IMG/VR virus record: IMGVR_UViG_3300034375_010007
Coordinates: 17,490 to 81,489 of that record
Length of the DNA: 64,000 nucleotides
Direction: 5' to 3' (one strand)
Source of the DNA: a virus
Part shown: one piece after another, positions 1-64,000 of the stretch
Position numbering within the stretch: the first letter of the stretch is position 1
How the letters are laid out: every line of letters starts with the position of its first letter
Position numbers and translations under genes: made by a program
The notes under the pieces: generated by a model
What the model was told of the DNA's origin: nothing
Databases searched by the model: none
The model's input: only the letters and a program-made list of their open reading frames with translations

Positions 1-269
1 TTGTGACAGCTAACTCAATCACATAAATCTTTAGTTAGAAACATATAACTGCAAACGACGCAAATTACGGTTTAGCACTAGCTGCTTAATCCCCGGTTGT
101 TCTTCACCGGGTGTCCAAGAAGAACAAACAAAAACAAAACGCTTTTGCTTTTTTGAGCGTATCGAATCAAATTTGATACTTTGTTTATTTAGAGAAATAA
201 ACTAAACCTGTGAATGACTTGAAGTTGGATATACTTTGGACGCGCGTTCGAATCGCGCCACCTCCACCA
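1..269 (+). ncRNA. ssrA: tmRNA (ssrA), 5' end cut by window edge
   Basis: Transfer-messenger RNA, which rescues stalled ribosomes by adding a degradation tag. The tag reading frame runs from the GCA resume codon at 51 to TAA at 87-89 and encodes ANDANYGLALAA, matching the AND...ALAA pattern of bacterial tags (E. coli: ANDENYALAA). The 3' end (about 240-269) has a T arm with a perfect GCGCG/CGCGC stem around TTCGAAT and an acceptor strand ending in encoded CCA, closely resembling the E. coli tmRNA 3' end. Between them lie hairpins compatible with the pseudoknots, for example CCCGG/CCGGG at about 93-113 and ACGCT/AGCGT at about 139-161. The 5' acceptor strand and D-like arm are missing because the window starts inside the gene. 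Its phage origin is inferred from the phage genes that follow on the same strand. Confidence 0.93.
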
Positions 270-305
270 AATTATTAGGCGTTTCCACCAAAATATAAAT
301 TTTAT

Positions 306-334
306 TTGACATATACAAATATCTGTTGTATTAT
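306..334 (+). promoter_or_regulatory. Consensus sigma70-like promoter
   Basis: TTGACA at 306-311, a 17-nt spacer and TATTAT at 329-334. This is a full -35 match, optimal spacing and a good -10. It sits directly after the tmRNA, so it would drive the methyltransferase gene. The expected start of transcription is about 340-342, on the ATG at 341. Confidence 0.7.
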
Positions 335-340
335 GTCTCT

Positions 341-868
341 ATGAGAACTGAGACTAGAAGACAAAGATATGATAAGAAAATTAAAACTAATGTTACTAAA
401 ACTTACCCGATTAGCTTATGTGCTATTAATTTCCGGGTGGATGATAACCTCGCTCACCTTGTGCGCTCTGCTGCCTGTTTTGGCGCTGAAACTGTTTATG
501 TTATTGGTTCCGTACCTGAGCGGAGCACTATAAAGTCAGCATCAGGAAGTTTGATAGATTATGTTAATATTGTTCAATTCTCTACTCCCCAAGCGTTTTT
601 GGAGCATTGTAGGAAAGAGAAAATTAAAGTTGTGGCTGCAGAACTGGTGGAAGGAGCAAGACCACTTTCTTCTTACGATTTCAATTTTGATGGCCATACT
701 TGCTTGGTTGTTGGCAACGAATCAACTGGAGTTCCCACAGAGATAATCAGTTCTTCTGATGTGGTATACGTTGAAATGCCCGGTGTAGGCTATTGTCTAA
801 ACACCGCTCAAACAGCAAATATACTTCTTTACGAGGCTGTGAAACAATACGAAGGGAACCAGAGGTAA
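341..868 (+). CDS. SpoU/TrmH-family RNA 2'-O-methyltransferase
   Basis: A SPOUT-class RNA methyltransferase that would transfer a methyl group from SAM to a ribose 2'-OH in tRNA or rRNA. The three family motifs are in order: an N-R-x-N-type motif 1 (NFRVDDNLAHLVRSAACFG, about residue 31), motif 2 (VVGNESTGVP, about 122) and motif 3 (MPGVGYCLNTAQTANILLYE, about 147), which form the trefoil-knot SAM site. At about 175 aa it is a typical minimal TrmL/TrmH-like enzyme without an extra RNA-binding domain. An in-frame TTG at 326 would add five residues, but it lies inside the promoter spacer, so ATG 341 is preferred. Neither start has a clear Shine-Dalgarno sequence. The target RNA is unknown; the nearby tmRNA and tRNAs suggest a translation role. 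Confidence 0.85.
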   Translation: MRTETRRQRYDKKIKTNVTKTYPISLCAINFRVDDNLAHLVRSAACFGAETVYVIGSVPERSTIKSASGSLIDYVNIVQFSTPQAFLEHCRKEKIKVVAAELVEGARPLSSYDFNFDGHTCLVVGNESTGVPTEIISSSDVVYVEMPGVGYCLNTAQTANILLYEAVKQYEGNQR

Positions 869-910
869 TACCAAACTTAGACTACTTATAACATAACAGG
901 AGGACACAGT

Positions 911-1111
911 GTGTCTGAGCAAAAGGAAATAAAGACACCGTCTTTTCTAAAAACGGTTTATCTCTCAAATCGAGAAATCCGTCTTATTCTGGCAGGTTTG
1001 TATTCTTTGAATATGTCGGAAGAAGAAATAGAAGGAACACTTTGGAAAAAGCTATTGTTTGAAAAACTTCATAAGAAAACCAGACGAAAAAAGAACAGTG
1101 GTAAAGAGTAA
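911..1111 (+). CDS. Small hypothetical protein
   Basis: A 66-aa protein I do not recognise. It starts at GTG, supported by a strong AGGAGG at 898-903, seven bases upstream. The C-terminus is very basic (KLHKKTRRKKNSGKE) and the middle could form a helix (LILAGLYSLNMSEEEIEGTLW). Its end overlaps the next reading frame. A nucleic-acid-binding role is possible from the charge, but that is only inference. Confidence 0.55.
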   Translation: MSEQKEIKTPSFLKTVYLSNREIRLILAGLYSLNMSEEEIEGTLWKKLLFEKLHKKTRRKKNSGKE

Positions 1112-1340
1112 AAAGTTATCAAGACATCAAAAAGATGTATTGTTGGTGAAAGCATCAGCACAGTTTGGCAACAGAGCCTTGTATTCAATAGAGCAAAAAA
1201 CACAAGGATTAGCTTTATACGCTTACGCTGATTCAAAGCAAGACGCCGAGATCCTAAGAAAAACCATTCCTCTTCGGTGGAATGGTTTATTTACTGTTGT
1301 TATTTATATTGATTTACCTGACGAAGAAGACGAGGATTAA
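1059..1340 (+). CDS. Hypothetical protein
   Basis: Up to 93 aa from a TTG at 1059, overlapping the preceding gene. A GTG at 1098 with a purine-rich upstream stretch is an equally plausible start and would give 80 aa. The N-terminus is lysine-rich, the core has alternating hydrophobic residues (LFTVVIYIDLP) and the C-terminus is acidic (DEEDED). No family recognised. The gene contains a 10-bp inverted repeat at 1261-1288 and ends two bases before the aldolase gene, suggesting co-transcription. Confidence 0.5.
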   Translation: MKNFIRKPDEKRTVVKSKKLSRHQKDVLLVKASAQFGNRALYSIEQKTQGLALYAYADSKQDAEILRKTIPLRWNGLFTVVIYIDLPDEEDED

Positions 1341-1342
1341 TA

Positions 1343-1954
1343 ATGTTAACCGCCATTGGGGATGTGATGAGAGAATGCTATCGACGTGGTTGGATTACAA
1401 CTCGCGACGGTAACTGCTCTGTCCGTAAAACAAAAGATAATAAGATCTTTATCACCCCATCAGGCGTTAGAAAAAACCTTATACACCCTGAATATATTGA
1501 GAGAATAAAGATTCTAGAGGGTGGAGAATTTTTAAAGATTGAAGAGGACGAGAACCCATCCGGTGAGTTAGAGATGCACTGGCAACTTCTAAGAAATGCT
1601 AGATCTACAAGATGCGTTCTTCACGTTCATCCAACAAATATTATTGCCGCTATGTATGCTGGCTGGGACTTAGAGAAACTATCCAAGCAGTTTCCAGAAG
1701 TCCACAGATACACAAGAGTAGGACCCAATGTTCCAGTCCTTCCGGCAGTATCCAGAGAACTAGCAGACGCAACATCAAAAAGCTTTGGATTGGTCGGAGG
1801 CAGAGTTGTTTATGACGTTGTCGGTCAAGGAAATCATGGCGCTTGTGCTGTCGCAGCAAATCCTTGGGATGCATTTGAACACATAGAAAGATTAGAACAT
1901 ATTTGTCAGATTGTCTTGACATCTGGCGTAAGACCCTGTAATATGTTTGTATGA
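1343..1954 (+). CDS. Class II aldolase / fuculose-phosphate aldolase-like protein
   Basis: A zinc-dependent class II aldolase of the AraD/FucA family; members cleave or epimerise sugar phosphates. Visible signatures are GNCSVR (about residue 23), ITPSGVRK (about 37) and the metal-binding HVHP segment (about 95) with a GNHGACAVAANPWDAFEHIE block near 165, supplying the expected histidines. The 203-aa length is normal. It follows the preceding gene with a 2-base gap and overlaps the next by ATGA. The substrate cannot be read from sequence; fuculose-1-phosphate, ribulose-phosphate and methylthioribulose-phosphate enzymes all share this fold. It may feed the sugar cassette at 6.7-15.6 kb, but it is not adjacent to it. 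Confidence 0.8.
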   Translation: MLTAIGDVMRECYRRGWITTRDGNCSVRKTKDNKIFITPSGVRKNLIHPEYIERIKILEGGEFLKIEEDENPSGELEMHWQLLRNARSTRCVLHVHPTNIIAAMYAGWDLEKLSKQFPEVHRYTRVGPNVPVLPAVSRELADATSKSFGLVGGRVVYDVVGQGNHGACAVAANPWDAFEHIERLEHICQIVLTSGVRPCNMFV

Positions 1955-2163
1955 TAGTTAAAAAAGGAACAACAGTTTATCCTTCCATAAAAGGAGAATA
2001 TAATTTTCATTATCCTCAGATCGAGGATCCATATGTTTTACTGATGGACATAGAAGTTGACAGGCTTCATTGGGCAGAAAGAGATAATAAAGTTGCTGTA
2101 AAAGTTTGTAGTCCTGAAAACTATCTACCTTATAGTGTACTATGGTTAGAGACGCCGGTATAG
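1951..2163 (+). CDS. Small hypothetical protein overlapping a tRNA gene
   Basis: A 70-aa protein with no recognised family. Its ATG overlaps the aldolase stop (ATGA), favouring translational coupling. The central part is beta-rich and aromatic (YVLLMDIEVDRLHWAERDNKVAVKV), like a small barrel, but no domain can be named. The last ten bases, including the TAG stop, lie inside the tRNA-Thr gene that starts at 2154. Confidence 0.55.
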   Translation: MIVKKGTTVYPSIKGEYNFHYPQIEDPYVLLMDIEVDRLHWAERDNKVAVKVCSPENYLPYSVLWLETPV

Positions 2164-2229
2164 CTCAGTTGGTAGAGCACCATTCTTGTAAAGTGGATGT
2201 CCACAGTTCGAATCTGTGTGCCGGCACCA
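2154..2229 (+). tRNA. tRNA-Thr (anticodon TGT)
   Basis: Full cloverleaf: acceptor GCCGGTA/TGCCGGC, D stem GCTC/GAGC, anticodon stem CCATT/AGTGG around loop CTTGTAA (anticodon TGT, reads ACA), T loop TTCGAAT and encoded CCA. Confidence 0.95.
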
Positions 2230-2248
2230 TAAAACTAAATATTTCCTT

Positions 2249-2324
2249 GGGGATGTAGCTCAGTTGGGAGAGCATCAGTTTTGCATACTGAGGGTCGTAG
2301 GTTCGATTCCTATCATCTCCACCA
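2249..2324 (+). tRNA. tRNA-Ala (anticodon TGC)
   Basis: Acceptor GGGGATG/CATCTCC with one G-T pair, D stem GCTC/GAGC, anticodon stem TCAGT/ACTGA around TTTGCAT (anticodon TGC, reads GCA), T loop TTCGATT and encoded CCA. Confidence 0.95.
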
Positions 2325-2329
2325 TTTTA

Positions 2330-2406
2330 GGGCGGCTAGCTCAGTTGGTTAGAGCAGTTGTTTTACACGCATCAGGTCGGGAGTTCGAATCTCTCGCCGC
2401 CCACCA
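2330..2406 (+). tRNA. tRNA-Val (anticodon TAC)
   Basis: Acceptor GGGCGGC/GCCGCCC, D stem GCTC/GAGC, anticodon loop TTTACAC (anticodon TAC, reads GTA), T loop TTCGAAT and encoded CCA. The anticodon stem GTTGT/GCATC has one T-T mismatch at its second pair, which is unusual but still compatible with a working tRNA. Confidence 0.9.
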
Positions 2407-2410
2407 TAAT

Positions 2411-2486
2411 CAGGGCGTAGGGCAGGGGATGTCCCGCTGGTTTTGGGAACCAGAACACGTTGGTTCGATTCCAACCGCCCTGACCA
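2411..2486 (+). tRNA. tRNA-Pro (anticodon TGG)
   Basis: Acceptor CAGGGCG/CGCCCTG with the C1-G72 pair typical of bacterial tRNA-Pro, anticodon stem CTGGT/ACCAG around TTTGGGA (anticodon TGG, reads CCA), T loop TTCGATT and encoded CCA. Confidence 0.95.
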
Positions 2487-2491
2487 TTTTT

Positions 2492-2582
2492 AGAGAGGTG
2501 TCCGAGTGGCCGAAGGAGCAGCATTGGAAATGCTGTGTAGGTTCAAAGCCTACCGGGGGTTCGAATCCCCCCCTCTCTGCCA
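2492..2582 (+). tRNA. tRNA-Ser (anticodon GGA)
   Basis: A 91-nt class II tRNA with a long variable arm (GTAGG...CCTAC). Acceptor AGAGAGG/CCTCTCT with discriminator G, anticodon stem CAGCA/TGCTG around TTGGAAA (anticodon GGA, reads TCC/TCT), and encoded CCA. It closely follows the layout of E. coli tRNA-Ser(GGA). Confidence 0.95.
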
Positions 2583-2591
2583 CTTAATATT

Positions 2592-2927
2592 ATGAAACCA
2601 TACTTTTACAAAGCAAAAATAATCTCTGTTTATGATGGTGACACTGTAACAGCTGTTATAGATTTGGGATTTAACATTACAAATAAGATCAAGATTAGAC
2701 TTTACGGTATTAATGCTCCCGAAATAAGAGGTAAGCAAAGACCAGAAGGTCTAAAAAGTAGAGATTATTTAAGATCTTTAATCCTTGACAAAGATGTAAT
2801 CATACAAACATTAAAAGATAAGAAAGGCAAATACGGTCGTTATATTGGAATTATCCACTTAGAGGATAAAAATATTAACGAACTTCTTGTAGAGTCAGGA
2901 CATGCCGTAAAAAGGAGTATTAAATGA
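2592..2927 (+). CDS. Staphylococcal-nuclease-like (SNase/thermonuclease) protein
   Basis: A 111-aa single-domain SNase-like protein. This family cleaves DNA and RNA with calcium. The fold signature is in order: IISVYDGDTVTAVIDLG (residues about 10-26, with the DGDT acidic pair), IRLYGINAPE (about 36-45) with the catalytic Arg and Glu, and KYGRYIG (about 79-85) with the second catalytic Arg. The residue aligned with the calcium-binding Asp40 of the S. aureus enzyme is Asn (GINAPE), a change also tolerated in some homologues. No signal peptide is visible, so it would act in the cytoplasm, perhaps in host DNA breakdown. It starts nine bases after the tRNA-Ser and overlaps the next gene by ATGA. 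Confidence 0.85.
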   Translation: MKPYFYKAKIISVYDGDTVTAVIDLGFNITNKIKIRLYGINAPEIRGKQRPEGLKSRDYLRSLILDKDVIIQTLKDKKGKYGRYIGIIHLEDKNINELLVESGHAVKRSIK

Positions 2928-3163
2928 GTAACATGATGGCTGAACAGTTAGTACGAGCAGCGCTAGCTCGATTTGAGGCAGATAGACAAGAGGCTATCGC
3001 CGTTATTGAGTTGTATTTGAACAACCCCGCTGGTGTTGCAGAGCACCCCAGTGTTGTAAATGAAATTGCCACAGCAATTGGAAATCTAGCAGACGCCGAA
3101 GAGGCGATTGGCGCTATTGAGAGGAACTTTCTTTCACGTCCGGAAACAGATGAAGATGAGTGA
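2924..3163 (+). CDS. Small acidic helical hypothetical protein
   Basis: A 79-aa protein without a recognised family. It is predicted to be largely helical and acidic (RAALARFEADRQEAIAVIEL; ATAIGNLADAEEAIGAIE) and ends in ETDEDE. The start overlaps the nuclease stop (ATGA) with an AAAGGAG-like Shine-Dalgarno upstream. The end overlaps the next gene's start, so it sits inside a coupled operon. Confidence 0.6.
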   Translation: MSNMMAEQLVRAALARFEADRQEAIAVIELYLNNPAGVAEHPSVVNEIATAIGNLADAEEAIGAIERNFLSRPETDEDE

Positions 3164-3674
3164 TGGTCCCAGACCAACTCCTTACACAACTGTTTGTGTA
3201 TCAGGAGGTTTTGATCCTGTTCATATTGGACATCTTCGCATGATTCAAGAAGCAGCAGAATACGGTCATGTTGTTGTTATTGTAAATTCTGATGATTGGT
3301 TGATGCGTAAGAAGGGTTATATTTTCATGCCCTTTGAAGAACGTTGCGAAATTCTTAGAGGCTTTGCAACAACAGGCGAAACGACTTTTGTAGATGATAC
3401 AGACGGAACAGTTTGCGAGGCTCTCCGAAGAATTGAGCCAGATTATTTTGCCAATGGCGGCGATCGCAAAACCAATAACACTCCCGAGATGGATGTGTGC
3501 GAAGAGCTAGGCATTGAAATGCTTTGGGGCGTAGGTGGAGGCAAGATTCAAAGTTCTTCCACATTGGTCTCTGATGCAGGAATGAACCCGGACCTCCCAA
3601 GCGACGATGAGTTACAGCCGTCTAAAGTTGAGATTGTTCAGTCGGGCGATGTGGCAAAAATAGGAAACTATTAA
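3150..3674 (+). CDS. Cytidylyltransferase-family nucleotidyltransferase
   Basis: An enzyme of the HxGH nucleotidyltransferase superfamily (glycerol-3-phosphate cytidylyltransferase, RfaE-type and similar), which joins NMP from an NTP to a phosphorylated substrate. The nucleotide-binding motif GGFDPVHIGHLRMI is near residue 14, VIVNSDDW follows, and an ISSST-like motif appears as QSSSTLV near residue 135. Starts at ATG 3150 or ATG 3156 (MSDGPRP) are both possible; an upstream TTG at 3108 lies deep in the previous gene and is unlikely. The substrate is unknown: ADP-heptose, CDP-glycerol and NAD-type products all come from this family. It could supply an activated sugar for the glycosyltransferases further on. 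Confidence 0.8.
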   Translation: MKMSDGPRPTPYTTVCVSGGFDPVHIGHLRMIQEAAEYGHVVVIVNSDDWLMRKKGYIFMPFEERCEILRGFATTGETTFVDDTDGTVCEALRRIEPDYFANGGDRKTNNTPEMDVCEELGIEMLWGVGGGKIQSSSTLVSDAGMNPDLPSDDELQPSKVEIVQSGDVAKIGNY

Positions 3675-3683
3675 AAGAGGGCG

Positions 3684-3691
3684 CTATTTAG
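3684..3691 (+). promoter_or_regulatory. Candidate late-promoter motif CTATTTA
   Basis: CTATTTAG ends 17 bases before the phoH start, in one of the few gaps between genes in this region. The same 7-mer occurs 15-18 bases before three virion genes (24870, 45072, 63221). T4-type late promoters consist of a single AT-rich -10 box, so this is a candidate for the box read by the gp55-like sigma factor. This is inference from a shared motif only. Confidence 0.35.
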
Positions 3692-3708
3692 TATAGAACG
3701 GGGTCTTA

Positions 3709-5028
3709 ATGAGCCGCAAGAAGATTTATGTGTTAGATACCAGCGTTTATCTAACAAATGCAGACGCAATATACGCTTTTAAAAACCACGATATTTATGT
3801 TCCTCTGAAAGTATTTGAGGAGATCGATAAACACAAGAAACGCCAAGATCTTGTTGGAGCACAGGCACGAAAGATTATTCGTATCTGGGATGAACTTCGC
3901 TCCAAAGGATGCCTTAAAAAGGGTGTTCGCATTCGTCAAGGTCTTGGTATCATCAAATCTGTATCTGCATCTGATATAGAACAGAACTATCTACCACACG
4001 ATCTGGATATCAAGATCCCAGATCATCTTATTATCGCCACAGCAAGAACCGTTGAGAGAGAATCAGCAAGAAAAGTTATTCTTGTTTCTCGCGACATCAA
4101 TATGCGCGTTATTGCTGACGCGATTGGATTGCCTTGCGAGGACTTCCAAAACCAACAGATTGTTGACGACAGCGACAGCATTTACACTGGCTTTACAGAG
4201 GTTCTTGTAGATGATGAGATTATTGATCAGTTTTATGAAAAGAAAGATGTTTATCTTGATGGTCTCAATCTCAAAACAAACGAATACGTAATGCTTATCT
4301 CCAACGCAAACGAAAAGAAAACAGCGTTGGGCAGATACATAAACGAGCACACTCCTATTCGTCAGCTTTACAAGGATAAAAAAGGCGTGTGGGGCATCAA
4401 ACCAAGAAACAAAGAACAATCTTTCTTGATTGACGCTCTTATGGACCCGAACATCGAGGTTGTTACGGCCATCGGCAAAGCAGGTAGTGGTAAGACGCTC
4501 TGTGCGATCGCTGCGGCGCTTGAACAGACCCTAGACGACAGATCATCCATCTACACCCGTCTAATCGTTTCTAGGCCCGTGCAGCCGCTTGGAAAGGACA
4601 TAGGTTTCTTGCCGGGAACAATGGAAGAGAAAATGTCTCCTTGGTTGATGCCTATTCAGGATAACCTTCAAACTCTTATGGGTAACGATAAGGTTACGCT
4701 CGATATGTATATGGAACAAGGCACTATTGAGATTGAAGCAATCACTTATATTCGTGGTCGCTCTATCGGAAAAGCCTTTATTATTATTGATGAAGCACAA
4801 AACTTGACAACTCACGAACTAAAGACTATCATTACAAGAGTTGGTGAAGGAACAAAGATTGTGCTAACAGGCGATGTAGAACAGATTGATAACGTCTACA
4901 TAGATGCTACAACAAATGGTCTCACTCACGCTGTTGAGAAGTTCAAAGACTTTGAGTTAGCCGCTCACGTAACCTTGTTAAAGGGTGAGCGTTCAAGAGT
5001 TGCTACCTTCGCTGCTGAAAATCTGTGA
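3709..5028 (+). CDS. phoH: PhoH-like ATPase with N-terminal PIN domain
   Basis: A PIN-PhoH (PhoH2-type) protein. The N-terminal PIN domain (about residues 1-145) has the acidic residues of a metal-dependent RNase: VLDTS (Asp 9), a mid-domain Glu (FEEIDK), and the SRDINMR Asp near 128. The C-terminal PhoH P-loop ATPase has Walker A GKAGSGKT (about 256-263), Walker B FIIIDEAQ (about 357-364) and the TGDVEQID motif. PhoH2 proteins have been described as RNA helicase/ribonuclease fusions; phoH is very common in marine phages and its phage role is still unclear. The 439-aa length is normal. It is preceded by a small intergenic region with a candidate promoter. Confidence 0.92.
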   Translation: MSRKKIYVLDTSVYLTNADAIYAFKNHDIYVPLKVFEEIDKHKKRQDLVGAQARKIIRIWDELRSKGCLKKGVRIRQGLGIIKSVSASDIEQNYLPHDLDIKIPDHLIIATARTVERESARKVILVSRDINMRVIADAIGLPCEDFQNQQIVDDSDSIYTGFTEVLVDDEIIDQFYEKKDVYLDGLNLKTNEYVMLISNANEKKTALGRYINEHTPIRQLYKDKKGVWGIKPRNKEQSFLIDALMDPNIEVVTAIGKAGSGKTLCAIAAALEQTLDDRSSIYTRLIVSRPVQPLGKDIGFLPGTMEEKMSPWLMPIQDNLQTLMGNDKVTLDMYMEQGTIEIEAITYIRGRSIGKAFIIIDEAQNLTTHELKTIITRVGEGTKIVLTGDVEQIDNVYIDATTNGLTHAVEKFKDFELAAHVTLLKGERSRVATFAAENL

Positions 5029-5035
5029 GGTTAAA

Positions 5036-5272
5036 ATGGAAAACGAGACTTTAAATGAGAGTGTGAGCACCGATACAGGACTCAAAGAGTTGGTTGTTAA
5101 TTATATTGGCGAGAGATTAGCTCGGTCCGAAGAGGTGACTGTCGATATGGCAGTTGAAGTTTTCGCAGCCGAATTCCCAGAGTTTCTATTGGCAGTAGCG
5201 GAAGAGAACTTTCTTCGTGGATACGAGCAAGCTCTAATTGATGTTGCAGCGACGGAAACAAAAAATGTTTAA
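5036..5272 (+). CDS. Small acidic hypothetical protein
   Basis: A 78-aa acidic protein of unknown function. ATG 5036 is chosen because a GAGG lies six bases upstream; a longer frame from GTG 4985 would run inside phoH. The C-terminal half is helical (FPEFLLAVAEENFLRGYEQALIDV). It overlaps the metallopeptidase gene by eight bases. Confidence 0.6.
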   Translation: MENETLNESVSTDTGLKELVVNYIGERLARSEEVTVDMAVEVFAAEFPEFLLAVAEENFLRGYEQALIDVAATETKNV

Positions 5273-5894
5273 TAGAGAATATTATATTCATAGCATCCCA
5301 GTATTTGTGTTTGGGGAAACTGAACCATTGGTGGACATTCCTCTATTTTGCTATCAGGTAGAACAGATGTTGCCAAGAACCGCTTTAACAAATGTTGAAG
5401 TTTGTTATATTTCAGACAATCCTGAATTAGACGGGCGCAATGCAGCTTACAATGATGGTGCCATCTATATGAAGCTTGATGAGCCAACAAACGATGATAT
5501 GATCGAGAACTTTGTTCATGAAGTTGCTCATGCTGTGGAAACAACAGATCCTTATTCAATTTACGATGAGAGATTGCAAACAGAGTTCTTGGGCAAAAGA
5601 AGAAAGTTGTATCATCTTCTACAAGCGGAAGGGTACAACCAAGTGCCTTTGGTTCGATATGAGATGATGGAATACAACAAGATGTTTGATGACTTTCTAG
5701 CTAACGTAGTCGGCTATCCAACACTGCTATCTTTGACAATGGGTCTGTTTTGCTCTCCATACGGTGCTACTTCTATCCAAGAATATTTTGCAAATGGCTT
5801 CGAAAAGTTCTTTACAGAGAACCCTGGGTATGTTAAAAGTGTAAGTCCGGTCTTGTACCAGAAAGTTGTAGCAGCCCTGAATGACGACAAGTAA
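5265..5894 (+). CDS. Putative zinc metallopeptidase (HExxH)
   Basis: A 209-aa protein with the zinc-peptidase motif HEVAH at residues 85-89 within ENFVHEVAHAVE, and a downstream EYFANGFEKFF segment that could supply the third zinc ligand (the Glu-x-x-Ala pattern of small gluzincins). No signal peptide or membrane segment is visible, so it probably acts inside the cell or within the particle. The substrate is unknown. ATG 5265 is preferred over an upstream TTG at 5238 because the motif spacing is unaffected and it gives the usual short overlap with the previous gene. It overlaps the next gene by 14 bases. Confidence 0.7.
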   Translation: MFNREYYIHSIPVFVFGETEPLVDIPLFCYQVEQMLPRTALTNVEVCYISDNPELDGRNAAYNDGAIYMKLDEPTNDDMIENFVHEVAHAVETTDPYSIYDERLQTEFLGKRRKLYHLLQAEGYNQVPLVRYEMMEYNKMFDDFLANVVGYPTLLSLTMGLFCSPYGATSIQEYFANGFEKFFTENPGYVKSVSPVLYQKVVAALNDDK

Positions 5895-6666
5895 GAAAAC
5901 ACACATATCATATTCCGAACTAAAAGATTGGGCTCACTGCCCGCATTACCACAAGAAGAACTGGATCGAGAAGGTTGCTTCATTTGAAGGCAATGAGTAT
6001 ACTGCGTTTGGAACTGCTATCCACGATGTCTGCGAGAAGAAGCTTCTGCGCGAGAATATCGATGAAGCGAAGGTATTCCAGATTGGATTCGACAAGGAAC
6101 TGGAAAAACTTGCGGAAAAAAATATTGAAGTAAATCAGAAGAATGTTGAGCAAATGCGAACAGCAGGACCAGAGGTCTTAGCTGAGGTTGAGGACGCTCT
6201 AGAGGATTACTTTGGAGATTATGAGGTATACTCTTCCGAGGAGCTTCTATACGAAGAAATTGAAAACTTTGGATATAACTTTAAAGGTTTTGTTGATGCC
6301 GTCGTTAAGGTAGGTAACAAGTATCACATCTTTGACTGGAAGACCTGTTCGTGGGGCTGGGATTCCCGCAAAAAGGCTGAAAAGATGGTTACTTACCAGC
6401 TAACCTTATACAAGCACTTTTTCTGTCAGAAGCATAATCTAGACCCCAAAGATGTGGAAACTCACTTTGCTTTGCTAAAAAGAACTGCCAAGAAGAATAG
6501 AGTAGAAATATTTAGAGTAACAAGCGGTCCTAGAAAAACTGAGAACGCTCTTAAACTTTTATATCAAGCAATATACAATATCCAAAAAGGTGTCGCATTT
6601 AAGAACCGACTTAAGTGCTTGAAGCCCTACCCCTGTTCATTGCGCAATACCGAACACTGTAGATAG
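5881..6666 (+). CDS. PD-(D/E)XK nuclease, Cas4/RecB-like with Cys cluster
   Basis: A 261-aa nuclease of the RecB/Cas4 type. In order: SYSELKDWAHCPHYH with the first Cys (about residue 20), GTAIHDVCE (the His motif, about 43), GFVDAVVKV (metal-binding Asp, about 141), HIFDWKTCSWG (the D-x-K catalytic pair, about 155) and a Q-x3-Y motif YQLTLY (about 175). The C-terminus has three more cysteines in CLKPYPCSLRNTEHC. One N-terminal plus three C-terminal Cys is the pattern of the 4Fe-4S nucleases Cas4 and AddB. No cas genes or CRISPR repeats are nearby, so a role as a phage recombination or DNA-processing exonuclease is most likely. Confidence 0.82.
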   Translation: MTTSKKTHISYSELKDWAHCPHYHKKNWIEKVASFEGNEYTAFGTAIHDVCEKKLLRENIDEAKVFQIGFDKELEKLAEKNIEVNQKNVEQMRTAGPEVLAEVEDALEDYFGDYEVYSSEELLYEEIENFGYNFKGFVDAVVKVGNKYHIFDWKTCSWGWDSRKKAEKMVTYQLTLYKHFFCQKHNLDPKDVETHFALLKRTAKKNRVEIFRVTSGPRKTENALKLLYQAIYNIQKGVAFKNRLKCLKPYPCSLRNTEHCR

Positions 6667-6674
6667 GAAACTAA

Positions 6675-7925
6675 ATGTCAGACAAGATAAAGATCTTTAC
6701 CATCAGCGATCACCCGCTGTCTCCGAGTGGTGTCGGAACACAAACAAAGTACATTATTGAAGGAATGTTAAAGACTGGTAAGTACCAGTTTGTTTCTTTT
6801 GGCGGTGCGATTAAGCACCCAAACCACGATCCGCAGAGAACCGAAGAGTGGGGCGAGGATTGGATTATTTGGCCTGTTGATGGTTATGGCAATCAAGATA
6901 TGGTCCGAGCAATGATCCGTCAGCAAAAGCCGGATATTCTTTGGTTTATGACAGATCCACGTTTTTATGAGTGGCTTTGGTCAATTGAAAATGAAATTCG
7001 AGCGCATGTTCCAATGGTTTATTATCATGTTTGGGACAATTATCCATATCCAAGTTTCAATCGTAAGTTTTACCTATCAAACGATCACGTTGCTTGTATT
7101 TCAAAGCTAACACATGACATTGTACAGACAGTGGCACCAGAGGTAGAGTCCTCCTATGTTCCCCATGCGGTAAATCCAGATATCTTCAAGCCTCATACTG
7201 CTCAAAAGATAAAGAGTTGGAGAATGTCCAAGAACTTAGATGATAAATTCGTCTGTTTCTGGAACAGTCGCAATGCTAGACGCAAGCAATCGGGCACATT
7301 AATTTGGTGGTTTAAAGAGTTCTTGGACAAGGTCGGTCATGATAACGCATGCCTTATCATGCACACAGACGTAAAGGACCAACATGGACAGGATTTGGAA
7401 GCAATTATCCATGAATTAGGGCTTACCAATGGAGAAGTTCTTTTCTCAAGAGAGAAGGTCAATGCAGCAGACCTAGCTGGCATGTATAACATGGCTGATC
7501 TTACAATTTGTATCTCGGATGCAGAAGGTTTTGGACTTTCTACCTTAGAGTCTCTATCTTGCGGCACACCAATTTTGGTAAACATGACCGGAGGTCTTCA
7601 AGATCAAGTAACGGACGGAGAGAAGTTCTTTGGTATCGGATTACAACCGGCATCAAAAGCAATTATTGGATCACAGCAGGTTCCATACATTTACGAAGAT
7701 CGTCTAAATAAGGATGATTTTATTAATGCTTTGGTTGAACTTTATGAGATGACACCAGAAGCTAGAAGAGAATTAGGAATGGCTGGTCGTGCTTGGTCCG
7801 AAGATCGCTTTGGATTTGATAAGTTCATCCAAACATGGGATGATTTATTTACGTCAATTTACGAAGAAAAAGGCTCTTGGGAAGACCGCAAGGGTTACAA
7901 CTCATACGAAGTAAAGGTATACTAA
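6675..7925 (+). CDS. Glycosyltransferase, GT4/GT-B type
   Basis: A group 1 glycosyltransferase of 416 aa. The N-terminus has the glycine-rich acceptor-side loop (SPSGVGTQTKYIIEGML). The C-terminal donor-binding half shows ISDAEGFGLSTLESLSCGTP (the E-x7-E signature, about residues 280-300), followed by a typical C-terminal helix. It transfers a nucleotide-activated sugar to an unknown acceptor. It opens a run of three GT-B enzymes, the next starting on this gene's stop codon (TAATG). Confidence 0.88.
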   Translation: MSDKIKIFTISDHPLSPSGVGTQTKYIIEGMLKTGKYQFVSFGGAIKHPNHDPQRTEEWGEDWIIWPVDGYGNQDMVRAMIRQQKPDILWFMTDPRFYEWLWSIENEIRAHVPMVYYHVWDNYPYPSFNRKFYLSNDHVACISKLTHDIVQTVAPEVESSYVPHAVNPDIFKPHTAQKIKSWRMSKNLDDKFVCFWNSRNARRKQSGTLIWWFKEFLDKVGHDNACLIMHTDVKDQHGQDLEAIIHELGLTNGEVLFSREKVNAADLAGMYNMADLTICISDAEGFGLSTLESLSCGTPILVNMTGGLQDQVTDGEKFFGIGLQPASKAIIGSQQVPYIYEDRLNKDDFINALVELYEMTPEARRELGMAGRAWSEDRFGFDKFIQTWDDLFTSIYEEKGSWEDRKGYNSYEVKVY

Positions 7926-9169
7926 TGTTAAAGAAGGTTTTAATCAAAGGTCCAGTGCTATCGCGCTCAGGATATGGCGAGCAAGCTCGGTTTGCTCTCA
8001 GGGCGCTGCAGTCGCGACCGGATCTGTTCGACATTTATATTGTTAATATCCCATGGGGACGGACAGGACAAATCTCAGAGGTAGATGAAGAAGCAAATCT
8101 GATTCATGAGATTCTCATGAAGACCCAGGCATATGTGCAACAAAAAGGACAATTCGATGTTTCCTTGCAGGTTACGATTCCAAATGAATTTGAGAAGATT
8201 GCTCCTATTAACATTGGTTACACTGCAGGTATTGAAACAACAAAGGTATCTCCACAATGGATTGCGAAATCTAATGAAACGGTAGACAAGATAATTGTTG
8301 TTTCCAATCATTCTAAGAAGGTATTTGAGCAGACTAAGTACGACGTTAAAGACCAAGCTGGCTATGAACATAAGGGTTGGGGACTTCAAGTGCCTGTAGA
8401 AGCCGTTAACTACCCTGTCAGGATGTTTGAGCCGGAAGAACTAAATATTGAATTTAGGACCAACAAGAACTTTCTCACCGTTGCTCAATGGGGACCGAGA
8501 AAGAATCTAGAAAATACGATTAAGTGGTTTGTGGAGGCTTTTGCCGATGATGAAGATGTCGGACTGGTAGTAAAGACTAGTACCGCATCCGATTCTGTAA
8601 TGGACAGAGAGGTTACACAGAAGCGCCTAGAAGCTCTTCTAAACGCTTGTGGTCCTCGTAAGTGCTCTGTGTACCTAATTCACGGTGAAGTATCTCCTGG
8701 GAACCTAGCGTGGCTCTATGGGCACCCCACTATGAAGGCAATGATTAACATTGGTCACGGAGAAGGTTACGGACTTCCTTTATTTGAGGCTGCTTATCAC
8801 GGATTGCCGCTTATTACAACAGCTTGGTCTGGACAAATGGATTTTATTTGTAAGCCAAATAAGAAAGGCAAGCAGGTTCCAAGAGTCATTAAGGTTGATT
8901 ATGATATTAAGGAAGTGCAGAAGCATGCTGTATGGAATGGAGTAATTCAAGCAGACTCTAAATGGGCATATGCCAAGGAAAAGTATTATAAGAGCGCTTT
9001 AAAGGATTCTCTAGAGAAGGAAGGGCACTATCGTAAAGAAGCGTTGGCTCTACAAAAGTACATCATTGATAAATTTACGGATGAAAATATGTATGCTGCT
9101 TTTGTCGACAGCATGTGCACAGGACAAGAGGAAGACAACACCCTCGATGAGGGTGTCTTTATATTATGA
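7925..9169 (+). CDS. Glycosyltransferase, GT4/GT-B type
   Basis: A second GT-B glycosyltransferase, 414 aa from ATG 7925, which overlaps the preceding TAA. A longer frame from 7877 would run inside the upstream gene and lacks support. The N-terminal loop is GPVLSRSGYGEQARFALRAL. The donor site has HGEGYGLPLFEAAYHGLP (about residues 278-296), again the E-x7-E pattern. A hairpin overlaps its last codons (9138-9156). It overlaps the next gene by ATGA. Confidence 0.87.
   Translation: MLKKVLIKGPVLSRSGYGEQARFALRALQSRPDLFDIYIVNIPWGRTGQISEVDEEANLIHEILMKTQAYVQQKGQFDVSLQVTIPNEFEKIAPINIGYTAGIETTKVSPQWIAKSNETVDKIIVVSNHSKKVFEQTKYDVKDQAGYEHKGWGLQVPVEAVNYPVRMFEPEELNIEFRTNKNFLTVAQWGPRKNLENTIKWFVEAFADDEDVGLVVKTSTASDSVMDREVTQKRLEALLNACGPRKCSVYLIHGEVSPGNLAWLYGHPTMKAMINIGHGEGYGLPLFEAAYHGLPLITTAWSGQMDFICKPNKKGKQVPRVIKVDYDIKEVQKHAVWNGVIQADSKWAYAKEKYYKSALKDSLEKEGHYRKEALALQKYIIDKFTDENMYAAFVDSMCTGQEEDNTLDEGVFIL
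9138..9162 (+). terminator. Terminator-like hairpin at gene end
   Basis: An 8-bp stem ACACCCTC/GAGGGTGT with a 3-nt loop (9138-9156), followed by CTTTATATT. It is a short, fairly GC-rich stem with a weak T tract, lying in the last codons of the second glycosyltransferase, exactly where composition becomes more AT-rich. It may slow or stop transcription before the third glycosyltransferase. Confidence 0.4.
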
Positions 9170-10443
9170 AAACTGTAGTATTAGTAGGACAACTAACTGA
9201 TATATCAGGATACGGGCATGGAGCACGTAGCTATTTCAGCAATCTTCTAGATTTGGACAGAAGGGGCCTAATAGAGTTAAAATTAATAAACTTGTCATTT
9301 GAATCGGTTATTTATAAGGATAAAAAATTAGACAAAGATTATAATGAGAAGTTGATTGCTTCTGTTCTCCCTGATGGCCGTGGCAAGCGTAGTTTTGGAA
9401 TAGTAGATAACAAATTTTTTGATGAAATATCAAATGGTAATAAAAAATATTCTGTTGTTTTTTTTCTTACCAACGATTGGCTTAATACTTTCACCGAAAA
9501 AGCATTTCCTGGGGTGAATTTAGAACCTATTGCCTCTTTTCTAAAAAACGCAGAAGAAATATATCCTTGCGTAGTTTGGGAAACTGATAAGCCACCATCC
9601 TCGTGGCTAGCAGGATATAAACGATATGAAGATAAGATAAGCAAGCTAATTTGTGCATGTGATTGGAACAAGGAACAGTTTTCTAAACACACAAATTTTG
9701 AAACAGTCAAAATACCGTATACTATTAATGAAAAGTTATTAGTTGATGACGATTTCATTAGTGAACGCCTGTCGGGTTTAGAAAATAAATTTAATTTTGT
9801 AACTGTTGGTCAGTGGGGAAACAGAAAGGGGTTTGATAAGCTTATCAAAGCTTTCCTGCTTGAATTTAAAGATGACAAAGATGTTAACTTGATAATCAAA
9901 AGTTATCGTAATGCAACCTTTCAGCCAAATGTTAGCGAAAGACAATTCTTCAAAGATGAGATAGAAAAAATTAAAGATCAAGTAAAAATGTATGGACGCC
10001 AAATTAAAAGTGATGCAAAAATAGTTATAATTTCTAGTATATTGAGTGCTGAGCAGATCAACTCTTTATATCATGTAAGTGACTGCTATGTTACTACTAC
10101 AAGAGGCGAGGGATTTTGTTATCCAATAGCAGAATATTCTTGGTTTGGCAAACCGATAATATCTCCGTCCAAGGGAGGGCACACTGATCTTCTTCCGGAA
10201 GGAAGTATGATGATTGATTCATCCTACGAACCAGTTGAAAATCAACCATCTTTATATTCATCAGACATGAATTATGTTGAGTGTTCAATCAATTCAACCA
10301 GAAATAAAATGAGAACCATCTACAATTTAAAAATAAATAACTCTGATGATTATGATAAACTTGGCAAACAGCACCTTAGCCATATAAAACAATATTTAAA
10401 CCACGAAAGAATAACAAGCTTATTTGAAGAAGCTTTACGGTAA
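9166..10443 (+). CDS. Glycosyltransferase, GT4/GT-B type
   Basis: A third GT-B glycosyltransferase (425 aa), visibly more AT-rich than the two upstream. The N-terminal loop is TDISGYGHGARSYFSNLL, the linker to the donor domain is FVTVGQWGNRKGFDKLIKAF, and the donor site is TRGEGFCYPIAEYSWFGKP. The overall pattern parallels the second glycosyltransferase (both have QWGxRK and an E-G-x-G-x-P/Y loop), suggesting a common ancestor. The acceptor is unknown. Confidence 0.83.
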   Translation: MKTVVLVGQLTDISGYGHGARSYFSNLLDLDRRGLIELKLINLSFESVIYKDKKLDKDYNEKLIASVLPDGRGKRSFGIVDNKFFDEISNGNKKYSVVFFLTNDWLNTFTEKAFPGVNLEPIASFLKNAEEIYPCVVWETDKPPSSWLAGYKRYEDKISKLICACDWNKEQFSKHTNFETVKIPYTINEKLLVDDDFISERLSGLENKFNFVTVGQWGNRKGFDKLIKAFLLEFKDDKDVNLIIKSYRNATFQPNVSERQFFKDEIEKIKDQVKMYGRQIKSDAKIVIISSILSAEQINSLYHVSDCYVTTTRGEGFCYPIAEYSWFGKPIISPSKGGHTDLLPEGSMMIDSSYEPVENQPSLYSSDMNYVECSINSTRNKMRTIYNLKINNSDDYDKLGKQHLSHIKQYLNHERITSLFEEALR

Positions 10444-10448
10444 TTGAA

Positions 10449-11426
10449 ATGAAAAAAACTGCAATAATAACTGGGATTACCGGGCAAGATGGGTCTTATT
10501 TAGCTGACTTATTGCTAAGTAAGGATTACAACGTTGTAGGTACTCTTAGAAGAACAGTAGTTTCTGAGAAAGAAAAGCTGGCCAACTTAAGTAATATAGA
10601 CGATAATCGTCTTACTCTTATAGACGTTGATATTACGGATTCCGCTTCCGTATATAGGATGGTCAAAGAGCACCAACCAGATGAGTATTATAATTTAGCT
10701 GCCCAATCTCATGTCGGCACATCATTTAGAACTCCTGCTTCTACTTTTGATATTAATGCAACAAGCGTTATTTACGCTTTAGAAGCTATTAGACTTGAGA
10801 GGCCAGAGTGTAAATTCTATCAAGCTTCAACATCAGAGATGTTTGGAGATAATGTTACAAACCCTCAAGGGGAAGATACATTCTTTTCTCCGGTTTCTCC
10901 ATATGCTTGTGCAAAGCTAGCTGCTCACCATATGACGCAGACATATAGAAAATCTTATGATTTATTTGCCTGCTCTGGAATACTTTTCAATCATGAATCA
11001 CCTAGAAGAGGTGAAAATTTCGTTACTAGAAAGATTACCAAGGCAGCTGCAAGAATCAAGCTTGGGTTACAAGACGAGCTAAGACTCGGCAATCTAGAGG
11101 CTCTCAGAGATTGGGGGCACGCCAAGGACTATGTACGCGGGATGTGGTTGATGCTCCAACAGGATACCCCGGATGATTATATCTTAGCCACAGGCGAAGC
11201 TAACTCGGTAGAACAATTTCTAGAATATGTTTTTGACTATGCGGGGCTAAGCATCGATGATCGAGTTGTGATAGATCCTAAATTCTATCGACCCTGTGAG
11301 GTCCCAGAGTTGCGAGGAGATCCTTCAAAAGCTGAGAGAGTTTTGGGGTGGAATCGAGAATATGACTTTAGATCTTTAGCTATTGAGATGTTTGAAGAAG
11401 ATTATAGGAGAGAAGAAAAATTATGA
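10449..11426 (+). CDS. gmd: GDP-mannose 4,6-dehydratase
   Basis: A short-chain dehydrogenase converting GDP-mannose to GDP-4-keto-6-deoxymannose, the precursor of GDP-fucose, rhamnose and perosamine. The Rossmann motif ITGITGQDGSYLADLL (about residues 7-22) is specific to Gmd. Also present are NLAAQSHVGTSF (about 86), the catalytic STSEMFGD segment (about 126) and YACAKLAAH (Tyr-x3-Lys, about 152). The 325-aa length is normal. It overlaps the methyltransferase gene by ATGA. No reductase or fucose synthase follows, so the keto sugar would need host enzymes or another phage enzyme. Confidence 0.93.
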   Translation: MKKTAIITGITGQDGSYLADLLLSKDYNVVGTLRRTVVSEKEKLANLSNIDDNRLTLIDVDITDSASVYRMVKEHQPDEYYNLAAQSHVGTSFRTPASTFDINATSVIYALEAIRLERPECKFYQASTSEMFGDNVTNPQGEDTFFSPVSPYACAKLAAHHMTQTYRKSYDLFACSGILFNHESPRRGENFVTRKITKAAARIKLGLQDELRLGNLEALRDWGHAKDYVRGMWLMLQQDTPDDYILATGEANSVEQFLEYVFDYAGLSIDDRVVIDPKFYRPCEVPELRGDPSKAERVLGWNREYDFRSLAIEMFEEDYRREEKL

Positions 11427-12079
11427 ATTATTATGGCCAACTGGCAATAGACTTTATATTGCATTCTAGATATTTTAAAAACAAAAAAAATGGATTATTT
11501 GTAGAGTGTGGTGCTTTTAATGGAGTAGCCGATTCGAATACTCTGTTTTTTTATAAAAATCTAAATTGGAGAGGTTTTAATTTTGAGCCAATTCCAAGCA
11601 TTTATCAGCAACTAATCAAAAACAGACCAGAAGACATTAATTTAAACTTAGCTTTATCTAATAAAGACGGCACTTCGGTTTTTACTAGAGTTATAGAACA
11701 ATCTCGTTTCCCGCAGTGGGGTGGAGACTTCGCAAATGGTTCACTAAAACATACTAAAAGTCATAAAAAACAAATTGAAAAAAATTTTCCTGGCTCCGAA
11801 TATATCGATATAGAAGTAAAAACCATTTCATTAAAATCTTTTTTTGAACAAAAAATTACAAAAAAACCAGAGTTATTTATTCTAGACATAGAGGGCTATG
11901 AGAATATCGTGCTGGAACAACTAAAAGAAATTCCAGAAAAAAAACATCCAGATGTGTGGTGTATCGAGTGGGGTCATGATGATGTTGAATTAACAAAAAG
12001 CATAATGAAAGAAAATAATTATGTACTAGATTACACAGATTCAATAAATCTTATTTTTACAAAAAGCTTTAATAAATGA
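11423..12079 (+). CDS. FkbM-family SAM methyltransferase
   Basis: A methyltransferase of the FkbM family, which usually O-methylates sugars or sugar-linked hydroxyls. Motif I is LFVECGAFNGVADSNTL (about residue 24), then the acidic GFNFEPIPSIYQQL (about 50) and ELFILDIEGYENIVLEQL (about 150), the family's LDIEG signature. It is 218 aa and strongly AT-rich. It is coupled to both neighbours by ATGA overlaps. In this setting it probably caps or decorates a glycan. Confidence 0.85.
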   Translation: MNYYGQLAIDFILHSRYFKNKKNGLFVECGAFNGVADSNTLFFYKNLNWRGFNFEPIPSIYQQLIKNRPEDINLNLALSNKDGTSVFTRVIEQSRFPQWGGDFANGSLKHTKSHKKQIEKNFPGSEYIDIEVKTISLKSFFEQKITKKPELFILDIEGYENIVLEQLKEIPEKKHPDVWCIEWGHDDVELTKSIMKENNYVLDYTDSINLIFTKSFNK

Positions 12080-12840
12080 CAAAAAGTGAAATAAAAAAAA
12101 TAATTAAAACTACAAAAAATTTCAAAACCTATCAAAATAAATTGGATTTTTTACATAATAGATTTGAAGGAGAAACTTGTTACATTTTAGGCTGTGGGCC
12201 TTCTTTACTAGAAGCTAACAAGGATAATCTTAAAAAGGAATTACAAAATAATTTGTGTTTATCAATAAAAATTGCTTATTTTTCTTTTTTGGAGTTAGTT
12301 GATTTTCATTTTTTTAATTCTAATAATTTTATGAAATACCCCTACAGTGATGAGACGCTTATTGTTTCATCATCAGATTTTCAATCTGAGCAACAAGCTA
12401 AATCAGGTATTTGGCAGTTTCAAGAAAATGATATAAATTTTACGATTGCTAATAAATCTAAAAATGAAATGCTATCGAGGACAAAGCAAATAGAAAAATG
12501 GCTTATTTGCAATTCTGGAACGAAAAGACCTTGGGGCCCCGGCATAATATATGAATCTGTATTATTTTTTGCTTACCATTTAGGTTGTAATAAAATAAAA
12601 ACAATCGGTTGGGATTATATAGATCCTAATGATAAAAAAATATGTCACTTCTATAAAGAAGACTGGAGAATGTCACAACTTATAAACCCCGCAGCCCAAC
12701 CGTATAGTGGAGAGATTAAAGAATCAATCGAACTATCAGGCGATTTTTATTCTTGGCTTTCCCAAAGAGACGTTGAAGTTTCAGCCTATGAATCAGAATT
12801 ATGTTTTTTATCAGATAAAATAAAAAGATATAAGTTATGA
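12076..12840 (+). CDS. GPSL-motif protein, possible glycosyltransferase-like
   Basis: A 254-aa AT-rich gene. Near the N-terminus is CYILGCGPSLLEANKDNL (about residues 36-53), the G-x-GPSL motif seen in DUF115-type proteins and in some sialyltransferase-like enzymes of bacterial glycan loci. Later segments (KRPWGPGIIYESVLFFAYHL and TIGWDYID) suit a Rossmann-like nucleotide-sugar enzyme. It lies directly between the FkbM and CMP-sugar synthetase genes with ATGA overlaps on both sides. A role in transferring the CMP-activated sugar is a reasonable guess but is not shown by the sequence. Confidence 0.5.
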   Translation: MTKSEIKKIIKTTKNFKTYQNKLDFLHNRFEGETCYILGCGPSLLEANKDNLKKELQNNLCLSIKIAYFSFLELVDFHFFNSNNFMKYPYSDETLIVSSSDFQSEQQAKSGIWQFQENDINFTIANKSKNEMLSRTKQIEKWLICNSGTKRPWGPGIIYESVLFFAYHLGCNKIKTIGWDYIDPNDKKICHFYKEDWRMSQLINPAAQPYSGEIKESIELSGDFYSWLSQRDVEVSAYESELCFLSDKIKRYKL

Positions 12841-13502
12841 AAATTAATATAATAATTCCCGCTAAAGGAAATAGCGAAAGAATAAAAAACAAAAACCTGT
12901 ATGAAGTTGGGGGTAAAAGTCTAATATATCATGCATGCGAGAAAGTTCTTGATTGTAAACATATTGATAACGTGTACTTGGACACAGAAAGTAGAGATGT
13001 TATTGCAAGTGTGACACCACTATTCTCAAAAGGACTAAAACTAATCAAAAGACATCCAAGTCTGGCCACAAACGATATTGGTGCCAATGAGATGATGATT
13101 TATGGGCTACACAGTATTGAAGAGTGCGATGTGTTATTGCAGACATTTTGTACATCACCATTGCTGACATCAGAAACAATTGATAGGTGCATCGAGACAT
13201 TTATAAACCACGGCATGACTAAGCACGATTCCTTTTTTACAGTTGTTGATGTGCAAGAGTATTTTTGGAAAAATGGTAAAGCATATAATTTTTCAACTAA
13301 AGAATTACCAAATAGTTTTGAACTTGACATATTGAAAATGGAAACTCATGGACTATACGGCATAACAGTAGACTCTTTGCTAAAAAATAAAACTAGAGTT
13401 GGCAACAACCCAATGATGATTAATATTACAAAAATGGAATCACTTGATATCAATGTAGAAGAAGATTTACAACTAATAGAGAGGATAATGAATGCTTCCT
13501 GA
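12837..13502 (+). CDS. CMP-nonulosonate (NeuA/KdsB-type) cytidylyltransferase
   Basis: An acylneuraminate cytidylyltransferase-family enzyme that activates a nonulosonic acid (sialic-acid-like or Kdo-like sugar) with CTP. The signature is at the N-terminus: IIIPAKGNSERIKNKNLYEV (about residues 5-24), matching the IPAR-G-S-x2-I-x2-KN consensus, with GGKSLIYHACEK next. LLQTFCTSPLLTSETIDRC follows at about residue 101. The 221-aa length is typical. It sits with a NeuB-like gene two genes downstream, and that pairing is the main argument for a nonulosonate pathway. Confidence 0.85.
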   Translation: MKINIIIPAKGNSERIKNKNLYEVGGKSLIYHACEKVLDCKHIDNVYLDTESRDVIASVTPLFSKGLKLIKRHPSLATNDIGANEMMIYGLHSIEECDVLLQTFCTSPLLTSETIDRCIETFINHGMTKHDSFFTVVDVQEYFWKNGKAYNFSTKELPNSFELDILKMETHGLYGITVDSLLKNKTRVGNNPMMINITKMESLDINVEEDLQLIERIMNAS

Positions 13503-14142
13503 CGACATATACATGGGAATAGTTTACGATTCTTTAAGAATTATGGGCGAAAAATATAAAAATTTCTATATTAACATTAAACCAAAATGCGGCTATGATT
13601 CGATCATACAAGGAAATTGTTTCACAACTTATGGAGAGGTTGTTGAAGATTGGGATGTAGATTACACCGAAGTAGACAACATACGTCTTGAGATGTATAA
13701 GTTAGATGTATTTTCGGACAATCCGATTGTGTTCCTTCAAGCTAATGACGATAAAGTAGCCCACAGTGGCGATATAACTTCTTTGATATATAAAAAGCTT
13801 GGAGCGAAGGGGTTTGTAACAGATGGAATAGTTAGGGACATTGATATCATAGATAAACTACAATTTCCCGTATTCTGCAGAGATGAGAACCCAATTGATG
13901 CTATTGATTATTGGGCCCTAACAAAATTTCAAAATACTATTGAAATTGATGGAGTCGTAATAACACCAAATGATTATTCATTCGCTAGTAGAGATGGTGT
14001 AATAATTGTCAGATCTGATCTGAAAGAAAAGTTTAAGAAAATCGCACTTGAACAGCTAGAGAGAGAGAAAAAAGTACGTTTTTTGATTAATGAGAAAACA
14101 AAAACGTTTGAGCAAATAGTAGAGGAAATGGGAAGATGGTAA
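13492..14142 (+). CDS. RraA-like / HMG-CHA aldolase-family protein
   Basis: A protein of the RraA-like fold (216 aa), which includes RNase E inhibitor RraA and 4-hydroxy-4-methyl-2-oxoglutarate (HMG) aldolases. The defining segment is GDITSLIYKKLGAKGFVTDGIVRDID (about residues 89-114; G-x3-S...GxxGxVTDGxxRD), containing the residues that bind metal and pyruvate in the aldolases. Placement between CMP-sugar synthetase and NeuB-like genes suggests an aldol/pyruvate reaction on a 2-keto sugar acid rather than RNase E control, but this is inference. It overlaps the upstream gene by 11 bases and the downstream gene by 7. Confidence 0.75.
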   Translation: MLPDDIYMGIVYDSLRIMGEKYKNFYINIKPKCGYDSIIQGNCFTTYGEVVEDWDVDYTEVDNIRLEMYKLDVFSDNPIVFLQANDDKVAHSGDITSLIYKKLGAKGFVTDGIVRDIDIIDKLQFPVFCRDENPIDAIDYWALTKFQNTIEIDGVVITPNDYSFASRDGVIIVRSDLKEKFKKIALEQLEREKKVRFLINEKTKTFEQIVEEMGRW

Positions 14143-14978
14143 TAGAGAAGCCAATCATGGTGGCTGAGCTAAGCATTAACCATCTGGGGATGGTCAAAAT
14201 AGCTCAAAAAATGATAGATGAAGCTATTGGCGGCGGCGCGGATCTTATCAAACTTAAATTCAAGAATGTTGAAAAGTATTATAAAGATGACGGCAAGAAA
14301 TGGAGAAATTTTAATTTCAAAACTTATCGAGGATCTCTAGAGCTAAGTAAGGAAGATTTTGGATATTTAGCCGAATACTGTAATTCTAAGGGGATTAAGT
14401 GGTTCTGCACAGTACACGATGAAGAGGGGCTAAATTTTATAAAGACGTTTGATCCTCCATTCTATAAGGTTGCTAGTATGGACGCTGGCAAAACTGAATT
14501 AGTCAAAAAGGTTATGAGTCTGTGCGCATCAGAAGATAAGCCTCTTATTATTAGTTTGGGTGGAAAATCTAATGAATTTGTTACTACATTAGTAGATAAA
14601 ATCAACGCACATAAGCTAAAAGCTTTCTTATTACATACTGTTTCTATTTATCCAACACCAGATGGCAAGTCTAATATATCTTACATTACTAATCTTCGTA
14701 AGAAATTTGAAAGTGATAACATTAAAATTGGATATTCGGGCCATGAAGTGGGGTATGCTCCTTCTATCTTGGCAACCCTTCAAGGAGCTAGAATGATAGA
14801 GAGACACTTTACGTTGTCTTTAGATTGGAATATACACCATTTGGGGTGTGCTTTGACCCCAGAAAAATATAGAGAAATGAACGAAACAATAGATAAGTTA
14901 ATTTTAGAAAACAATGCTGGATTAACTGAGTTTCACAAAGAGGAATTAGATTTCCTTAAAGATATGAAGTACGCATGA
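14136..14978 (+). CDS. NeuB-like nonulosonic acid synthase
   Basis: A sialic-acid-synthase-family enzyme that condenses PEP with a hexose or hexosamine derivative to make a nine-carbon 2-keto acid. TIM-barrel signatures: MVAELSINHLGMVKIAQKMI (N-terminal), DLIKLKFKN, PFYKVASMDAGKTELVKKV, LHTVSIYPTP, IGYSGHEVGYAPSILATLQG and MIERHFTL, whose His is the metal ligand. At 280 aa it lacks the C-terminal SAF/antifreeze-like domain that usually covers the active site in neighbouring NeuB subunits. It overlaps its neighbours by 4-7 bases. Whether the product is sialic, legionaminic, pseudaminic or another acid cannot be told. Confidence 0.86.
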   Translation: MVIEKPIMVAELSINHLGMVKIAQKMIDEAIGGGADLIKLKFKNVEKYYKDDGKKWRNFNFKTYRGSLELSKEDFGYLAEYCNSKGIKWFCTVHDEEGLNFIKTFDPPFYKVASMDAGKTELVKKVMSLCASEDKPLIISLGGKSNEFVTTLVDKINAHKLKAFLLHTVSIYPTPDGKSNISYITNLRKKFESDNIKIGYSGHEVGYAPSILATLQGARMIERHFTLSLDWNIHHLGCALTPEKYREMNETIDKLILENNAGLTEFHKEELDFLKDMKYA

Positions 14979-15565
14979 TTTATATTGTTAGACATGGACA
15001 AACAGCCTGGAATTTACAAGGCAGAAAACAGGGGAGAAAAGATTCTCCCTTAACTTTGAAAGGAGTTGAACAAGCAAAAGAAGTCTCTAAAATTTTGAAT
15101 GATTCCATCAAAGATTATACTAAGTTCAAGATAGTAGTATCTCCCCAGTGGAGATGTCAGCAATTTGCTAGTATCATATGCGAACTTGCTGGTATTGATT
15201 TTTCTGCATGTATATTTGAAGAGAATTTAAGAGAGCATTGTTTTGGATTGTGGGAAGGCAAAACAGAAGAAGAGATAGAGGAAGAATTTCCCGGGTTTTT
15301 AGCAAAAAGATATATCCCAGAAAATTACTGGAGTTATGTGGTTCCGATGGGTGAGAGCTATGAGTTGCTGTATTCCAGAATTAAAAAAGTTTTAGATAAG
15401 TACGAAGGACAAAAAGTTGTATATATTTGCCATGAAATGGTGTCAAAAGTTATAAGAGGTAAAACTCTGAACTTATCCCCAGAGCAGATACTTCCTCTTA
15501 GGCACCCACAAGACTGTGTGTATAAAGTAGAGAACAATACATTGACGGAGTTGCGAAGTGTTTGA
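14975..15565 (+). CDS. Histidine phosphatase (phosphoglycerate-mutase fold)
   Basis: A 196-aa member of histidine phosphatase branch 1. The catalytic RHG motif is in IYIVRHGQTAWN (residues 2-13). The supporting Arg is in SPQWRCQQF (about 61), the acid in LREHCFGLWEG (about 86) and the second catalytic His in VYICHEMV (about 150). It overlaps the NeuB-like gene by ATGA. In mammals NeuB-type enzymes make a 9-phosphate that needs a phosphatase, so this enzyme may remove phosphate from the nonulosonate product or a precursor; that role is inferred from context only. Confidence 0.84.
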   Translation: MIYIVRHGQTAWNLQGRKQGRKDSPLTLKGVEQAKEVSKILNDSIKDYTKFKIVVSPQWRCQQFASIICELAGIDFSACIFEENLREHCFGLWEGKTEEEIEEEFPGFLAKRYIPENYWSYVVPMGESYELLYSRIKKVLDKYEGQKVVYICHEMVSKVIRGKTLNLSPEQILPLRHPQDCVYKVENNTLTELRSV

Positions 15566-15668
15566 AAATTGGACATTTAAAGAACCTACAAGTGAATTTG
15601 TAGAACAAAGGAGTTGCTTAGATATTGGTGCTAGAAAAAACATGTCTGATTTCCCACTAAAATACTAA
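15558..15668 (+). pseudogene. Possible truncated methyltransferase remnant
   Basis: A 36-codon frame from GTG 15558, overlapping the phosphatase stop, ending at TAA 15666-15668. It contains CLDIGARKNMSDF, resembling the SAM-binding motif I (LDIGAxxGM) of FkbM-type methyltransferases, preceded by a typical lead-in (SEFVEQRS). The frame stops right after the motif, so the rest of such an enzyme is missing. It could also be a short unrelated peptide. Confidence 0.4.
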
Positions 15669-15682
15669 AAAGGAGTAGAAAA

Positions 15683-15880
15683 ATGAAACTATCAAACCAA
15701 GCAGTAGGGGCTCTAATGATGGCCCTTCAAAGATCTCTAATGGAGCAGTCGGACATTGTTCCTGTTCTACAAGGGATGGATTTTCAGGTAAATCCAGAAG
15801 ATTCGTCACATTCGGAGTTGGTTGTCACGAACCCACCAACAATTAATTTTGACAATGTCGAACTAAACGAGGAAGGATAA
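15683..15880 (+). CDS. Small hypothetical phage protein
   Basis: A 65-aa protein with a helical, methionine-rich N-terminus (NQAVGALMMALQRSLMEQSD) and an acidic C-terminus (NFDNVELNEEG). The Shine-Dalgarno AAGGAG is placed well before ATG 15683. Function unknown. It begins a group of small genes leading to the late sigma factor. Confidence 0.65.
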   Translation: MKLSNQAVGALMMALQRSLMEQSDIVPVLQGMDFQVNPEDSSHSELVVTNPPTINFDNVELNEEG

Positions 15881-15884
15881 TAAA

Positions 15885-16043
15885 ATGTTTAAGAAGACAC
15901 AGGAAACTCGATACATCACCGAGGGTCAGGCCCGAGAATTAGCAGATGAGCTTGTTCGTACAGCACTTAGAGAGCAAGCTAGAGAGCTTGAGAAGCACCT
16001 TGCCGATATAGACAAACGACTTAAAACTCTAGAGAGAAGGTAA
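15885..16043 (+). CDS. Small coiled-coil hypothetical protein
   Basis: A 52-aa frame from ATG 15885 to TAA 16041-16043, with GGAAGG upstream as ribosome-binding site. It is almost wholly helical and highly charged (ARELADELVRTALREQAREL; HLADIDKRLKTLERR), with heptad spacing that suggests a short coiled coil. It fits exactly between its neighbours (4-base and 2-base gaps). Function unknown. Confidence 0.6.
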   Translation: MFKKTQETRYITEGQARELADELVRTALREQARELEKHLADIDKRLKTLERR

Positions 16044-16045
16044 TA

Positions 16046-16294
16046 ATGCCCAGATATGTCTATCGTTGTACGGAATGCGAAGAGCTTTCAACTATCAATC
16101 ACTCATCCGATGAGGTAGAAACAAAGTGCCCTAAGTGCGCCACCGATAGAGGACTAGTGAAATTACTTACCAATTTTACTACGAGAAAAAATGGAACAAA
16201 ACTTAACAAGGTTGGTCAAGTAACAGAGCAATTTATAGAAGATTCGCGTCAAGAGTTGGAACAACAAAAAGAGCAACTAAATAAAAACAAATAA
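16046..16294 (+). CDS. FmdB-type zinc-ribbon protein
   Basis: An 82-aa protein with an N-terminal zinc ribbon: MPRYVYRCTECEEL supplies the first CxxC and TKCPKCATDRG the second (about residues 8-11 and 28-31). This is the layout of the FmdB/CxxC-CxxC family of putative regulators. The C-terminus is a charged helix (QELEQQKEQLNKNK). Its target is unknown. Its stop overlaps the next ATG (TAATG). Confidence 0.7.
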   Translation: MPRYVYRCTECEELSTINHSSDEVETKCPKCATDRGLVKLLTNFTTRKNGTKLNKVGQVTEQFIEDSRQELEQQKEQLNKNK

Positions 16295-16662
16295 TGTTCA
16301 TTCATATTGTATTAATCATATCCCTTGCAATAAACGTACTTTTGGGTTGGTATATATCAAGGATGTTACAAAAGTTTATATTTATCTCAGACAATATGTC
16401 TGATTTGTTTTTGACCACAAAAGCTTTTCAAGTGTTTGTAAAGGATATGTATAGCATGGATTCTTTTCACGGGGAGCCGATCATCCAAGAATTGGTGCTT
16501 CGTATAAGAGAAGTAAATGAAGAAATGTCTAATTTTAAAGAGATATTTGAATATACAATAGACGCTGAATTGGAACAAGAACTAGAGGAAGCGCTAAATG
16601 CCGAGGAAGAAGAGCAAGAAAAATTATTACTTTACGCAGGCACACGAAGACGCAATAGTTAA
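16294..16662 (+). CDS. Membrane-anchored coiled-coil protein
   Basis: A 122-aa protein with one N-terminal membrane segment (about residues 3-20: IHIVLIISLAINVLLGWYI) and a soluble acidic tail with heptad-like helices (LEQELEEALNAEEEEQEKLL). The last 65 bases overlap the sigma-factor gene in another frame. Function unknown; its fixed place next to the late sigma factor may be of interest. Confidence 0.6.
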   Translation: MFIHIVLIISLAINVLLGWYISRMLQKFIFISDNMSDLFLTTKAFQVFVKDMYSMDSFHGEPIIQELVLRIREVNEEMSNFKEIFEYTIDAELEQELEEALNAEEEEQEKLLLYAGTRRRNS

Positions 16663-17284
16663 GTATGCCCTGACAAATGACAGGGAATTGCGATCTAAGT
16701 TATACGAAGAGTACATACAGCCTGCGTTTGACGATATGGTAGACAAGATAATCTACACTTATCGTTTTACCACACTGCCAAACATTGACTATCTCAGAGC
16801 AGATTGTAAGGTTTGGTTAACGACCATCCTAAACAAATACGATCCGAACAAAGGCTCCAAAGCCTTTTCATATTTCTCGGTTGTAACAAAGAACTGGTTT
16901 ATCCATAAGGTAAAGAGAACCAAAAAGCGTCTACAAACAGAAGTCTTTATGGAGGATGTTCTGAATGAGATGGATGAAAACCTAATATCGGAGGATCCCA
17001 GTTATTTCGACAAAAGATCGGAGATGGAATTTTGGATGTCTCTCAATAATGAGATAGATACTTGGGATTCATTTATGATAAAAGAAAACGAGAAGAAGGT
17101 TCTTATGGCTGTTCGTATTCTTTTAGACTCCGCTGATCAAATAGAAATTTTTAATAAGAAGGCAATCTATCTATATTTGAGAGAAATTACAGGACTTAAT
17201 ACAAAACAGGTTGTCAATAATCTTAATAAGCTTCGCAAGAGGTACAGGACGTTTAAGACAAAATGGGAAAACAGCGAGATCTAG
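16598..17284 (+). CDS. Late transcription sigma factor, gp55-like
   Basis: A 228-aa sigma70-related factor resembling T4 gp55, which directs host RNA polymerase to late promoters. The recognisable part corresponds to sigma region 2: LRADCKVWLTTILNKYDPNKG followed by KAFSYFSVVTKNWFIHKVKR (about residues 68-107), the segment that in gp55 binds the core enzyme and the -10 box. A basic start (MPRKKSKK) and a C-terminal helical region with ITGLNTKQVVNNLNKLRKRY (about 197-216), perhaps a helix-turn-helix, complete it. If correct, this protein would read the late promoters of the virion genes in this window. Confidence 0.78.
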   Translation: MPRKKSKKNYYFTQAHEDAIVKYALTNDRELRSKLYEEYIQPAFDDMVDKIIYTYRFTTLPNIDYLRADCKVWLTTILNKYDPNKGSKAFSYFSVVTKNWFIHKVKRTKKRLQTEVFMEDVLNEMDENLISEDPSYFDKRSEMEFWMSLNNEIDTWDSFMIKENEKKVLMAVRILLDSADQIEIFNKKAIYLYLREITGLNTKQVVNNLNKLRKRYRTFKTKWENSEI

Positions 17285-17380
17285 TATTTTTCGCCTTTTT
17301 GTGGAATAAAAACTATAAAGATTCTACCTACTAATGCTGACAAAGAGGGTATTTAAAGAAAAATGGGAAAACAGCGAGAT
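17260..17380 (+). repeat. 21-bp direct repeat pair, 100 bp apart
   Basis: The same 21 bases (core AATGGGAAAACAGCGAGAT) occur at 17260-17280, in the last codons of the sigma gene, and at 17360-17380, over the start codon of the next gene in a different frame. The gap between (17285-17362) is one of the few non-coding stretches and contains T runs and an AT-rich GTATTTAA box. Confidence 0.8.
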
Positions 17381-17671
17381 TTAAGTTTAGAGCATTACAT
17401 AGAAGAAACCACGACAAACATCAAAGAAGATCGTGCGATGGCCAAGTCTTTACTAATGGATGTAATGGCCGATATGAAAGCCTCTCCCGCCGATAGAAGA
17501 GAGATGGGCCCAATCGCGGCCAAGTATGTAGAAAACCTTCAAAGATCCAATGAGCAGATGGTGAAGCTTGCTGCGATCCTTCAACGCCAAAAGACAGGCC
17601 AAGTAGGTCTCACAGCCGACGACAAAGAGCAGTTGTTTGATTTGTTGAACGAGAGCAAAGAAGATGGCTAA
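17363..17671 (+). CDS. Hypothetical protein
   Basis: A 102-aa mostly helical protein of unknown function (MKASPADRREMGPIAAKYVE; LQRSNEQMVKLAAILQRQK). Its first codons are the second copy of the direct repeat. No strong Shine-Dalgarno is visible. It overlaps the VanY-domain gene by eight bases, so it belongs to the virion operon; an assembly or tail chaperone role is conceivable but unsupported. Confidence 0.6.
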   Translation: MGKQRDLSLEHYIEETTTNIKEDRAMAKSLLMDVMADMKASPADRREMGPIAAKYVENLQRSNEQMVKLAAILQRQKTGQVGLTADDKEQLFDLLNESKEDG

Positions 17672-19001
17672 CGAAATAACACCCCAACAGATATTTAGCC
17701 AATACGGTATCCTGAATGATCTTAGACCAGCTGACGGTCTTTCTGGTGATAGAAGATCCTTAACTACAACCGATGCTATATCTACTGTTCTGGAGCAAGC
17801 ATTTACTCCTGATGCTATTGGAAATAAAACGGTTTTCGGTGGTATTGTTTTTGGTACTTATTATGGGGACCAACCAGTAATATCCAATCCGGTGGAAAAT
17901 TTGGAGTACGTCTCTAAACAGCTTGCGCTAGCAGATAGTCCAGAATTAACTGGCGAAGCAGTATATTACAAATATAAGGTTTATGTCCATGAAGGTGATC
18001 CTAGAGTTCTCATAGATATTGATGAGCTTCTAAAAGACAATGCAACCGGGAAGTTGAATCTTCCAGGCATGTCTTTGGCTGATCGAGTTGATTCGTTACC
18101 TGACGCGTCGTTATCGCTTGATGCTAGTGTACCCAACGGTCAGTTGGCTATTTTGCCTGGAACACTGGTTAGTATAATATACGCCGACGAAAAGTTCCAA
18201 AAACCTCAAATTATAAAAGTAGGACCTAAAATATTTGATATTAATCTTCAAAATTCATCAATAAAGATGGATTTCAAAGATAAAAAATCTATGCTTATGG
18301 GTCCTAGGGGTACAGTTTCCAAGGATGATCCGGGCATCTTTAGTTGGTCTAATAGAGCTAAACAAGAAACAGCGATTTATATTCCAACAGGCGAACCCAT
18401 CAATAATGGAGAGCTAGAGGAAGCCGGTTTGTTGTATACTGATCCAGCCTCTGGTGCTCAATTAATAAAAGATGCTAAAGATGATTGGCTTAAATTAACG
18501 GCTGCATATAAGCGAAAATTTGGCAAACAACTAAAAGGTAGTGGCTATCGAACTTATGATAGTCAAGTTAATGTGCGTATGATTAGGGTTGGTGGCGATG
18601 AGGCAGGATGCCCCGGACCGCATCGTAATGGTATAAAAGGCGAGGGCGCAGGACAGTACAATAAAAATTGTAAATTTGTTGGGTATGCAGCAATTCCTGG
18701 CACATCCAATCACGGATGGGGATCTGCTGTAGATATAGATAGACCAGCTAGTGGATGGACCGGAGATCAAGCGGGGAACTCACCAGAATTTAAGTGGTTG
18801 AATAAATTTGCCCCCGACAAATTTAACTTTAATTTTGGTGTATCAAACGAACATTGGCACTTGGATTGGATCGGACTTAACAAAGTAGTTAAAGGGGTCT
18901 CGGTAAACACTAAACGTTGGACTCAAGAGGGGCTTGAAGATACACAGGTAACATTTGGGGCAGATCCGCCCGCCACAGCAGGACCTAGTGCGTTATCTTA
19001 G
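17664..19001 (+). CDS. Baseplate-associated protein with M15/VanY peptidase domain
   Basis: A 445-aa protein. The N-terminal ~270 residues are unrecognised and virion-like. The C-terminal part is a D-Ala-D-Ala carboxypeptidase (peptidase M15, VanY type): SGYRTYDSQ (about residue 291), GTSNHGWGSAVDID (about 345-359, zinc ligands His and Asp) and EHWHLDW (about 395, catalytic Glu and the third ligand His). Such domains cut peptide links in peptidoglycan. Its place directly before spike-like, gp25 and gp6 genes suggests a hub-mounted enzyme that opens the wall at infection, as T4 gp5 lysozyme does, rather than an endolysin. Confidence 0.78.
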   Translation: MANEITPQQIFSQYGILNDLRPADGLSGDRRSLTTTDAISTVLEQAFTPDAIGNKTVFGGIVFGTYYGDQPVISNPVENLEYVSKQLALADSPELTGEAVYYKYKVYVHEGDPRVLIDIDELLKDNATGKLNLPGMSLADRVDSLPDASLSLDASVPNGQLAILPGTLVSIIYADEKFQKPQIIKVGPKIFDINLQNSSIKMDFKDKKSMLMGPRGTVSKDDPGIFSWSNRAKQETAIYIPTGEPINNGELEEAGLLYTDPASGAQLIKDAKDDWLKLTAAYKRKFGKQLKGSGYRTYDSQVNVRMIRVGGDEAGCPGPHRNGIKGEGAGQYNKNCKFVGYAAIPGTSNHGWGSAVDIDRPASGWTGDQAGNSPEFKWLNKFAPDKFNFNFGVSNEHWHLDWIGLNKVVKGVSVNTKRWTQEGLEDTQVTFGADPPATAGPSALS

Positions 19002-19010
19002 GAGAAAAAA

Positions 19011-19985
19011 GTGTCTAAAGTAAAAACAATATCAGCCATACAAAAACCAACAGACCCAATTGAAAAAAGAAAGTTGGACAACGCATCCCCAGCCGAAGAG
19101 GCTGATATACGCGGAGTTGGCTCAAAAGAGACAGAGAACTATGACACGCCAGATTTAATCCTGACCTCTAATGAGAAAGTTATAAGAAAAGGCAACGCAT
19201 CTATTAAATTAGGAAAAGATAGAAACTCTAACAGACTCTCTGGCACCGGAGGTAAAGGACAGTCTCATTGCGCTGCAATAGATATTGTTGCTGGAACTTT
19301 GGGACATAGCGCGCGCAGTAGAGACCGAAAGGGTAACAAACTTTATGCAGATCCCAACTTTGTTCTGGACTCGGCAAGAATCTATGTCAGTCAAAAGGCA
19401 GATATCGATGGGTACTTTAGACTCAAAAAGCCAAAGGGCGCAGGATCTACTTCCTCGGTAACACCCAGATCTAGTATCGCCCTCAAGGCAGATAACATTA
19501 GAGTTATTGGTCGCGAAAACATTCGACTTATTACCCGCACAGACTCTATCAACTCACAGGGCGGGGAATTGTCAAACGCTGATAAGAGTGGATACGGAAT
19601 TGATTTGATTGCAATGAATGACCCAGAAGATCTTCAGCCGATGGTAAAAGGTGAAAATCTTAAGGATTGCCTGAACGCTATGCTTCAGGTTATAGAAAAT
19701 GTAAGCACAATATTGGACAACTTTATATCGTATCAGCAAAGCTTTAATAGATCTGTCCAAAACCACACTCATATGTCACCTTTTTATGGAACTGAAACAG
19801 CGCCTGATTTCAAGCAGGTTATGAGTGCGGGAATAGAAAATATGATTAATGTTACTTTAAATTGTCAAGTACCAATGATTGCGGACATACCTTTAAGTAA
19901 TGTTGCTATTGTAAATGATTACTTGGACAACTCCGGGGTCGCCGGCGATAAGTATATCCTAAGCTTATATAACAGGACAAACTAA
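19011..19985 (+). CDS. Virion protein, possible baseplate hub/spike component
   Basis: A 324-aa protein starting at GTG 19011, supported by AGGAG. It has a beta-rich middle (ASIKLGKDRNSN, SSIALKADNIRVIGRENIRL) of the kind seen in spike or OB-fold baseplate proteins, and a helical segment (NAMLQVIENVSTILDNFISY). No family can be named with confidence. It lies between the VanY-domain gene and a 1615-aa gene, upstream of gp25 and gp6, and touches the next gene (TAATG). Confidence 0.5.
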   Translation: MSKVKTISAIQKPTDPIEKRKLDNASPAEEADIRGVGSKETENYDTPDLILTSNEKVIRKGNASIKLGKDRNSNRLSGTGGKGQSHCAAIDIVAGTLGHSARSRDRKGNKLYADPNFVLDSARIYVSQKADIDGYFRLKKPKGAGSTSSVTPRSSIALKADNIRVIGRENIRLITRTDSINSQGGELSNADKSGYGIDLIAMNDPEDLQPMVKGENLKDCLNAMLQVIENVSTILDNFISYQQSFNRSVQNHTHMSPFYGTETAPDFKQVMSAGIENMINVTLNCQVPMIADIPLSNVAIVNDYLDNSGVAGDKYILSLYNRTN

Positions 19986-22900
19986 TGGCAATACCAGAAA
20001 TACAAGCTATATCTCTACAAACTTTAATCTCCAAAACTTTACCGGGTATACCATTTGTCAATAAAGTAGACAACATAATGAACTTTTATGTTAATGTCAC
20101 GAGTCGTGGATCCAAAGAGACCCAAGAGCGCTTGTGTACAGACTATTTTATTGAACACTATTTTCCAGAGTATTATCCTTTAGTAGTTGACAGAGATAAT
20201 GCTGAGTTCGCTAGTTTTGGTGGCTTCTATGACGAGCTTCGTAATACAATTTCAGATTCGCTTTTTTTGGAAAAAGTTGGTCCATTTAACGTCAAAGATA
20301 CATTTAAGTTATCCCTACAGGAAGGGAATATCTATGACCTTAAAGAAGCTTATGAAGAAGAAGAAAAGTTACCTGATTTCTTAGATGCTCTAGCATTCTT
20401 TAACGCTGAAAGAGGCGCAGGGGCTGAGACAGGTGCAACAAGCTTTGAGTTTACAAATGTACCAAATTCTTTAGACAAATTAACAGGAACGATTAGTGAC
20501 TTTTCCACCGCTATCTCGTTGTTCAAGGGAATAGTGCCTTTATCTTTGGATGCCAATAGTCTTGGAACCTTTACCAACAGGATTGTTAACGCGCTGCTAA
20601 GAGTTATCTACGAGAGCTTAGATTTTAAGCTCCAAGAAAGTAACTTCTTCGACTCCGATTATTTGACAATGTATTTTGATAGTGATTCAAACATAGTCCG
20701 AGTTGATTACTTTGTTTTGAATGTAACTCGTGGAGAAACCAAGCAAGCTAAGATCGGGTTTATCACAAACTCTAAATACAATCCAATTTTTAGTGATCCC
20801 CTAGCCCTAAAGACAGTTGAAAATTACAAAGAAATTATTGAATCATCGGAGCAACAGTCAAACTTAACAAAGCAGCAGTCAATAACAGGCTTTTTCTCGA
20901 CGCTTGGAATTGAAGGCTCTTTCACTGCACCACAGATAGGAGACATTCCTGGCTCCATCACTCCCGGTAATAATATCTTTGGGAACAGATCATCAGACGA
21001 TCTGATTGATGTAAGTAATATGCAACAGCTTGAGGACACGTTCAGTAAGCTTAAAACCAAAGAAGAGTTGCTAAAAGAGATTGAAGAGGCCGAAAATGAA
21101 GAAACGAAAAAGAACATCCTTCAGGCAGAAAAAGCTAAGAAACTCAACGCCGCAGTCCAAATTGTAGATACAATAGATGCCGTTCTAAATTTTAACGTTC
21201 CAATATTTGGACCCAACGCCACAAAAGAACAAAAAATTGTAAATCAAATCCTAAACCAGTTCGGAATTCAAGCTCTTGCAAAAGAGGCAATTATCTGCTT
21301 AACATTGGGACTTGGGGCAACAGCTTCTAGAATTACGCAGTCAGTTAGAAACTCAATCATTCAACAGGCTAGTTCGCTTCAATCAGAACCAACACCTCCA
21401 TCTAAAGAAATAAACATAAAAAGACCGAACTTAGGAGAACTGTTTTCAGACCAGTTTAAGCCGTTCTCTGTTAACGGCGATATCAAAGATCAAATAAAAG
21501 ACATTATTCTAGGCGCTATCGCCAATGCTGCATTTGAAGTTATTAAGTCCCTAGTGGAATTGATACAATTTAATTGTGGCTCTATTTTAAGAGGCAATAC
21601 GGGTGCCATTGATGTAGGAAGTAGGATAAGGGACGAGAACCAGAGGGCAGCTGTTAGCTTCCCAAACCTTGAGGAGCTTTTGGAGGCTGAATTTGCCCAG
21701 GATGGTTTGGCTCTAGATCAGGTTTATACTTATTTCTCAGATGTATCAAGCGTGTTGAATCCCATAGAAGTATGTCGTTTACTCAACTCTCAGAGAGAAG
21801 TTGAGCCGTTTACATATGCAAAAATTCTTGATTTTAATTCAGACTATTCTTCACCACAGATCAGAAATAATATCAATACAATTGGCTCCATTAACAGTTA
21901 CTTTTCGAGAATCTCCCAATATGTTGACACAGTGACATTCTGCAACGATATTATCAATAATAATATCTTACAGGTCGTAGAAAACTGTAATATATGTCTA
22001 GACGAAGATTTCTTCGATTCAACACCAGCGCTGGACGAATTAATAAGGATTGCCGAAGACGGAATTCAAATCGCCCCGCCGCCACTTGATTTCTTGTGCC
22101 CGGATTCCCCAAACTATCTTGAAAATCCTATCGCAACAACAATTTTACCTAATTTGTTCAACAACATCTTAGATACAACAAAGACTTATATGGCAGGGTC
22201 CCTTGAAGCTGCGCGCACGTCCTTGCTTGAACCTACAGTGTCAAACGATATAAATCCAGATGTTGCCGGGGCGTTCGGTGCTCTAGGAATTCAGCCTCCA
22301 ACTGCCTCCTTGGATCCAGCAGTTTTAAACTTTATCACGGACATGTTTGAATTTTTTGACAATATAAATGAAGAAGTTGTTGCTGCAGCCCAAAGTGGTG
22401 TATGTCAAGAAATCGATAGTGCCAAAATACAAAATATTATTGATAATGCTGGGATTGTGGCCACTGCCATACGAGCCGGATTAAGTGAAGTCCCGGGCGT
22501 TATAGAGGAGGTTGATAACAAGATTACTTCCATTCAGGATCAGGCGACTGGCACTGGACCCGCACACACGAAATATGTATTCCCGGAGGCATTCCGTAAA
22601 CGGTTTGCAGAAGCTGTACAGCCTCTTAATTATGTTTCTCCCGTCGGGGGCCTGCTGCGGGGGCGACGCGTCGACGAGGCCATTTACCAGACAAACTATA
22701 ATTCGTCTGGCCAAGAACAATTAACTTTAAATTTTGTGTTCTCTAGAAATCAGCAATTTTCTGTTCAATATCCGGAATGGTCTCAAAACGTAGAGAGTTT
22801 TATAAATCTTTCCTATAACCTACAGAATGTGGATCCATCTTTAGCTGGTGAGCTTAGCAACTTAGTTCCGCCTGAAAACTCACAACTTCCTATTAGTGAG

Positions 22901-24832
22901 GCTTACCAAGATTTACAATTAAATCCATATATTTATCGCTTTGTAGAGCCCATCTCTATAGCAGAGAACGAGTCGTTAGGCGACTCATCTTTTATTCAAG
23001 AAGTGGTAGGAGAAAAATACACTTCGGTGTATGGCTCATTGTATAGAAAGCTTTACAATTACATTTTAGATAATGGTGCTTTTAGTGCTTTTAAGGTAAA
23101 TAATCTAAAATTCTTTAAAAATAATGATTTGTGCGACCCCTCTAACGTTGGAGATTTGTTCGATGCAGAGGGTATTTTAGATCAAATGAAGAAAGAGTTT
23201 GCCGCAGCTGCTTGTTACGACGATGGATCAGCCAAAGACAAAACTAGAAACACTCTTTATTACGGTTTAATCCTAATGTTAATCCAGTCAATAATAGATG
23301 AGTTTGTGATTAAGAACATTGTTGTGTTCTCAGCATTTAAGATGGATTCCCTACTCGATCTACCTGTTATGAGAGAGTACATGGTCAACCGACTAGTGGC
23401 ATCATTTAATGAAATTAAATCTGATGGGAATTCAATCCTAGAGCGTGAACTCTTTAATTACTTCGATAGAGTATCTCGCAGAGAGTCAACCATCAATAAT
23501 GGGGGAATTGCCCACACTTATCCTCCTTTCCAAATTCCTCAAGGATTTGAACTAAATGACGACGGAACGGCAGCTAATTTTCCTTTAAATGATGAAAGTG
23601 CTCTTATTCGCTTCTTGGTTGAGGAAAGATTATATTATACTTGGGATAATGGACAAAGAAGTACCTTGGGCGCAATAAACAACATTATTGATCCAAAGGG
23701 TGAAAACAAATCATTTGACGATGTGTTTTTAGAGGATGTGATAACTGTTAATACTATTAATGCGCAACAAGAAGCGTCAGTAGATTTTGATAATGCTGCT
23801 TACATCACAAATATAGTGAACGATAGCTTTGACATTAATGGTGTGTACTTCACAGATGGTGTAACAATATCAAATGACGTGCAAAATTCAACAGGCCTCT
23901 CGATTCAGAGAGACGCTAATATCTTAAGCTTAAATTTATACTCTTCTCACAACAGCGACAGTACGCTGTTTTCAGTTACGCCTCTTTTCTCGATACCGAT
24001 AGACTCTAACAACACAAGACAGGAAAACCTTGCCCTAATCAAGCAAGACCCACAGTATCAGCTTTTTAAGAACCAAGTATTCAATCAAGATGCGATTATC
24101 CTTGGTCCTATATTACACAATTTTTATTTAACAGAGTTGTTCTTCTCGGACATTACAGACGCATTCAGAGGAACAAAGCGAGCAATCATAAACTTTATGA
24201 ATATGACTGATGCTTCAACAAGACCTCCACTTCCAGATACGCCAAATAATAATTTCCAAAATACTTTGGCAAACAATGGACAGCAGGATATGGGCTCCCT
24301 CGCAAGAGAGATTTTCTTAAAGTTCTTGAGAGAAACACCTATCCAAATTCTTAAGGGATTGGTGGAGCTAATTGATCCTCACGTCGCCATATCAAAGATT
24401 GTAAAAGATGTCACAGGGCAAGCTTTCATAGCGGTTTCGCAGGCCATACAGACTGGGCTTGATGCCGCCGCTCCCTCCGACTCCGAAGCGCCCAATCCAT
24501 TAGCAGGCATCACGGGTGAAGATATATTGGCTCTTATGTTCTGCATTTACGACACAACTAATGAAGTAACAAGCGGAACTCTTGGTACTGGCGCTACAGG
24601 CGAAGATAGTCCATTAGCTTCAAATGCTGAAGCGGAGCCTCTATTCGGACCTAGAATTACTCTTGACGGAGTTGATTTTAAGGGAACAGTCGCTGGCATG
24701 TTTATGGCTCCTCCGTCTCCCTTGGGAATTCTGTATCTGTTGATCGAGCTTCTAAAAATCAAGATAGATGAGGAACTATCGGAAGAAGATGTTGGCGATG
24801 CAACTGAGCCTCCCCCACCAGAGGAGTGCTAA
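19985..24832 (+). CDS. Large virion/baseplate protein, 1615 aa
   Basis: A 1615-aa protein I do not recognise. Visible features are a lysine/glutamate-rich helical stretch near 360-390 (TKEELLKEIEEAENEETKKN), a possible membrane-like helix (AIICLTLGLGATASRI, about 435), several cysteines in a central block (residues about 650-720) and a hydrophobic C-terminal stretch (GILYLLIELLKIKIDEEL) before an acidic, proline-rich end. Size and place just before gp25 and gp6 argue for a baseplate or tail protein. It does not show the long continuous helix of a tape-measure protein. Confidence 0.55.
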   Translation: MAIPEIQAISLQTLISKTLPGIPFVNKVDNIMNFYVNVTSRGSKETQERLCTDYFIEHYFPEYYPLVVDRDNAEFASFGGFYDELRNTISDSLFLEKVGPFNVKDTFKLSLQEGNIYDLKEAYEEEEKLPDFLDALAFFNAERGAGAETGATSFEFTNVPNSLDKLTGTISDFSTAISLFKGIVPLSLDANSLGTFTNRIVNALLRVIYESLDFKLQESNFFDSDYLTMYFDSDSNIVRVDYFVLNVTRGETKQAKIGFITNSKYNPIFSDPLALKTVENYKEIIESSEQQSNLTKQQSITGFFSTLGIEGSFTAPQIGDIPGSITPGNNIFGNRSSDDLIDVSNMQQLEDTFSKLKTKEELLKEIEEAENEETKKNILQAEKAKKLNAAVQIVDTIDAVLNFNVPIFGPNATKEQKIVNQILNQFGIQALAKEAIICLTLGLGATASRITQSVRNSIIQQASSLQSEPTPPSKEINIKRPNLGELFSDQFKPFSVNGDIKDQIKDIILGAIANAAFEVIKSLVELIQFNCGSILRGNTGAIDVGSRIRDENQRAAVSFPNLEELLEAEFAQDGLALDQVYTYFSDVSSVLNPIEVCRLLNSQREVEPFTYAKILDFNSDYSSPQIRNNINTIGSINSYFSRISQYVDTVTFCNDIINNNILQVVENCNICLDEDFFDSTPALDELIRIAEDGIQIAPPPLDFLCPDSPNYLENPIATTILPNLFNNILDTTKTYMAGSLEAARTSLLEPTVSNDINPDVAGAFGALGIQPPTASLDPAVLNFITDMFEFFDNINEEVVAAAQSGVCQEIDSAKIQNIIDNAGIVATAIRAGLSEVPGVIEEVDNKITSIQDQATGTGPAHTKYVFPEAFRKRFAEAVQPLNYVSPVGGLLRGRRVDEAIYQTNYNSSGQEQLTLNFVFSRNQQFSVQYPEWSQNVESFINLSYNLQNVDPSLAGELSNLVPPENSQLPISEAYQDLQLNPYIYRFVEPISIAENESLGDSSFIQEVVGEKYTSVYGSLYRKLYNYILDNGAFSAFKVNNLKFFKNNDLCDPSNVGDLFDAEGILDQMKKEFAAAACYDDGSAKDKTRNTLYYGLILMLIQSIIDEFVIKNIVVFSAFKMDSLLDLPVMREYMVNRLVASFNEIKSDGNSILERELFNYFDRVSRRESTINNGGIAHTYPPFQIPQGFELNDDGTAANFPLNDESALIRFLVEERLYYTWDNGQRSTLGAINNIIDPKGENKSFDDVFLEDVITVNTINAQQEASVDFDNAAYITNIVNDSFDINGVYFTDGVTISNDVQNSTGLSIQRDANILSLNLYSSHNSDSTLFSVTPLFSIPIDSNNTRQENLALIKQDPQYQLFKNQVFNQDAIILGPILHNFYLTELFFSDITDAFRGTKRAIINFMNMTDASTRPPLPDTPNNNFQNTLANNGQQDMGSLAREIFLKFLRETPIQILKGLVELIDPHVAISKIVKDVTGQAFIAVSQAIQTGLDAAAPSDSEAPNPLAGITGEDILALMFCIYDTTNEVTSGTLGTGATGEDSPLASNAEAEPLFGPRITLDGVDFKGTVAGMFMAPPSPLGILYLLIELLKIKIDEELSEEDVGDATEPPPPEEC

Positions 24833-24846
24833 AATAAATAAATCAA

Positions 24847-24854
24847 CTATTTAA
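24847..24854 (+). promoter_or_regulatory. Candidate late-promoter motif CTATTTAA
   Basis: CAACTATTTAA in the 37-base gap before the gp25-like gene, ending 15 bases before its ATG and immediately followed by GGAGGAGGG, a very strong ribosome-binding site. The same CAACTATTTAA occurs before the gene at 45072. Confidence 0.4.
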
Positions 24855-24869
24855 GGAGGAGGGCAGCAC

Positions 24870-25271
24870 ATGGCTTCTGGATTGGCACCAAGATTACCGC
24901 TGGTTTTTGATGATGTATATGGTCCGTATGGGCTGATCACTGATTTTAGTTCTCTCGCAAAGCAAAACTTAAAAATGCTTATTTTGACAACTCCTGGCGA
25001 GAGGATGATGGATACCGACTTTGGAGTCGGCTTGAAGAAATATTTATTTGAACAGAACACGGCGTCTACTTATTCTGAGATTGACAGCAATATCAGACAA
25101 CAGGTACAGAGATATTTGCCTTATATTGGCATTGATAGAATCGACTTTACTGTCCCCGAAAACAACCCGGATCTTTTTCCTAACAATATATCAGTTTCTA
25201 TATTGTTTACGATATTGCCACTTCAAACCAATGCGATTCTAAATGTAGAAGTTAATAATAACACTAACTAA
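24870..25271 (+). CDS. Baseplate wedge protein, gp25-like
   Basis: A gp25-family (GPW/gp25) baseplate wedge protein of 133 aa. The conserved core is seen: VYGPYGLITDFSSLAKQNLK, then ILTTPGERMMDTDFGVGLKKYLFE (about residues 35-60), the family's PGER...FG-x-G-L signature. In T4, gp25 joins the sheath and the gp6 wedge core in the baseplate. The next gene is gp6-like, the usual neighbour in contractile-tail systems. Confidence 0.9.
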   Translation: MASGLAPRLPLVFDDVYGPYGLITDFSSLAKQNLKMLILTTPGERMMDTDFGVGLKKYLFEQNTASTYSEIDSNIRQQVQRYLPYIGIDRIDFTVPENNPDLFPNNISVSILFTILPLQTNAILNVEVNNNTN

Positions 25272-25292
25272 TTATAAAAGGTGCAGAAATAG

Positions 25293-27086
25293 ATGTCCAA
25301 AAAGAACGTTGCAATCAATTATACAAGTAGAGATTTTGAATCTATCCGTCGCGATTTAGAGGAGTTTGCCAAAAGATACTATCCAAACACCTATAAAGAT
25401 TTCAATAGAGCTTCATTTGGATCCTTGATGCTTGATTCTGTCTCTTATATCGGAGACATTTTATCATTCTATCTTGATTATCAAATGAATGAGACATTCT
25501 TGGATAGTGCCGTCGAATACAACAATGTTGTAAAGCTAGCCAGACAACTCGGATACAAACTTCAAACAAGCCCATCATCATATGGGAAAATGACATTTTT
25601 TATTGAGGTCCCCGCCGGTAGCTCGGGCTTAGGACCTGACCCGACACTTATCCCTGTTTTGCAGGCTGGTTCTACATTTACATCGACTGGTGGTGGATTC
25701 TACACTCTTTTAGAAGACGTTGACTTTGATAAAGAGGGCAATCAGGTGGTCGTTGGTTCTGCCGATTCCACAACAGGCGCTCCACTTACATATGTGATCA
25801 GAGCGATAGGAACCGCCGTTTCGGGGAGATCCGGAACTGAAAGCTTTACAATCGGAGGCTTTGAGAGATTTAGAAAAGTTCCTTTAGGGGTAACAAACGT
25901 ATCCAATATCGTTAGCGTGACAGATTCCGAAGGCAATGAGTATTTTGAGGTTGACCATCTCTCACAGAACGTCATATACAAAGCAATAAGAAACACTACA
26001 ACAACGCGGTCGACAGTGCCCAATTTACTGAAGGCTACACCGGTAGCTAGAAGGTTTGTTGTCGAGACAGTTGACAACCAGACATTTATACAATTTGGAT
26101 ATGGATCAGATAGTAACAAGCTCACCAATCCTGTTGTAGATCCAACAGAGGTTGTATTAAATTTAAACGGTAGAAGCTACACTACTGATGTAGACTTTGA
26201 CCCCACTAAGCTTATTGACACAGACAAATTTGGCATTGGACCATCGAACACTACATTAACAGTCCGGTACCGTTTTAATACGACATCAGACGTTAACGCT
26301 GCCGTGGATACAATTACGGGCATAGCATCGTCCAACTTTAAATTCGGTAACCAAGGGGCCATATCCTTGACCAACAGAAATGCAGTTATCAACTCTTTGG
26401 AGGTGACAAATGAAGAGCAATTTGTTGGAAGTGTGTCTCTACCTTCATCCGAAGAGATACGACAAAGAGCGTTCAGTTACTTTGCGACACAGAATAGAGC
26501 GGTTACAGCACAAGATTATCAAGCTATTTGCTACGGCATGCCAGCAAAGTTTGGAATGATTAAGAGAGTTGCCATTCTAAAAGACCCAGATGAATTTAAG
26601 AGAAATGTCAACATTTATGTAATGTCAGAGAACAGCTCCGGAAAGCTGGTTGTCGCCAACACAACACTTAAAAATAATTTAAAAAATTGGATTACCCAAT
26701 ATAAAATGATATCTGATACGGTTGATATTTTAGATGCTGAGATTGTTAATTTTGACATTAGTTATGAAATACTAATCGATATTAATGCGAATCGATTTGA
26801 TGTTATTAGCACTTGCAACCAAAGATTGGCGAATAAATTCGCTATGAAGCAGGATATCGGAGAGCCAATAAAAATCACGGATGTCTACAAAGAACTGCAA
26901 AAAGTGGATGGTGTTGTAGACGTCACGTCTGTTGATGTTGGGCTGAAGTCAGGCGGGATATATTCTGAATCCAACTACGATTTTGATGCATCCTTATCGT
27001 CGGATGGTAGGATGATTGAAGCACAGCCAAATGTCATTTTTGAACTGAAGTATCCAAATATAGATATTAAGGGATCTATTAGATAA
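25293..27086 (+). CDS. Baseplate wedge protein, gp6-like (baseplate J family)
   Basis: A 597-aa gp6/baseplate-J-like protein. The N-terminus has the familiar INYTSRDFESIRRDLEEFAK and FGSLMLDSVSYIGDILSFYL blocks; gp6 proteins start this way. The middle shows the core ring segment, TAQDYQAICYGMPAKFGMIK (about residues 407-426), followed by the C-terminal YKELQKVDGVVDVTSVDV. gp6 forms the inner ring of the T4 baseplate that expands on contraction. Its stop overlaps the next ATG. Confidence 0.9.
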   Translation: MSKKNVAINYTSRDFESIRRDLEEFAKRYYPNTYKDFNRASFGSLMLDSVSYIGDILSFYLDYQMNETFLDSAVEYNNVVKLARQLGYKLQTSPSSYGKMTFFIEVPAGSSGLGPDPTLIPVLQAGSTFTSTGGGFYTLLEDVDFDKEGNQVVVGSADSTTGAPLTYVIRAIGTAVSGRSGTESFTIGGFERFRKVPLGVTNVSNIVSVTDSEGNEYFEVDHLSQNVIYKAIRNTTTTRSTVPNLLKATPVARRFVVETVDNQTFIQFGYGSDSNKLTNPVVDPTEVVLNLNGRSYTTDVDFDPTKLIDTDKFGIGPSNTTLTVRYRFNTTSDVNAAVDTITGIASSNFKFGNQGAISLTNRNAVINSLEVTNEEQFVGSVSLPSSEEIRQRAFSYFATQNRAVTAQDYQAICYGMPAKFGMIKRVAILKDPDEFKRNVNIYVMSENSSGKLVVANTTLKNNLKNWITQYKMISDTVDILDAEIVNFDISYEILIDINANRFDVISTCNQRLANKFAMKQDIGEPIKITDVYKELQKVDGVVDVTSVDVGLKSGGIYSESNYDFDASLSSDGRMIEAQPNVIFELKYPNIDIKGSIR

Positions 27087-28615
27087 TGGCTATTTTAAGA
27101 TATACGGCAAGTGCTGACAATACGATCACAAACGCTTATGAAGCCAACTTGGTGACAAGAGGTACAGGCTCCAATATGGGCTATGCAGATTCTCTTGAAG
27201 TCTTCTCAATCTATGCACAAGAGTCGGGCTCTAATGGGCAGTCTCAAGAACTTTCTAGAATTCTAATTCAATTTCCTGTGTCTTCTATCTCTGCAGACAG
27301 AACTGCCGGCACAATCCCAGCATCTGGCTCGGTATCGTTTTATCTTAAGATGTTCAACGCAGAACATCCCTTTACACTTCCGCAAGATTTTAATTTAATT
27401 GTTGCTCCCGTCTCACGCTCTTGGACAGAAGGAGCGGGACTGGACATGGATGAATATCAGGACCTTGGAGAGTCTAATTGGATGAAATCCGATTCAAGCA
27501 CATCTTGGTCTAGCGTCGGAGGCGACTACTTAGCTCAAGACAATTATAACGTTAGTTTTCCACAGGGGTACGAAAATCTAGAAGTTGATGTTACAACCGT
27601 TGTAGAAAATTGGATTACCGGCGCAGCGGGAGGAGGATATAACAACTACGGCTTCGGCATTCGCCTAACTGCCTCACAGGAAGCTTATTTTTCATCATCT
27701 CTCGGTACAGACTCGGGCTCTGTAATTCAGAATACTGGAGGCGCAACCCAATCATATTACACAAAGAAATTCTTTGCTCGCTCAAGTGAGTTCTTTTTTA
27801 AGCGTCCTGTTATCGAAGCTCGCTGGGACTCTCGCACAATGGATGATAGAGAGAACTTTTTCTTCTCCTCATCACGAGCACCAGCAGCAGACAACCTGAA
27901 TACTTTACAATTCTACAACTATGGAAGACGTGGTCTTAATAATGTTCCAGCTGTTGGAACAAGCGACATACTTGTTTCTTTCTACTCAAGCTCTAATGGA
28001 TCCCCCACCGGCTCGAAGCTCTCCCTTCAGGGTGGTGGTAGCGTCGTCTCTACCGGCGATACAAACGCTACAGGAAGTTACGTGAGTCCTGGCATCTATT
28101 CGTGCGAAGTCGCGCTTACAGCGGCTTCTACGCCCTTACAGGAGATACACGACGTATGGCACTCTGGAGGAGTTGAATACTTTACTGGCTCATTTTTCCC
28201 AGAGCTAATGCCAACTTATGACAGCGCACCGACATTCAATAGAATCACATCTTGCAAGAATCTTAAAAAGAAATACTCAAGACAAGATACAGCAAGGTTT
28301 AGATTCTTTGTTCGTGATAGAAACTGGTCTCCAACGATTTACACAGTCGCGACTGCCAATAATCCAACGGATATTATTGAGAGCGCATCATTTAGTATTC
28401 ATCGCGTAACAGACAACTTGGCCGCAATTCCATACGGTACCGGATCAGACCTTAGCACTTATTTATCATACGATAAGGAAGGAAATTTCTTTGATTTAGA
28501 TATGTCTCTGTTAGAGGCTGATTATATGTATGAGATAAGGTTGTCTTATTACAACGACAGCATTGGGGACTGGCAAGAACAACCTCAGACGTTCAAATTT
28601 AGAGTTGAAGAATAA
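27086..28615 (+). CDS. Virion structural protein
   Basis: A 509-aa beta-rich protein. The first ~220 residues (ILIQFPVSSIS; VSFYLKMFNAEHPFTLPQDF; LEVDVTTVVENWITG; GFGIRLTASQEAYF) resemble the DNRLRE/carbohydrate-binding-like fold found in secreted and virion proteins. The rest is serine- and aromatic-rich. It follows gp6 and precedes a giant LamG protein, so a peripheral baseplate or fibre-attachment part is likely. I cannot name a specific homologue. Confidence 0.6.
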   Translation: MAILRYTASADNTITNAYEANLVTRGTGSNMGYADSLEVFSIYAQESGSNGQSQELSRILIQFPVSSISADRTAGTIPASGSVSFYLKMFNAEHPFTLPQDFNLIVAPVSRSWTEGAGLDMDEYQDLGESNWMKSDSSTSWSSVGGDYLAQDNYNVSFPQGYENLEVDVTTVVENWITGAAGGGYNNYGFGIRLTASQEAYFSSSLGTDSGSVIQNTGGATQSYYTKKFFARSSEFFFKRPVIEARWDSRTMDDRENFFFSSSRAPAADNLNTLQFYNYGRRGLNNVPAVGTSDILVSFYSSSNGSPTGSKLSLQGGGSVVSTGDTNATGSYVSPGIYSCEVALTAASTPLQEIHDVWHSGGVEYFTGSFFPELMPTYDSAPTFNRITSCKNLKKKYSRQDTARFRFFVRDRNWSPTIYTVATANNPTDIIESASFSIHRVTDNLAAIPYGTGSDLSTYLSYDKEGNFFDLDMSLLEADYMYEIRLSYYNDSIGDWQEQPQTFKFRVEE

Positions 28616-28622
28616 TTAAAGT

Positions 28623-31600
28623 ATGAGTTTTAAAACTTTATTCGATAAAGCCAAGAAAGTAAGCTCCCTCTCAAACAAATCATCAAAAGATATTGGTGCT
28701 GAAGTTGAGTCGGTTGGCTACCATAAAGAAGACATCATTCATGAAAAGCGTTACATTCCAAATGTAGACTTTTCAGATCCGTCTAGTTTCGCCCGTTATG
28801 GTTCTGCCGAAGAATATTACGTTCAGTCTATAGATAGAGTTAGCGAAACTTATCCTTATGATGGTTCTCTAAAAGAGAGGCTTGAATGGGAGAATGAATC
28901 GACTTACATCGATCTGCATATTCTGGATAATTTATACCCTAGAACAAACGGGTATGCAATATTCTCGGCAGATGGCTGGGGATCTTCATCAGTAACGGAA
29001 ACTTACGGTCTTTCTGATGACTTAGAGTATGTGTATTTTGAGGGAGGTCCGCATCCAAACCCCAATGGGATGACCCCATATTCATTGCAGTTCACGGGGT
29101 CCAATTACTACGATGCAAGCACAAACCGCGAAAGCAATCTTAAATACGATCTTCAAGGCAATGGCGTAACAGTAGAATTTTGGCTGAATAAGAGTGAGTT
29201 CCTGACTTCCCTTACAGAGAAAGAAATAATTTTTGATCTTTGGAATGGTGAGACATACAATACCCCAACCTATGGTCGCTTAACGATTGAGCTTACTGGT
29301 GCTGCTGATGGGCAAAATCCATTTTTGATTACTGCTTTATCTGGTACAACTGGCATCACAAGGCAGACATTAACAAACGATTCTACTTTCACAACGGCAT
29401 CTGTTGCTGATGGATCTTGGCACCATTATGCTGTTAGTCTTATGTCAGCCTCGGCTGGTATCGAAACAAAATTTTATATTGATGGTTCACTAAGGAGTAC
29501 AATAACGCAAGGGTCGTCTGGTATTAATGAAGTTACCGGCGCCTTGCGAGCAAACCTAGCAGCTGCTGTTACGAGTCCCGCAGCGACATCTGCGCCGGCG
29601 TATTCGGGTAAATTATCTGGCTCGTTAGACGAATTTAGATACTGGAAGACCCAAAGAAGCTCCAAAGACGTAGGTAGATACTTTATCAGCCAAGTCGGAG
29701 GTGGTACAAACTCTGACCCAGAGCCCTTCACGGACACACGGGAAGATGTTAACACAAAGCTGGGTGTTTATTACAAGTTCAATGAAGGAATTACTGGGAT
29801 AGCTGCGACAGACAGCGTAGTTTTGGATTACGCAGGTCGCGTCACAAATGGTGCTTGGACTGGATATGGAACAAATTCAAGAAACACGGGGTCCGCGATA
29901 GTTCTTTCCAACGCGGCAACAAAAGAATTTTTAGATCCAATTATTAGATCAAATCACCCCGATGTTGTAGCGCTTAGGGCAGGATTGGCTAGTTCTGGCT
30001 CGGTATACGATGTCAACAACAATGCTTCCATATATAATTCAATACCTGCTTGGATCACAGAAGAAGATTCAGAGGGCGAAAAGCAAGTAAAATACTTAAC
30101 CCAAATCATCTCTAGCTATTTTGATACCCTCCATATTCAGACTTCTGAATTAAACAATCTAAAGAATGTTGAATATGTAAGCGGCAGTGATAAGCCATTT
30201 CCCTATTCTTATAAGAAGCTTAACGCACATGGCTTTGTATCTCCGGAGATTTTTCTTGATGCCGATGTGTTGGAAAAGTTGGCCGATAGAAGTGAAGACA
30301 GGATCTATGACAAATCTTTAAATGATATTAAAAACATCATTTACCAGAACATTTACAACAACTTAACTTACATTTACAAATCTAAGGGAACTGAGAAATC
30401 CTTTAGAAACCTGATTCGCTCATTCGGAATCGATGATGAGTTGATAAAACTCAACATGTATGCTCAGAACACTGAGTACGAATTCCGAGAGAATAGAAGA
30501 AATATTCTTGTTAACGATAAACTTGTTAACTTTAACAGCGAGACTAACAAGAGTGCTGTTGTATACTCGTTTTCATCGTCTGTAAATCCAAATTCAACTG
30601 GAGTTATCCCCGAGGCGACACAACTTACAGGTGGCTATGCTATAACGTTGGAGGCGGATGTCACTTTCCCAACAAAGCCGCTTGAATCTCAGGATGCAAA
30701 TTACTTCTTTACGAATGCTATAAGTTCCTCTGTATTTGGTATTCACGGCGCCGTCGCTGACCAGACAGACACAACTTGGAACAGCACCGATGCTGTGAAC
30801 TTCCAAGTGCTTTCGATTCGCGACGAGCTAAACTCTGATAATGCATACTTTATGCTTACCGGAACAGTCGGCGGATATGTACCGCAATTAACCTCATCTC
30901 TTTATGAAGACCTTTACACCGATTCCACTTGGAACCTATCAGTCAGAATAAAGCCAGAAAATTATCCTTTATCCAATTTTGTTGATGGCGCAGACACCGG
31001 GAATTACACTGTTGTGTTTGGTGGTGTTGAAGTTAGATCCGGCGAAGTTGTAAACACCTTTACAGTTTCTGGAACAGTTAACTCCCCACCAGACTCGTTT
31101 ATAAGTGGCTCTAGAAGAGTTTTCCTCGGCGCCCACAGAACAAATGTCACCGGAGCAATCTTACAAACTTCTGATGTAAAGATTAACTCTTGTAGGTTCT
31201 GGCTGGATTACGTTGAGGACAAGGCTCTACGCGAGCACGCACTTGACACAGAAAACCACGGTGCGCTACGCCCAAGCTTGTATGCTTTCCCATGGGATAC
31301 TGATGCGACGTATGGCGAAGTATCCAAATTAGATACGCTGGCATTTAACTGGGAGTTCAGTGAGAACACGGGCTCAAATGCATCTGGTGAGTTCACAGTA
31401 CAAGATGAGTCTTCAGGATCAGCAACTTTGGCTTCAACAAGATTCGGTTGGATTGGCGATGTAGTTAATCAGCAGGTAACTGCAAAAGCATTTGGATTTG
31501 AACCATCATCTACATCAGCCATCAAAAAGGACTTTATTGTTGCGGCCCGACTGAACGAACTGGAGACAATTGCGCCGTCCGAAACAGTGCAAGTTCTAAG

Positions 31601-34600
31601 TGCTCAAGATCAAAAGGAATTCAAGATTGATTCCCGACCAATAAACTACTTCTTTGCTTTCGAAAAGAGCATGAGCAAAGTTATTTCCGAAGAGATGATT
31701 AATGCATTCGGAAGCCTTAAAGACTTTAATAACTTAATTGGCGAGGGAGTCAACAGATACCGTGATGAATATAAAGCTCTTAAGTTTGTAAGACAGAAGT
31801 TCTTTGAGAAGGTTGGAAATGATGAGATTGATTTTGATCGTTTCTACGAGTTCTATAAATGGTTTGATTCATCACTATCGTTTATGTTGGGGCAGCTTGT
31901 CCCAGCATCGGCAGAGTTTGCCGACAATGTTCGAACAGTTGTAGAAAGCCATGCTTTAGAGAGAAGCAAGTACAGAAATGTTTTCCCGTTTATTGATAGT
32001 GAAAAGTCGGTTTTCGAAGCAACAGCATCATCAAATGTAGATTACGGAGAAGCTATTTCATCACCAGATGATGATCCGCAGGGAACGGGCTTCTATCCTG
32101 CTCATGCGCCTAGAAGAAGAGCGGTGGGATTGACACCACGGGATTTGGTGAAAAAGTGGAAGTACGTTCACGCACCCGAAGATGGAGATCAAAAGAAAAA
32201 CTATCTTTGGTGGAAGAACAAAGCCGAAAGAGACAATCCTACAATTACCGAAAACAGCGCTGTAGACAACTCCAGAGGAGCAATACTGTCTGTTATCGAG
32301 CAAGTATCCATTAGAGAGAATAACAGACCATATCGCTTCTCTGTCGGAGGAACGAAAGTCTTAGGCGGCGTCGGACAACATCAAAACAAGGATGTTAATT
32401 TTGTTTTCCAAGCAACCCAGCCGTATGGTCCAACCATCACGGCGACTAATATTCCAATTAACATCATGCTGTCGTTCGATACAGAAGTGGAAAGGCTGCT
32501 AGATACAGAAGACGAATTCTTCCCAACATATAAGCAAAGATTGGGATTTGGGTTAGACCCCGATATCAACAGAAGTAACAATAGTAAACTGAAGATGAAT
32601 GGTAATAAGTTGGCTCCGTTCAGCTTATATGAGACATCAGAGCAAACAACTTTTAATGCTACAATTTCTAGTTCCTATAAGCCGGGTGTTACTGTCACCA
32701 ACCTACACCATGATTTTGTTGTGGACACTGATATAACCGCCCAGAGTCCATTCACAGAGAAGTTTGTTGGTGGTAGATATTACCGACATACGGAAATCAA
32801 CGATGGCACCGACACAAGAGAAACTAGGGCAGAAGGTTTTCGTTTAGCACTTGGTCTCAACTCAGCAAGCTCTAACATCCCTGTAGGCGCTTCTGGTGCT
32901 CTTGGTATTATTCCTCCAAACTACCCGTTCCTTGATTCGCCATCAGGCTCAGCGCCACATGGATGGCTTCCAGAACTTCCTACAGCACAGCGCTTCCGCG
33001 ATGAAACAGCAAAGCGTCCTGTGAACATAAAGAACATTTTGATGACGACTGCTTCGGTTGGAACACGCCTTTCGGGAACAATTGTTCACAACCAAATCGG
33101 TAACTATCAAAAGAATTATCAAGTTGTACAGACATCTGGCCGTTCTATTAACGACCCATTCTTCCAAGATCAGTCATTTAGTTTCGCACCAAATCCAGAA
33201 ACACTTGCGACAAGAGGACGTTTTCCTCTTGTGGAAGACTCAACAGAAAATACTGGTGGTGATTTGGATTACCAGTTACCTAATCGAGTTGGCGCGAATT
33301 CTAACAAGACAGTATTTGTTAACTTATTTTCGTCCCCCGGATCGTATGAAGTTATGTCTAGGGGCTACAGAGATCCCGCACACGAAGAGCTATCTGTCTA
33401 TAATGCTTTGCCATATCGTAATCTTGGCATTATTAATAGAGGGCTATCAGGCTCCAATACAGATAATACTCTAACAGGATCAATTAGAGTTGATGATCAT
33501 ATCGGAAAGCCCCGAGGTTTAAATCAGTTAGCGACTTTGCACGCCGGCGCTTTTGGTCATGACCCTGTTTTTGGTTCGGTGCCTGAATTAACATATATAA
33601 CAACGCCTTCTTGGCACAAGACAAATAGAAATGCAAAGACAAGAGTTGTAGAAGGTGGATTAAACGAGTCGGTGTTCGATAACTTATTTGTGCAGCATGC
33701 AATCCCGCGCTCTACGCAGCAGTATTCCTGGGTTACGGCGTCATTAGATTACGGATTGACAATCTACGGACTCCAGGCGCCAACCTGCTATAGCGCTAGC
33801 GCACTGTCGGAATTAATTATAACTGGCTCTGATTATGAAGATCTTACTTTTGTTGGTCTTAACACGGCTATTGTTGATCCTTTGACAGCTTCATCACATA
33901 TTCTAGGGTTTCCTCTGGCGGCTAATGCTAGTGCTTCTTACAACAATGATGATTATTGGGAGCCTCCTTCACTAGACACAGGCGCAGATTACTTTAATTT
34001 TGTAATTACAACCAGAAATGGTCCATGGGGCTACCCAACTTGGAAGCAAATTAGAACCGGTGAAACAAAGGTTGCGAGAAAGCTTCGCGAAACAAATCAG
34101 ATTGGATTGGTTACAACACCTCCACAAGTTCCTGTTTTGGCGGCGGGGGGAGCAGCATATCAATATGTTCAACCATTAAGACCTAATAGTTTTGTTGATT
34201 ATACGGAGCAACCAATTAGCTCTCGTTATTCGCCAACGTCAGTTTTGTTGGAAGACAACTCAGAGGACTCTGATCCACTAAACGATATTTCTTTGAAAGT
34301 AACTTATGGTAATGAGTTGGATTTATTTTCCAATGAATCTTTAAACAATAGATTAAACATCCCAGTTCCTGATTTAACAAATAATACATTAAACAGAGTA
34401 TTTGATTATGTGGTTGGAAGTAACCTAAGCACCATCATTGATTACGAAGAGAGAATATATCCAGCAGAAATAAATGCTTATAAGAACTCTGTTAGAAGAA
34501 GAACAGAATTTTCTATCACAAATATATGGGATAATGATCGCACAAATCGCTCTACTACATACGGCGGTAATGATAACTCGCAGGGTGTGAATATTGAAAG

Positions 34601-37127
34601 TTCTTCTATATGGCCTCTAGACGGGCACCTTGACTTTGCTACTACGCAATCTGTAGAGGTAAGGGATGGCGCTGGTGAATTGCTGAACTCATACTCAAGG
34701 TTTGCTCAGACTTCTGCAAATATAAGACCGGCTGTTACATACGCACAGAGAGTGCCGGCTGGATCCTCTTCTGCGGGGGGAGATAAGGTTTTTGCCGGAG
34801 ATGCTTTGTGGGAAGCCGGAACTCAGTCGGGCAAAACTCCTTACGAGAGTTATGACTCTTATTCACAATACATTGCATTAGTAGGTAAGGATTATTCTAT
34901 TGTTCCAGAATTTAGGATTAGCGAGTTGTTTGAAACTTATATTGAGGACAACGGTGGCGACTTCCTAGCAGAAATTAATAATACTTTTAACTTAACTGGA
35001 GCATCTATTACAGATTCAAGCGTTGATGATTTTTATAGAGTATATTCTAATTCAGATTTTATGAAGTATTTCTCTGTTGTAGATGATAGTTTAAACGATC
35101 AAAGGTCAGGAGACCTAAAAATTCAGAGAGATAAAGCAGCAATCCGCTGTAATGCCATCACTAAATTCTTGCCATATAAGGGATTCTATCCTGCCGAAAG
35201 AGTTGTGGAATTGGGAACATTATTCTCTCAATCCTACGGACCGCAAATTCTTGCAAAGCTGGGTGGCACCGTCACGCAACAGCAGGCTTATAGAGTTCTG
35301 CTGGAGCCAATGATGTCTCCGGGAATTTTATGTAATACAATTAAATCTGGTATTGCTGTTAGTTACCCTGTTCTAGTCAACACTGCCTCAAATGCCGACG
35401 ATGCGGCTGGTAATGCTAGTTTGTTAGCTGACAGGCGAGTTGATGGTACAAATACAACGCTATTCGAAGGCGTGGTTAAATACCCGAAAGTTCTAATACA
35501 ATATGCTTTAAGCAACGGAGAAATGACTAGGCCAGAGGCTAGTGGTTCAACTAACGAAGTCCTACCATTTGAAACAATATACCGCCCTGAAAATTACTTA
35601 ACTCCAGAGTATTTAACCGGCTCCGGTGCTATTTTTGATAGCGGGGTTGATAATAATTCACTGCTTGATACGAGCGCCGGCCCATTATACGTTAAGTTTG
35701 TGGATGGCAAGAAGCTTTATCGTCATGCGATTGATAACTTTTTATGTGCCACAACAGAGTTTTTCACAAACTCGCCAGCTGCTTTTGTGTCTAATCGCGA
35801 GGATCAGTTTAATCATGTAACAAGCGGTTCTACATATGACATGGAAGTTGAACTTTATAGAACTCGACGCGCCCACAACGGAGAAATCGTTGTTGATACC
35901 TCCTCTTTTGACATGTACGTTCGAGAGTCCGCATTCGGTAACCCGCTATCTCCGTCCGGAGTCTATGCCGGTCAAGCTACATTTGATCATGTGACGCCTC
36001 CTTATTTCTCTGGCTCTGCAAAGGCAACAATAACATACACTCCGACCACTACAGGAAAGCCAACACTAGATGACATTCTAGCAAACTCAACCTTTGCATA
36101 TAGTCGTGATGTGAGTGGATCATCTCCATCGGACTTTAGAATGAATGTGGATTCATGCTTAAATCTCACAGACTATTTTGCATCTGTTCCGGCTGGAACA
36201 AATTCGCAATCTAAATCATGGCTAATTCAAAGCAAGTTTGAAACACCAGTCCTGAACTTTGCTGGCATTGTGCCAACTAACACAACATCTAGTTTGGTTG
36301 ATTCGGGCGTCTCTACGGCAGAACAATTGAAAACCGGAGGAATGTGGCACCTGTATGGAAACCTGCCAAATAATTCTAGAGAAGGAATTTTCATTACCCT
36401 GAAGGATACAAAGTCTAATCTTTCATTAGCAGACGTTTGTGGGTTTGACACAGGAGTCCCACAAAGAGTGGGAGAAGTAAGAGAAGCTGGTTTGCTGGAA
36501 GAGGCAGTTGTGGCTGTGCCATTCATAGAGACAAGCAACAGAAGAAAATTCTTCACAATGTCCAAAGAAGAGTCACAACATAGAGTTGTCGCATCAGGAC
36601 TACAAAAGTATGTTTTCCCGCCAAGGTTTGATTTTGTTACCAACAAATCAGTTAAGCCAATATTGATGTACATGTTTGAATTTAGTGCCAAGGTAACCAA
36701 ACAAGACATAGCGGATATGTGGCAGAACCTACCTCCAGATATTAGTGAAAAGTTTGAACAAAAAGAAGCTATAATTGATGATGACAGAATTCTAGAACTT
36801 CTAGCCACAAAGTCAAACGAAATTAAATGGATGGTATTCAAAGTCAAGAAGCGCGCCAGCAAGTCTTACGAGAAGTTTAGAAGATCTCTCGTCACAGACG
36901 ATACAAGCGCCATTCCGGATAGCATTGGTAATTACTCATACAACTGGCCATACGATTACTTCTCTCTTGTAGAACTAGTTAAGATTGATGAAACAATAAG
37001 GTATTCCTCTGTAGACCTAACAGATAAGCCAGACAGCAAGGTTGAGATAGTAGGAAATGTTAATGTCCAGGGTGTTCCGGGTAGCCCACCTCCCGTGATC
37101 ACACTGCCAGAGGGATCTGAAGGATAA
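28623..37127 (+). CDS. Giant virion protein with LamG-like domain, 2834 aa
   Basis: An 8.5-kb gene, the largest here. A concanavalin/LamG-like domain lies at about residues 165-345: GNGVTVEFWLNKSEF, WHHYAVSLMS, TKFYIDGSLRST and SGSLDEFRYWKTQRS follow the strand order of Laminin-G-3 domains. A second jelly-roll-like block is likely near 740-870 (YEDLYTDSTWNLSVRIKPEN, VFLGAHRTNVTGA). The remainder is beta-rich with many aromatic and Ser/Thr residues. LamG domains bind glycans, so a tail-side adhesin or large baseplate arm is the likeliest role. There is no break or frameshift in the frame. Confidence 0.68.
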   Translation: MSFKTLFDKAKKVSSLSNKSSKDIGAEVESVGYHKEDIIHEKRYIPNVDFSDPSSFARYGSAEEYYVQSIDRVSETYPYDGSLKERLEWENESTYIDLHILDNLYPRTNGYAIFSADGWGSSSVTETYGLSDDLEYVYFEGGPHPNPNGMTPYSLQFTGSNYYDASTNRESNLKYDLQGNGVTVEFWLNKSEFLTSLTEKEIIFDLWNGETYNTPTYGRLTIELTGAADGQNPFLITALSGTTGITRQTLTNDSTFTTASVADGSWHHYAVSLMSASAGIETKFYIDGSLRSTITQGSSGINEVTGALRANLAAAVTSPAATSAPAYSGKLSGSLDEFRYWKTQRSSKDVGRYFISQVGGGTNSDPEPFTDTREDVNTKLGVYYKFNEGITGIAATDSVVLDYAGRVTNGAWTGYGTNSRNTGSAIVLSNAATKEFLDPIIRSNHPDVVALRAGLASSGSVYDVNNNASIYNSIPAWITEEDSEGEKQVKYLTQIISSYFDTLHIQTSELNNLKNVEYVSGSDKPFPYSYKKLNAHGFVSPEIFLDADVLEKLADRSEDRIYDKSLNDIKNIIYQNIYNNLTYIYKSKGTEKSFRNLIRSFGIDDELIKLNMYAQNTEYEFRENRRNILVNDKLVNFNSETNKSAVVYSFSSSVNPNSTGVIPEATQLTGGYAITLEADVTFPTKPLESQDANYFFTNAISSSVFGIHGAVADQTDTTWNSTDAVNFQVLSIRDELNSDNAYFMLTGTVGGYVPQLTSSLYEDLYTDSTWNLSVRIKPENYPLSNFVDGADTGNYTVVFGGVEVRSGEVVNTFTVSGTVNSPPDSFISGSRRVFLGAHRTNVTGAILQTSDVKINSCRFWLDYVEDKALREHALDTENHGALRPSLYAFPWDTDATYGEVSKLDTLAFNWEFSENTGSNASGEFTVQDESSGSATLASTRFGWIGDVVNQQVTAKAFGFEPSSTSAIKKDFIVAARLNELETIAPSETVQVLSAQDQKEFKIDSRPINYFFAFEKSMSKVISEEMINAFGSLKDFNNLIGEGVNRYRDEYKALKFVRQKFFEKVGNDEIDFDRFYEFYKWFDSSLSFMLGQLVPASAEFADNVRTVVESHALERSKYRNVFPFIDSEKSVFEATASSNVDYGEAISSPDDDPQGTGFYPAHAPRRRAVGLTPRDLVKKWKYVHAPEDGDQKKNYLWWKNKAERDNPTITENSAVDNSRGAILSVIEQVSIRENNRPYRFSVGGTKVLGGVGQHQNKDVNFVFQATQPYGPTITATNIPINIMLSFDTEVERLLDTEDEFFPTYKQRLGFGLDPDINRSNNSKLKMNGNKLAPFSLYETSEQTTFNATISSSYKPGVTVTNLHHDFVVDTDITAQSPFTEKFVGGRYYRHTEINDGTDTRETRAEGFRLALGLNSASSNIPVGASGALGIIPPNYPFLDSPSGSAPHGWLPELPTAQRFRDETAKRPVNIKNILMTTASVGTRLSGTIVHNQIGNYQKNYQVVQTSGRSINDPFFQDQSFSFAPNPETLATRGRFPLVEDSTENTGGDLDYQLPNRVGANSNKTVFVNLFSSPGSYEVMSRGYRDPAHEELSVYNALPYRNLGIINRGLSGSNTDNTLTGSIRVDDHIGKPRGLNQLATLHAGAFGHDPVFGSVPELTYITTPSWHKTNRNAKTRVVEGGLNESVFDNLFVQHAIPRSTQQYSWVTASLDYGLTIYGLQAPTCYSASALSELIITGSDYEDLTFVGLNTAIVDPLTASSHILGFPLAANASASYNNDDYWEPPSLDTGADYFNFVITTRNGPWGYPTWKQIRTGETKVARKLRETNQIGLVTTPPQVPVLAAGGAAYQYVQPLRPNSFVDYTEQPISSRYSPTSVLLEDNSEDSDPLNDISLKVTYGNELDLFSNESLNNRLNIPVPDLTNNTLNRVFDYVVGSNLSTIIDYEERIYPAEINAYKNSVRRRTEFSITNIWDNDRTNRSTTYGGNDNSQGVNIESSSIWPLDGHLDFATTQSVEVRDGAGELLNSYSRFAQTSANIRPAVTYAQRVPAGSSSAGGDKVFAGDALWEAGTQSGKTPYESYDSYSQYIALVGKDYSIVPEFRISELFETYIEDNGGDFLAEINNTFNLTGASITDSSVDDFYRVYSNSDFMKYFSVVDDSLNDQRSGDLKIQRDKAAIRCNAITKFLPYKGFYPAERVVELGTLFSQSYGPQILAKLGGTVTQQQAYRVLLEPMMSPGILCNTIKSGIAVSYPVLVNTASNADDAAGNASLLADRRVDGTNTTLFEGVVKYPKVLIQYALSNGEMTRPEASGSTNEVLPFETIYRPENYLTPEYLTGSGAIFDSGVDNNSLLDTSAGPLYVKFVDGKKLYRHAIDNFLCATTEFFTNSPAAFVSNREDQFNHVTSGSTYDMEVELYRTRRAHNGEIVVDTSSFDMYVRESAFGNPLSPSGVYAGQATFDHVTPPYFSGSAKATITYTPTTTGKPTLDDILANSTFAYSRDVSGSSPSDFRMNVDSCLNLTDYFASVPAGTNSQSKSWLIQSKFETPVLNFAGIVPTNTTSSLVDSGVSTAEQLKTGGMWHLYGNLPNNSREGIFITLKDTKSNLSLADVCGFDTGVPQRVGEVREAGLLEEAVVAVPFIETSNRRKFFTMSKEESQHRVVASGLQKYVFPPRFDFVTNKSVKPILMYMFEFSAKVTKQDIADMWQNLPPDISEKFEQKEAIIDDDRILELLATKSNEIKWMVFKVKKRASKSYEKFRRSLVTDDTSAIPDSIGNYSYNWPYDYFSLVELVKIDETIRYSSVDLTDKPDSKVEIVGNVNVQGVPGSPPPVITLPEGSEG

Positions 37128-37130
37128 TAA

Positions 37131-38114
37131 ATGAGCTTTTTTGACAAAAAAGAAGAAGTCATAGAAATGAAGTTGACTGAGTATGGTAAAAGAAAGCTTG
37201 AGCTTGGTCGCCTAAATCCAACTTTTTACGCGTTCTTTGACGATGATATTCTGTACAATACAGAAGCAGCCGGATTCACGGAGGCGCAGAATGATGCAGA
37301 CAGAAGAATTCGTTTTGATACGCCTTCTCTTAGGGTCCAAAAAAGCACGACAGGTGCAGAAACAAGAGTTAACCAGTTTTTGGATGATGTTTCTGATCAA
37401 CTACAAGAGAAGACTGGTAGTGCCGGGCAATATCTTATTTCTGAAAATTCTGTTGCATTTGTTAATGCTTTTCAAGACACGCCACAGTTTGCGCAAAAGT
37501 TTTTCTTAGGATCGGATCCCCTCGGAACAAGTGATTTAAAAACTCAGTATGCTCCAGCATGGCATATTAACGCCCTAGCAGGAGAGATAAGCTCTAGCCA
37601 GTATTATCAAACCGTCAACCTTACATCAAGCAATACGAGTCTTGCAAATGGAATTGTTAGAAACATTCCACAATTAGATATTACAATTGACTATAAAACT
37701 TTCTATTCATCAGACAATGAAATAGATGATCTTACGGGCGAAGCAGCAGAAAAAATTGTTAGGCTGACTCAAGATAATGATGCTGGTGTAGCATTATACA
37801 TGCAAGAAAATTATTTAGTTTTAGATATTGTTGAAAGAAACTCGGACAACTTAAAAGAGAATTTTGAAATAGAAGTGTTTCTCTCGGGCTCGGATGGAAC
37901 TTATTCCAAAAAGACTTTCTTAACAGAGCAAGATTTAGCTGTTGGTATGGACGACCAAAAAGTTGAATATTATGCAAACATACTTGTTGATACTGAGATG
38001 CCAAACGAGGCTATCAGCAGGCTAAATATACAAGAAAGCACACTTAAGGGTACAATCGCCAGAACACAGCTTTCTAGAAACCTATATACTTCTGATAATG
38101 AGGAGCCTTGCTAA
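37131..38114 (+). CDS. Virion structural protein, paralogue of 45072 gene (N-terminal domain)
   Basis: A 327-aa protein. Its N-terminus (KLTEYGKRKLELG followed by FYAFFDDDILY) lines up with that of the protein at 45072 (VLTDTGRMRLAKG followed by FALGDDEIDY) as LTxxGxxxLxxG-x5-FxxFxxDDxIxY, so the two share an N-terminal domain. The rest is beta-rich. It lies three bases after the giant LamG gene and touches the next start (TAATG). Probably a tail or baseplate component; function not known. Confidence 0.6.
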   Translation: MSFFDKKEEVIEMKLTEYGKRKLELGRLNPTFYAFFDDDILYNTEAAGFTEAQNDADRRIRFDTPSLRVQKSTTGAETRVNQFLDDVSDQLQEKTGSAGQYLISENSVAFVNAFQDTPQFAQKFFLGSDPLGTSDLKTQYAPAWHINALAGEISSSQYYQTVNLTSSNTSLANGIVRNIPQLDITIDYKTFYSSDNEIDDLTGEAAEKIVRLTQDNDAGVALYMQENYLVLDIVERNSDNLKENFEIEVFLSGSDGTYSKKTFLTEQDLAVGMDDQKVEYYANILVDTEMPNEAISRLNIQESTLKGTIARTQLSRNLYTSDNEEPC

Positions 38115-40933
38115 TGTTGAATGTATCACCCGCGGTCTTCAATTCTAGGTTACCGGTACCGCTTATTAAAGAAATAAGAATTATCCCTGTGGAGCAAGAG
38201 CAGATAAAGCAGTTTAACTTTATTGTTGATGTAGTTGTTAGTACAACAAACGATAGTTATGATAATGCTTTTAATTTAAATGTTAGCGCTATAACATCTA
38301 GGAGGGAGGAAGACCGCCTTAAGATACCACAGATCTTGATAGGCTATGCTAAAGCTTCCTCCCCATTAATTAAAAATGTTAAAGTTGATAACTTAGTCAA
38401 GAATATCTCGCGACAGTATTTTAATAAAGACGCAGATTCAACTTTATATTCAAAAGTTGTTAGTGTTCCCTTCAGCTTGGAAACGGTAAATGATATAAGG
38501 CATCTTTCAATTTTGTGCTTTACAAACAGCATAAGTAAAAGGCAAGATTCTAACGTCCCATACAATATGGCGGCTCAAACAGTAAGCACCAGTCGACCAA
38601 TTCTGGAAAAAGTATTTAGGCGAGGTTCAATTAGCAGACAATCAGCTGTATATAAAATGCTTAATACAGTAGCAGATTATGGGAAGGAAGGAGATGTATG
38701 GGTTGGTCCGGTTCATTTTCATCCAGGCAGTGGTTTAATGGCAGAGGCACAACATGTTGATCGTCCTCATCCTCGTCTCAGCATGATTATGCTGCCAAAC
38801 CAGAAGATAAAAGACTATAGAACTAGAGTAGTTAATGACTTTATAAATTTGCGCCGCCCCATGGAGGCATCAGGGGATTATCTTTCAAAAGTATACTACT
38901 CTAGATCCAAAGATGGTTCTGTAAAAATACACACAAATTTTAGTCTTCTTAGATATTTGAGGCACAATGCCCAACTATCTCACTTGCTAGACAATAACGA
39001 GAGTCTTTTATCTACCGCTGAATTATTAGATATTAAGGTTTACAGAACCTCTGTAGGTAAAACAAATTATGGTAATTTTTTAACACCTGACAAGATTAGC
39101 GATTCTGACTGTGTTGATGAAACCGCGTCGAAGAGGTTGATTGGTACCTTGGCAGATGGAGCAGTACAAATTATCAAACCAAATCCTACTACAACAGACA
39201 ATAATCATTTGTCTTTGCTAATAGTTGATAGTCAAATGACTAACGAGTCGGAGGGCTTATATCATTACGACATTGAAATAGAGATTAATGATAACTCCGC
39301 GAAGGTCATTTCAGAGTTAACAGAGCAACTAAGAAATGCTCTGGTCGAAGCACAATACTATGACTTGAAAGTCAACAACTATGATAAAAAAGTTAAGGAT
39401 TATGATTTTAATACGCTAGCTAGAGAGCAGCAACTTAAAACAGACAAATCTTGGAAAAAGTCTTTAGAACTATACATCTCGGCCTTACGATTTATGTTTG
39501 GTAATTCGGTAGGCAATATTCCAACTACCTTGGTAGCGAGAAACATGCTGGCGTTTGCAAATCCTTACTCGGTAACACCAGAGTCGCTGAGTGAATTTAG
39601 CAATATTTTAAATGGCTTTATAGAAATATTAGATAAAAATATTCAAAAATCTACTGGCAACATACACAAAAACCAAAACTTTAATTCTAAGATTGCTGGT
39701 TCCAATCCTTTGGTTAAGAAGCTAAAATTTGTTTCCGATATAAAAGAAACCTATCTTAATCAGTTGACAAAAAACAATGGCTTTGATTATTTTGGAGAGT
39801 TTATTGCGTCGTCTAATGCAGGATTAGGTCAAATAAGTTTCCGACAATATGAATTAAGAATTGACAAAGAAGTTCAAAAATATGACGTTTCATCTCCCAA
39901 TCAAATAGGCATTAACAAGTATGGCTTTTTATCACCTAGAATTATCTCAACAAATACAGTATCGATAGAGACTGCAAAAAACATGGATTTTAATCAGTCC
40001 TTGGACCTTTTGAGTGCAAACGAAAATAAGTCTACAATGTCTAAGAACTTTAAAGCCAATCCTACAATAGAAACGGCAAAACTTGATTCAATGAATTTTC
40101 TTCTGGGACAGTCAGGGCTTCAGTTTGAGCCCAAGTTAACAAGTCTTAAAAAGATTCGTAACAGTGTTCCTGGCAAAACAGCTGAAGTTATAGACTCCTC
40201 GGAGTATTTGTCTGATTCAAGTCCGTTTGTTAAAACGGGACGAGATGCAAGGACGGCAGTATCAGGAAGTGAGCTTATAAAGTTCAAGAATAGTATTAGA
40301 GAAAATACAAAGTTTGCGGATAATCCTTTGCTTAGGAGAATATTGGAAGCTAAAGCAACGTCGTTTAGAGCCGTCCAAGCGTCGGATATTGAATTAATAT
40401 CTGGTTCTTTAGCAGCTACTCAATTACAAAGTGTTCCTGAGAGTATACAAGAGCTTAACAGCCTGGAGCAAAACATCAATTTTAATTCAGTTGTAAGAGT
40501 GGAATATTCAACGGGCATAGGCGACCAGTGGCTTCCACTGAATAATCAGAGCTACCAAACAATTAAAAATGCAAATGGCGCCATAGTATGTCGGATATCA
40601 CAACAGAATAAAGTTCTTAATGTCGAGAACAGATTTTATTTAGAGGGTTATGATCAGCTGTTTATTCTGGGTGATACCGCTGGGCAAGCAGCAAATAGTC
40701 GTCCTACATCTGATCAGCTAATAGATTCTATCAAGAAAGATGTTAAAAAACTATTTACTGAAACTCTTAACTATAAGAGCGCTGGCGGTGGAGTAATGTC
40801 AGAATATCTTTCAAGTCCAGTAACATCCAGGGATTTAGCTGCGAGGGCACCCCGCCGCTCCAGTCGTAGACAGAGGACAACCACGACAGCACGAACTACA
40901 GGCGGAACAACTAGTGGAGGGGGCAGTTACTAA
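38114..40933 (+). CDS. Virion structural protein, 939 aa
   Basis: A 939-aa protein from ATG 38114, which overlaps the preceding TAA. The N-terminal part is mixed alpha/beta. Around residues 195-215 is VWVGPVHFHPGSGLMAEAQH, and helical parts follow (ELTEQLRNALVEAQYYDLKV). The C-terminus becomes basic and Thr/Gly-rich (RRSSRRQRTTTTARTTGG...), like a flexible tail. No domain recognised. Placed in the tail block. Confidence 0.55.
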   Translation: MLNVSPAVFNSRLPVPLIKEIRIIPVEQEQIKQFNFIVDVVVSTTNDSYDNAFNLNVSAITSRREEDRLKIPQILIGYAKASSPLIKNVKVDNLVKNISRQYFNKDADSTLYSKVVSVPFSLETVNDIRHLSILCFTNSISKRQDSNVPYNMAAQTVSTSRPILEKVFRRGSISRQSAVYKMLNTVADYGKEGDVWVGPVHFHPGSGLMAEAQHVDRPHPRLSMIMLPNQKIKDYRTRVVNDFINLRRPMEASGDYLSKVYYSRSKDGSVKIHTNFSLLRYLRHNAQLSHLLDNNESLLSTAELLDIKVYRTSVGKTNYGNFLTPDKISDSDCVDETASKRLIGTLADGAVQIIKPNPTTTDNNHLSLLIVDSQMTNESEGLYHYDIEIEINDNSAKVISELTEQLRNALVEAQYYDLKVNNYDKKVKDYDFNTLAREQQLKTDKSWKKSLELYISALRFMFGNSVGNIPTTLVARNMLAFANPYSVTPESLSEFSNILNGFIEILDKNIQKSTGNIHKNQNFNSKIAGSNPLVKKLKFVSDIKETYLNQLTKNNGFDYFGEFIASSNAGLGQISFRQYELRIDKEVQKYDVSSPNQIGINKYGFLSPRIISTNTVSIETAKNMDFNQSLDLLSANENKSTMSKNFKANPTIETAKLDSMNFLLGQSGLQFEPKLTSLKKIRNSVPGKTAEVIDSSEYLSDSSPFVKTGRDARTAVSGSELIKFKNSIRENTKFADNPLLRRILEAKATSFRAVQASDIELISGSLAATQLQSVPESIQELNSLEQNINFNSVVRVEYSTGIGDQWLPLNNQSYQTIKNANGAIVCRISQQNKVLNVENRFYLEGYDQLFILGDTAGQAANSRPTSDQLIDSIKKDVKKLFTETLNYKSAGGGVMSEYLSSPVTSRDLAARAPRRSSRRQRTTTTARTTGGTTSGGGSY

Positions 40934-40935
40934 AA

Positions 40936-43761
40936 ATGTCAATAGGTTTTAAAGTATATGAAGCTGTAAATGCAAATTTGCTCGGTCTAAATAAAGACGA
41001 GCGAAAATCTGGAGATTATCAGTTACATCCCTTAATCAGAGATGACTGGAGGTCAGTTGATAAATATAGAGATCTGCAGGGCAACGTTCCGGCTTTTACA
41101 ACCAATCAAGATGGTGATTTAATAGTTGAAGAACGTGTGGCTGTTGTAGGATCGACGTTCTTTAGACCTTTCGGAGGCCCGAACAGTGCTTATACCCAGA
41201 TCGACGGGTCGAGCCCTAGTGAGACAATAACCATAAAACTGAGAGCAGAAAACTATTTTGCGAATACGGATTGGAATGAGGGGAACATTAATGGAATCCA
41301 AGATCTGAATGATCTTTTGGAGCAAAATAACCCCGGTGGCGACTTTGCAGGCATTCCCTATTTTGAAAAGTTCTTTCATGTTAACAACCCTAATCTCTCG
41401 GAACCTTATGGGCTGCTGACAACAGACCCGAGAATGGCTGGCGCCACCAGAAATATTAAGCCCATAATGCAGCAAGATTGGACAGCTGGCTTGAGTGCTA
41501 GTAATCCTATTTTTAATCATAAGTTTAATTATCGCTATTATGATCGAACAATGCAGGGTTCCACGTACGATATAGAAGTGGAGTCTACATATAATCTATT
41601 TTTAGATACGGATCCTGACTATGAGGCTGCTATAGCTGATGTGCCAGAAGCCACAATACCCAACTTCTACCATATTGAGATCTCTACTGGCATTGTTCAG
41701 AATAATCCAAACGGACTGGTTCCGCCGGCATACAAACTGTTTGATATTAATAATGAAGATTACAGTCAGCTATTAGCAGGAAGCTTAAGCGGGTCGGATA
41801 TAACCGAAGACCAAACCAATTCACAAGGATTTCTACAATTTTACGCAAATAACGTAAGTAACATATCTGAAGATTATAAGACTGATTTTGGAAACGTTGC
41901 AGTTTTATCACACGATGTGGCCGATGGAATTCTAAGTGCCATCAATGGCACAATAAGAGATGACAGAGGCACCACCACTGAGCAGGACGATTTCTATGCT
42001 ATTGAAACCTATCCGTTTTACAACAAGATAACAATCCCGTATGCAAATCAATGGGACACGGGCAATAATATAATAGAGACGCTAATTGGCGCCCCCGGCC
42101 TCGACCTTGAATGGACTCAGAATTTCATTACTTTATTAGAATTATTAATTATTGAGAAATACAAAGGGTCTAATACGCCCTCTACTTCTCTACCTTTTGT
42201 GATATACGATACCGATGATGGAAATAAAGTTGTTTCTCAAAGTCAAAATGTTGACTTGGCGATAAGAGTGGAAGATGTGTTAAATGCTTTGATTGCTTTG
42301 ATAAATCAAGATACAAGCAACAGCCTTTACCAAGATATAGACGATATTTTTTCAACTGAAAACGGAATCGGAATCGAGAATTATCTTACTGGCGAAGTTC
42401 CTCCTCGTGGCGCTCGTAGCGGCGCCTCGTTTATACAGAATTACGGCGATCCAAGTGCAGCTGATAGCTTTTTTAATAGCTTTTCTAACTGGTATACTAA
42501 TCTCGATCTTGATCAATTGAATGCCGCTAAAAACATCTTTGGCTCATTTAGACTCGGCGGAAACGGAACAACAGGAGAATTCCGAAGAATTTATCAATCC
42601 AGACCGGCGACATCAAACCACTCAGATACACCCATTATGTATATGGTTGAGAAAAGGGTGATACCAGTGGGACAGTTATCAGTTGATGCAAATGATTCTA
42701 GCACAGTGGTGCAACGGTTCTTCTTTGGTAGAGACATAGCATCTGCCCCGGGTCAAGAAAAAGGAATTACTTACTACGACACTCAGATCAAGTATGGTGT
42801 TCGGTACCAATACGATATCAAGCAAATTAGATTGGTTGTTGGAGAGCGATACTACTATCATGACTATGCATCGATCACCAACTCTGGCTCTGTCCATCAG
42901 GGTCGTGCCATAGGCAATGCTCTAGGGTTCTATGCGGAAGAGAGCATTGGTATTACTTCAACCCAAACATTCCAAATTGCTAACAATTTGGAAGGATTTA
43001 GTTACTTACCTGAGAATGAGGAGACTCCGTTCATTCCAGTGACCGGTGCCCATCAAGGATATTACGTCTATAAAATCCCAGTACTTGCCGAGATTGGTAG
43101 CACCGTTGCCGACATAAATGATATCTTTTTTGATGGATTAAGCCCGAATTTGTTTAACGAGACCGTCAGCCCAACTTGGGGTATATCCCCAGACGCATTT
43201 GACTTGAACTTGCTTTTAATACAGATCAGAGGTGGCGACGGTTTTGATGGAAACTTTTCCGGCGGCGCGATTGGTGTGGCAGATGTTGGGGAGCTTCCTC
43301 AGTCCACCACGGACCAGCTATCGGGAGAAAACCCCGTTGCCCTCACCCTGCCTGATGGCGACGACATTCCAGTTCAACAAATGACCGGACAAGCAGCCCA
43401 AACAGTACAACAACAGGCGACATCCGCAATGGAAGCTGTGATAGCATCACAAATATCATCCGGTCAGATACAGACAGGTCAGGTGAGTATCCCTGGACTC
43501 ACCAACCTCCCGGGGAATCCTGGCGGCCCATCTGCTTCTGGTGGATTTGGGGGCAATATACCGAATATCAGCAACTTATCACTTAATCCATCAGATCCGT
43601 TGAGTAGTAATGTCACTAGCTTGCCTCCGGGAGCAGGGCTACAACAGGATGTTCTTCAAAATGCTGGTATTAATACGGAGCAGAGTGTTGATCAGGGTGT
43701 TGCTAGTAATATTCAAGACCGGATAATCAATTTCAGAAATAATGGTTATTTAGGTCGATAG
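40936..43761 (+). CDS. Virion structural protein, 941 aa
   Basis: A 941-aa protein starting two bases after the previous stop. The first ~780 residues are globular, with many aromatics. The last ~140 are low-complexity, rich in Gln, Ser, Gly and Asn (QAAQTVQQQATSAMEAVIAS; NLPGNPGGPSASGGFGGN), then a short helical end. This looks like a structural protein with a flexible C-terminal linker. No family recognised. Confidence 0.55.
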   Translation: MSIGFKVYEAVNANLLGLNKDERKSGDYQLHPLIRDDWRSVDKYRDLQGNVPAFTTNQDGDLIVEERVAVVGSTFFRPFGGPNSAYTQIDGSSPSETITIKLRAENYFANTDWNEGNINGIQDLNDLLEQNNPGGDFAGIPYFEKFFHVNNPNLSEPYGLLTTDPRMAGATRNIKPIMQQDWTAGLSASNPIFNHKFNYRYYDRTMQGSTYDIEVESTYNLFLDTDPDYEAAIADVPEATIPNFYHIEISTGIVQNNPNGLVPPAYKLFDINNEDYSQLLAGSLSGSDITEDQTNSQGFLQFYANNVSNISEDYKTDFGNVAVLSHDVADGILSAINGTIRDDRGTTTEQDDFYAIETYPFYNKITIPYANQWDTGNNIIETLIGAPGLDLEWTQNFITLLELLIIEKYKGSNTPSTSLPFVIYDTDDGNKVVSQSQNVDLAIRVEDVLNALIALINQDTSNSLYQDIDDIFSTENGIGIENYLTGEVPPRGARSGASFIQNYGDPSAADSFFNSFSNWYTNLDLDQLNAAKNIFGSFRLGGNGTTGEFRRIYQSRPATSNHSDTPIMYMVEKRVIPVGQLSVDANDSSTVVQRFFFGRDIASAPGQEKGITYYDTQIKYGVRYQYDIKQIRLVVGERYYYHDYASITNSGSVHQGRAIGNALGFYAEESIGITSTQTFQIANNLEGFSYLPENEETPFIPVTGAHQGYYVYKIPVLAEIGSTVADINDIFFDGLSPNLFNETVSPTWGISPDAFDLNLLLIQIRGGDGFDGNFSGGAIGVADVGELPQSTTDQLSGENPVALTLPDGDDIPVQQMTGQAAQTVQQQATSAMEAVIASQISSGQIQTGQVSIPGLTNLPGNPGGPSASGGFGGNIPNISNLSLNPSDPLSSNVTSLPPGAGLQQDVLQNAGINTEQSVDQGVASNIQDRIINFRNNGYLGR

Positions 43762-43774
43762 AGAGTAATAAATT

Positions 43775-45025
43775 ATGACTACGTTAACAAACTGGTGGCT
43801 TGACTTTGATGAGGTGTACAATAATGGAAGTACGGTCCAATATTCTTATGGTCCATTTGAATATGACTTAAATGGAGATATCAGCGTTCAGCAGTTTTTG
43901 GACGACATTAATAATAGATTTGTAGGCCGCGCGCTTACTGGGTTCCTCGACTGGCCAACATATGAAATAAGTGCTCAAATTTTAGGAGGGTATTACAACA
44001 ATGACGCTCCAAAAAACAACTTCGCGGTAAAATACACGATCACTGCTGCTGACCCTGGAAATCAGTTTGGTGGACTAAGTGAATATAAGATAGCGTTCAG
44101 AAGTGGACCACACGGTTCGAACGTTCCTGTTTATATAAATGATGCCCCTGTTCCTCGCGGCGAGATTACCATCAAGTCAGACATGGATACAAGAGCGGCA
44201 GTTATCCCATATTCAACACATATTAATACTATTTTAGATAACCCGCCTGTTCCGCCAGACTTCAGAATTGTTCCGTTCAGTGGCGTAAGTAATCGTTTGC
44301 TATTGTTGCTCAATTCTAGCACTGGTGAATTTGATGCAACTCCGGTTTTGATTAAAGAAAACGATCTAGAGGCGGTTGTAAATCAGTATGTTGCACAGAC
44401 AAACAACCCCATTACTCTTGAGGATGCTCGGGAACAGATTAACAATAGAACTTTAAAAATAACCTACAAGAACGATGACCCGATCGACAGATACGAAATT
44501 TTTAGAACAACGACAAAACCAGAGTCATATGCAGACTTTGCGTTATCGGCTGCACCATACAAAACAATTAGCGGCAGAATAACAATGGATAAAAGAGCAT
44601 CCGGTGCTCACTTGATTGATGATATTCAACCTAATACAAAATATTATTATTGTGTTCGAGCAATAGACGTTCATAATAATTTCTCAAACCCAACGCACGT
44701 TTTTGAGGCTGAGTTGGTTGACAACGAAGGACAAGTCTATTTGATTCTAAAGACTATTTATTTTGAAGAAAAAATAGAAAGAACTGAAACAAAGCCCGGA
44801 AGAAGGTATATTTATATTGAGCCTTCGTTACGTAACTTGGTCTACGATGATTCGATTAGTTCGGATCAAGCATCCAACCAAGCGCCCTCTAGTAACATTC
44901 TTGGACCCGCTGGGGACGCCGATTGTTGGGATAAAACATTGAAAATTAGAGTAACAAGTAAAAAGACAGGCAAGAAAGTAGACTTAAACGTTACATTCAA
45001 AAATACTGGAGTTGTAACTCCATAG
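43775..45025 (+). CDS. Virion protein with fibronectin-III-like domain
   Basis: A 416-aa protein. At about residues 225-318 it has a fibronectin type III-like fold: DPIDRYEIFRTTTKPESY, then HLIDDIQPNTKYYYCVRAID and NNFSNPTHVFEAELVD, with the usual Tyr-x-Tyr-x-Val-x-Ala strand. Such domains are common on phage tails and fibres and may bind host surfaces weakly. The N-terminal part is unrecognised and the C-terminus is beta-rich (LKIRVTSKKTGKKVDLNVTF). Confidence 0.65.
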   Translation: MTTLTNWWLDFDEVYNNGSTVQYSYGPFEYDLNGDISVQQFLDDINNRFVGRALTGFLDWPTYEISAQILGGYYNNDAPKNNFAVKYTITAADPGNQFGGLSEYKIAFRSGPHGSNVPVYINDAPVPRGEITIKSDMDTRAAVIPYSTHINTILDNPPVPPDFRIVPFSGVSNRLLLLLNSSTGEFDATPVLIKENDLEAVVNQYVAQTNNPITLEDAREQINNRTLKITYKNDDPIDRYEIFRTTTKPESYADFALSAAPYKTISGRITMDKRASGAHLIDDIQPNTKYYYCVRAIDVHNNFSNPTHVFEAELVDNEGQVYLILKTIYFEEKIERTETKPGRRYIYIEPSLRNLVYDDSISSDQASNQAPSSNILGPAGDADCWDKTLKIRVTSKKTGKKVDLNVTFKNTGVVTP

Positions 45026-45045
45026 GATTTATTTAAAACAAACAA

Positions 45046-45053
45046 CTATTTAA
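45046..45053 (+). promoter_or_regulatory. Candidate late-promoter motif CTATTTAA
   Basis: CAACTATTTAA in the 46-base gap before the gene at 45072; it ends 18 bases before the ATG and is followed by a GAGAGG ribosome-binding site. Eleven bases are identical to the site at 24844-24854. Confidence 0.4.
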
Positions 45054-45071
45054 ATAACGAGAGGTAAACAC

Positions 45072-46031
45072 ATGGGATTTCTAGACAATTCAGGCGACAT
45101 TATATTGGACGCCGTACTAACAGACACAGGCAGGATGCGCTTGGCAAAGGGCGATGGCACCTTTAGGATTTCGAAATTTGCTTTAGGCGATGACGAAATC
45201 GATTACGGACTATACGATAAGAACAACGCTAGCGGATCTGCATATTATGACATCACAATTCTTCAGTCTCCGGTTTTAGAAGCTTTTACCAACAACACCT
45301 CTCTGATGAAGTCAAAGCTTTTAACTGTTAACAGAAACGATTTACTTTACCTACCGGTAGTTAAGTTATTCACAACAGCAGGACAGGGCTCAGCGAAGCA
45401 CTCTTCTGGAACGTTCGTCATCCCGGTAGATAAAACTACAATTGACAACCTAGGGACTCTGTCAGAGGGTATTCTAAATGGCTATAAGCCAAACGACGAC
45501 GTTTCGCACATCGCCACCGATCAGGGACTAGACACCACGGAGGTTTCTAACGAAGAGACACTAGCGAGAGATTTGATTGAAACACAGTACATTGTAGAGT
45601 TGGACAATCGATTGGGACAAATTTTCCCACCTCCATCAGCGCCGGGTTCTACCAACACAAGACTAACTACTGATACAGCGATTCCGGGAGCTACACCATC
45701 CTTTATCGATGATGACAATATTGCTTCATACTTCTTTAATCTGACTGCTGGAACAGGCTATGTAACAAACTTAGGTGGAACAACCGAATCTTCTGTCGCC
45801 GGTCCAAGAGGAACCAGATTCCAGTTTAGAATTGGCTCGTCTTTGGATTTGAGAACCAGTGATTTTCTTTTCACCCAGATTGGAACATTGGCTACCACAA
45901 ATCTCTCCAACCCATCAGGGAACGACTTGTCGGCAAATCAGTGGAGATTTATTGACTCAACTGTTCGCGTAACAGGTGTTAACACAGGGTATCGTGTAGA
46001 TGTCCCAATTAGATTTGTTAAATCGGTATAG
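45072..46031 (+). CDS. Virion structural protein, paralogue of 37131 gene (N-terminal domain)
   Basis: A 319-aa protein whose start (IILDAVLTDTGRMRLAKGDG, FALGDDEIDYGLYD) shares spacing and key residues with the protein at 37131. The middle is Thr/Pro/Ser-rich and the C-terminus beta-rich. A candidate late promoter and a good ribosome-binding site precede it, so it may begin a new transcript that includes the two following paralogues. Confidence 0.6.
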   Translation: MGFLDNSGDIILDAVLTDTGRMRLAKGDGTFRISKFALGDDEIDYGLYDKNNASGSAYYDITILQSPVLEAFTNNTSLMKSKLLTVNRNDLLYLPVVKLFTTAGQGSAKHSSGTFVIPVDKTTIDNLGTLSEGILNGYKPNDDVSHIATDQGLDTTEVSNEETLARDLIETQYIVELDNRLGQIFPPPSAPGSTNTRLTTDTAIPGATPSFIDDDNIASYFFNLTAGTGYVTNLGGTTESSVAGPRGTRFQFRIGSSLDLRTSDFLFTQIGTLATTNLSNPSGNDLSANQWRFIDSTVRVTGVNTGYRVDVPIRFVKSV

Positions 46032-46040
46032 GAATAAAAA

Positions 46041-47102
46041 ATGGCTACTACTTTCAAAACTTTAAATGCAAAAGACGTAATTTCTACGAGGAATCTTCTT
46101 CATGAGGCCATTCCTATTACCGGACAGATTGTGTCTGGAACTTACAGTGATCTAAATATTAAAAACTTTTCTCACGGGATCTTCCAGTCAGTTTACGATT
46201 ATCCTTACCTTAGCTCCTCAGCGAACCATATTTTTGATCTAACGGCTGGCTATGCAGCCACTTCTTCTTTGGCCGGCGCCGGCAATGTGCAGAATGCCAA
46301 AAAGATTAACATTTATAATCAGATGGCTCAAGTATTGGTCGGGTTTGATGAGAACAATGATATTAGACGATTCGATGAAGATGGAAACCTAACAGATGGC
46401 GGTACAAAAATTGATGAAGCTTACTTCTTTAACTTTACTCGACTTCTCACAAAGGATGAGGTAAAGAAAGGATCGTTCACACTTGAGCTTGGAGTTAATG
46501 CGACATACGGCAGCCCCTTCTCATCCCGAGTTACTCTTAAGGATAGCGATGGAACGACATCATACAAGGTAAACTCTCCTGCGGGCGAGTACGGAATCTT
46601 GTATGTTTCTAACAGTGCCGGCACCCCATTGAATGGAATCACTGGCTCCACGCAGCAACCCGCAGGTTTGATTTATTATCAGGCTGGTGTTGCAGTTATT
46701 ACCGGTTCTGTTTTTGGTTCCTTGCTTAGCTCATCTGTACAAATGAATTCTGCAGGTGATGATGTTAACGACATCTTGACTGGCTCGGCAATCTCAGGAA
46801 ACTGTGATGATATAAGACATAGAGTTTACGATCTTTCGTTTAACAACTCTGTCGAACTAAATTCAACAGTATATTTCTGTAGAGCAAACCACAATGAGTT
46901 TAACTATTCTGCGAACCCAACGTACTTAAGTGCTAGTAAGCTAGTTGTTAAGAATGATTCTGCGGACGTTCCAGTATCTTATGCTACCACCGTTGGTTTA
47001 TACTCGCCAGATAACGAATTGTTGGCCGTTGCTAAGTTGTCAGAGCCTCTTAAGAAAGATCCGACGACAGAGTTTACAGTTCGCGTAAGACTAGATTACT
47101 AA
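46041..47102 (+). CDS. Virion structural protein, paralogue of next gene
   Basis: A 353-aa protein. The C-terminal ~60 residues (VYFCRANHNEFNYSANPTYL ... VGLYSPDNELLAVAKLSEPL ... FTVRVRLDY) match the end of the next protein (ANAPKGELNHSNNPSFL ... VGIYDDEKNLIGIAKVATPV ... FTFKIKLDI). Centrally, FFNFTRLLTKDEVKKGSFTLEL corresponds to the next protein's SQIKKGSVNLEFYYTG. Function unknown; likely a tail or head-completion part. Confidence 0.62.
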   Translation: MATTFKTLNAKDVISTRNLLHEAIPITGQIVSGTYSDLNIKNFSHGIFQSVYDYPYLSSSANHIFDLTAGYAATSSLAGAGNVQNAKKINIYNQMAQVLVGFDENNDIRRFDEDGNLTDGGTKIDEAYFFNFTRLLTKDEVKKGSFTLELGVNATYGSPFSSRVTLKDSDGTTSYKVNSPAGEYGILYVSNSAGTPLNGITGSTQQPAGLIYYQAGVAVITGSVFGSLLSSSVQMNSAGDDVNDILTGSAISGNCDDIRHRVYDLSFNNSVELNSTVYFCRANHNEFNYSANPTYLSASKLVVKNDSADVPVSYATTVGLYSPDNELLAVAKLSEPLKKDPTTEFTVRVRLDY

Positions 47103-47120
47103 TAATGTTATGGGCGTTAA

Positions 47121-48398
47121 ATGTCTTTTTACAAGTTTAACAGGAATGATGTATTCACCAATACACTAAAATTATATCCAGAAGTTAAATTTGTAATTTA
47201 TAGTGGCTCGGCTTACTACAACAATACGCCTAATATCTCTGGAGCGTTTGCGAATCCAATTAGGCTTACAGACGCCGGTAACGTTTCCTTATATGAGTTA
47301 AATGTCGACCGTGCTGAGTCTTCTACCGGAAGGACAATTGGCCCAGATGGTATTGAAGATCGCGGAATTATATATCCTTGGATTGTTAAAGACGGTTCCC
47401 GACTAAACTTTAGAACAAGTACATCTGAAGCTTTTAATTTAAAAAATCCTGGCGACATCATTACTGGCAGTCTGTATCCTTACACAGCCTCGATATCTAA
47501 AGAGTATTATTCCGCGACGGACGCTAGGTTTGTTGCAGCCGTCATAAGCCAGTCAGTAACAGGACCTACAATCACAAGCAACGGATCTGTCTCAAATCTC
47601 CGCGCTCTTAAGAATACCATCAATTATTACAGAAACATATCTCCTCATTTTGAGTATTCTTCTTCTGCTGATTCGGTAACTGCCGGAATACACAATAGAG
47701 ATTTTGATAGCTCTTCATTGGGTTTGGTTTCTATGCCAAGCATATTCTATGGTAGCCAAATAAAGAAGGGCTCTGTAAATCTAGAGTTTTACTACACCGG
47801 GTCTCTTATCGCCCGCGCGCAGGATATCAGAAGAAACGGAGAATTAGTACAGACCTACGGAACCTCCTCTTTGTCAGGTTCGGTAATTGGCTTGGTTTTG
47901 TACAATGAAGGGTTCGTAATTCTAACAAGTTCAGTAGATCTCTCGGTAAATCAGGATTATTATACTAGCTCAGTTGGTTTAAGCACTACAAACTGGACTT
48001 ACTTTGGGCAATCCATTTCTGGTTCCATAATAGCGCCTAACTCTTCATTTAACATGATAATGAGTGGCACAACCAATACGCAAGTAATTACAATGTTTGC
48101 AAACGCCCCTAAAGGCGAACTAAACCACTCCAATAATCCATCGTTCTTAACTAACGGCGCCGAGACTCTAATTTCAACTGGCTCATTTGGATATATTGAA
48201 AGTGATACTATTGAAGTCAAAAACATCGTTAGCTCTTCGTATCCCGACCCGACCGGATCGTTCGAGAAAACAACATACATCTCAAAGGTCGGTATCTATG
48301 ACGACGAGAAGAACTTGATTGGTATAGCTAAGGTTGCAACTCCTGTAAAGAAAACCGCTGAACGCGACTTCACATTTAAGATCAAGCTTGACATCTGA
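47121..48398 (+). CDS. Virion structural protein, paralogue of previous gene
   Basis: A 425-aa protein sharing the core and C-terminal domain of the preceding one (SQIKKGSVNLEFYYTG; GLVLYNEGFVILTSS compared with GLIYYQAGVAVITGS; VGIYDDEKNLIGIAK). The N-terminus is different (MSFYKFNRNDVFTNTLKLYP). A tandem duplication followed by divergence is the simplest explanation. It ends 12 bases before the resolvase gene, where structural genes give way to DNA metabolism. Confidence 0.62.
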   Translation: MSFYKFNRNDVFTNTLKLYPEVKFVIYSGSAYYNNTPNISGAFANPIRLTDAGNVSLYELNVDRAESSTGRTIGPDGIEDRGIIYPWIVKDGSRLNFRTSTSEAFNLKNPGDIITGSLYPYTASISKEYYSATDARFVAAVISQSVTGPTITSNGSVSNLRALKNTINYYRNISPHFEYSSSADSVTAGIHNRDFDSSSLGLVSMPSIFYGSQIKKGSVNLEFYYTGSLIARAQDIRRNGELVQTYGTSSLSGSVIGLVLYNEGFVILTSSVDLSVNQDYYTSSVGLSTTNWTYFGQSISGSIIAPNSSFNMIMSGTTNTQVITMFANAPKGELNHSNNPSFLTNGAETLISTGSFGYIESDTIEVKNIVSSSYPDPTGSFEKTTYISKVGIYDDEKNLIGIAKVATPVKKTAERDFTFKIKLDI

Positions 48399-48410
48399 TA
48401 TCATTCGGAT

Positions 48411-48947
48411 ATGATCTGCGGACTTGACATCTCAACCAGTATTACTGGCTTAACAATATTAGACCCCGAAACTGGCGACATTCTTTACTGCGACCATGTT
48501 GATATGCGCAAAGAAAAGAACTTCTTTAAGAAAGCTGAAATGATTGAGAAGAAGCTTGATTATATCTCATATCGTTTTCACGTAAGCAAAGTTTACATAG
48601 AGCAATCGCTTCAATCATTCCGTTCAGGGTTCTCATCAGCACAAACGCTTTCGCTTTTATCAAAGATCAATGGTATAGTTTCTTGGCAATGTTATAAGAT
48701 CTTTGGCTTACAACCTCAATATCTCGCAGCCATATCTGCTAGAAAGTTGGTCGGCATCAAAGTTCCGAAGGGTCAAAAAGCAAAAGAAGTCGTTATGAAG
48801 TTTGTTATTGACAACGTGGAAGACTTTACTGTAGAGTATACCCGTCACGGCAATCCAAAGCCCGGTTATGCTGACCGCGCCGACAGTTACGTGATAGCAA
48901 AAGCGGGGTATATAAATGAAAGACAAGAAGCTCAAAATCCTAACTAA
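48411..48947 (+). CDS. RuvC-like Holliday junction resolvase
   Basis: A 178-aa RNase H-fold endonuclease of the RuvC type. Acidic catalytic residues appear at expected places: MICGLDIS (Asp 6), VYIEQSLQSF (Glu, about 64) and a C-terminal ADRADSYVIAKAGY (Asp pair, about 152-155) on a helix. It would cut branched DNA before packaging, the job that endonuclease VII (gp49, a different fold) does in T4. It overlaps the primase gene by 32 bases, suggesting coupled translation. Confidence 0.8.
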   Translation: MICGLDISTSITGLTILDPETGDILYCDHVDMRKEKNFFKKAEMIEKKLDYISYRFHVSKVYIEQSLQSFRSGFSSAQTLSLLSKINGIVSWQCYKIFGLQPQYLAAISARKLVGIKVPKGQKAKEVVMKFVIDNVEDFTVEYTRHGNPKPGYADRADSYVIAKAGYINERQEAQNPN

Positions 48948-49851
48948 TGTTCTCGGAGCATCTTATCGCTCGAACAATGAGTTTCTTTTTCACTGTCCTT
49001 ATTGTAATCATCATAAAAAGAAAATGTCTATCAACATTGATAAGGGATATTTCAAATGTTGGACGTGTGATACACGAGGTAAAAATCTTTACAGGATAAT
49101 ACGGAAGTATGGAACCCACAATCACAAGTCTCAATGGCGTGATATCACAGGCACCGTTGATTATGAGAAGCTTGAAGATCTTTTTGCCGAGAAAGTAGAA
49201 GAAAAACAAATACTTGATATGCCCGAAGGTTTTGTATCTTTGGCGAATAAAGATATTCCACCTACCGGATTTGCTGCCCGAAACTATCTACGAAAGCGCG
49301 GTATCACAAAGCAAGATATTGTTTGGTGGAAGATGGGCTATTGTAGTAGTGGAGAGTATGAAGGTCGCGTTGTGATTCCTTCGTTCGATGATGAAGGCGA
49401 TCTAAACTACTTTATCTCTCGATCCTATGACAAGAAAGCGTATCCAAAGTATAAGAACCCGCCAGCAAGCAAGAACATTATATTCAACGATTTGTTTATG
49501 GATTGGAGTTCGGACATTATTTTGGTGGAGGGGGTGTTTGATGCTGTGGTTGCCGGTCGTAATTCTGTACCTCTTCTTGGGTCCACACTAAATCAAAACT
49601 CTGTTCTTCTACAAAAGATTGTTAAGGAAGACGCAGGCGTTTATATCGCTTTGGATCCCGACGCAAAGAAGAAAGAGTTGGAGATCATCAAAACTTTATT
49701 GGATTTTGATATTGAGGTTTGGAAAGTAAACATCGGAGAGAACGAAGATGTTGGGTCAATGTCAAAGGATAACTTCCAGAAATGCCTAAACAAAGCAACC
49801 CTTATCACATCAGACAACTATTTATTGTTGACGCTCGCTATGTCGGTGTAA
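48916..49851 (+). CDS. DNA primase (zinc finger plus TOPRIM)
   Basis: A 311-aa DnaG-type primase making RNA primers for the lagging strand. The N-terminal zinc finger has Cys27, Cys30, Cys48 and Cys51 (HCPYCNHH ... YFKCWTCDT). The TOPRIM domain begins near residue 200 with IILVEGVFDAVVAG (the catalytic Glu) and continues with ALDPDAKKKE (the Asp-x-Asp pair, about 244). It is shorter than bacterial DnaG because it lacks the C-terminal helicase-binding domain, as in T4 gp61-like enzymes. Confidence 0.87.
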   Translation: MKDKKLKILTNVLGASYRSNNEFLFHCPYCNHHKKKMSINIDKGYFKCWTCDTRGKNLYRIIRKYGTHNHKSQWRDITGTVDYEKLEDLFAEKVEEKQILDMPEGFVSLANKDIPPTGFAARNYLRKRGITKQDIVWWKMGYCSSGEYEGRVVIPSFDDEGDLNYFISRSYDKKAYPKYKNPPASKNIIFNDLFMDWSSDIILVEGVFDAVVAGRNSVPLLGSTLNQNSVLLQKIVKEDAGVYIALDPDAKKKELEIIKTLLDFDIEVWKVNIGENEDVGSMSKDNFQKCLNKATLITSDNYLLLTLAMSV

Positions 49852-49867
49852 AAAAGGAAACATAAAA

Positions 49868-50185
49868 ATGAAACTTATATTAGAAAACTTTAAAAAGTTT
49901 ATCAACGAAGAGGAAGACGCTATGCGCGGCTCCGATCGCCTAGGCGCGGACATTGAAGGCGTTCCACAGCCAGAAGGTGAAGAGCCAATCGATGTTCTTA
50001 TGGATGTGAAGACACGCCTAGCAGGTATGAGCGATGAAGAGTTGATGCAGTTAGCCGCAGACTTAGACGGCGATATGGTTACAGCACTTCGCCACATCCT
50101 TTCTGATAAGATGTATGCTCCAACGGGCGACTCAGATATGCTTCCACAGATCGGTGATGATCCACGAGATCAAAGTCCTTTATAA
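49868..50185 (+). CDS. Small acidic protein with MKLI-x-EN N-terminal motif
   Basis: A 105-aa acidic protein. The first residues (MKLILENFKKFINEEED) match the start of the head-region protein at 60595 (MKLIMENWRQFSEQEGD), although the rest is unrelated. The remainder is helical and acidic (MSDEELMQLAADLDGDMVTA). A possible internal head protein or carrier of a targeting peptide; function unknown. A terminator-like hairpin follows 20 bases after the stop. Confidence 0.55.
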   Translation: MKLILENFKKFINEEEDAMRGSDRLGADIEGVPQPEGEEPIDVLMDVKTRLAGMSDEELMQLAADLDGDMVTALRHILSDKMYAPTGDSDMLPQIGDDPRDQSPL

Positions 50186-50198
50186 TCTAAAATAACAC

Positions 50199-50226
50199 TT
50201 GACTAACTCTACCGTTGGTATATACT
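50199..50226 (+). promoter_or_regulatory. Sigma70-like promoter nested in a terminator
   Basis: TTGACT at 50199-50204, a 16-base spacer and TATACT at 50221-50226. The -10 box lies in the loop of the hairpin at 50205-50238, and transcription would begin within the hairpin's 3' arm. It would drive the gp47/gp46-type genes. Confidence 0.55.
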
Positions 50227-50244
50227 GACGGTAGAGTTTTTTAT
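50205..50244 (+). terminator. Intrinsic terminator
   Basis: A perfect 11-bp stem (AACTCTACCGT/ACGGTAGAGTT, 50205-50215 with 50228-50238) closing a 12-base loop, followed by a T run. It would end transcripts coming from the primase region. It is the clearest intrinsic terminator in the window. Confidence 0.75.
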
Positions 50245-50256
50245 TAGGAGTAAATC

Positions 50257-50922
50257 TTGGGATACAAATTTGGACACGTGAGTGACACACACGTGCGGAA
50301 CCTAAAATACCACTACGAATATCGTGTAGTCTTTGAGCAGCTCTATCAAAAACTACGCGACGAGAAGGTAGACTACATTATCCATACTGGCGATATCGCC
50401 CACACAAAGACACAAATCTCACCAGAGTTTGTAGATCTGTGTTCTGATTTTTTCAGAAATCTTGCGGCAATCGCACCGACATACGTGATACTTGGAAACC
50501 ATGATTGCAACCTAAAGAATAATAGCCGACAGGACGCTCTGTCGCCCATTGTAAGCGCTTTGAACCTCCCTAACCTTCACCTACTCAAAGATGCGGGCGA
50601 AACCGTTCTAAGAAGCGATCTAGCGCTAAATGTTTTGTCTCGTACAGACGAGGAGAACTGGGTTGCTCCAAGCGATCAATCACGCATCAATATTGCTTTG
50701 TATCACGGTGCTATTGGTGGTGTCTCAACTGACGTTGGTTGGGTCATGGACCACGGCGATCATGACATCGGAGTATTTGCCGGCCATGATTATGCGATGC
50801 TTGGAGATATCCACAAAACAAATCAGGTAGTTCAGTCAAAATGGAAAGAAGAGATCGTTGATGAAAAAGATCTTGATAAATACCTTGAAGACGGTTGGGA
50901 GATAGTAGAAGAAATCGTATAA
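50257..50922 (+). CDS. gp47/SbcD-like nuclease, N-terminal part only
   Basis: The metallophosphoesterase domain of the recombination nuclease gp47 (SbcD/Mre11 family), 221 aa starting at TTG 50257 with AGGAG upstream. Phosphoesterase motifs are complete: HVSDTH (about residue 7), HTGDIAH (about 44), LGNHDCN (about 81), LYHGAIGG (about 150) and AGHDYAMLGDIHK (about 175). After HKTNQVV the family continues with a YPGST-x-QQN segment, but here the frame leaves homology, runs through KDLDKYLEDGWEIVEEIV and hits two successive TAA stops. The missing part is found at the start of the gene at 51056. It may still work as one half of a split enzyme. Confidence 0.85.
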   Translation: MGYKFGHVSDTHVRNLKYHYEYRVVFEQLYQKLRDEKVDYIIHTGDIAHTKTQISPEFVDLCSDFFRNLAAIAPTYVILGNHDCNLKNNSRQDALSPIVSALNLPNLHLLKDAGETVLRSDLALNVLSRTDEENWVAPSDQSRINIALYHGAIGGVSTDVGWVMDHGDHDIGVFAGHDYAMLGDIHKTNQVVQSKWKEEIVDEKDLDKYLEDGWEIVEEIV

Positions 50923-50925
50923 TAA

Positions 50926-51078
50926 CAATGCTTTTATGGATGGTTGAATAATATACCGGAAGAGATTATTGCGGACATTTCTAACTTGCGTTTTATACCC
51001 GGTCGTGATAATCTAGCAAAAAGTTCCAAACACGAAGGAAAACTTTGGAGATCAGATGACGAAGAAATACAAGATTAG
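50926..51078 (+). pseudogene. Possible homing-endonuclease remnant inside gp47
   Basis: Directly after the two stops of the gp47 N-terminal frame, the same frame stays open for 50 codons (from 50926 to TAG 51076-51078). The translation contains GWLNNIPEEIIADISNLRF and IPGRDNLAKSSKHEG, resembling the end of phage HNH-type homing endonucleases (N-L-x-x-(I/L)-x-x-x-x-N-x-x-K). The residues just before the stops (KDLDKYLEDGWEI) resemble the modular NUMOD-like segments of such enzymes. No full HNH motif remains. The identification is an inference from short patterns. Confidence 0.38.
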
Positions 51079-53647
51079 AAAAGCACAATGCCTCGCGATT
51101 TATCCAGGGAGCACTGTTCAGCAGAATCACGGCGAAACCAATGATAAAGGATTCTTAACTTGGGAAATTCGTAGTAAAGATGACTTTACTGTCAAACATC
51201 ACGTTCTCCTAAACCCCAAGCCTTTCGTTACTATTGAACTAACACCAAAGGGTCGGATGCCAAAGGGCACAAATATTCCTTCTGGTGCGCGTCTGCGTCT
51301 TGTAAGTAATAACAATCTACCTCTAGACGTAATGCGCAAGGCTGTTGAGGTTGCAAAGTCTCGCTTCAAGCCTGAATCAATCTCGTTCCTAAACAGAGCA
51401 GCCGGCGAAAGAGGTGAGATTAGTCTTAGAAAGAACTTCAAGATTGAGAACTTGCGAGATGTAGCAGTTCAGGAAGAACATATTCGTGAGTATCTACAAG
51501 ATTACGAGCCTTCTGAGACTGTGTTACAGAAGGTTTATGAACTAAACCGTAAGTATAACTCTCACATTGAAGAGAATGAAGACATTGCGAGAAACGTAAA
51601 CTGGAATATCAACCGCTTTGAGTGGGACAATCTGTTCAACTACGGTGAAGACAACACTCTTGACTTTACAAATCTCAACGGTATTGTCGGGATCTTTGGA
51701 AAGAACTATTCAGGCAAGTCATCTGTTATTGATGGAATGCTTTACACTATGTTCAATACAACGTCAAAGAACGAGCGCAAGAACTATAACATCATCAATC
51801 AAAACAAAAAGAACTGCACTGGTACGATAGAGCTTCAGATTGGCGAGAAGACTTATACCATTGAGAGAAAGTCAGAGAAGTATGTAAAGCGCCTCAAGGG
51901 TGTGGAAACTAATGAGGCCAGAACATTCTTGGACTTTACACAGGACGGTGATTTAAGTCTCAACGGCACAACCCGTAACGAAACTGATGCCAACATTCGC
52001 AAGCAGTTTGGCACGATTGAAGACTTTTTGCTAACGTCTATGGCTAGTCAGCTTGATTCTTTGAGCTTTATTAAGGAAGGGTCTACAAAACGTAAGGAGA
52101 TTCTTGCTAAGTTCTTGGATTTAGAGATCTTTGAGAAGAAGTTTAAGCTAGCAAAGGAGGACTCTTCTGATCTAAAAGCTGTCCTGCGACGTATCGGTGA
52201 CGTAGACTATGATAAAGATATAGCAATTGCGGAGGTTCATTGCGAAGAAGCACAGAAGGAACTACAAGCTGACACCGAAAGATGCGATGCAATACGTCTA
52301 CAGTTGGCTCAAAACGAGCAAATACATAGCGATTTGACTGAACAGATTGATTCAATCCCGACTGAGCGTCTAAACATCAAGAAGCTGGTTGAGAGAAGAA
52401 CACAGTTAACCAACAATATCGAGGACACAAAGGAAAACATTTCTGAACTTAAACTTGAAATCTCGGAGTTTGATGACAAGCTTAAGACTTACGATGATTT
52501 CTTGACAACGATCAACATTGAGGAGTTGCTAGAAGAGAAGAAGCAATACGACGATTTCAAGCAACGCTATGACAGCACTGTAAACCGTGCTCGTATCATG
52601 GACAACGACTACAAGACTATGTCAAAGAAGCTTACACTTCTTGATGAGGTTCCTTGCGGTAGTGCTTATGTTTCGTCTTGTAAGTTTATTAGCGATGCTC
52701 ACAGCGCTTCGTTGGAGTTGCCTCTGCTTGAGAAGACTATCGTCCAGAAGATTGAGGAAGCTAAGGGCTACAAAGAAAAGGTAGTGTCAGTTAACTCTGC
52801 CGAGATGGTTGAGTTGATTGATCGATACAATGAAACAATCATTGCGAAGAACGCTATTGAGATTGAGAAGAGAGACAACAAGGTTTCAATTGAGAAGCAG
52901 TTTGCAAAGATCAAAACGATGACCTCTGATTTGTCCGAGACAAATGAAAAGATTGCATTGTACGAGGACAACAAAGAAGCTATCCAGAACATCGAGAATC
53001 TTATTTCTTCGCGGAATGAGGTTGCCGAGATGATTGAGGCTAATAAGAGAGACATCGAAGCTTTTGAGGAAGGTCTATCAACTCATAACAGAACAATCGG
53101 TTCACTAGAGCAGAAGGTAGAGACACTTAAAGATAAAAAGCAGGAGCTACTTGATATTCGTGCCGAGTTTGCTGCTTACGATTTATTTATGCGTTGCATG
53201 CATTCCAACGGTATTGCTTACGATATTATCAAGAGAAGACTGCCTGTTATTAACGAAGAGATTGCGAAGACAATCTCAAACATTGTTGACTTTGAGGTGT
53301 TCTTCCAAGAGTCAGGCAACAAGTTGGATGTGCTTATCAAGCATCCCAATTACGAAGCACGTCCCATTGAGATGGGTTCAGGCGCCGAGAAGACTCTAGC
53401 ATCAATGGGTATACGTTTGGCGCTTCTATCTGTGTCGTCGTTGCCGAAGGGTAACATCTTTATTCTAGACGAGCCAGGAACAGCTTTGGACGCAGAGAAT
53501 ATGGAAGGCTTTATTCGGATGCTTGATCTAGTTAAAACGTATTTCAAGACAGTCATTCTTATTTCTCACTTGGATTCTCTAAAAGATATCGTTGATATGG
53601 AGATTACAATTGAGAAGGACAAGGGATACGCGAGGATTAACCAATGA
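51056..53647 (+). CDS. Fusion: gp47 C-terminal domain + gp46/SbcC-like ATPase
   Basis: An 863-aa protein with two parts. Residues about 5-180 are the C-terminal half of gp47/SbcD (CLAIYPGSTVQQNHGETNDK, GFLTWEI, then the capping domain). From about residue 186 it is gp46/SbcC/Rad50: NRFEWDNLFNYGEDNTLDF, Walker A GIFGKNYSGKSS (about 213-224), long coiled coils (about 380-700) with a Cys-containing hook (VPCGSAYVSSCKF), the ABC signature MGSGAEKTLASMG and Walker B IFILDEPGTALD. GGAG seven bases upstream supports ATG 51056. With the nuclease half at 50257 it would form the end-processing complex for recombination-dependent replication. Confidence 0.88.
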   Translation: MTKKYKIRKAQCLAIYPGSTVQQNHGETNDKGFLTWEIRSKDDFTVKHHVLLNPKPFVTIELTPKGRMPKGTNIPSGARLRLVSNNNLPLDVMRKAVEVAKSRFKPESISFLNRAAGERGEISLRKNFKIENLRDVAVQEEHIREYLQDYEPSETVLQKVYELNRKYNSHIEENEDIARNVNWNINRFEWDNLFNYGEDNTLDFTNLNGIVGIFGKNYSGKSSVIDGMLYTMFNTTSKNERKNYNIINQNKKNCTGTIELQIGEKTYTIERKSEKYVKRLKGVETNEARTFLDFTQDGDLSLNGTTRNETDANIRKQFGTIEDFLLTSMASQLDSLSFIKEGSTKRKEILAKFLDLEIFEKKFKLAKEDSSDLKAVLRRIGDVDYDKDIAIAEVHCEEAQKELQADTERCDAIRLQLAQNEQIHSDLTEQIDSIPTERLNIKKLVERRTQLTNNIEDTKENISELKLEISEFDDKLKTYDDFLTTINIEELLEEKKQYDDFKQRYDSTVNRARIMDNDYKTMSKKLTLLDEVPCGSAYVSSCKFISDAHSASLELPLLEKTIVQKIEEAKGYKEKVVSVNSAEMVELIDRYNETIIAKNAIEIEKRDNKVSIEKQFAKIKTMTSDLSETNEKIALYEDNKEAIQNIENLISSRNEVAEMIEANKRDIEAFEEGLSTHNRTIGSLEQKVETLKDKKQELLDIRAEFAAYDLFMRCMHSNGIAYDIIKRRLPVINEEIAKTISNIVDFEVFFQESGNKLDVLIKHPNYEARPIEMGSGAEKTLASMGIRLALLSVSSLPKGNIFILDEPGTALDAENMEGFIRMLDLVKTYFKTVILISHLDSLKDIVDMEITIEKDKGYARINQ

Positions 53648-53706
53648 ACGCAGCATTCTGGGAAGCGCTTTTAGGCGGCTTGACTTTTAAGAAAAAGAAT
53701 AAATAA
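53644..53706 (+). CDS. Possible 20-aa microprotein
   Basis: A frame MNAAFWEALLGGLTFKKKNK whose ATG overlaps the gp46 stop (ATGA), the coupling used by many gene pairs here. A short hydrophobic helix followed by a lysine tail could touch membranes. No homologue recognised, and a chance frame of this length is quite possible. Confidence 0.25.
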   Translation: MNAAFWEALLGGLTFKKKNK

Positions 53707-53758
53707 ATTAATACGTTCCAACTCAAGTAACAGATTCTAATTATTTATGAAGGAGTGC

Positions 53759-53962
53759 ATGGTGGGACACATGAGACACGCAATAGATAAAGGATTAGAG
53801 AAGGTAGTATCAAGAAAGCTTTTAGCTTGGGCAACAGCCACTGGCTTGCTTTTATTTTCTGATTTACAATCAGCGGATTGGGTTATAATCACCACTGTTT
53901 ACATTGGTGGTCAAACTGTTATTGATGCTGTAGCCAAACTTAAAGGATTTGGTGACCGTTGA
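53759..53962 (+). CDS. Small two-TM membrane protein, putative holin
   Basis: About 67 aa from ATG 53759, chosen because AAGGAG is placed three bases upstream of it. Two hydrophobic segments (LLAWATATGLLLFSDL, about residues 22-37, and WVIITTVYIGGQTVIDAVA, about 42-60) are separated by a short polar turn. Size, layout and the next two genes (one with a membrane anchor and coiled coil, one with a signal peptide) fit a holin in a lysis group. Sequence alone does not prove it. Confidence 0.5.
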   Translation: MVGHMRHAIDKGLEKVVSRKLLAWATATGLLLFSDLQSADWVIITTVYIGGQTVIDAVAKLKGFGDR

Positions 53963-54366
53963 AACTTAAATTACTTGCAAAACAAGCTTGGCTTTGGGCT
54001 AAAAAGTTTTGGTGGGCAATCATTATTGTCTTATTGTTTATAGGCGCAGCATTAGCTTCTGCTCTTATGAGAAACGGAGTGTTATTAGCGCGCGTTATGG
54101 ATCTGCTTGATGCAAAGAGAGACCAGCACGATCAAGAAATGGAAACACTCTCGCATATTCATAATACGGAAATAGATGAGAAAAACCGGCGCCTCGAACA
54201 ACATCTTCAAGAGAAAGATGATATTCAAAGAAAGTTTGAAGAAGAAGCCGACAAGCTCGATAAGGCAAAAGAAGAAGAACTTAAAAAGCTTGTAGATGAA
54301 AGTTATAATGATCCAGAGAAGTTAGCTAAGGAAATAGCCGACGCTTTTGGATTAGAAAATGGTTAA
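53959..54366 (+). CDS. Membrane-anchored coiled-coil protein, spanin-like
   Basis: A 135-aa protein beginning at TTG 53959, which overlaps the upstream stop. One N-terminal membrane helix (FWWAIIIVLLFIGAALASAL, about residues 17-36) is followed by a long charged coiled coil (RRLEQHLQEKDDIQRKFEEE; KLDKAKEEELKKLVDE). This is the plan of an Rz-type inner-membrane spanin. It lies between the holin-like gene and a gene for an exported protein. Confidence 0.5.
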   Translation: MKLKLLAKQAWLWAKKFWWAIIIVLLFIGAALASALMRNGVLLARVMDLLDAKRDQHDQEMETLSHIHNTEIDEKNRRLEQHLQEKDDIQRKFEEEADKLDKAKEEELKKLVDESYNDPEKLAKEIADAFGLENG

Positions 54367-54808
54367 AAGATTATTACTTTTTTGTTTGGTTCTTAGCTTA
54401 TTAGCACCAAACGTAGCATATGCCCAAGACAACACAGTTCTTTCAGTGAAGAAAGGCGACCCTGTTCCTTTTGATGGTGTCTTACTATCTTTGGACGCTG
54501 CGGCAAAGGTTCTAAACGATAAAAGATTTACAGACGAAGAATGCGATCTGCGTTTAGAGTATCAGCTAAGCCTTCTAAAAGAAAACTATGAGCTACAACT
54601 TGACTTTAAAGATATTGAGATTACATCTTGGAAAGATAGATACGAGTCAATGATGATATTGAAGACAGCAGAGAATGATCGTCTAACAGATTTGATTGTA
54701 AAACAAAAGCCAAGTCAGGGCCCACTATGGGTTGCGTTAGGGTTTGGTGTTGGTACTCTTACTTCATTAGGCATCTTTGCTTTATCTACGGAGATTGTAA
54801 AGCAATGA
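54359..54808 (+). CDS. Exported protein with signal peptide and C-terminal TM
   Basis: A 149-aa protein with a clear signal peptide (KRLLLFCLVLSLLAPNVAYA, with a type I cleavage site after AYA-Q), a periplasmic helical part with two charged helices, and a C-terminal membrane segment (WVALGFGVGTLTSLGIFAL, about residues 123-141). There is no lipobox, so it is not a classical o-spanin lipoprotein. A role in lysis or envelope disruption is suggested by its neighbours only. Confidence 0.55.
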   Translation: MVKRLLLFCLVLSLLAPNVAYAQDNTVLSVKKGDPVPFDGVLLSLDAAAKVLNDKRFTDEECDLRLEYQLSLLKENYELQLDFKDIEITSWKDRYESMMILKTAENDRLTDLIVKQKPSQGPLWVALGFGVGTLTSLGIFALSTEIVKQ

Positions 54809-55188
54809 GCGATAAACAAGATTACATCGTTAAGTTAGAAAAAGCTATTTCACAAAAGTATGGCGAAGAAGCCACACACAATCCAAGACGCTATTGGGAT
54901 GAAGACAAAGAAAAAGAATATATCCAACAGTCTAAGATAGAACAGCAGAAGTTTGCGAAGAATGCTGAATCTCAAGACAAAATAGAAGCAGACGGATTTT
55001 TAATAAACAAAAAACTACTTAATAGAGATATTAATAGGACTTGTCCTGTTTGTTCCAAATATTCTTTTCATCCTCGTGATGATTTGTATATGAATAAGTT
55101 TGAAGCTTGCTTTAAATGTTATATTCTACACATCGAAGGAAGAGAAGATAGATGGACAGAAGGATGGAGACCAAACAAGGAACAATAA
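54805..55188 (+). CDS. Zinc-ribbon hypothetical protein
   Basis: A 127-aa protein from ATG 54805, overlapping the previous stop (ATGA). Charged helical N-terminal half, then a probable zinc site with CPVC (about residues 80-83) and CFKC (about 104-107). Function unknown. It lies just before the packaging genes. Confidence 0.6.
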   Translation: MSDKQDYIVKLEKAISQKYGEEATHNPRRYWDEDKEKEYIQQSKIEQQKFAKNAESQDKIEADGFLINKKLLNRDINRTCPVCSKYSFHPRDDLYMNKFEACFKCYILHIEGREDRWTEGWRPNKEQ

Positions 55189-55189
55189 A

Positions 55190-55732
55190 ATGGCATCAGT
55201 ATACGACATTGTAAAAGGAATCAGCCAAGCGGCTGCAAATGCTTATGACGGAGCCCACGACGCTACGTTACAAGCAGATGACAGAGCAAGAGAAGTAGGT
55301 CTCAAAAGAGAGAACGGACACTTTATTAGAGACCGCCGCGTAATGGATGGTTTTGGTGTTAAGTTTCACGGTCCAATTCTTCGCATTACTTATCAAGCAG
55401 AGACAAGACTAAAAGAAGTCCAAGACAAAGGCTTTGAAGGTGAGATTGAGCAGCGTCTGCAAGACATTGCTAACTTCCTAAAGAAAGAATACAAAGCCGT
55501 CACGGGCGATTCACTAACCTTAACAAAGGAAGGTGAGCCACATGTTTTGGTGCAGCGTATTTCCAACTACCGCACCGACGTTCAGGCTCATTGTGATTAT
55601 CGCATCGGCGGTTTAACTGATGTTGTTGAGGTTAACGGCGGTTCTGATGAAGAGCGCGTTGATAAAGCAATCAGAGATTTTCTTGCATTAGGGAGAGATA
55701 AAGCTAAGAAGCCTTCAAACGTGAAGGTCTAA
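55190..55732 (+). CDS. Hypothetical protein upstream of terminase
   Basis: A 180-aa protein from ATG 55190, one base after the previous stop. Helical N-terminus (GISQAAANAYDGAHDATLQA), a mixed middle and a conserved-looking segment (HVLVQRISNYRTDVQAHCDY). Its place directly before the large terminase is where small terminase subunits often sit, but I see no helix-turn-helix or coiled-coil oligomer pattern to support that. Confidence 0.55.
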   Translation: MASVYDIVKGISQAAANAYDGAHDATLQADDRAREVGLKRENGHFIRDRRVMDGFGVKFHGPILRITYQAETRLKEVQDKGFEGEIEQRLQDIANFLKKEYKAVTGDSLTLTKEGEPHVLVQRISNYRTDVQAHCDYRIGGLTDVVEVNGGSDEERVDKAIRDFLALGRDKAKKPSNVKV

Positions 55733-55733
55733 T

Positions 55734-57317
55734 ATGGCTGCTCTTACAAAGAAAGAGATACTAAAAGAGATTGTTAAAGCCGGCAAAGATCCGGTTTACT
55801 TTACAACAAACTACTGTCGCATCTCACACCCGCAGAAAGGTTTAATTCCTTTCAAAGCATTCGATTATCAGCAGGATCTTTTAAAAGACTTCCGCGATTA
55901 TCGTTTTAATATTATTCTAAAAGCCCGACAGTTGGGTATTTCTACTATTAGTGCTGCGTATGTGGCGTGGCTAATGTTGTTTCATAAAGACAAGAACATT
56001 CTTGTCGTTGCTACCAAGCTACAAACGGCTACTAACTTAGTCAAAAAAGTAAAAGCGATCATTAAGAACCTGCCCAAGTGGATGCAGATCTCTGATATTA
56101 CAGTAGATAACAGAACATCATTTGAGCTTTCCAATGGTTCGCAGATTAAAGGCTCATCAACTTCTGGCGATGCTGGTCGTTCCGAGGCACTTTCGCTTCT
56201 GATCATCGATGAGGCTGCTCACGTTGAGAAGTTAGAAGATCTATGGACCGCGCTTTATCCCACACTATCCACAGGTGGTCGCTGCATTGCGCTATCCACT
56301 CCTAACGGTGTAGGTAACTGGTTCCACCAAAACTGTGTTGAAGCAGAAGCCGGCATAAATGATTTTCATATGACGACCCTTATGTGGGATGTTCACCCTG
56401 AGCGTGATAAGAAATGGTTTGAGAAAGAAACCAGAAATATGTCCAAGCGCCAGATCGCTCAGGAGTTGGAGTGTAACTTCAATGTATCTGGTGAAACTGT
56501 TATCCACCCAGATGATCTACAATGGTATATGGAAAAAGCCCGCGCACCAGAGTATCGCACTGGCTTTGATAGAAACTATTGGATTTGGAAACAATACGAC
56601 CCAGAGAACCATTATCTGATTGTTGCCGACGTTGCTCGTGGCGACGGTAAAGATAACAGCGCTTTTCATATTATAGAACTTGCGAACCTTGAACAAGTCG
56701 CTGAATATGTAGGCAAACCAACACCAGACGACTTTGCAGATATTCTATCTAATGTAGCAGCTGAATACGGCAATCCTATGTTGGTAATAGAAAACAATAA
56801 TATTGGCTTTGCTGTTCTTAAAAAGTTGATAGATAAAGGGTATCCTAATCTCTACTACACAACAAAGGGTGATCACCAATATGTCGATCCCCTAACCGCA
56901 CAATGGCAATCAAACGTAATACCCGGTTTTACAACTTCTTCCAAAACAAGACCTTTGATCGTTGCGAAAATGGAAGAGTTTATGAGAAATAAACTAATTA
57001 CGATTAACTCAAATCGTTTGCTTTCTGAAATGAAAACATTTATTTGGCATCACGGAAGACCGCAGGCGATGAGAAGTTACAACGACGATCTAACAATGTC
57101 GTTCGCTATTGGATGCTGGGTGAGAGATACCGTGATTGTAGAAAGCCAAAAGAACGTGGAGTACAGCAAATCTTTCTTGTCTGCTATCAGCACGGCGAAA
57201 ACTTCTATTGCCACGACTATTCCTGGGATGCAGGGACATAAGATAACAAAAGAATCTGAAAGAGCTAAGCAGGCAGTAGACTTTCAACACCAATACATAG
57301 GATTAATAAAAGGTTAG
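55734..57317 (+). CDS. Terminase large subunit, gp17-like
   Basis: The DNA-packaging motor ATPase/nuclease, 527 aa. N-terminal ATPase: adenine-binding region FKAFDYQQDLLKDFRDYRF, a Walker A-like ILKARQLGIST (about residues 62-72, the usual deviant P-loop of terminases), Walker B LLIIDEAAH (about 155-163) and the coupling motif LSTPNG (about 186). C-terminal RNase H-like nuclease: LIVADVARGDGKDNSAF (about 296, first Asp), MLVIENNNIGF (about 346) and the late YNDDLTMSFAI (about 451, metal-binding Asp). It packages DNA through the portal encoded just downstream. Confidence 0.95.
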   Translation: MAALTKKEILKEIVKAGKDPVYFTTNYCRISHPQKGLIPFKAFDYQQDLLKDFRDYRFNIILKARQLGISTISAAYVAWLMLFHKDKNILVVATKLQTATNLVKKVKAIIKNLPKWMQISDITVDNRTSFELSNGSQIKGSSTSGDAGRSEALSLLIIDEAAHVEKLEDLWTALYPTLSTGGRCIALSTPNGVGNWFHQNCVEAEAGINDFHMTTLMWDVHPERDKKWFEKETRNMSKRQIAQELECNFNVSGETVIHPDDLQWYMEKARAPEYRTGFDRNYWIWKQYDPENHYLIVADVARGDGKDNSAFHIIELANLEQVAEYVGKPTPDDFADILSNVAAEYGNPMLVIENNNIGFAVLKKLIDKGYPNLYYTTKGDHQYVDPLTAQWQSNVIPGFTTSSKTRPLIVAKMEEFMRNKLITINSNRLLSEMKTFIWHHGRPQAMRSYNDDLTMSFAIGCWVRDTVIVESQKNVEYSKSFLSAISTAKTSIATTIPGMQGHKITKESERAKQAVDFQHQYIGLIKG

Positions 57318-57325
57318 GATAAGAC

Positions 57326-59281
57326 ATGGCCAAGAAAGAGAACAACCCAAGGAATCCAGCGTCACCGCTGTTCAAAAGACTAACCAGACTTTTATCTGGA
57401 CCAGTCGTTAACTACCGTACACAAGTTGGTAGACAGGAAAGAAGAGCGGATCTGGATAAATATCGTTATCGTTTTCGTTCTATGTCTGGCCAGGAGTTCA
57501 AGAGACACGATTCTAACATGTCTCAGAACTACAACCTTTACACATCAGCAGCATTCCGTAACCAAAACCGAGCAGAGCGCTACATTGATTTTGAGCAAAT
57601 GGAATACATGCCTGAGATTGCTACCGCTCTAGATATCTATGCTGATGAGATGACGACATCAAACGAATATGATCGTCTTCTAAACATTGATTGTCTCAAC
57701 CACGAAATTAAAACTATCCTTGAGTCCTTATTCTACGACGTTCTAAACATTGAGTTCAACTGCTTTGGTTGGGCGCGCTCTATGTGCAAGTATGGCGATT
57801 TCTTCCTTTATATGGACATTGACGAGAAGCTAGGCATTACATCTCTTATTGGTATGCCCAACAACGAAGTAGAGCGCCTTGAAGGTCAGGACCAAACAAA
57901 CCCTAACTACGTTCAATATCAGTGGAACGGCGCCGGTATGACCTTTGAGAACTGGCAGGTTGCGCACTTCCGCATTTTAGGCAACGATCGTTACTCGCCA
58001 TACGGCACATCTGTTTTGGATCCTGCCCGACGTATTTGGCGACAGCTTACACTTCTAGAAGATGCGATGATTGCTTATCGTGTTGTTCGTGCCCCAGAGC
58101 GCCGAGTATTCAAGATTGACGTAGGCAACATTCCGCCACAAGATATTCCACAATATATGGAAAAAGTCAAGTCGGAAATGAAGCGTAACTCTCTTGTGAA
58201 TGCCACAACTGGCCGCGTGGATCTTCGCTACAATCCGCTATCACTTGAAGAAGATTACTTTATTCCGATGCGTGGTGGCGTTGGATCGGAGATTACATCG
58301 CTTCCTGGCGCCAAGTCTTTGGACGATATTGAAGACGTTAAGTATCTTCGTGATAAGTTATTCGCAGCGATCAAGATCCCACAGTCTTATCTAACCAACC
58401 TTGAAGGCGGGACAGAAGATAAGACTACCTTAGCTCAGAAGGATATCCGTTTCGCAAGAACTATTCATAGACTTCAAAGATCGTTGGTTTCCGAGTTGGA
58501 GAAGATGGCGATAGTGCATCTTTACACACTAGGCTTTAGAGGTCAAGACCTTTTAGGATTTAAGATTACTTTGAACAACCCCTCACGCCTTGCCGAACTA
58601 CAGCAGCTTGAATACATGAAGACAAAGTTCGAGACTGCTACATCAGTTCCAGAAGGTACATTCTCAAAGCGTTGGGTTGCAGCCAACATTCTTGGAATGT
58701 CCGATTCCGAGTTCCTTCGCAACCAGCGCGAAACTTTCTATGACCGTAAATATCAGCAGGCTCTTGAGTCGGTTGTTGACGAAGGCGCTGAGCTTGGTGG
58801 CGAAGAAGGCGGTGGTCTCGGAGGAGATCTCGGTGGCGACTTGGGTGGCGACCTTGGGGGTGACCTAGGCGGTGACTTGGATCTCGGTGGTGAAGAAGGC
58901 GTAGGAGCGCCGGAAGGCGGCGAGGATGACGTTTTATTGGCGACTCCTGGGCGTAGAGAGGACAACCCAACAAAGCATCAAGGTGCGCCTTATAAGCGTG
59001 TCGATGTAGATAAAAGAAAAGGATCTTCAGCAAGATATTCGCAAGGTCCGATGAAGCGCGAAATCAAGCGAATGGTTCGCGGTCCAGAGATGGGAACAAC
59101 CTCCAGAACTGTACATCCCGGCAAGGTAGGAGTTCCTGATATGAGAGCACTAGTTGGTCTAGAAGAGAATCTCAAGCCTACTTATACTAGGGACGAGCAC
59201 ACACTTTTCGAGAACACCAATAAAGTTCGTATGTTAGTAGAACAAATGGAGAGCAAAGAGGTAGACAAAAATGAAGCATAA
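57326..59281 (+). CDS. Portal protein, gp20-like
   Basis: A 651-aa portal vertex protein of the T4 gp20 family. Recognisable segments: QMEYMPEIATALDIYADEM (about residues 91-109), FNCFGWARSMCKYGDFFLYM, VAHFRILGNDRYSPYGTSVL (about 212) and EEDYFIPMRGGVGSEITSLP (about 309), then KYLRDKLFAAIKIPQSYL. It forms the dodecameric ring for DNA entry and the neck. After about residue 485 there is a Gly/Asp-rich repeat (GGDL units), then an extended charged tail with a basic patch (RKGSSARYSQGPMKREIKRM). It overlaps the next gene by 11 bases. Confidence 0.94.
   Translation: MAKKENNPRNPASPLFKRLTRLLSGPVVNYRTQVGRQERRADLDKYRYRFRSMSGQEFKRHDSNMSQNYNLYTSAAFRNQNRAERYIDFEQMEYMPEIATALDIYADEMTTSNEYDRLLNIDCLNHEIKTILESLFYDVLNIEFNCFGWARSMCKYGDFFLYMDIDEKLGITSLIGMPNNEVERLEGQDQTNPNYVQYQWNGAGMTFENWQVAHFRILGNDRYSPYGTSVLDPARRIWRQLTLLEDAMIAYRVVRAPERRVFKIDVGNIPPQDIPQYMEKVKSEMKRNSLVNATTGRVDLRYNPLSLEEDYFIPMRGGVGSEITSLPGAKSLDDIEDVKYLRDKLFAAIKIPQSYLTNLEGGTEDKTTLAQKDIRFARTIHRLQRSLVSELEKMAIVHLYTLGFRGQDLLGFKITLNNPSRLAELQQLEYMKTKFETATSVPEGTFSKRWVAANILGMSDSEFLRNQRETFYDRKYQQALESVVDEGAELGGEEGGGLGGDLGGDLGGDLGGDLGGDLDLGGEEGVGAPEGGEDDVLLATPGRREDNPTKHQGAPYKRVDVDKRKGSSARYSQGPMKREIKRMVRGPEMGTTSRTVHPGKVGVPDMRALVGLEENLKPTYTRDEHTLFENTNKVRMLVEQMESKEVDKNEA
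58796..58923 (+). repeat. In-gene GGDL-coding repeat
   Basis: A run of 12-base units coding for Gly-Gly-Asp-Leu (five in a row), flanked by GGEEGG-type copies, in the portal gene. The units differ at third positions (GGTGGCGACTTG, GGTGGCGACCTT, GGGGGTGACCTA), so the repeat is being kept at protein level. Confidence 0.85.
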
Positions 59282-60083
59282 TAAAAAAAGAAACACAGCC
59301 TTTATTTATGAAACGCTCACAAGAGAACTAACAAAGGCAATCGTTGATAAGAACAGCGATAGAAAAGAAACTGTTCTTGCGATCATCAAAGAAGGATTTG
59401 GTGGCGACTCAACATTAACAAAAGAACTTTCTCTTTACAAAACTTTGCTTGAGACGAAAAACATCCAACCTAAACTTGCTGAGAGAATGCTTCAAGAAAC
59501 AAAGTTTGCTTATTCAAAGTTGGATTCCTCCGAGGTTTTTGACGCACAGTCTCGAATGATTGCTGCTATCAATAAACAACTAGGACAGGACGTTTGGTCT
59601 AACTTTGTCCCAAACTTTAAGTCTCTTGCTTCCGTAAATGCTATCTTCAACACAAAGACGCCTGTAAAAAGCAAAGTTCTTTTTGAGCAGGCAATCGTAG
59701 ATTCAATGAGCGCTGACCAGCCTCTTACCGAGTCTAACAAAATGGAGTCTTTGGACAATCTAACTTACAACTCTTTTATTAAGAAGTTTAACGAGAAGTA
59801 CACCACTCTTCTTAAGGAACAGAAAGATCTTCTTAACCAATACATTACAAGCTTTGCAGATGACGGGTTCGAACTTCGTATTTACTTGAACGAAGAATTG
59901 GAAAGGCTTAAGAGCTTAATTAGTGACGCGAGTCAAAATACTGTCGAACCTCTCATTTCGCAAAAACTAAACGAAGTGTCCGAGTACCTTGAGGAGTTCC
60001 GCAAGCGCGAGTTTACAGATAACGATCTAAACAAGGTTCTCAAAACACAAGAACTTGTTCAGGAACTAACTCAAAATGATTAA
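59271..60083 (+). CDS. Helical head-region hypothetical protein
   Basis: A 270-aa mostly helical, charged protein following the portal gene. It starts with a basic stretch (MKHNKKRNTAF) and contains long helices (LNQYITSFADDGFELRIYLN; SQKLNEVSEYLEEFRKREF). In T4 the space between portal and protease holds small core proteins (gp67, gp68), so a head-core or assembly role is a fair guess. No homologue named. Confidence 0.6.
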   Translation: MKHNKKRNTAFIYETLTRELTKAIVDKNSDRKETVLAIIKEGFGGDSTLTKELSLYKTLLETKNIQPKLAERMLQETKFAYSKLDSSEVFDAQSRMIAAINKQLGQDVWSNFVPNFKSLASVNAIFNTKTPVKSKVLFEQAIVDSMSADQPLTESNKMESLDNLTYNSFIKKFNEKYTTLLKEQKDLLNQYITSFADDGFELRIYLNEELERLKSLISDASQNTVEPLISQKLNEVSEYLEEFRKREFTDNDLNKVLKTQELVQELTQND

Positions 60084-60582
60084 GATTAAAGTCGGTGGAC
60101 CACAGGCAACCGTCGAGCTTCAAGCGCGCAAAGCCCTTGATGGTTCACTTCTTATTATGGATCACAACAAGATTGACATTGCCGTGATGCCAAAGCAAAT
60201 GAAAGTTGTGACCGTTCCAAAGACTAATACGTCTGAAGATGTCTATGCTTATCAGGACCGGCTACTAGAGCTTCTTGCCGATAAGGGTGTTATTGACCGT
60301 TCTTCCATTCAGGGCGGAAATGTTTTTCGCTCTCTGGAAGGTAAGTTACTTACTAATGATGATATCAATCCTCTGCAGGCTGCTACATTTGTAATCGCAG
60401 AGTTTATTGAGTACGAGGCAGAGCACGAAAGGATTGCCGACGAATACGAGAAGGAGTTGGAGGATATGTATACACGTCCATCCGACCGCGACTCCACCGA
60501 ATACGGCGAGGTTCCACAGTATGCCGAGAAGGGCTCTATGCGTCCTGGCTACTACTATTACCCACTACGCAACAGGTACTAG
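60076..60582 (+). CDS. Head-region hypothetical protein
   Basis: A 168-aa protein overlapping the previous gene by eight bases. The N-terminal half is beta-rich (IKIKVGGPQATVELQARKAL; SLLIMDHNKIDIAVMPKQMK) and the C-terminal half acidic and helical (EFIEYEAEHERIADEYEKEL), ending with a Tyr-rich tail (RPGYYYYPLRNRY). Function unknown; it lies within the portal-protease interval. Confidence 0.58.
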   Translation: MIKIKVGGPQATVELQARKALDGSLLIMDHNKIDIAVMPKQMKVVTVPKTNTSEDVYAYQDRLLELLADKGVIDRSSIQGGNVFRSLEGKLLTNDDINPLQAATFVIAEFIEYEAEHERIADEYEKELEDMYTRPSDRDSTEYGEVPQYAEKGSMRPGYYYYPLRNRY

Positions 60583-60585
60583 ATT

Positions 60586-61080
60586 ATGTCTGATATGAAA
60601 CTCATAATGGAAAACTGGCGACAGTTTAGCGAACAGGAAGGCGACCCGCAACAAGCCGAGCCAAAAGTTCAGACTGTTGGTCAGCTTCGCACATTGTTTA
60701 AAAATATGAAACTTAAAAAGGCTGGTGGTGCTGCAGCAAAGCGGCTTGCTAAATTTGGTCTTAGTTTCCTGGGGCCTGTTGGTGCGGTCCTTGATACAGC
60801 TTGGGACGCTGCTGACGATGGCTCTGAGATGGTTGGTGCCGTAAAGGCACTTTACGGAATGGATGATAAATACAAATCCAACACCGGACTCGATGCACTC
60901 AATGTTGATGACAACGTATCCAAAATTGTGGATGATCCTATCGAGGTAGCTTTCCTAAAATATTTTATCAAAAAGCTATCAGCTGCTGACGATTACACGC
61001 TTCTTTCGGACTATGATATGGAAAAGGAATTACAAGATTTTCTGGCTGCACGGTTCGATGGACATTCAGTAAAGAAATAG
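60586..61080 (+). CDS. Head-region protein with MKLI-x-EN N-terminal motif
   Basis: A 164-aa protein; ATG 60586 or 60595 may be used. It begins (M)SDMKLIMENWRQFSEQEGD, matching the start of the protein at 49868. It then has a basic stretch (KNMKLKKAGGAAAKRLAKFG), a hydrophobic Gly/Ala segment (LSFLGPVGAVLDTAWDAADD) and an acidic helical C-terminus. A possible internal head protein carrying a targeting or cleavable peptide. Confidence 0.58.
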   Translation: MSDMKLIMENWRQFSEQEGDPQQAEPKVQTVGQLRTLFKNMKLKKAGGAAAKRLAKFGLSFLGPVGAVLDTAWDAADDGSEMVGAVKALYGMDDKYKSNTGLDALNVDDNVSKIVDDPIEVAFLKYFIKKLSAADDYTLLSDYDMEKELQDFLAARFDGHSVKK

Positions 61081-61091
61081 CAGAGGCTTAC

Positions 61092-61409
61092 TTGGAACTA
61101 CTACATTTTATTCTTGCCGCTTATGGCATGACCTTCATTATTGTTCACGGACACATCTTCAATAAAATACGACCACCCTGCGCAGCTTGGGGTGGCTTCG
61201 GACGTTTATTTCACTGTTGTTTGTGTATGGGATTTTGGGTTGGAGTGTTTCTCTGGGGCATAAGTCCATATACAGAACTATTTAATTTTGATCGTACACT
61301 TGCAGATGCTTTTATTTGTGGGTGTATTAGCGCTGGAACATCATACATTTTAAGTATGATAGTAAATGATTACGGGATCAACTTGGTCCACAAAGGAGGT
61401 GAATCATGA
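61092..61409 (+). CDS. Multi-pass membrane protein with CxxCxGFWxG-like motif
   Basis: A 105-aa membrane protein starting at TTG 61092 (AGAGG upstream). It has about three hydrophobic helices: HFILAAYGMTFIIVHG, CMGFWVGVFLWGI and DAFICGCISAGTSYILSMIV. The motif HCCLCMGFWVGVF resembles the CxxCxGFWxG pattern of DUF1360-type membrane proteins. It contains eight or so cysteines. A membrane protein in the head block is unusual; role unknown. Confidence 0.6.
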   Translation: MELLHFILAAYGMTFIIVHGHIFNKIRPPCAAWGGFGRLFHCCLCMGFWVGVFLWGISPYTELFNFDRTLADAFICGCISAGTSYILSMIVNDYGINLVHKGGES

Positions 61410-61456
61410 AAAAGTGGCAAATCCAGCCTGTACGCCGCTGCTGCTCCGGTAGCTGA
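61406..61456 (+). CDS. Possible 16-aa leader peptide
   Basis: A frame MKKWQIQPVRRCCSGS whose ATG overlaps the upstream stop (ATGA) and which has the best ribosome-binding site in the window (AAGGAGGTGA, a full match to the 16S 3' end). It ends five bases before a stable hairpin (61461-61484) that precedes the protease gene. It looks like a leader peptide, but no regulatory mechanism is shown. Confidence 0.4.
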   Translation: MKKWQIQPVRRCCSGS

Positions 61457-61460
61457 ATTT

Positions 61461-61495
61461 ATGTGGGGGTGAAAGCCCCCACGTTAAATCTTTTT
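61461..61495 (+). terminator. Hairpin with trailing T run before protease gene
   Basis: GTGGGGG/CCCCCAC stem around a 6-base loop (61463-61482), extendable by two pairs to 9 bp (61461-61484), followed by TAAATC and five T. It resembles an attenuator or partial intrinsic terminator, or an RNA-processing site, between the leader-like peptide and the protease. Confidence 0.5.
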
Positions 61496-61507
61496 GAGAG
61501 GACGACG

Positions 61508-62107
61508 ATGGCTAAACTACTACGAGAATTTTATGAACTATGCGAAGGTGGCGTCTGCCAAGACCTTCTGACCGAATCTGAAAAGCAGTTTGTTCGCGAT
61601 GGCGGTATGATGCTAACAGGCAAACTACAAGAAGCTGAGGTCCAGAACGGAAACGGACGCGTATATCCTCGCCGTGTATTGGAAAGAGAAGTTAAGCGAT
61701 ACGCAAAGGTCGTTGAGGACCGTCGCGCTCTTGGCGAGTTGGATCATCCGGATTCTTCTATTATTAATTTAGCCAACGTGTCCCATATGATTACAGAGGT
61801 TTGGATGGATGGTGCCTCTGTGATGGGCAAATGCAAAGTTCTTGACACCCCATCCGGTCAGATTCTACGTGCCTTGGTAGACTCCGGAGTAAAGATTGGA
61901 ATCTCTTCCCGTGGTATGGGATCTGTAAGAGAGCAAAGAGGACAGACAATCGTAGAAGACGATTTCCAGTTGATTTGCTTTGACATTGTGTCCGAGCCTT
62001 CGACTCCAAATGCTTTCATGGCTTTGTCTGAAGGTAAACTAATGAATGAAGAAGTTCAAAAAAATAACAAGATTATAAATCTTATGAATGACATTATTGG
62101 AGATTAA
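61508..62107 (+). CDS. Prohead core protease, gp21-like
   Basis: The head-maturation serine protease (peptidase U9/S80 family), 199 aa from ATG 61508 with a GAGAGGA ribosome-binding site. A GTG at 61463 falls inside the hairpin and is unlikely. The fold's markers are present: NGNGRVYPRRVLEREVKRY (about residues 40-58), GELDHPDSS (catalytic His, about 79), and GISSRGMGSV (catalytic Ser, about 135), then the late DIVSEPSTPNAFM. It would cleave the scaffold and capsid N-termini during head maturation. Confidence 0.92.
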   Translation: MAKLLREFYELCEGGVCQDLLTESEKQFVRDGGMMLTGKLQEAEVQNGNGRVYPRRVLEREVKRYAKVVEDRRALGELDHPDSSIINLANVSHMITEVWMDGASVMGKCKVLDTPSGQILRALVDSGVKIGISSRGMGSVREQRGQTIVEDDFQLICFDIVSEPSTPNAFMALSEGKLMNEEVQKNNKIINLMNDIIGD

Positions 62108-62109
62108 AG

Positions 62110-62505
62110 ATGGAAATTTCAAAAGAAGAATTAGAAAAGATTATTAAAGAAGAAATTGACGTTGCTGTAGAGGAGGGTCTGTTCGATAGACTGTCAGCTA
62201 GAGCGAGAGGAACCGCAGCCAGTCTTGGTCAAAACATTAAAGCTACTCGCAAGCAGCTTGGTGGTAAATTAGCTGGTGGTAAAGACGAAGAACGTGGTAA
62301 ACAGCAGGCTAAATCAATGCGTGGGCAGGCTGCTGCAATGAAAAAAGCTAAGCAAACCGAGATCATTGTTGGCAACCATCTTAAAAGGCTGCAGAAAGAT
62401 TTAGATAAATTGGGACTTGGAGACCAGCAATCAGTAAGGTCTGCGCTAGGACAACTAGAAGCAGCCGTGAAGCAAGCTGCAGCAGGTAGAACTAGCGAGG
62501 AATAG
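62110..62505 (+). CDS. Basic helical head-region protein, possible core protein
   Basis: A 131-aa protein two bases after the protease. The N-terminus is an acidic/basic amphipathic helix (EISKEELEKIIKEEIDVAVE), followed by a strongly basic, Ala/Gly/Gln-rich part (RGTAASLGQNIKATRKQLGG) and a helical end. It sits at the place of T4's scaffold gene gp22. A scaffold or internal DNA-binding protein is possible. Confidence 0.55.
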   Translation: MEISKEELEKIIKEEIDVAVEEGLFDRLSARARGTAASLGQNIKATRKQLGGKLAGGKDEERGKQQAKSMRGQAAAMKKAKQTEIIVGNHLKRLQKDLDKLGLGDQQSVRSALGQLEAAVKQAAAGRTSEE

Positions 62506-62955
62506 ATGAAAAAGTCGGAGTTCAAAAAGCTAATCAAGCCCATTGTTCAAGAGTGCATCAAAGAGTCGCTTCTTGAAAATGGTTTAATTTCCGGCATTAT
62601 TGCCGAGGTTGTTAAGGGAATGTCTTCACAAACTATTGTCGAAGCAAAGGCACCACAACCAAAAGTAGATCCTGTTATGGAAAGAATGAAAGCAAACGCT
62701 TTCAACAAAGAACAATCCGGCAAACTAAAAGAACATAAGAAAAAGCTTATGGCTGCTATTGGCGGTTCGGCTTACAACGGCGTTGATTTGTTTGAAGGAA
62801 CAACACCAGCCCCAGCGCAGGCAGCCCCAACCTCACAGGCATCTCCAATGTCCGGGCAAAGCCCAAGCGATCCAGGCGTAGATATCTCTAGTCTCTTTGG
62901 AGCAGTAGGTAGAAACTGGAACGCTCATATGAACGAAATGAAAGAAAGAGAGTAA
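62506..62955 (+). CDS. Head-region protein, possible scaffold/core component
   Basis: A 149-aa protein directly abutting the previous gene. The N-terminal helix (KSEFKKLIKPIVQECIKESL) has a pattern similar to the previous protein's start (K-x-x-L-x-K-x-I-x-x-E-x-x-x-x-x-x-E). The middle is Lys-rich and the C-terminal part is low-complexity, Pro/Ala/Ser-rich (TTPAPAQAAPTSQASPMSGQ). Such composition is common in scaffold-like proteins. No homologue named. Confidence 0.55.
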   Translation: MKKSEFKKLIKPIVQECIKESLLENGLISGIIAEVVKGMSSQTIVEAKAPQPKVDPVMERMKANAFNKEQSGKLKEHKKKLMAAIGGSAYNGVDLFEGTTPAPAQAAPTSQASPMSGQSPSDPGVDISSLFGAVGRNWNAHMNEMKERE

Positions 62956-62959
62956 CAAA

Positions 62960-63181
62960 ATGGCTGTTAACCTTAAGGTAGTCAAGAGACACGGCGAGTC
63001 AGATGAGAAACTAATTCGTCGTTTTAACCGCAAGTGTAAAAAACAAAAGATTGTCCAAGAGTATAGAGAAAAAACTGATTACTATATCAAGCCGTCTATC
63101 ACAAAAAGATTGAAAAAACAGAAAGCAATTCGCGAACAGCAGAAGCAAATGCGAAAAGAACAAGAGAAATTGTTTAGGTAA
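62960..63181 (+). CDS. rpsU: Ribosomal protein bS21 homologue
   Basis: A 73-aa very basic protein resembling small-subunit ribosomal protein bS21. Matching segments in order: VVKRHGESDEKLIRRFNRKC (bS21: the E-x-x-x-x-ALRRFKR-x-C block), KKQKIVQEYREKTDYYIKPS (bS21: G-x-x-x-E-x-R-R-R-E-F-Y-E-K-P-x) and a Lys/Arg-rich helical tail (KRLKKQKAIREQQKQMRKEQ). Length and block order match. bS21 lies near the anti-Shine-Dalgarno end of 16S rRNA and helps initiation; phage copies are known (for example in a Pelagibacter myophage) and may bias host ribosomes toward phage mRNA. It sits among head genes. Confidence 0.78.
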   Translation: MAVNLKVVKRHGESDEKLIRRFNRKCKKQKIVQEYREKTDYYIKPSITKRLKKQKAIREQQKQMRKEQEKLFR

Positions 63182-63196
63182 TCTTAATTTAATTTA

Positions 63197-63204
63197 CTAT
63201 TTAA
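63197..63204 (+). promoter_or_regulatory. Candidate late-promoter motif CTATTTAA
   Basis: CTATTTAA in the 39-base gap before the gene at 63221; it ends 16 bases before the ATG and is followed by an ACGGAG ribosome-binding site. Fourth member of the motif set (3684, 24847, 45046). Confidence 0.4.
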
Positions 63205-63220
63205 TAACGGAGAATCATAA

Positions 63221-63619
63221 ATGACAACTTACAATTACAAACCAGGGCTAGGAAACGTTGGATCTTACCAAGCATCCGGCATTCCTTATGTTACATGCTC
63301 TTTAACAGTTCCGGCCAACAATGCTGCTGGAGGGGCTCTTAATGTTCAATTTCCGTCTGTAACAAGAGAGTTCACCGTTCGTAATGACGGTAGTCAGGAT
63401 ATTAGAGTTGGATTTTCTGCAGCCGGTGTTTCGGGTTCTGCCACAAACTTTTTTAGTCTTGCTGCTACTGGGTCTTTCTCTGCTCCCATGAAAGTAACTG
63501 ATTTATTTTTGATTTCTTCTGATACCTCGGCAGGCGAAGCAACTGTTATTGGCGTTCTTACAGGGATCGATAGACATCAAATAAATAATAACTGGTCAGG
63601 ATCTGCGGGCGTAGGCTAA
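63221..63619 (+). CDS. Virion protein, possible head decoration-type
   Basis: A 132-aa beta-rich protein (YVTCSLTVPANNAAGGALNV; REFTVRNDGSQDIRVGFSAA; EATVIGVLTGIDRHQINNNW) with no cysteine cluster or charged helices. Small beta-sandwich proteins of this kind are often head decoration or fibre proteins. It has its own candidate late promoter. The stop overlaps the next ATG (TAATG). Confidence 0.55.
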   Translation: MTTYNYKPGLGNVGSYQASGIPYVTCSLTVPANNAAGGALNVQFPSVTREFTVRNDGSQDIRVGFSAAGVSGSATNFFSLAATGSFSAPMKVTDLFLISSDTSAGEATVIGVLTGIDRHQINNNWSGSAGVG

Positions 63620-64000
63620 TGGGCAAGTTTGCCTTTGATCCAGATCTTGCTAGTGAAGCTGTTTCTTCTTTCGCAGCCAATGGATTTAGCTCAGACTTTT
63701 CAAAACCTTCCGATGATAGCGGTGGTGGTGGCGCCGATGCGTTTCTGACCGCCGTGCAGGCCATCTCCGGCCTGCTGTACATCTACCAGCCGCCGGATTC
63801 GGTGGGTTCGCTGTCGTCGGGCGACGACTCGATGGTGGACCGCCAGGAGACGGGGACGACGGGCACTGTCGGCACGTCGGCGGCTGATGCGTCGATCGTC
63901 AACTCGGGGTTCTCGACGGACTCGCTGTCGCGCGCACTCGTCCGCGACGCTGGCGCAGCTGCGAACGGCACGAACCCGGCACCGGCCGTCGGTGTTTCGG
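63619..64000 (+). CDS. Partial protein with abrupt GC-rich switch
   Basis: A reading frame open to the window edge (127 codons). The first 34 codons are in local phage style: 10 of 34 end in G or C and none of the serine codons is TCG. From 63736 the next 88 codons are quite different: 74 end in G or C and 12 serines use TCG. The switch follows a Gly-coding run (GGTGGTGGTGGCGCC). The frame is kept across the junction. The second part (FLTAVQAISGLLYIYQPPDS, then a Ser/Thr/Gly-rich stretch) matches no family I know. Either a recent in-frame acquisition or an assembly chimera. Confidence 0.5.
   Translation, partial: MGKFAFDPDLASEAVSSFAANGFSSDFSKPSDDSGGGGADAFLTAVQAISGLLYIYQPPDSVGSLSSGDDSMVDRQETGTTGTVGTSAADASIVNSGFSTDSLSRALVRDAGAAANGTNPAPAVGVS

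What the first reader, a model, noticed from the sequence alone, without database searches (positions are those of the whole stretch)
50257..53647. Split gp47 whose C-terminal half is fused to gp46
The SbcD/gp47 phosphoesterase stops after HKTNQVV. Its continuing segment (IYPGST-x-QQNHGETNDKGFL) starts the next gene and runs in frame into gp46/SbcC (P-loop at about residue 215). Normally these are two separate intact proteins. The layout implies that an ancestor had one gp47-gp46 fusion, later split within gp47. The nuclease domain would then be a free protein that must join the capping domain carried by the ATPase.
Basis: partly seen in the sequence, partly recalled or inferred. Interest (0 to 1): 0.72.

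Follow-up and report, generated by a model that had tools for sequence, protein, structure and literature searches.

The report
Split phage repair nuclease, conserved tails
In this phage a single DNA-repair protein (Mre11/SbcD nuclease fused to Rad50/SbcC ATPase) has been cut in two by a homing-endonuclease gene of which only a stub is left, and unrelated phages are cut at the same loop and carry the same matching protein tails, probably a clasp that lets the halves reassemble.

Summary
All 73 IMG/VR relatives with both halves on the contig have one uninterrupted gp47-gp46 fusion ORF. The window alone among them is split, at the beta-hairpin just after the catalytic GDIH motif. ORF1 does not stop at HKTNQVV: it adds a 29-aa tail (QSKWKEEIVDEKDLDKYLEDGWEIVEEIV). 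A 154-nt insert relative to the 98%-identical L001 then supplies a stop, the last ~40 codons of an HNH homing-endonuclease-like gene (phrog_5104), and a Shine-Dalgarno plus ATG for ORF2. Four very distant phages (35-46% identity) are split at the same hairpin with homologous tails. One has an intact nuclease gene in the gap, one has a nuclease gene cut by the contig end, and two have none. L001/L002 have both tails joined in frame. The window lineage sits inside a tail-less fused clade, so its tail and split were acquired. Best reading: homing endonucleases repeatedly split this gene, and the tails (predicted beta-alpha-beta plus one beta strand) act as a clasp. Fusion and homing-endonuclease splitting are each known; the recurrent site and conserved complementary tails are new to me. 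Reassembly is inferred, not shown.

The parts
50257..50832 (+). gp47/SbcD N-half: metallophosphoesterase core with all catalytic motifs (DTH, TGDIAH, GNHD, YHGA, GDIHK); TTG start preceded by TTAGGAG
50833..50922 (+). C-terminal tail of N-half (QSKWKEEIVDEKDLDKYLEDGWEIVEEIV) and stop; homologous tails end the N-halves in L099, L189, L190, L196
50916..51069 (+). 154-nt insert relative to L001/L002 (boundaries +/- ~8 nt because of GAAGAAAT at both ends, 50908-50915 and 51061-51068)
50929..51078 (+). Remnant of an HNH homing-endonuclease-like gene (C-terminal ~40 codons, phrog_5104 169-208/228 E=1.3e-6); upstream LDH half of the catalytic motif is missing; no other copy in the 81-kb record
51044..51058 (+). 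Shine-Dalgarno TTTGGAG and ATG of ORF2, lying in the 3' end of the remnant
51056..51100 (+). N-terminal head of C-half (MTKKYKIRKAQCLAI), compare DKYRVKRVWPEA in L099, MVKLKRKNPAL in L189, MEKKKIKIKKIIPI in L190
51101..51595 (+). Rest of gp47: last core strands (YPGSTVQQNHGE), capping region, predicted Rad50-binding helix-loop-helix
51596..53647 (+). gp46/SbcC ATPase (Walker A residue 215, CGSAYVSSC hook-like motif 534, signature GSGAEK 774, Walker B FILDEPG 802), fused in frame to gp47 C-part

Best explanation
The phage inherited a single-chain gp47-gp46 (Mre11-Rad50) fusion. A free-standing HNH-type homing endonuclease invaded the DNA coding for the conserved GDIH...GSTVQQN segment of gp47 and split the gene in two. 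In this lineage the endonuclease gene has since decayed to a 154-nt stub that still ends the first half and gives the second half a ribosome-binding site and start codon. The two halves are translated separately from one message and re-form the nuclease non-covalently. The N-half tail (predicted beta-alpha-beta) and the C-half head (one beta strand) extend the split beta-hairpin and act as a clasp. The tails came with the split, by homing or recombination from another phage lineage, because the nearest unsplit relatives lack them. Shown here: fusion ancestry, the split, the endonuclease-like remnant, recurrence of the split and tails in distant phages, and acquisition within a tail-less clade. 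Inferred: separate translation, clasp function, retained nuclease activity, and homing as the transfer route.
For: Fused ancestor: 73/73 relatives fused; Mel-JY01, LR756501, phiLo and PAU also carry fusions. Remnant: 48-aa translation matches phrog_5104 at E=1.3e-6 and Acinetobacter phage 133 Acj133p227 at 67% over 33 aa; that gene itself sits inside a split rnlA, and its relatives sit sporadically between gp18 and gp19. Recurrence: LR756508 is split at the same hairpin by an intact 305-aa Zn-ribbon/TnsA-like nuclease gene; L196 has the tail followed by an HNH-family gene cut by the contig end; L189 and L190 keep split and tails without any nuclease gene. Tails: ungapped similarity window vs LR756508 score 65, shuffled mean 28, 0/5000; tails as conserved (35-59%) as the catalytic core (35-50%) between split lineages. 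Window + L001 nested at 99/97 support in a clade of 24 otherwise tail-less fused relatives. AF2 of the natural tail-joined L001 puts strands 197-200, 215-218, 221-224 and helix 203-211 in the hairpin, pLDDT ~72-80, Mre11 fold. Purifying selection: window-L001 dN/dS 0.04-0.08 for both halves.
Against: No reads, expression or protein data. L001/L002, the closest relatives, work with one chain, so the split could be recent and harmful. dN/dS includes time before the split. AF2 confidence at the tails is moderate and no complex could be modelled. The window's remnant and the LR756508/L196 nuclease genes belong to different families, so one homing element did not make all the splits. The insert could instead have gone into an L001-like joined form.
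Confidence: 0.72

Rival explanations
1. The hairpin mini-domain is an older insertion in gp47 (as in L001) and merely a tolerant site; the split in the window is a recent degenerative mutation caused by insertion of a gene fragment, with the nuclease half lost or non-functional.
For: L001/L002 have the 31-residue segment in one open frame; the window differs mainly by the 154 nt.
Against: Outside L001/L002 the tail is always found at a split; the window C-half shares KY[KR][IV][KR][RK] with LR756508, which L001 lacks; both ORFs are intact with low dN/dS, and ORF2 has a proper SD and ATG.
Confidence: 0.17
2. A group I intron, bypass element or programmed frameshift restores one full-length protein.
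For: Insert length is not a multiple of 3 and lies in a functionally critical gene, as for phage introns; L189 has GGGAAAAAG before the stop.
Against: No Rfam intron match at E<=5; 154 nt is short for a group I intron; the N-half tail is conserved as protein, with own stop codons and downstream ATGs; L189 and L190 gaps are 2 and 4 nt with different frame offsets.
Confidence: 0.04
3. Assembly artefact: the metagenomic contig joined two strains, one carrying an endonuclease gene, and made a false split.
For: Single 81-kb IMG/VR record, reads not available; 8-nt repeat GAAGAAAT at both junctions.
Against: Similar splits with the same tails in four other assemblies; the junction leaves an intact stop, SD and start.
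Confidence: 0.05

Closest known systems
Aeh1 nrdA-a/mobE/nrdA-b, T4 60/mobA/39 and gene 43A/43B split genes (reviewed in PMC2988022)
   Same: Homing-endonuclease insertion in a critical, conserved region of a phage DNA-metabolism gene gives two ORFs whose products must reassemble; split NrdA and gp43 are reported active.
   Different: Here the target is a gp47-gp46 fusion, the endonuclease is mostly gone, and homologous complementary tails recur at the same site in several divergent phages with different or no endonucleases.
Mre11/Rad50 fusion proteins of Mimivirus R555, Bacillus phage 0305phi8-36 and aquatic viral metagenomes (PMC3175470)
   Same: Same domain order: phosphoesterase, cap, HLH, then Rad50 ATPase on one chain.
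   Different: The window's fusion is cut inside the phosphoesterase domain; splitting is not described there ('split' does not occur in that text).
Split rnlA of Acinetobacter phage 133 with Acj133p227
   Same: Same endonuclease family (phrog_5104) as the window's remnant, sitting between the halves of a split gene and overlapping the start of the second half.
   Different: The endonuclease gene is intact there; rnlA-A shows no YLxxGW tail.
Split mitochondrial cox2 of green algae and alveolates (cited in PMC5374615)
   Same: Unique C-terminal and N-terminal extensions on the two halves proposed to mediate reassembly.
   Different: Different protein and organisms; no sequence relation.
Fractured genes with split inteins (Dassa et al. 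2009; known from a citation and from memory, paper not held)
   Same: Gene cut in two with a free-standing endonuclease between the halves.
   Different: No intein sequence in the tails by Pfam; reassembly would be non-covalent.

Membership tests
Mre11/SbcD (gp47) nuclease | Five phosphoesterase motifs DxH, GD, GNHD, H, GHxH | tested here: met
   DTH10, GDIAH45, GNHD80, YHG149, GDIH183 (Asp in place of the first His of GHxH), invariant in A7
Mre11/SbcD (gp47) nuclease | Nuclease, cap and Rad50-binding HLH on one chain | tested here: not met
   Chain is cut after GDIHKTNQVV plus tail; remaining strands, cap and HLH are on ORF2
Rad50/SbcC (gp46) ATPase | Walker A, signature motif, Walker B, coiled coil with hook cysteines | tested here: met
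   phrog_77 7.5e-57; motifs at ORF2 215, 774, 802; CX7C at 534
Free-standing HNH homing endonuclease | Intact ORF with complete H-N-H/K catalytic motif | tested here: not met
   Only the C-terminal half (N..N..K positions) remains; LDH half absent: a remnant, not a member in working form
HEG-split 'genes-in-pieces' | Host gene intact in relatives, interrupted by an endonuclease gene, halves in separate ORFs | tested here: met
   endonuclease only as remnant here, nuclease genes present in L099 (intact) and L196 (cut by contig end)
HEG-split 'genes-in-pieces' | Two products reassemble into active enzyme | not testable with these tools
   needs expression and assay
Group I intron | Conserved catalytic core detectable by covariance model | tested here: not met
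   Rfam scan of 50000-52000 at E<=5: no intron family
Split intein | Intein N and C sequence blocks in the tails | tested here: not met
   no Pfam match for the tails; no catalytic Cys/Ser at the junction

The most novel reading that the evidence does not exclude
A class of mobile elements that splits a host gene but brings its own protein clasp: the cassette [N-tail - endonuclease - C-head] homes into the gp47 hairpin of different phages, and the paired tails restore function without an intron or intein; after the endonuclease decays, the split either persists (L189, L190, window) or is rejoined in frame as a scar (L001).
Probability: 0.35. Interest if true: 0.85.

Novelty: new variant of a known kind. 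Interest (0 to 1): 0.62.

Why it matters
How products of endonuclease-split phage genes find each other has been named an open question (PMC2988022). Here is a natural series at one site: unsplit without tails, unsplit with joined tails, split with nuclease gene, split with its remnant, split without it. The conserved complementary tails give a direct, deletable candidate for the docking device. The case would also show an enzyme tolerating a cut inside its catalytic fold, and a second route, besides introns and inteins, by which a homing element can live in an essential gene.

Tried and rejected
Exact-pattern scan with the insert end gave 8 unrelated contigs. tblastn of the tails alone against phage records found nothing except LR756508 itself. 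Tail against Pfam and PDB: nothing significant; weak PHROG hits phrog_1175/14884/1378 (E 0.006-0.06), all small proteins of unknown function, not used. Genome-collection scan with the tail alignment: no relative. IMG/VR scan with the LR756508 N-half: none. Regex for V..L..YL..GW in all 187 loci held at that point: only gp47 tails looked alike, so the tail is not a general companion of phrog_5104 genes. Imperfect 25-nt repeat around the insert: 151/2000 shuffles as good under strict scoring, 7/2000 under loose, so only the 8-nt GAAGAAAT repeat is relied on. The sigma-70-like site inside the insert is at chance level. I considered that L189 might be a sequencing frameshift; its frame offset differs from L190 and the ATG is well placed, so a true split is preferred. 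Intron, bypass and intein were considered and rejected. The Friedrich 2007 and Dassa 2009 papers are not held.

Full report
OBSERVATION. The window is 64 kb of an 81-kb IMG/VR virus record, a large tailed phage with primase, RuvC-like, terminase and portal genes. ORF 50257-50922 is the gp47/SbcD phosphoesterase and ORF 51056-53647 carries the gp47 continuation fused to gp46/SbcC.

ANCESTRY. Of 80 close IMG/VR relatives, 73 contain both parts, and in all 73 they are in one open frame. Seventy-one have a short hairpin (HKTNQILDTEGRVRYCGSTVQQN and the like). More distant fusions occur in Microcystis phage Mel-JY01, a 735-kb uncultured phage, Thermus phage phiLo and Sphingomonas phage PAU. Mre11-Rad50 fusions in viruses are known (PMC3175470). 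So the fused form is ancestral and the split derived.

WHAT SPLIT IT. L001 and L002, near-identical to each other and with a 98% identical C-half, are fused but carry a 93-nt in-frame addition at the hairpin: VVQSKWKEEIVDEKDLDKYLEDGWEIVEENKIRKAQCLAIYPGST. The window has the same addition plus 154 nt between ...GWEIVEE and KIRK..., bounded on both sides by GAAGAAAT (50908-50915, 51061-51068). The 154 nt contains the stop of ORF1, a 36-48 aa stretch that matches the C-terminus of phrog_5104 (E=1.3e-6), and TTTGGAG-5 nt-ATG for ORF2. phrog_5104 members carry an HNH-type motif (LDH...N...N..K), occur sporadically between gp18 and gp19 of T4-like phages, and in Acinetobacter phage 133 lie inside a split rnlA. 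One member matches a homing-endonuclease family over its N-terminal part (phrog_3339, E=4.9e-7). The window keeps only the C-terminal part, lacking the LDH half of the motif; there is no other copy in the record. It is therefore a remnant of a homing-endonuclease-like gene.

RECURRENCE. In LR756508 (484-kb uncultured phage, gp47 core 36% identical to the window) gp47 is split at the same hairpin. The N-half ends HKRQKVSEYEVEEMVVEEDELEKYLNSGWKLDENLDDY; next comes an intact 305-aa gene with zinc ribbons (phrog_1271, HNH endonuclease) and a TnsA-like nuclease domain (PF08722, above cut-off); then MFMSDDKYRVKRVWPEAVFSGSLIQQNHGE..., gp47-C fused to gp46. L196 ends its N-half with QEYSYEELEVDESELDKYLSEGWEII and is followed by a gene matching the same phrog_1271 region, cut by the contig end. 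L189 ends with SSEWFEDIEVDESEVETYLQQGWEKA and restarts 2 nt later with MVKLKRKNPALWYVGSLVQQNFGE, no nuclease gene. L190 ends with LHQETLEIYEDDLSKYMEMGWEIDND and restarts 4 nt later with a short C-half (MEKKKIKIKKIIPICYSGS...); its gp46 is separate and seems to carry an intein in the P-loop. Tail similarity window-LR756508 beats 5000/5000 shuffles. Across the five split lineages the tails are about as conserved as the catalytic core (35-59% vs 35-50%).

PHYLOGENY. In a maximum-likelihood tree of the N-halves the window and L001 pair (100/99) inside a strongly supported clade of 26 rows (99/97) whose other members are fused and tail-less; LR756508, L189, L190 and L196 fall outside it. Their order among themselves is unresolved. 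So the tail and split were acquired in the window's lineage rather than inherited. Homing with its flanks is the simplest route, but plain recombination is not excluded. I read L001 as a rejoined derivative: loss of the interrupting DNA between the GAAGAAA repeats and one base restores the frame, and the window C-head, not L001, shares KY[KR][IV][KR][RK] with LR756508. The opposite order is possible.

STRUCTURE. AF2 of L001 residues 1-415 (47-row alignment, mean pLDDT 79) gives the Mre11/SbcD fold (Foldseek 2e-12 to T. maritima Mre11). In the added segment it predicts beta 197-200, alpha 203-211, beta 215-218 (N-tail) and beta 221-224 (C-head), pLDDT about 72-80. With the window's ORF1 alone residues 194-200 turn helical and only one tail strand remains, as expected if the C-head strand is needed, though this is weak evidence. 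All metal-ligand motifs are in ORF1; the last core strands, cap and HLH are in ORF2. The two products must therefore associate to complete the domain; the tails are the obvious candidate for extra interface.

FUNCTION. Both halves show strong purifying selection against L001 (dN/dS 0.04-0.08), no internal stops, and good start signals. The nuclease part differs more from L001 (dS 0.76) than the tail (0.08) or ORF2 (0.23), so a recombination boundary lies near the split, as expected of a homing or conversion tract. Most likely the two proteins reassemble into a working recombination nuclease, as shown by others for split NrdA and gp43 (PMC2988022). This step is inference.

VERDICT. Real, derived, and caused by a homing-endonuclease-like gene; known in kind. 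The new part is the repeated use of one split site with homologous complementary tails in unrelated phages, in all stages of endonuclease presence, decay and absence. I found no description of it in the held literature, which lacks most subscription journals.

Noticed in passing
L190:6894-9695: gp46 of this contig seems to carry an intein inserted in the Walker A motif (GKCLRENTDITI...VSHNTT), in the same operon whose gp47 is split.
   Followed up: no
window 50205-50238: Strong terminator-like hairpin (15 pairs, T-rich tail) directly upstream of gp47 ORF1, so ORF1 and ORF2 probably form their own transcription unit.
   Followed up: no
window 50895-50923: Promoter-like TTGGGA-17-TATAAT overlaps the tail and stop of ORF1 (10/12), at chance frequency for the region; could be an extra start for ORF2.
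   Followed up: no
L093:570-1691: A phrog_5104-type nuclease ORF lies next to a ClpA-like gene that ends at a Walker A motif followed by an intein-like start (GVPGCVTGGTKIKIRRR).
   Followed up: no
L090:4019-6096: Acinetobacter phage 133 rnlA is split by Acj133p227, whose 3' end overlaps the start of rnlA-B, the same layout as inferred for the window's remnant.
   Followed up: partly
window 46041-48398: Two adjacent ORFs (353 and 425 aa) resemble each other in layout and end in a similar motif (LAVAKLSEPLKKDPTTEFTVRVRLDY / IGIAKVATPVKKTAERDFTFKIKLDI); L189 has a similar ORF near its primase.
   Followed up: no
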